A stretch of DNA of 9,360 nucleotides, taken from assembly GCA_002719475.1 (NCBI GenBank), contig PBHQ01000028.1, positions 4,248 through 13,607 on the forward strand, given 5' to 3'. The stretch comes from Methanobacteriota archaeon (lineage in GTDB: Archaea > Thermoplasmatota > Poseidoniia > Poseidoniales > Poseidoniaceae). The position numbers and the translations under genes were made by a program. The notes under the pieces are model-generated. The model saw only the letters and a list, made by a program, of their open reading frames with translations. It ran no database searches and had not been told where the DNA came from. Positions 1-9,360 of this stretch are shown one piece after another (the stretch's first letter is position 1; each line of letters opens with the position of its first letter).

Positions 1-22
1 TTGCTTGCAGTACAACGTCCTG

Positions 23-51
23 ATTCAATCAATTTTCTGTTATGATTGAAT
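23..51. repeat. 9-bp inverted repeat upstream of the glycosyltransferase gene
   Basis: ATTCAATCA at 23-31 is the exact reverse complement of TGATTGAAT at 43-51, separated by 11 nt. It lies just upstream of an A/T-rich, TATA-like stretch and about 36-64 nt before the ATG at 87. It could be an operator for a dimeric DNA-binding regulator, or the hairpin of a terminator for a gene off the left edge, although no T-run follows it on the + strand. The repeat is seen directly; the function is not established. Confidence 0.4.
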
Positions 52-61
52 AAGAATTAAA
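50..61 (+). promoter_or_regulatory. Weak TATA-like promoter candidate for the glycosyltransferase
   Basis: The A/T-rich stretch ATAAGAATTAAA sits about 26-37 nt before the ATG at 87. That is the distance at which an archaeal TATA box would direct initiation at or next to the start codon, giving a leaderless or nearly leaderless transcript. No Shine-Dalgarno-like GGAGG precedes the ATG, which agrees with a leaderless message. The match to a TATA consensus is poor, and another A/T-rich stretch (79-87) touches the start codon, so this is a tentative call. Confidence 0.3.
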
Positions 62-86
62 CACGGGCCGGTTCCGGAATATAATA

Positions 87-1019
87 ATGGAGCAGTCAGA
101 AGACGGTCCTTTGACCGTTATCGCGGGACTCCCGATGTACAACGAAGAGGAGACCATAGGCACCATCCTTATGCGAACTCAAGATTACGTATCTAAGGTG
201 ATTTGTGTCGATGATGGTTCATCTGATAGTTGTGCAAGTATTGCCTCAAAAATGGGCGCAGATGTCATCCGCCACCGGTTCAATAGAGGATATGGTGGAG
301 CTTTGAAGTCAATCTTCCATCGCGCAATCGAGGAAGATGTTGACATATTGGTAGTCTTGGATTCAGATGGCCAACACGATCCAGATGATATTCCTCGAAT
401 CATCCAACCGATAAAGGAAGGTAAGGCAGATATCGTCATCGGTTCACGATTCGTCGAAGGAGGAGATGGCAAGGCAATGCCAGCATACCGGCGTATGGGA
501 ATTAAAGTAATTACAGCGGCTTCAAACCTTTCCAGTGATCTCGGCATCAGCGATACTCAAAGTGGATACAGGGCATTCTCAAAATTAGCTCTTGAAAGGC
601 TGCGCTTCGATAGCGAAGGAATGGAGCTGTCCTTAGAATTGCTTGAGGACGCTCATGAAAAGGAATTGGTAGTCACCGAAATTCCCACAGTGATACGATA
701 TGATGTTCCCAAGGGTTCGTCGTTCACCCCATTATCGCATGGATTCGTAGTATTGGCCTATGCATTAGTCACCCTGTCGCAAAAGAAACCCTTGTTGGTC
801 CTTGGACTTCCAGGCATCACACTATTACTTGCAGGTGCAGCCATGGGAATGCGAGCAGTAAATCAAGTAAGTGAGTACACACAATTCTCTGTTGGACCTG
901 GTTTATCGGCCGTGTGGGTTGGTGTACTGGGATTGGCCTTACTAGCCACAGGCGTAGTATTACAGAGTGCAAGATCGTTCATGCGATTACTGATAGTACG
1001 TGAGTTCGGCATGGATTGA
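87..1019 (+). CDS. Family 2 glycosyltransferase, dolichol-phosphate mannose/glucose synthase-like, with two C-terminal TM segments
   Basis: The 310-residue product is a GT-A fold family 2 glycosyltransferase of the DPM1/DPG-synthase type. Such enzymes move a hexose from a nucleotide sugar to a polyprenyl phosphate at the cytoplasmic face of the membrane. Visible motifs are the N-terminal P-M-Y-N-E-E at 16-21, the nucleotide-binding VDDGSSD at 41-47, the metal-binding DSD with following GQHDP at 92-99, GSRF at 119-122, and the acceptor-site region DTQSGYRAF at 156-164. Two hydrophobic segments near residues 235-255 and 270-292 follow the catalytic domain. This is the layout of DPM-like enzymes with their own membrane anchor rather than the soluble single-domain form. 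The ATG at 87 leaves only a few residues before the first beta strand, as expected. The gene is followed after 87 bp by an RND transporter on the same strand. The sugar and lipid acceptor cannot be read from sequence. Family assignment is firm; the substrate is unknown. Confidence 0.93.
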   Translation: MEQSEDGPLTVIAGLPMYNEEETIGTILMRTQDYVSKVICVDDGSSDSCASIASKMGADVIRHRFNRGYGGALKSIFHRAIEEDVDILVVLDSDGQHDPDDIPRIIQPIKEGKADIVIGSRFVEGGDGKAMPAYRRMGIKVITAASNLSSDLGISDTQSGYRAFSKLALERLRFDSEGMELSLELLEDAHEKELVVTEIPTVIRYDVPKGSSFTPLSHGFVVLAYALVTLSQKKPLLVLGLPGITLLLAGAAMGMRAVNQVSEYTQFSVGPGLSAVWVGVLGLALLATGVVLQSARSFMRLLIVREFGMD

Positions 1020-1106
1020 ATCCGAATCTGAACAGCGTGCGATTATTCGACGAATTGCACCGTCTTCAGGGATAGGCTTGATGAGCGCTTCAGGGCACGA
1101 ACTTGT
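1020..1106 (+). other. Intergenic region with an ATGAGCGCT direct repeat and a 9-codon upstream ORF
   Basis: This 87-bp gap separates the glycosyltransferase and transporter genes. I see no convincing terminator or TATA box, so read-through transcription is plausible. The sequence CTTG-ATGAGCGCT at 1077-1089 recurs as CTTGTATGAGCGCT at 1102-1115, and the second copy contains the transporter's start codon. The first copy opens a 9-codon reading frame (M-S-A-S-G-H-E-L-V) whose TGA at 1108-1110 overlaps the ATG at 1107 as ATGA. This arrangement could couple translation, or could simply be a short local duplication that moved the start site. Confidence 0.4.
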
Positions 1107-3965
1107 ATGAGCGCTCCTACTGCAGGTGCCGAGGGTGGGCTCAAATCGACTCTTGCGGACATCAAAGAACGCGGGAAAGCAAGACTCAAGATCATATCTG
1201 AGACCATTGAGGATGGCCTCGACAGGACATACTCGGCATTGCTTGAAGCACCAAAGATTACTCTAATCCTGATGTTGCTGCTGACTGCTTGGTTCGCCAA
1301 TATGGGCAGCACATTTCAAGATCAAATTGAAGACGATGTGGAGGTATTCCTCCCAGAAGGTGCTGATTCAACTGACCTGTTGATGGAAGTTCGTGAAGAA
1401 TGGTCTACGGATATCGGACTGATATACATCCAAACCAGCAATGCGCGACTAGGTTCAGCACAAGGATACAACGTCACCGATATACGAGTTTTAAAGGAAA
1501 TTTCGTGGATTGAAGGCGATGACAACAATGTCGAGAATGGAACTCTATCTAGAGGCCTTGACTGGGACAAGGGAGACCGCGGAGTGAACGATGGTGTCCT
1601 TTGGGTTATTTCTCCCGCACAAGTCATTAAGGAAGTCAACAGTACAGATGCACGCTTCAATACAGCGCTTTGTGAGCAAGTGGTACAAGACCGCATCTCA
1701 TTGAACATCGGGTGTGAAGGAATAGTTGACCAGTCCAATACAGGCGGGGCCTATTCGATTCCTGATGACCAAGACAGGGTTGATGAAATCGTCTCCCGTC
1801 TGAATGGTTCACTTTCCAACCTGTCTAGAGATACCAATTCAGATGGCATTTGGGATACAACAGTCATCGTCATAGGACTACATCACAATATGAGTATAAC
1901 CGGAGAATGGGATAACTTCGAGGAGTTCTTCGTGCACATTGATGCTATCATTGCACCGGAGAATCGGCCGGAATGGATGTTTGCTGAACCAAGCGGAACC
2001 ATGTTCCAGCAGACCGGTTTGACCAAGGTGTTGCAAGATATATCAGATGAGATCTATCAAGATTTACAGGCGATGCTACCCATTTCTTTGGTCATCGTTG
2101 TCCTGATAATTACTGCTCTACATCGTAGCTTCAAGGTTGTAGCAATTACAGGATTACCGATTATCATGGCTCTTGCCGTGACCTTTGGAACAACGGTACT
2201 GATGGACATAACACTGACTCCAATGATTGTTGCTTGTGGTCCGATATTGATTGGCCTGGGAGTGGACTATGCATTACACATGCTGAATCGTATCGAAGAG
2301 AGCAGAGCGAAGCGGCTGGATCAAATCGCTGAACGAAATCATCAGCGAAGAAGAGATGGACTACCACAGGAAGAAGTCCCAGACATCTGGGACCCTGAAC
2401 TCTACCGCAACTCAATTCTGGATATGTCGCGCACCACAGGAGTTGCGGTATTCATCTCTGCCATGACTACAATAGTTGGATTCTCAGTCATGATTATGCC
2501 TGCTATTGTTCCTGTTATTCCAATTAGAACTGTTGGTATGACCCTAGTCATCGGAATCATGTGCACTTTGATTTTCTCGATTATCCTAGTACCAACACTT
2601 GCCTGGTTGTTGAAGTATCACAAACGTGAAAATTCATCCAGATGGGGGAAAATAGGACGCTTGCCTGTCAATCATTTTCTCGTAATTATCATGCTTACTG
2701 GTGCAATAACCGCTTACGGAATCATCAATCTAGACCAACTGGACAAGCCGATAACCGGTTCGAGCGAGGCTCCAGAAGGAATCACTTCACTCGACACCCT
2801 TGCAACATATTCTGAGCAATTCGGGGGCGGACAAACGAGCATGTTCATCTTCGATGCCACCTCTAGGGCAAATAGCAATGGGACCACCAACATTCGTGAC
2901 ATACCTGTACTGGATGAGATGGATAGGTTGGAAAATAGAATAGGCAATGAAGTCGCAAATACTACTACTACTAGCCTAATCACCTTCCTGCGTTCAATTC
3001 CAATAGTCATTGAAGAAGATAATACTCAGATTTCTTTGTACAATGATACGATGTGGGGATTCTTGCATGATGAATGTTGGACCTCGGAATTAAGCGATGC
3101 AAATCCACGTTGCACCCTATTCTATGCGATGGACATAGACCCAGAAGGGCGCGCAGGGTGGAGAGCGGACATGGTTGACATCGTCTTCGATTCATTATCC
3201 AATGAAGTCCGTTCCATGCTCTTGAACTCGAACGAGGGCAAAGGGTTGGTGTATTGTGTTCAACCTTACCTCAATCTGGTATATGCAGGTGGATTGAGGG
3301 ATCAGATAGACGATATTCTGCTAGAAGACAATACTCTGAATGGCACTCATACCAGTAAGTTGACCGGTGGGTTACCAGTATCACTCGATATCAACAAAGG
3401 AATTCATGATACCCAATCAAGCACTACTATCTGGACGATGATAATTCTGACCTTGGTCATGATGTTGGTATTCCGTTCCTTCCGACTCGGAATAATCACA
3501 ATGATTCCAGTAGCAGTCGTTATTCTCTGGCAGCCACTGCTAATGCAATCTGGAGATGTTAATGTCAATATTTTCACCGCCATGATTGGAACTATTGTGT
3601 TCGGAATAGGAGTAGACGATAGTATCCACGTGATGCATCGTTTACGAGAGGAAGGTGAAACTCCCAAGGGCATACAGAATTCTATAGAGCACACTGGTCA
3701 GACCGTCTTTGAGACTACAGTGACTACGGTAGGAGGTATGGCGGCAGGATTCTTCGTATCTTTCCCTGGACTAGAGAATTTCTTCATCATGATGATGCTG
3801 TTGATTCTTTTCGCATTCCTTACCTCGGTTTTCCTGATGCCTGCAATAATCGCCGCATGGCAAAGCAGCAAACGACGCATCAAAGGTGGACATGCTTGGC
3901 GGGACCATGGCGAGGTGCCAATTCTCGAGAGTAAAGTCATCGATGCTGGACTATTGGACAAATAG
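1107..3965 (+). CDS. RND-superfamily (MMPL/COG1033-like) 12-TM transporter
   Basis: The 952-residue protein has the duplicated RND plan. TM1 is at about 50-67, followed by an extracytoplasmic domain at about 70-320 and TM2-TM6 between about 323 and 503. TM7 at about 522-541 starts the second half, with a second outer domain at about 545-770 and TM8-TM12 to about 925. TM4 carries G-L-G-V-D-Y-A-L-H (383-391) and TM10 the equivalent G-I-G-V-D-D-S-I-H (833-841), the charged intramembrane positions used for proton coupling in this superfamily. A hydrophilic insert of about 45 residues (395-440) sits between TM4 and TM5. The first outer domain contains D-T-N-S-D-G-I-W-D (242-250), resembling a calcium-binding loop. 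Length and topology fit MMPL-type exporters of lipids or other hydrophobic molecules rather than AcrB-type tripartite pumps; I see no membrane-fusion partner. An in-frame TGA at 1029 limits upstream extension, and ATG 1107 is a sensible start before a basic N-terminus. The stop codon directly abuts the RNase P RNA gene on the other strand. The substrate is unknown. Confidence 0.9.
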   Translation: MSAPTAGAEGGLKSTLADIKERGKARLKIISETIEDGLDRTYSALLEAPKITLILMLLLTAWFANMGSTFQDQIEDDVEVFLPEGADSTDLLMEVREEWSTDIGLIYIQTSNARLGSAQGYNVTDIRVLKEISWIEGDDNNVENGTLSRGLDWDKGDRGVNDGVLWVISPAQVIKEVNSTDARFNTALCEQVVQDRISLNIGCEGIVDQSNTGGAYSIPDDQDRVDEIVSRLNGSLSNLSRDTNSDGIWDTTVIVIGLHHNMSITGEWDNFEEFFVHIDAIIAPENRPEWMFAEPSGTMFQQTGLTKVLQDISDEIYQDLQAMLPISLVIVVLIITALHRSFKVVAITGLPIIMALAVTFGTTVLMDITLTPMIVACGPILIGLGVDYALHMLNRIEESRAKRLDQIAERNHQRRRDGLPQEEVPDIWDPELYRNSILDMSRTTGVAVFISAMTTIVGFSVMIMPAIVPVIPIRTVGMTLVIGIMCTLIFSIILVPTLAWLLKYHKRENSSRWGKIGRLPVNHFLVIIMLTGAITAYGIINLDQLDKPITGSSEAPEGITSLDTLATYSEQFGGGQTSMFIFDATSRANSNGTTNIRDIPVLDEMDRLENRIGNEVANTTTTSLITFLRSIPIVIEEDNTQISLYNDTMWGFLHDECWTSELSDANPRCTLFYAMDIDPEGRAGWRADMVDIVFDSLSNEVRSMLLNSNEGKGLVYCVQPYLNLVYAGGLRDQIDDILLEDNTLNGTHTSKLTGGLPVSLDINKGIHDTQSSTTIWTMIILTLVMMLVFRSFRLGIITMIPVAVVILWQPLLMQSGDVNVNIFTAMIGTIVFGIGVDDSIHVMHRLREEGETPKGIQNSIEHTGQTVFETTVTTVGGMAAGFFVSFPGLENFFIMMMLLILFAFLTSVFLMPAIIAAWQSSKRRIKGGHAWRDHGEVPILESKVIDAGLLDK

Positions 3966-3980
3966 TGTGGAGGGAGCAGG
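3966..3980 (-). repeat. 3' arm of the RNase P RNA P1 helix (pairs with 4261-4275)
   Basis: TGTGGAGGGAGCAGG on the + strand at 3966-3980 is the exact reverse complement of CCTGCTCCCTCCACA at 4261-4275. The two arms enclose the conserved RNase P RNA core and pair as its terminal P1 helix. This inverted repeat sets the RNA boundaries; it is not a mobile-element end, since nothing resembling a transposase lies between the arms. Confidence 0.9.
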
Positions 3981-4275
3981 GAATAAGCCCCTTTCTGTTC
4001 ACCAATTTGGCTGACCGCATTCAACTATGCGTCCTACCCGACCCTACGCGTGCAACCTCGACAGGTCTGTTTGGACTTGCTCCAACGGGGATGCTCGTCT
4101 CATCGGTAGTTAGGCAATCTCCGTCTTTCAACATCATTGTACACACCCGCTACCGTTCGTTTCTGCTGCAGTGCCTGCCCTCCCGGACACTCGGATCTCC
4201 CGAGCCGTTCGCACTATGGAGAGGGGACTTTCCTCAGGGTCCAACCCTGTCAGCGGTCCTCCTGCTCCCTCCACA
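3966..4275 (-). ncRNA. rnpB: RNase P RNA, archaeal type
   Basis: This is the catalytic RNA that removes 5' leaders from pre-tRNAs together with the archaeal Rpp proteins. Read on the minus strand it begins UGUGGAGGGAGCAGG (4275-4261) and ends CCUGCUCCCUCCACA (3980-3966), a perfect 15-bp P1 helix. Conserved region I, GAGGAAAGUCC, is at 4235-4225, and conserved region V, ACAGAAAGGGGCUUA, is at 3998-3984. Between them P4 forms as AAG[U]CCCCU (4230-4222) with AGGGGCUU (3992-3985), leaving the universally conserved bulged U at 4227. P2 is GACCGC (4258-4253) with GCGGUC (4018-4013), P3 is a CAGGGU/ACCCUG hairpin (4249-4235), and a CGGUAG/CUACCG helix joins 4155-4150 to 4109-4104. GGAGCAAGUCCAAA (4083-4070) matches the conserved element before P15. 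Only 5 nt separate GGGUAGG (4039-4033) from UAGUUGAAUG (4027-4018), so the bacterial P18 hairpin is absent, as in archaea. The last element has U where the usual form is UAGAUGAAUG. Ends are inferred from P1 and may differ by a few bases. Confidence 0.95.
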
Positions 4276-4289
4276 AAACCTCACGGAGG
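4275..4289 (-). terminator. Short hairpin plus T-run between the surface-protein gene and rnpB
   Basis: On the minus strand, CCTC (4289-4286), loop CGT, GAGG (4282-4279) and TTTT (4278-4275) form a small stem followed by four Ts. It begins 12 nt after the TGA of the giant surface-protein gene and ends at the inferred 5' end of RNase P RNA. It could end or attenuate the upstream transcript. The stem is only 4 bp and the T-run is short, so it may equally be part of the rnpB leader. No strong TATA box is visible at the expected spacing for a separate rnpB promoter; the nearest candidate is a weak GTATTGAA inside the last codons of the upstream gene (around 4301-4308). Confidence 0.3.
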
Positions 4290-4300
4290 CCTTCTTGGCT

Positions 4301-7300
4301 TCAATACTGTGTTTCCTGAACTTGGTGATGTGCCTGAGGCTGGAAGTGATCTCCATCAAGGTAATGATCTTCCTCACTAAGCAAAGATTCGCTATCATCT
4401 CCACCGCTGCGCATGTATATTGCCAAGACCACAATTAGTGACAACAGCAGCATTGCCAGAATCCACAGGAAAACTGGATTTACATTGCCTAAAGAACTAC
4501 TAAACCAAGATTCATCGCTCTTTTGAACTACTGAAACTGCCTCGCTACTACCTGATTCGACATCATCAAGATAGACAACCATAGTATATTCTCCTCTCTT
4601 CTTCAAAAGCCAGTCCACCCTTACCAGTTCGCTCTGGCCAAATGCAATCGCAACATCTGAATCATGAATAACAAGAGTCGAGCCATCGATATCCACCGCT
4701 TCCACGCGAACCCTAACTTCTCCATCCATTCTTCCGACGTTAGCGACACTGATGTCGACGACTAATTCATCGCCGACCTCTGCCCCATCAACAGCTGAGG
4801 TTCCAATTTCTGCATTCAACTCAAAGACTGGCTGTACCATCTCCATATTCCATGCAGCCATTGGAGATTCTGGTGAATTCAAATACTCGGAGAAAATATT
4901 TCCAGCCGCATCCTTACCTACAATCCATACCTCAAGCAGGACCTGTTTCTCAAATTGCCTTAAGTCAACAATTCCTTCAAGATCCAACAAAGCGGTAGCA
5001 GGAATTGAGGTGCCGCTACTACGAGATTGGGCAAGATAAGCGGGTGCTTCGCCCTCAGCCAATGGCAGGCTGTTACTTTCATCCTCGCGCAGTCTCCATT
5101 GCATCATCATCTGCTCCCCATCCATTTGGATATCCTCATGAATACGGAATTCGATTTCGATGGATTCTAGATCATCCAAAGACAGCACCGCACCTTTCCG
5201 TGGAGCGACAACATCACTGATTCTGGGAGCGGTTGCGTCAACAACGAACCAAATGGTTGCCTCGTTAGGATTGGTCAAGTCATCCGCCAATGCGGGAAGA
5301 TAATCTAGAGACAGAACCAATGGATGCTCCCCCGTTTGTGAGGACATCGTTACATCCAAGTTGAAAGAACCATTCTGCGACAATACACGATTGTTTGAAC
5401 CTAGGAATCTACCTAACACATCTATGTTCTGTAGGACTAATTCTCCCGAATCAGCCCACTTGACTAGACCTTCTACCTGCACCACTTGGCCTGGTTTTAC
5501 CCAAGCCCCTGCAACCTCTGCACCTATCCCCCCAGAAGATACCTCAAGGCTCGATGAATCAATCATCAAATCACTGCTAAAACGCCAACGCAAGTTTGGC
5601 AATACAGAGAAGGAATTCTGGAACGAACGATCCCATATCTCGATGGTTGGCTCTCTGTAAGTTGAACGGTCAGGCTGCATCTCCCAAGCCAGAGAGAATT
5701 GGATATCAAAGACCAAGTCTGTCGCATAAGGGCCCTCATCACCACTTCTAGATTTCAGGCTACACGAGTGTATGTTCAAGTATTGGTCACTGGTTGTACA
5801 AGTTCGTTGTTCTCCTTCCCATACTATCTCCATCGGAGATGTAGGAATCGTGCTGGCTAACTCAACGCGGATTCCAGCAACATCGCTTCTGCCATTTGGT
5901 TCATCGAAGGAGAATTGCATATGCTGTAGCTCACCAGGGTGCAACCAAGCCTTTGGCCCTGAAACATGACCTGCAGATGATGTATGAACAAATGGAGCGC
6001 CATCATCCCTGATTTGGTACATGAACAATTGATTGTCCCATCCCGGGCCACCTCCTCCAATCAACTCGTTTCCGGCAGGGTCACTGCTCAGGATGTAGCC
6101 AGAAACTACAGCACCCTGTGCTGCTGAAAGATCATTAACATAGGCTCGATAAATTCCTTGAGTAGCACTGAGATTGTCCGGCACTTCCAATTGAACTGCA
6201 AAATGTTCACCAGCATCGGGTATGCCATTCGAATCAACATCATCAATCCATGAGCGCCATAACATCATGGTAGCGTAATGAGGCAATACTGGAACATCGC
6301 CAATTGTGAACTCCAGTAACTGTGCCTGAGAAGTGGGCCTGTGGTCTTCAAAGGAAACGCTACTTGCCAACAGTACTGGAGCGAGTGAATCCGTAGTGAA
6401 TGAATGCTCATTAGCACATCTCCAGATTATTTCTTGAGAATCTCCTGCACTGACATTCAAAGTGAAAACTATTGGTTCACTACTAGAAGGAACGAGTATT
6501 GGTAACTTAGCAATACCCTGATCATCAACAGTACCTCTTGCTGCAATCACCCCATCAATGTGCAGAACAATATCGACCTCACCAACACGGGGAGTTTGCC
6601 AGGTGCTGTCTTCAAAGCGCATCTCAACTCCAACTTCAACCCAAGTTCCTGTTCTGAGATATGGCATTGAGAAAGGCACCTTCTGCCCAGCATGATTCTC
6701 TACCCACCAATCGTGTATTTCGATATCATTCTCGATTCCATTCAAGGGACCTTCGCCAAAATTCTCGACTGCAGATAAGCCACGGATACCATCATCCATG
6801 ACCGGCCTGACGCGGATGTCTGTCCAAGTCTCATCATCCCAATCCCGATGTATTTGGAATCTATGTTCTGTGAATACTTCGTTTCCTTGGAAAGTGGCAA
6901 CGGAAACCTCTTCTGAAAGATTGACCAGTGAATTATTTCCGCTTAATGGAATCACACTTCCATCCAATCTCTGAAGAAAACTGACTCGTCCGCTGTCGGA
7001 GATGATATCGAACTGTACCCCATTCATGTTACCGCTGAATACCTGATGTTGCGCATCTACCTCTATCCAATGTTCAGAGGCCGACAAAGTCTCACTACTG
7101 TTTAGTAGATTCAAAGAAGTGGTAATGCTACTATGCGAATTCTGCTGATTCAGAAGGCTAATTCGAACAGCACCCGGTAAAGCCATCTGCATAGCCAATG
7201 GTATCTGTATTGTCGAGGCGCTACCCATCATGTCGGATGCGACATCATTCAAACTCATCAGAAGAGGAGAGTCAGATGTGAACTCTACCTCAAATACCAA

Positions 7301-9286
7301 GTCTTGTGATATAGACAAACCCCTTACCAACAGGTCCCCAGATGCACTTGTGAATCTCAATGAAACCCTTGCACAATCAAGAATCCCATCTATCCATGTA
7401 CTGCTTGAATTAGCTAGCAGCGACGAAAGTTCATGAGTTTCATTTTCATCTAGAACTAGAAGAATTGGTTCCTGAAGATCGCCCAATACTCTCTGAGCAA
7501 TAGTTTGAGCATCAACGATTACTTCCACTTCTAGATTGGCCACTTGTGAAGTGATTGGCACCAATTCAAGACTGAAAGAGTTCACCTCGGTCTTTGGCAG
7601 TATGACTTCAAGATTCTGCGAGACAAAATTTGACAAGAACATCTGATGTGAATTAGCACCGTTTGAGAATCTTTGTTGATGCCCTAGCCAGCCGAGTGAT
7701 GGATCGGAAATCTCCATCTCTTTTGCCCCATCATGACCAATATCTATAGAGAGGTCTTGCGGCATCCCTCCACCATTCAAATCGATATTGAACGATTCGA
7801 TACTCCAGACTCCAGAGGTGCTCCTTATTTCGAACTGTAAATGCGACATTGGGGCTGGAAGTAAGGTCACTCCCTTGTCTGGCAGTGCTTTCCAAACATC
7901 ATCGATATCGTAGAATCCAAACTCCACATTCCCACTCAGTGTTATGTCAGTGAATATGCGAGATGTAGGACGTGCAAGGTTGAATTCTGGAGGTACAATC
8001 TTTGAGACGCCATTGCCACGTAGTTCACCGCTGTCCGAAACCGCTACCCAACTACAATTCTCTAGATACCAACCATCATCAACAGGATATTGGATTAGCT
8101 CGCTTCGCCATCGTCCCATCATGTTGATCGATTTTATCCAAGGAGACCCACCACTACCTTCAGCTAACTCTATCTTGAAATTAATTGAAGGATGCTTGAC
8201 CCAATCAATGGTACCGATATCTGCAACCAAGTCATCTCTTGCCTCAAATCCAGGAATCACAGTATTCAATGTCGCATCAAAAATACTCCAAGATATTGTT
8301 GAACCCGTAGGATATACACCTACCAATGACATCAGACCATAGGGACCAGGAGCAACTTGGATATCGGAATCAGTGGTATGCCCGAGAGATGGAGATTTCC
8401 ACCAGCCTGCAGAGTTAGAAACGCCACTTACTGGTGTGATTTGGAGATCATCGATGTTCCAACCAGTATAGGTCACCGAACCATCAGTGGTTCCGATTCC
8501 AAATCGTATCTGAAAATCGGGGTTGTTAGAAATGTACGAAGAGATGCTATAGGAGACTCTAGTGAAACTATTTTCAATGACTGTTGTGGAAGAGTGAGAC
8601 CATACGCTATTCCAGTTGCCGTTGGCATCCTTGGCTTGGATGTATGCGTGATCGTAGTAATAACTCTCAATTCCAAGACGCCTTTGGAATGACATCTCCC
8701 ATGAACCAGAACAATGGGAACAGTTGATACTAGGGCTGGTTGCCCAAGATGTGCTGGACAAGGAATTCGGGTAATTTCCATTGTAAGTATAGAGGGCATT
8801 AGTACCCGAGGTCGTACGAGGGTTGGAAAGCGAGGTATCTTGGCCAACATACCAACCACTACCAAGAGTCCATTGGCTTCCTGTTCCATTCTCAAAATCG
8901 TAAGATATTCCCAGCGGTAATACCTTGATTCCGGTGCCATTGTATTGGATGTTCTCAAAGTCTGCCCGACTATCGTTGAAATCCTGGGTGTTCTGCCATG
9001 ACAATTCTTCCTGCCGCGGCAAAATCATCGGTTCCATCGACAAGGATAACGAGTCAACGCTATGTCCGTCGGCAACTTCGACCTCATACTGACTACTCAT
9101 TCCATTTGGCCACTGTGCAATATTCACAATTGTATAGCCTGGGTCCGAAAATGAAGTTCCAGCTTTCAGTTCATTCAATTCTTTGTCTCCTTCAACTGCA
9201 AAATCTGCAATTAAGGGTGCCATGCTCATTATAATCATCAATCCGACCAAAAATATCGGCCGGGTCGGTATGCTACTTCGGTGCAT
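4301..9286 (-). CDS. Giant secreted multi-domain surface protein with C-terminal membrane anchor
   Basis: The 1661-residue product has an N-terminal signal sequence (basic start, hydrophobic 11-27) and a single TM helix at about 1606-1625. R1626 and a 35-residue acidic, His/Gln-rich cytoplasmic tail follow, giving a type I protein with about 1570 residues outside. Residues about 129-284 form a jelly-roll, MAM-like module: a start Y-D-F-E-N-G, a central A-T-S-P-S-I and the closing GWNIDDLQI (275-283), a signature found after the catalytic domain in M6-type and related secreted peptidases. I see no HExxH zinc site here. Two related beta modules seem to follow, both closing with a hydrophobic-strand pattern (W-I-K-S-I-N and W-S-I-E-S-F-N). 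D-V-D-S-N-G-I-P-D-A-G-E (1016-1027) looks like a calcium loop. An Ig-like module begins near V-V-D-A-T-A-P (1348), and residues about 1487-1588 look like a CARDB/APHP-type beta domain next to the membrane. Many N-X-S/T sequons suggest N-glycosylation. Role unknown; adhesion, envelope structure or glycan binding are possible. Confidence 0.88.
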   Translation of the reverse strand: MHRSSIPTRPIFLVGLMIIMSMAPLIADFAVEGDKELNELKAGTSFSDPGYTIVNIAQWPNGMSSQYEVEVADGHSVDSLSLSMEPMILPRQEELSWQNTQDFNDSRADFENIQYNGTGIKVLPLGISYDFENGTGSQWTLGSGWYVGQDTSLSNPRTTSGTNALYTYNGNYPNSLSSTSWATSPSINCSHCSGSWEMSFQRRLGIESYYYDHAYIQAKDANGNWNSVWSHSSTTVIENSFTRVSYSISSYISNNPDFQIRFGIGTTDGSVTYTGWNIDDLQITPVSGVSNSAGWWKSPSLGHTTDSDIQVAPGPYGLMSLVGVYPTGSTISWSIFDATLNTVIPGFEARDDLVADIGTIDWVKHPSINFKIELAEGSGGSPWIKSINMMGRWRSELIQYPVDDGWYLENCSWVAVSDSGELRGNGVSKIVPPEFNLARPTSRIFTDITLSGNVEFGFYDIDDVWKALPDKGVTLLPAPMSHLQFEIRSTSGVWSIESFNIDLNGGGMPQDLSIDIGHDGAKEMEISDPSLGWLGHQQRFSNGANSHQMFLSNFVSQNLEVILPKTEVNSFSLELVPITSQVANLEVEVIVDAQTIAQRVLGDLQEPILLVLDENETHELSSLLANSSSTWIDGILDCARVSLRFTSASGDLLVRGLSISQDLVFEVEFTSDSPLLMSLNDVASDMMGSASTIQIPLAMQMALPGAVRISLLNQQNSHSSITTSLNLLNSSETLSASEHWIEVDAQHQVFSGNMNGVQFDIISDSGRVSFLQRLDGSVIPLSGNNSLVNLSEEVSVATFQGNEVFTEHRFQIHRDWDDETWTDIRVRPVMDDGIRGLSAVENFGEGPLNGIENDIEIHDWWVENHAGQKVPFSMPYLRTGTWVEVGVEMRFEDSTWQTPRVGEVDIVLHIDGVIAARGTVDDQGIAKLPILVPSSSEPIVFTLNVSAGDSQEIIWRCANEHSFTTDSLAPVLLASSVSFEDHRPTSQAQLLEFTIGDVPVLPHYATMMLWRSWIDDVDSNGIPDAGEHFAVQLEVPDNLSATQGIYRAYVNDLSAAQGAVVSGYILSSDPAGNELIGGGGPGWDNQLFMYQIRDDGAPFVHTSSAGHVSGPKAWLHPGELQHMQFSFDEPNGRSDVAGIRVELASTIPTSPMEIVWEGEQRTCTTSDQYLNIHSCSLKSRSGDEGPYATDLVFDIQFSLAWEMQPDRSTYREPTIEIWDRSFQNSFSVLPNLRWRFSSDLMIDSSSLEVSSGGIGAEVAGAWVKPGQVVQVEGLVKWADSGELVLQNIDVLGRFLGSNNRVLSQNGSFNLDVTMSSQTGEHPLVLSLDYLPALADDLTNPNEATIWFVVDATAPRISDVVAPRKGAVLSLDDLESIEIEFRIHEDIQMDGEQMMMQWRLREDESNSLPLAEGEAPAYLAQSRSSGTSIPATALLDLEGIVDLRQFEKQVLLEVWIVGKDAAGNIFSEYLNSPESPMAAWNMEMVQPVFELNAEIGTSAVDGAEVGDELVVDISVANVGRMDGEVRVRVEAVDIDGSTLVIHDSDVAIAFGQSELVRVDWLLKKRGEYTMVVYLDDVESGSSEAVSVVQKSDESWFSSSLGNVNPVFLWILAMLLLSLIVVLAIYMRSGGDDSESLLSEEDHYLDGDHFQPQAHHQVQETQY

Positions 9287-9360
9287 GGGCAGAGCGTGAT
9301 AACGTCAACGTTCTAAGGGACTTCCGTTCCAAGACTATCCTCTTTCGCCAAATTCTCACT
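9287..9360 (-). promoter_or_regulatory. Upstream region of the surface-protein gene with an AACGTCAACGTT palindrome
   Basis: Only 74 nt upstream of the surface-protein start are in the window, with no gene in them. AACGT-CA-ACGTT at 9301-9312 is an inverted repeat of two 5-nt arms, lying 15-26 nt before the ATG on the minus strand, a position where a bound protein would interfere with initiation. I see no convincing TATA box or Shine-Dalgarno sequence. A 5-bp palindrome of this kind can occur by chance. Confidence 0.2.

Follow-up and report, generated by a model that had tools for sequence, protein, structure and literature searches.

An archaeal RNase P RNA gene between two convergent protein genes on a contig of Candidatus Poseidoniales (Marine Group II)

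The intergenic region and the RNase P RNA match

The stretch of DNA analysed here (9,360 nucleotides, referred to as the window) carries two convergent protein genes. The first one (1107 to 3965, plus strand) encodes an MMPL/RND-type membrane protein of 952 amino acids (PF03176, E 1e-28), and the second one (4301 to 9286, minus strand) encodes a protein of 1661 amino acids without Pfam match. By eye, the latter protein, with its signal-like hydrophobic start and another hydrophobic segment close to the C-terminal end, is possibly a surface protein. The ends of the two open reading frames at 3965 and 4301 leave a gap of 335 bp (3966 to 4300), as given in the preliminary description, which had placed an archaeal RNase P RNA gene on the minus strand of this gap.

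A full-length match to the archaeal RNase P RNA family bears out this assignment. RF00373 (RNaseP_arch) was found at 3972 to 4269 on the minus strand with 228.8 bits (E 6.3e-68, full model 1 to 288; cmscan, Infernal against Rfam), which exceeds the gathering score of 84 and is far beyond chance. The model match stops 6 nt inside both ends of P1, a helix of 15 bp reaching 4275 and 3966. From the match and these helix ends the gene was annotated at 3966 to 4275 on the minus strand, in agreement with the RNA ends predicted earlier. RF00373 was the sole Rfam family reported for the window at gathering thresholds, a lower-scoring match of the same clan being omitted from the output, and a search of 3900 to 4330 against Rfam with E up to 10 gave no match outside the RNase P clan.

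Secondary structure and covariation

All 15 pairs of P1 (4261 to 4275 with 3966 to 3980) are Watson-Crick pairs in the window, as previously claimed. The 5' strand of P2 (4253 to 4258) pairs with 4013 to 4018, and the P3 hairpin, supported by pair counts in the alignment described below, occupies 4235 to 4249. The conserved regions CR-I (GAGGAAAGUCC, 4235 to 4225, including the bulged U at 4227) and CR-V (ACAGAAAGGGGCUUA, 3998 to 3984, containing the 3' strand of P4 at 3985 to 3992) were both found where the preliminary description had them. Together they form P4 (AAG-CCCCU / AGGGGCUU, 4230 to 4222 with 3992 to 3985), from which U4227 is bulged. According to the covariance model (CM) alignment, the region from 4080 to 4221 comprises P5 (4221 to 4218 with 4083 to 4080), the specificity domain P7 to P12 and the 5' strand of the P6 pseudoknot (4211 to 4214), which pairs with 4050 to 4053. 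P15 (4076 to 4073 with 4034 to 4031) and P16 (4067 to 4063 with 4044 to 4040) follow from pair counts. The P6 pseudoknot and a P19 hairpin at 4001 to 4011 were absent from the preliminary description. P18 is indeed lacking, as the 3' strand of P15 is followed by that of P2 after only 12 nt (4030 to 4019); absence of P18 marks archaeal forms of RNase P RNA. As it has P6, P8 and P16, we take the RNA to be type A-like.

The window RNA has in common with RF00373 the full model length, P1 to P12, P15, P16, the P6 pseudoknot, CR-I, CR-V and the lack of P18, and differs from it in the P19 hairpin, which is an insertion relative to the Rfam model. P19 occurs in various archaeal and bacterial clades according to the available part of PMC12974513, and its presence here is therefore not new.

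For covariation, 137 RNAs cut from fetched loci were reduced to 120 distinct sequences, the window included, and aligned with MAFFT; 19 entries were left out (motif missing, N, or edges), among them L092 and L097 with full-length matches. The counts of paired cells are inflated by the kinship of the sequences, and slid controls are the fairer yardstick: slid by one or two positions, well-aligned helices drop to 5% to 75% paired, the value of 75% belonging to P4. Compensatory changes had been expected in P1 and P2, and both helices contain them. Among the inner 12 pairs of P1, which are formed in 1369 of 1440 cells, 10 show double changes, and P2 is formed in 719 of 720 cells with double changes at 4/6 pairs. 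P4 is paired in all 960 cells (one of them U-G) without any double change and is too invariant in the order for covariation. Complete pairing was also seen in P3 (600/600, double changes at 2/5 pairs) and P15 (480/480, 2/4 pairs), and P16 is formed in 596 of 600 cells (3/5 pairs). Pairing in 93 to 99% of cells was counted for P5 (476/480, double change at 1/4 pairs), P7 (590/600, 4/5 pairs), P9 (445/480, 4/4 pairs) and the outer part of P12 (560/600, 5/5 pairs). Each of the four pairs in the P6 pseudoknot shows double changes, and 441 of its 480 cells are paired. P19 is formed in 308 of 371 cells with double changes at 3/4 pairs, and at most 38.5% of its cells are paired when slid.

Lower values were obtained for P10 (196/240) and P11 (387/480; 81 to 82% for the two helices). 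P8 aligns poorly, with 399 of 597 cells (67%) paired and 74% when slid by one. Inner P12 was paired in 177 of 402 cells (44%) because the register counted was off by one; a one-base slide raised the value to 97%. For P8 and inner P12, the CM alignment is a better guide than the MAFFT counts. Judged from the aligned sequences, the RNase P RNA identity is supported by the covariation in P1, P2, P3, P6, P7, P9, outer P12, P16 and P19.

A CR-V with ACAAAA in place of ACAGAA is present in 10 of the 120 distinct RNAs (loci L017/L025, L053, L101, L104, L105, L135, L138, L145, L151, L152 and L155). Exact-motif searches with ACAGAA therefore miss these RNAs.

On the opposite strand of the RNA gene, the open reading frame of 157 amino acids that the preliminary description had named as a likely false protein call (3965 to 4438, plus strand) does exist. 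If it were a real protein gene, the likeness to RNase P RNA would be incidental. The frame is open in the window. Of 120 relatives, 111 have a frame open from stop to stop that shares at least 200 nt with the RNA, so that false protein calls are to be expected here. Against a protein gene stand the missing Pfam match of the 157 amino acid product and the base pairs preserved by changes among relatives. In addition, the same situation has been judged a likely misannotation in Marine Group II by Hou et al. (2016; PMC5069720), as far as the available text of that paper goes. We therefore regard a real protein gene at this position as highly improbable.

In a marine metatranscriptome, Hou et al. 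detected nine ncRNAs of Marine Group II that were abundant, measured 292 to 306 nt and lay antisense to an annotated gene; they assigned them to RF00373 and interpreted these Red Sea transcripts with Mediterranean fosmid sequences (PMC5069720, available text). The window RNA resembles them in group, Rfam family, size and antisense misannotation, the published lengths fit the expected size of about 310 nt, and the error predicted for annotation by open reading frames alone is the one published there. The finding of an RNase P RNA in Marine Group II has thus already been published with expression data. In a text search of the available literature, RNase P RNA combined with Marine Group II returned PMC5069720 only, and nothing was found that pairs RNase P with Poseidoniales. 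The archaeal RNase P RNA at 3966 to 4275 is an ordinary housekeeping gene of a kind already described for Marine Group II, which are planktonic marine archaea. At this locus, its annotation takes the place of an apparent gap between genes or of a protein call that is likely to be false.

Occurrence among relatives and genomic neighbourhood

When reference genomes were scanned for relatives of the MMPL protein, 19 loci (L001 to L019) were obtained. The closest one, L001 from the metagenome-assembled genome UBA226, encodes an MMPL protein with 99% amino acid sequence identity, and its RNA cut-out differs at 1 of 314 bases. One full-length RF00373 gene was found in each of ten related genomes. 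Across 145 genomes of the order, 125 were matched with E up to 0.001, 123 of them over the cut-off; the 20 genomes without a match, from a run in which weak matches are lost to stricter filters, are probably due to incomplete assemblies. The copy number in the organism of the window, like its protein set, was deduced from the genomes of relatives.

A bacterial RNase P RNA gene, located on a bacterial or contaminating contig, would share the conserved core with the RNA described here. The bacterial class A model (RF00010) recognizes this core in the RNA of the related genome G001 (86.2 bits over model 1 to 367), although the score is below the cut-off of 100 and P18 is missing. As had been predicted, the archaeal model outscores RF00010 (228.8 bits for the window versus 86.2 bits for the G001 RNA, which differs from the window cut-out by 1 of 314 bases), which refutes a bacterial origin. 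RF00010 finds the same places as RF00373 in all ten relatives, each time below the cut-off (73.5 to 93.1 bits versus 100), and the bacterial protein RnpA was found in none of 11 related genomes. A single locus of the 19 (L003) is labelled as bacterial (Deltaproteobacteria), whereas the other 18 come from records of Euryarchaeota, a euryarchaeote or Poseidoniales/Poseidoniaceae. Taken with the absence of P18, a bacterial gene appears extremely improbable. The record of L003 itself (JAOMAZ010000003.1, Deltaproteobacteria bacterium) combines a Poseidoniales-like MMPL gene with an archaeal RNase P RNA; mislabelling or a mixed assembly is the probable cause.

We also considered whether the archaeal RNase P RNA gene might be degenerate or a copy without function, and found no point in favour of this. 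The full-length match, the intact conserved cores and the pairs of P1 to P4 and P6 formed in the window speak against it, as does the single RF00373 match in each of the ten relatives; such a copy is very improbable. No evidence against the RNase P RNA identity was found in this analysis. It is virtually certain that 3966 to 4275 (minus strand) is an RNase P RNA gene of Candidatus Poseidoniales (Marine Group II), probably present as a single copy and probably belonging to the family Poseidoniaceae. As a marker, the gene reliably assigns the contig to the Marine Group II archaea.

Two full-length RF00373 matches each were obtained for the genomes G118 and G076, which are probably mixed assemblies. 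Candidates for RNase P RNAs that are interrupted, split or in tandem were rejected, as N runs in the scaffolds explain the unusual matches in G059 (620-nt span), G149 (partial) and G096 (two pieces). The partial genes in G021, G062, G147, G047, G108 and G136 and both pieces in G086 lie at most 18 nt from contig ends. No sign of an insertion or a split gene was left among the odd RF00373 matches checked. N runs were seen inside or beside the RNase P RNA gene at L061, L062 and L064, and several contigs end inside the gene, which is a recurrent assembly break point. Collections of phages and plasmids contained no related DNA, as expected.

An MMPL relative lies downstream and antisense within 1100 nt of the RNA in 99 of the 116 RNAs with enough flank. 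The loci L001 to L019 were found through the MMPL gene and hence favour this count; when these loci and their genomes are left out, it becomes 88 of 104. The upstream gene, which is encoded on the same strand as the RNA, has a relative upstream of the RNA in 60 of 115 cases, or in 49 of 104 once the loci obtained by the MMPL scan are excluded. The MMPL gene is not always adjacent: at L003 the RNA is located about 2.7 kb beyond it, and L002 has an MMPL relative without RNase P RNA.

Upstream element and protein subunits

Going by what is known of the RNase P RNA family, the gene would be transcribed from its own promoter just upstream of P1. In the window, the upstream reading frame terminates 25 nt before the 5' end of P1, and a candidate promoter element, TTGAA (4300 to 4304, minus strand, 25 to 29 nt before P1), overlaps its stop codon. 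TTGAA was found at positions -36 to -14 in 45 of 119 sequences, and TTGAA or GTTCWT in 90 of 119, compared to 3 to 8 of 117 to 118 in six near control windows and 2 to 20 of 111 to 116 in five windows further upstream. The pattern was picked after viewing the sequences and is a lead to the promoter rather than a test; the element may represent the form of promoter used in this group. The canonical archaeal TATA box is TTTAWATA. An exact copy of it was found at -36 to -14 in none of 119 sequences and within 70 nt upstream in none of 118, where one mismatch gave 5 of 118 versus 2 of 111 in control windows.

RNase P RNA is essential in other organisms, and by analogy with the family it is presumably essential in Marine Group II, too. 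P1 to P6, P15, P16 and P19 form the catalytic domain and P7 to P12 the specificity domain, with P4 and its bulged U as the probable metal-binding active site. Together with archaeal protein subunits, the RNA would be expected to catalyze removal of the 5' leader of precursor tRNAs. The protein subunits of the archaeal holoenzyme are Pop5, Rpp30, Rpp21, Rpp29 and L7Ae, and 11 related genomes were searched for genes of the first four (for Rpp30, G001 to G010 and G012). Rpp29 was encoded in nine and Rpp21 in ten of them. Rpp30 was not detected with PF01876 in any of the 11 relatives, nor over the cut-off in any of 145 genomes in the phylum; the model also misses the Sulfolobus protein at E 0.001. 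Weak PF01876 matches (37 of 145 genomes, E up to 0.1, none over the cut-off) were rejected as evidence for Rpp30. Two of them (L208 and L210) belong to a PHP-type protein in an apparent histidine operon, as named by eye, and 22 of 38 weak matches in the phylum sit in frames of 550 to 620 amino acids.

Pop5 was not seen with Pfam in the 11 relatives; a Pop5 gene is present in the group, below the threshold of Pfam. It seems rather unlikely that a standard RNA functions here in an altered holoenzyme, in which a strongly diverged Pop5, encoded outside the proteasome-exosome operon and mostly unnamed or hypothetical, would be accompanied by the possible dispensability of Rpp30. If true, the RNA, complete and type A-like, would work with a protein set that is both reduced and altered. 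For archaea without some of the RNase P proteins, e.g. Thermoplasma, the available text of PMC4919917 expresses doubt as to whether loss or mere divergence is the cause. For Pop5 in this order, the results lean towards divergence.
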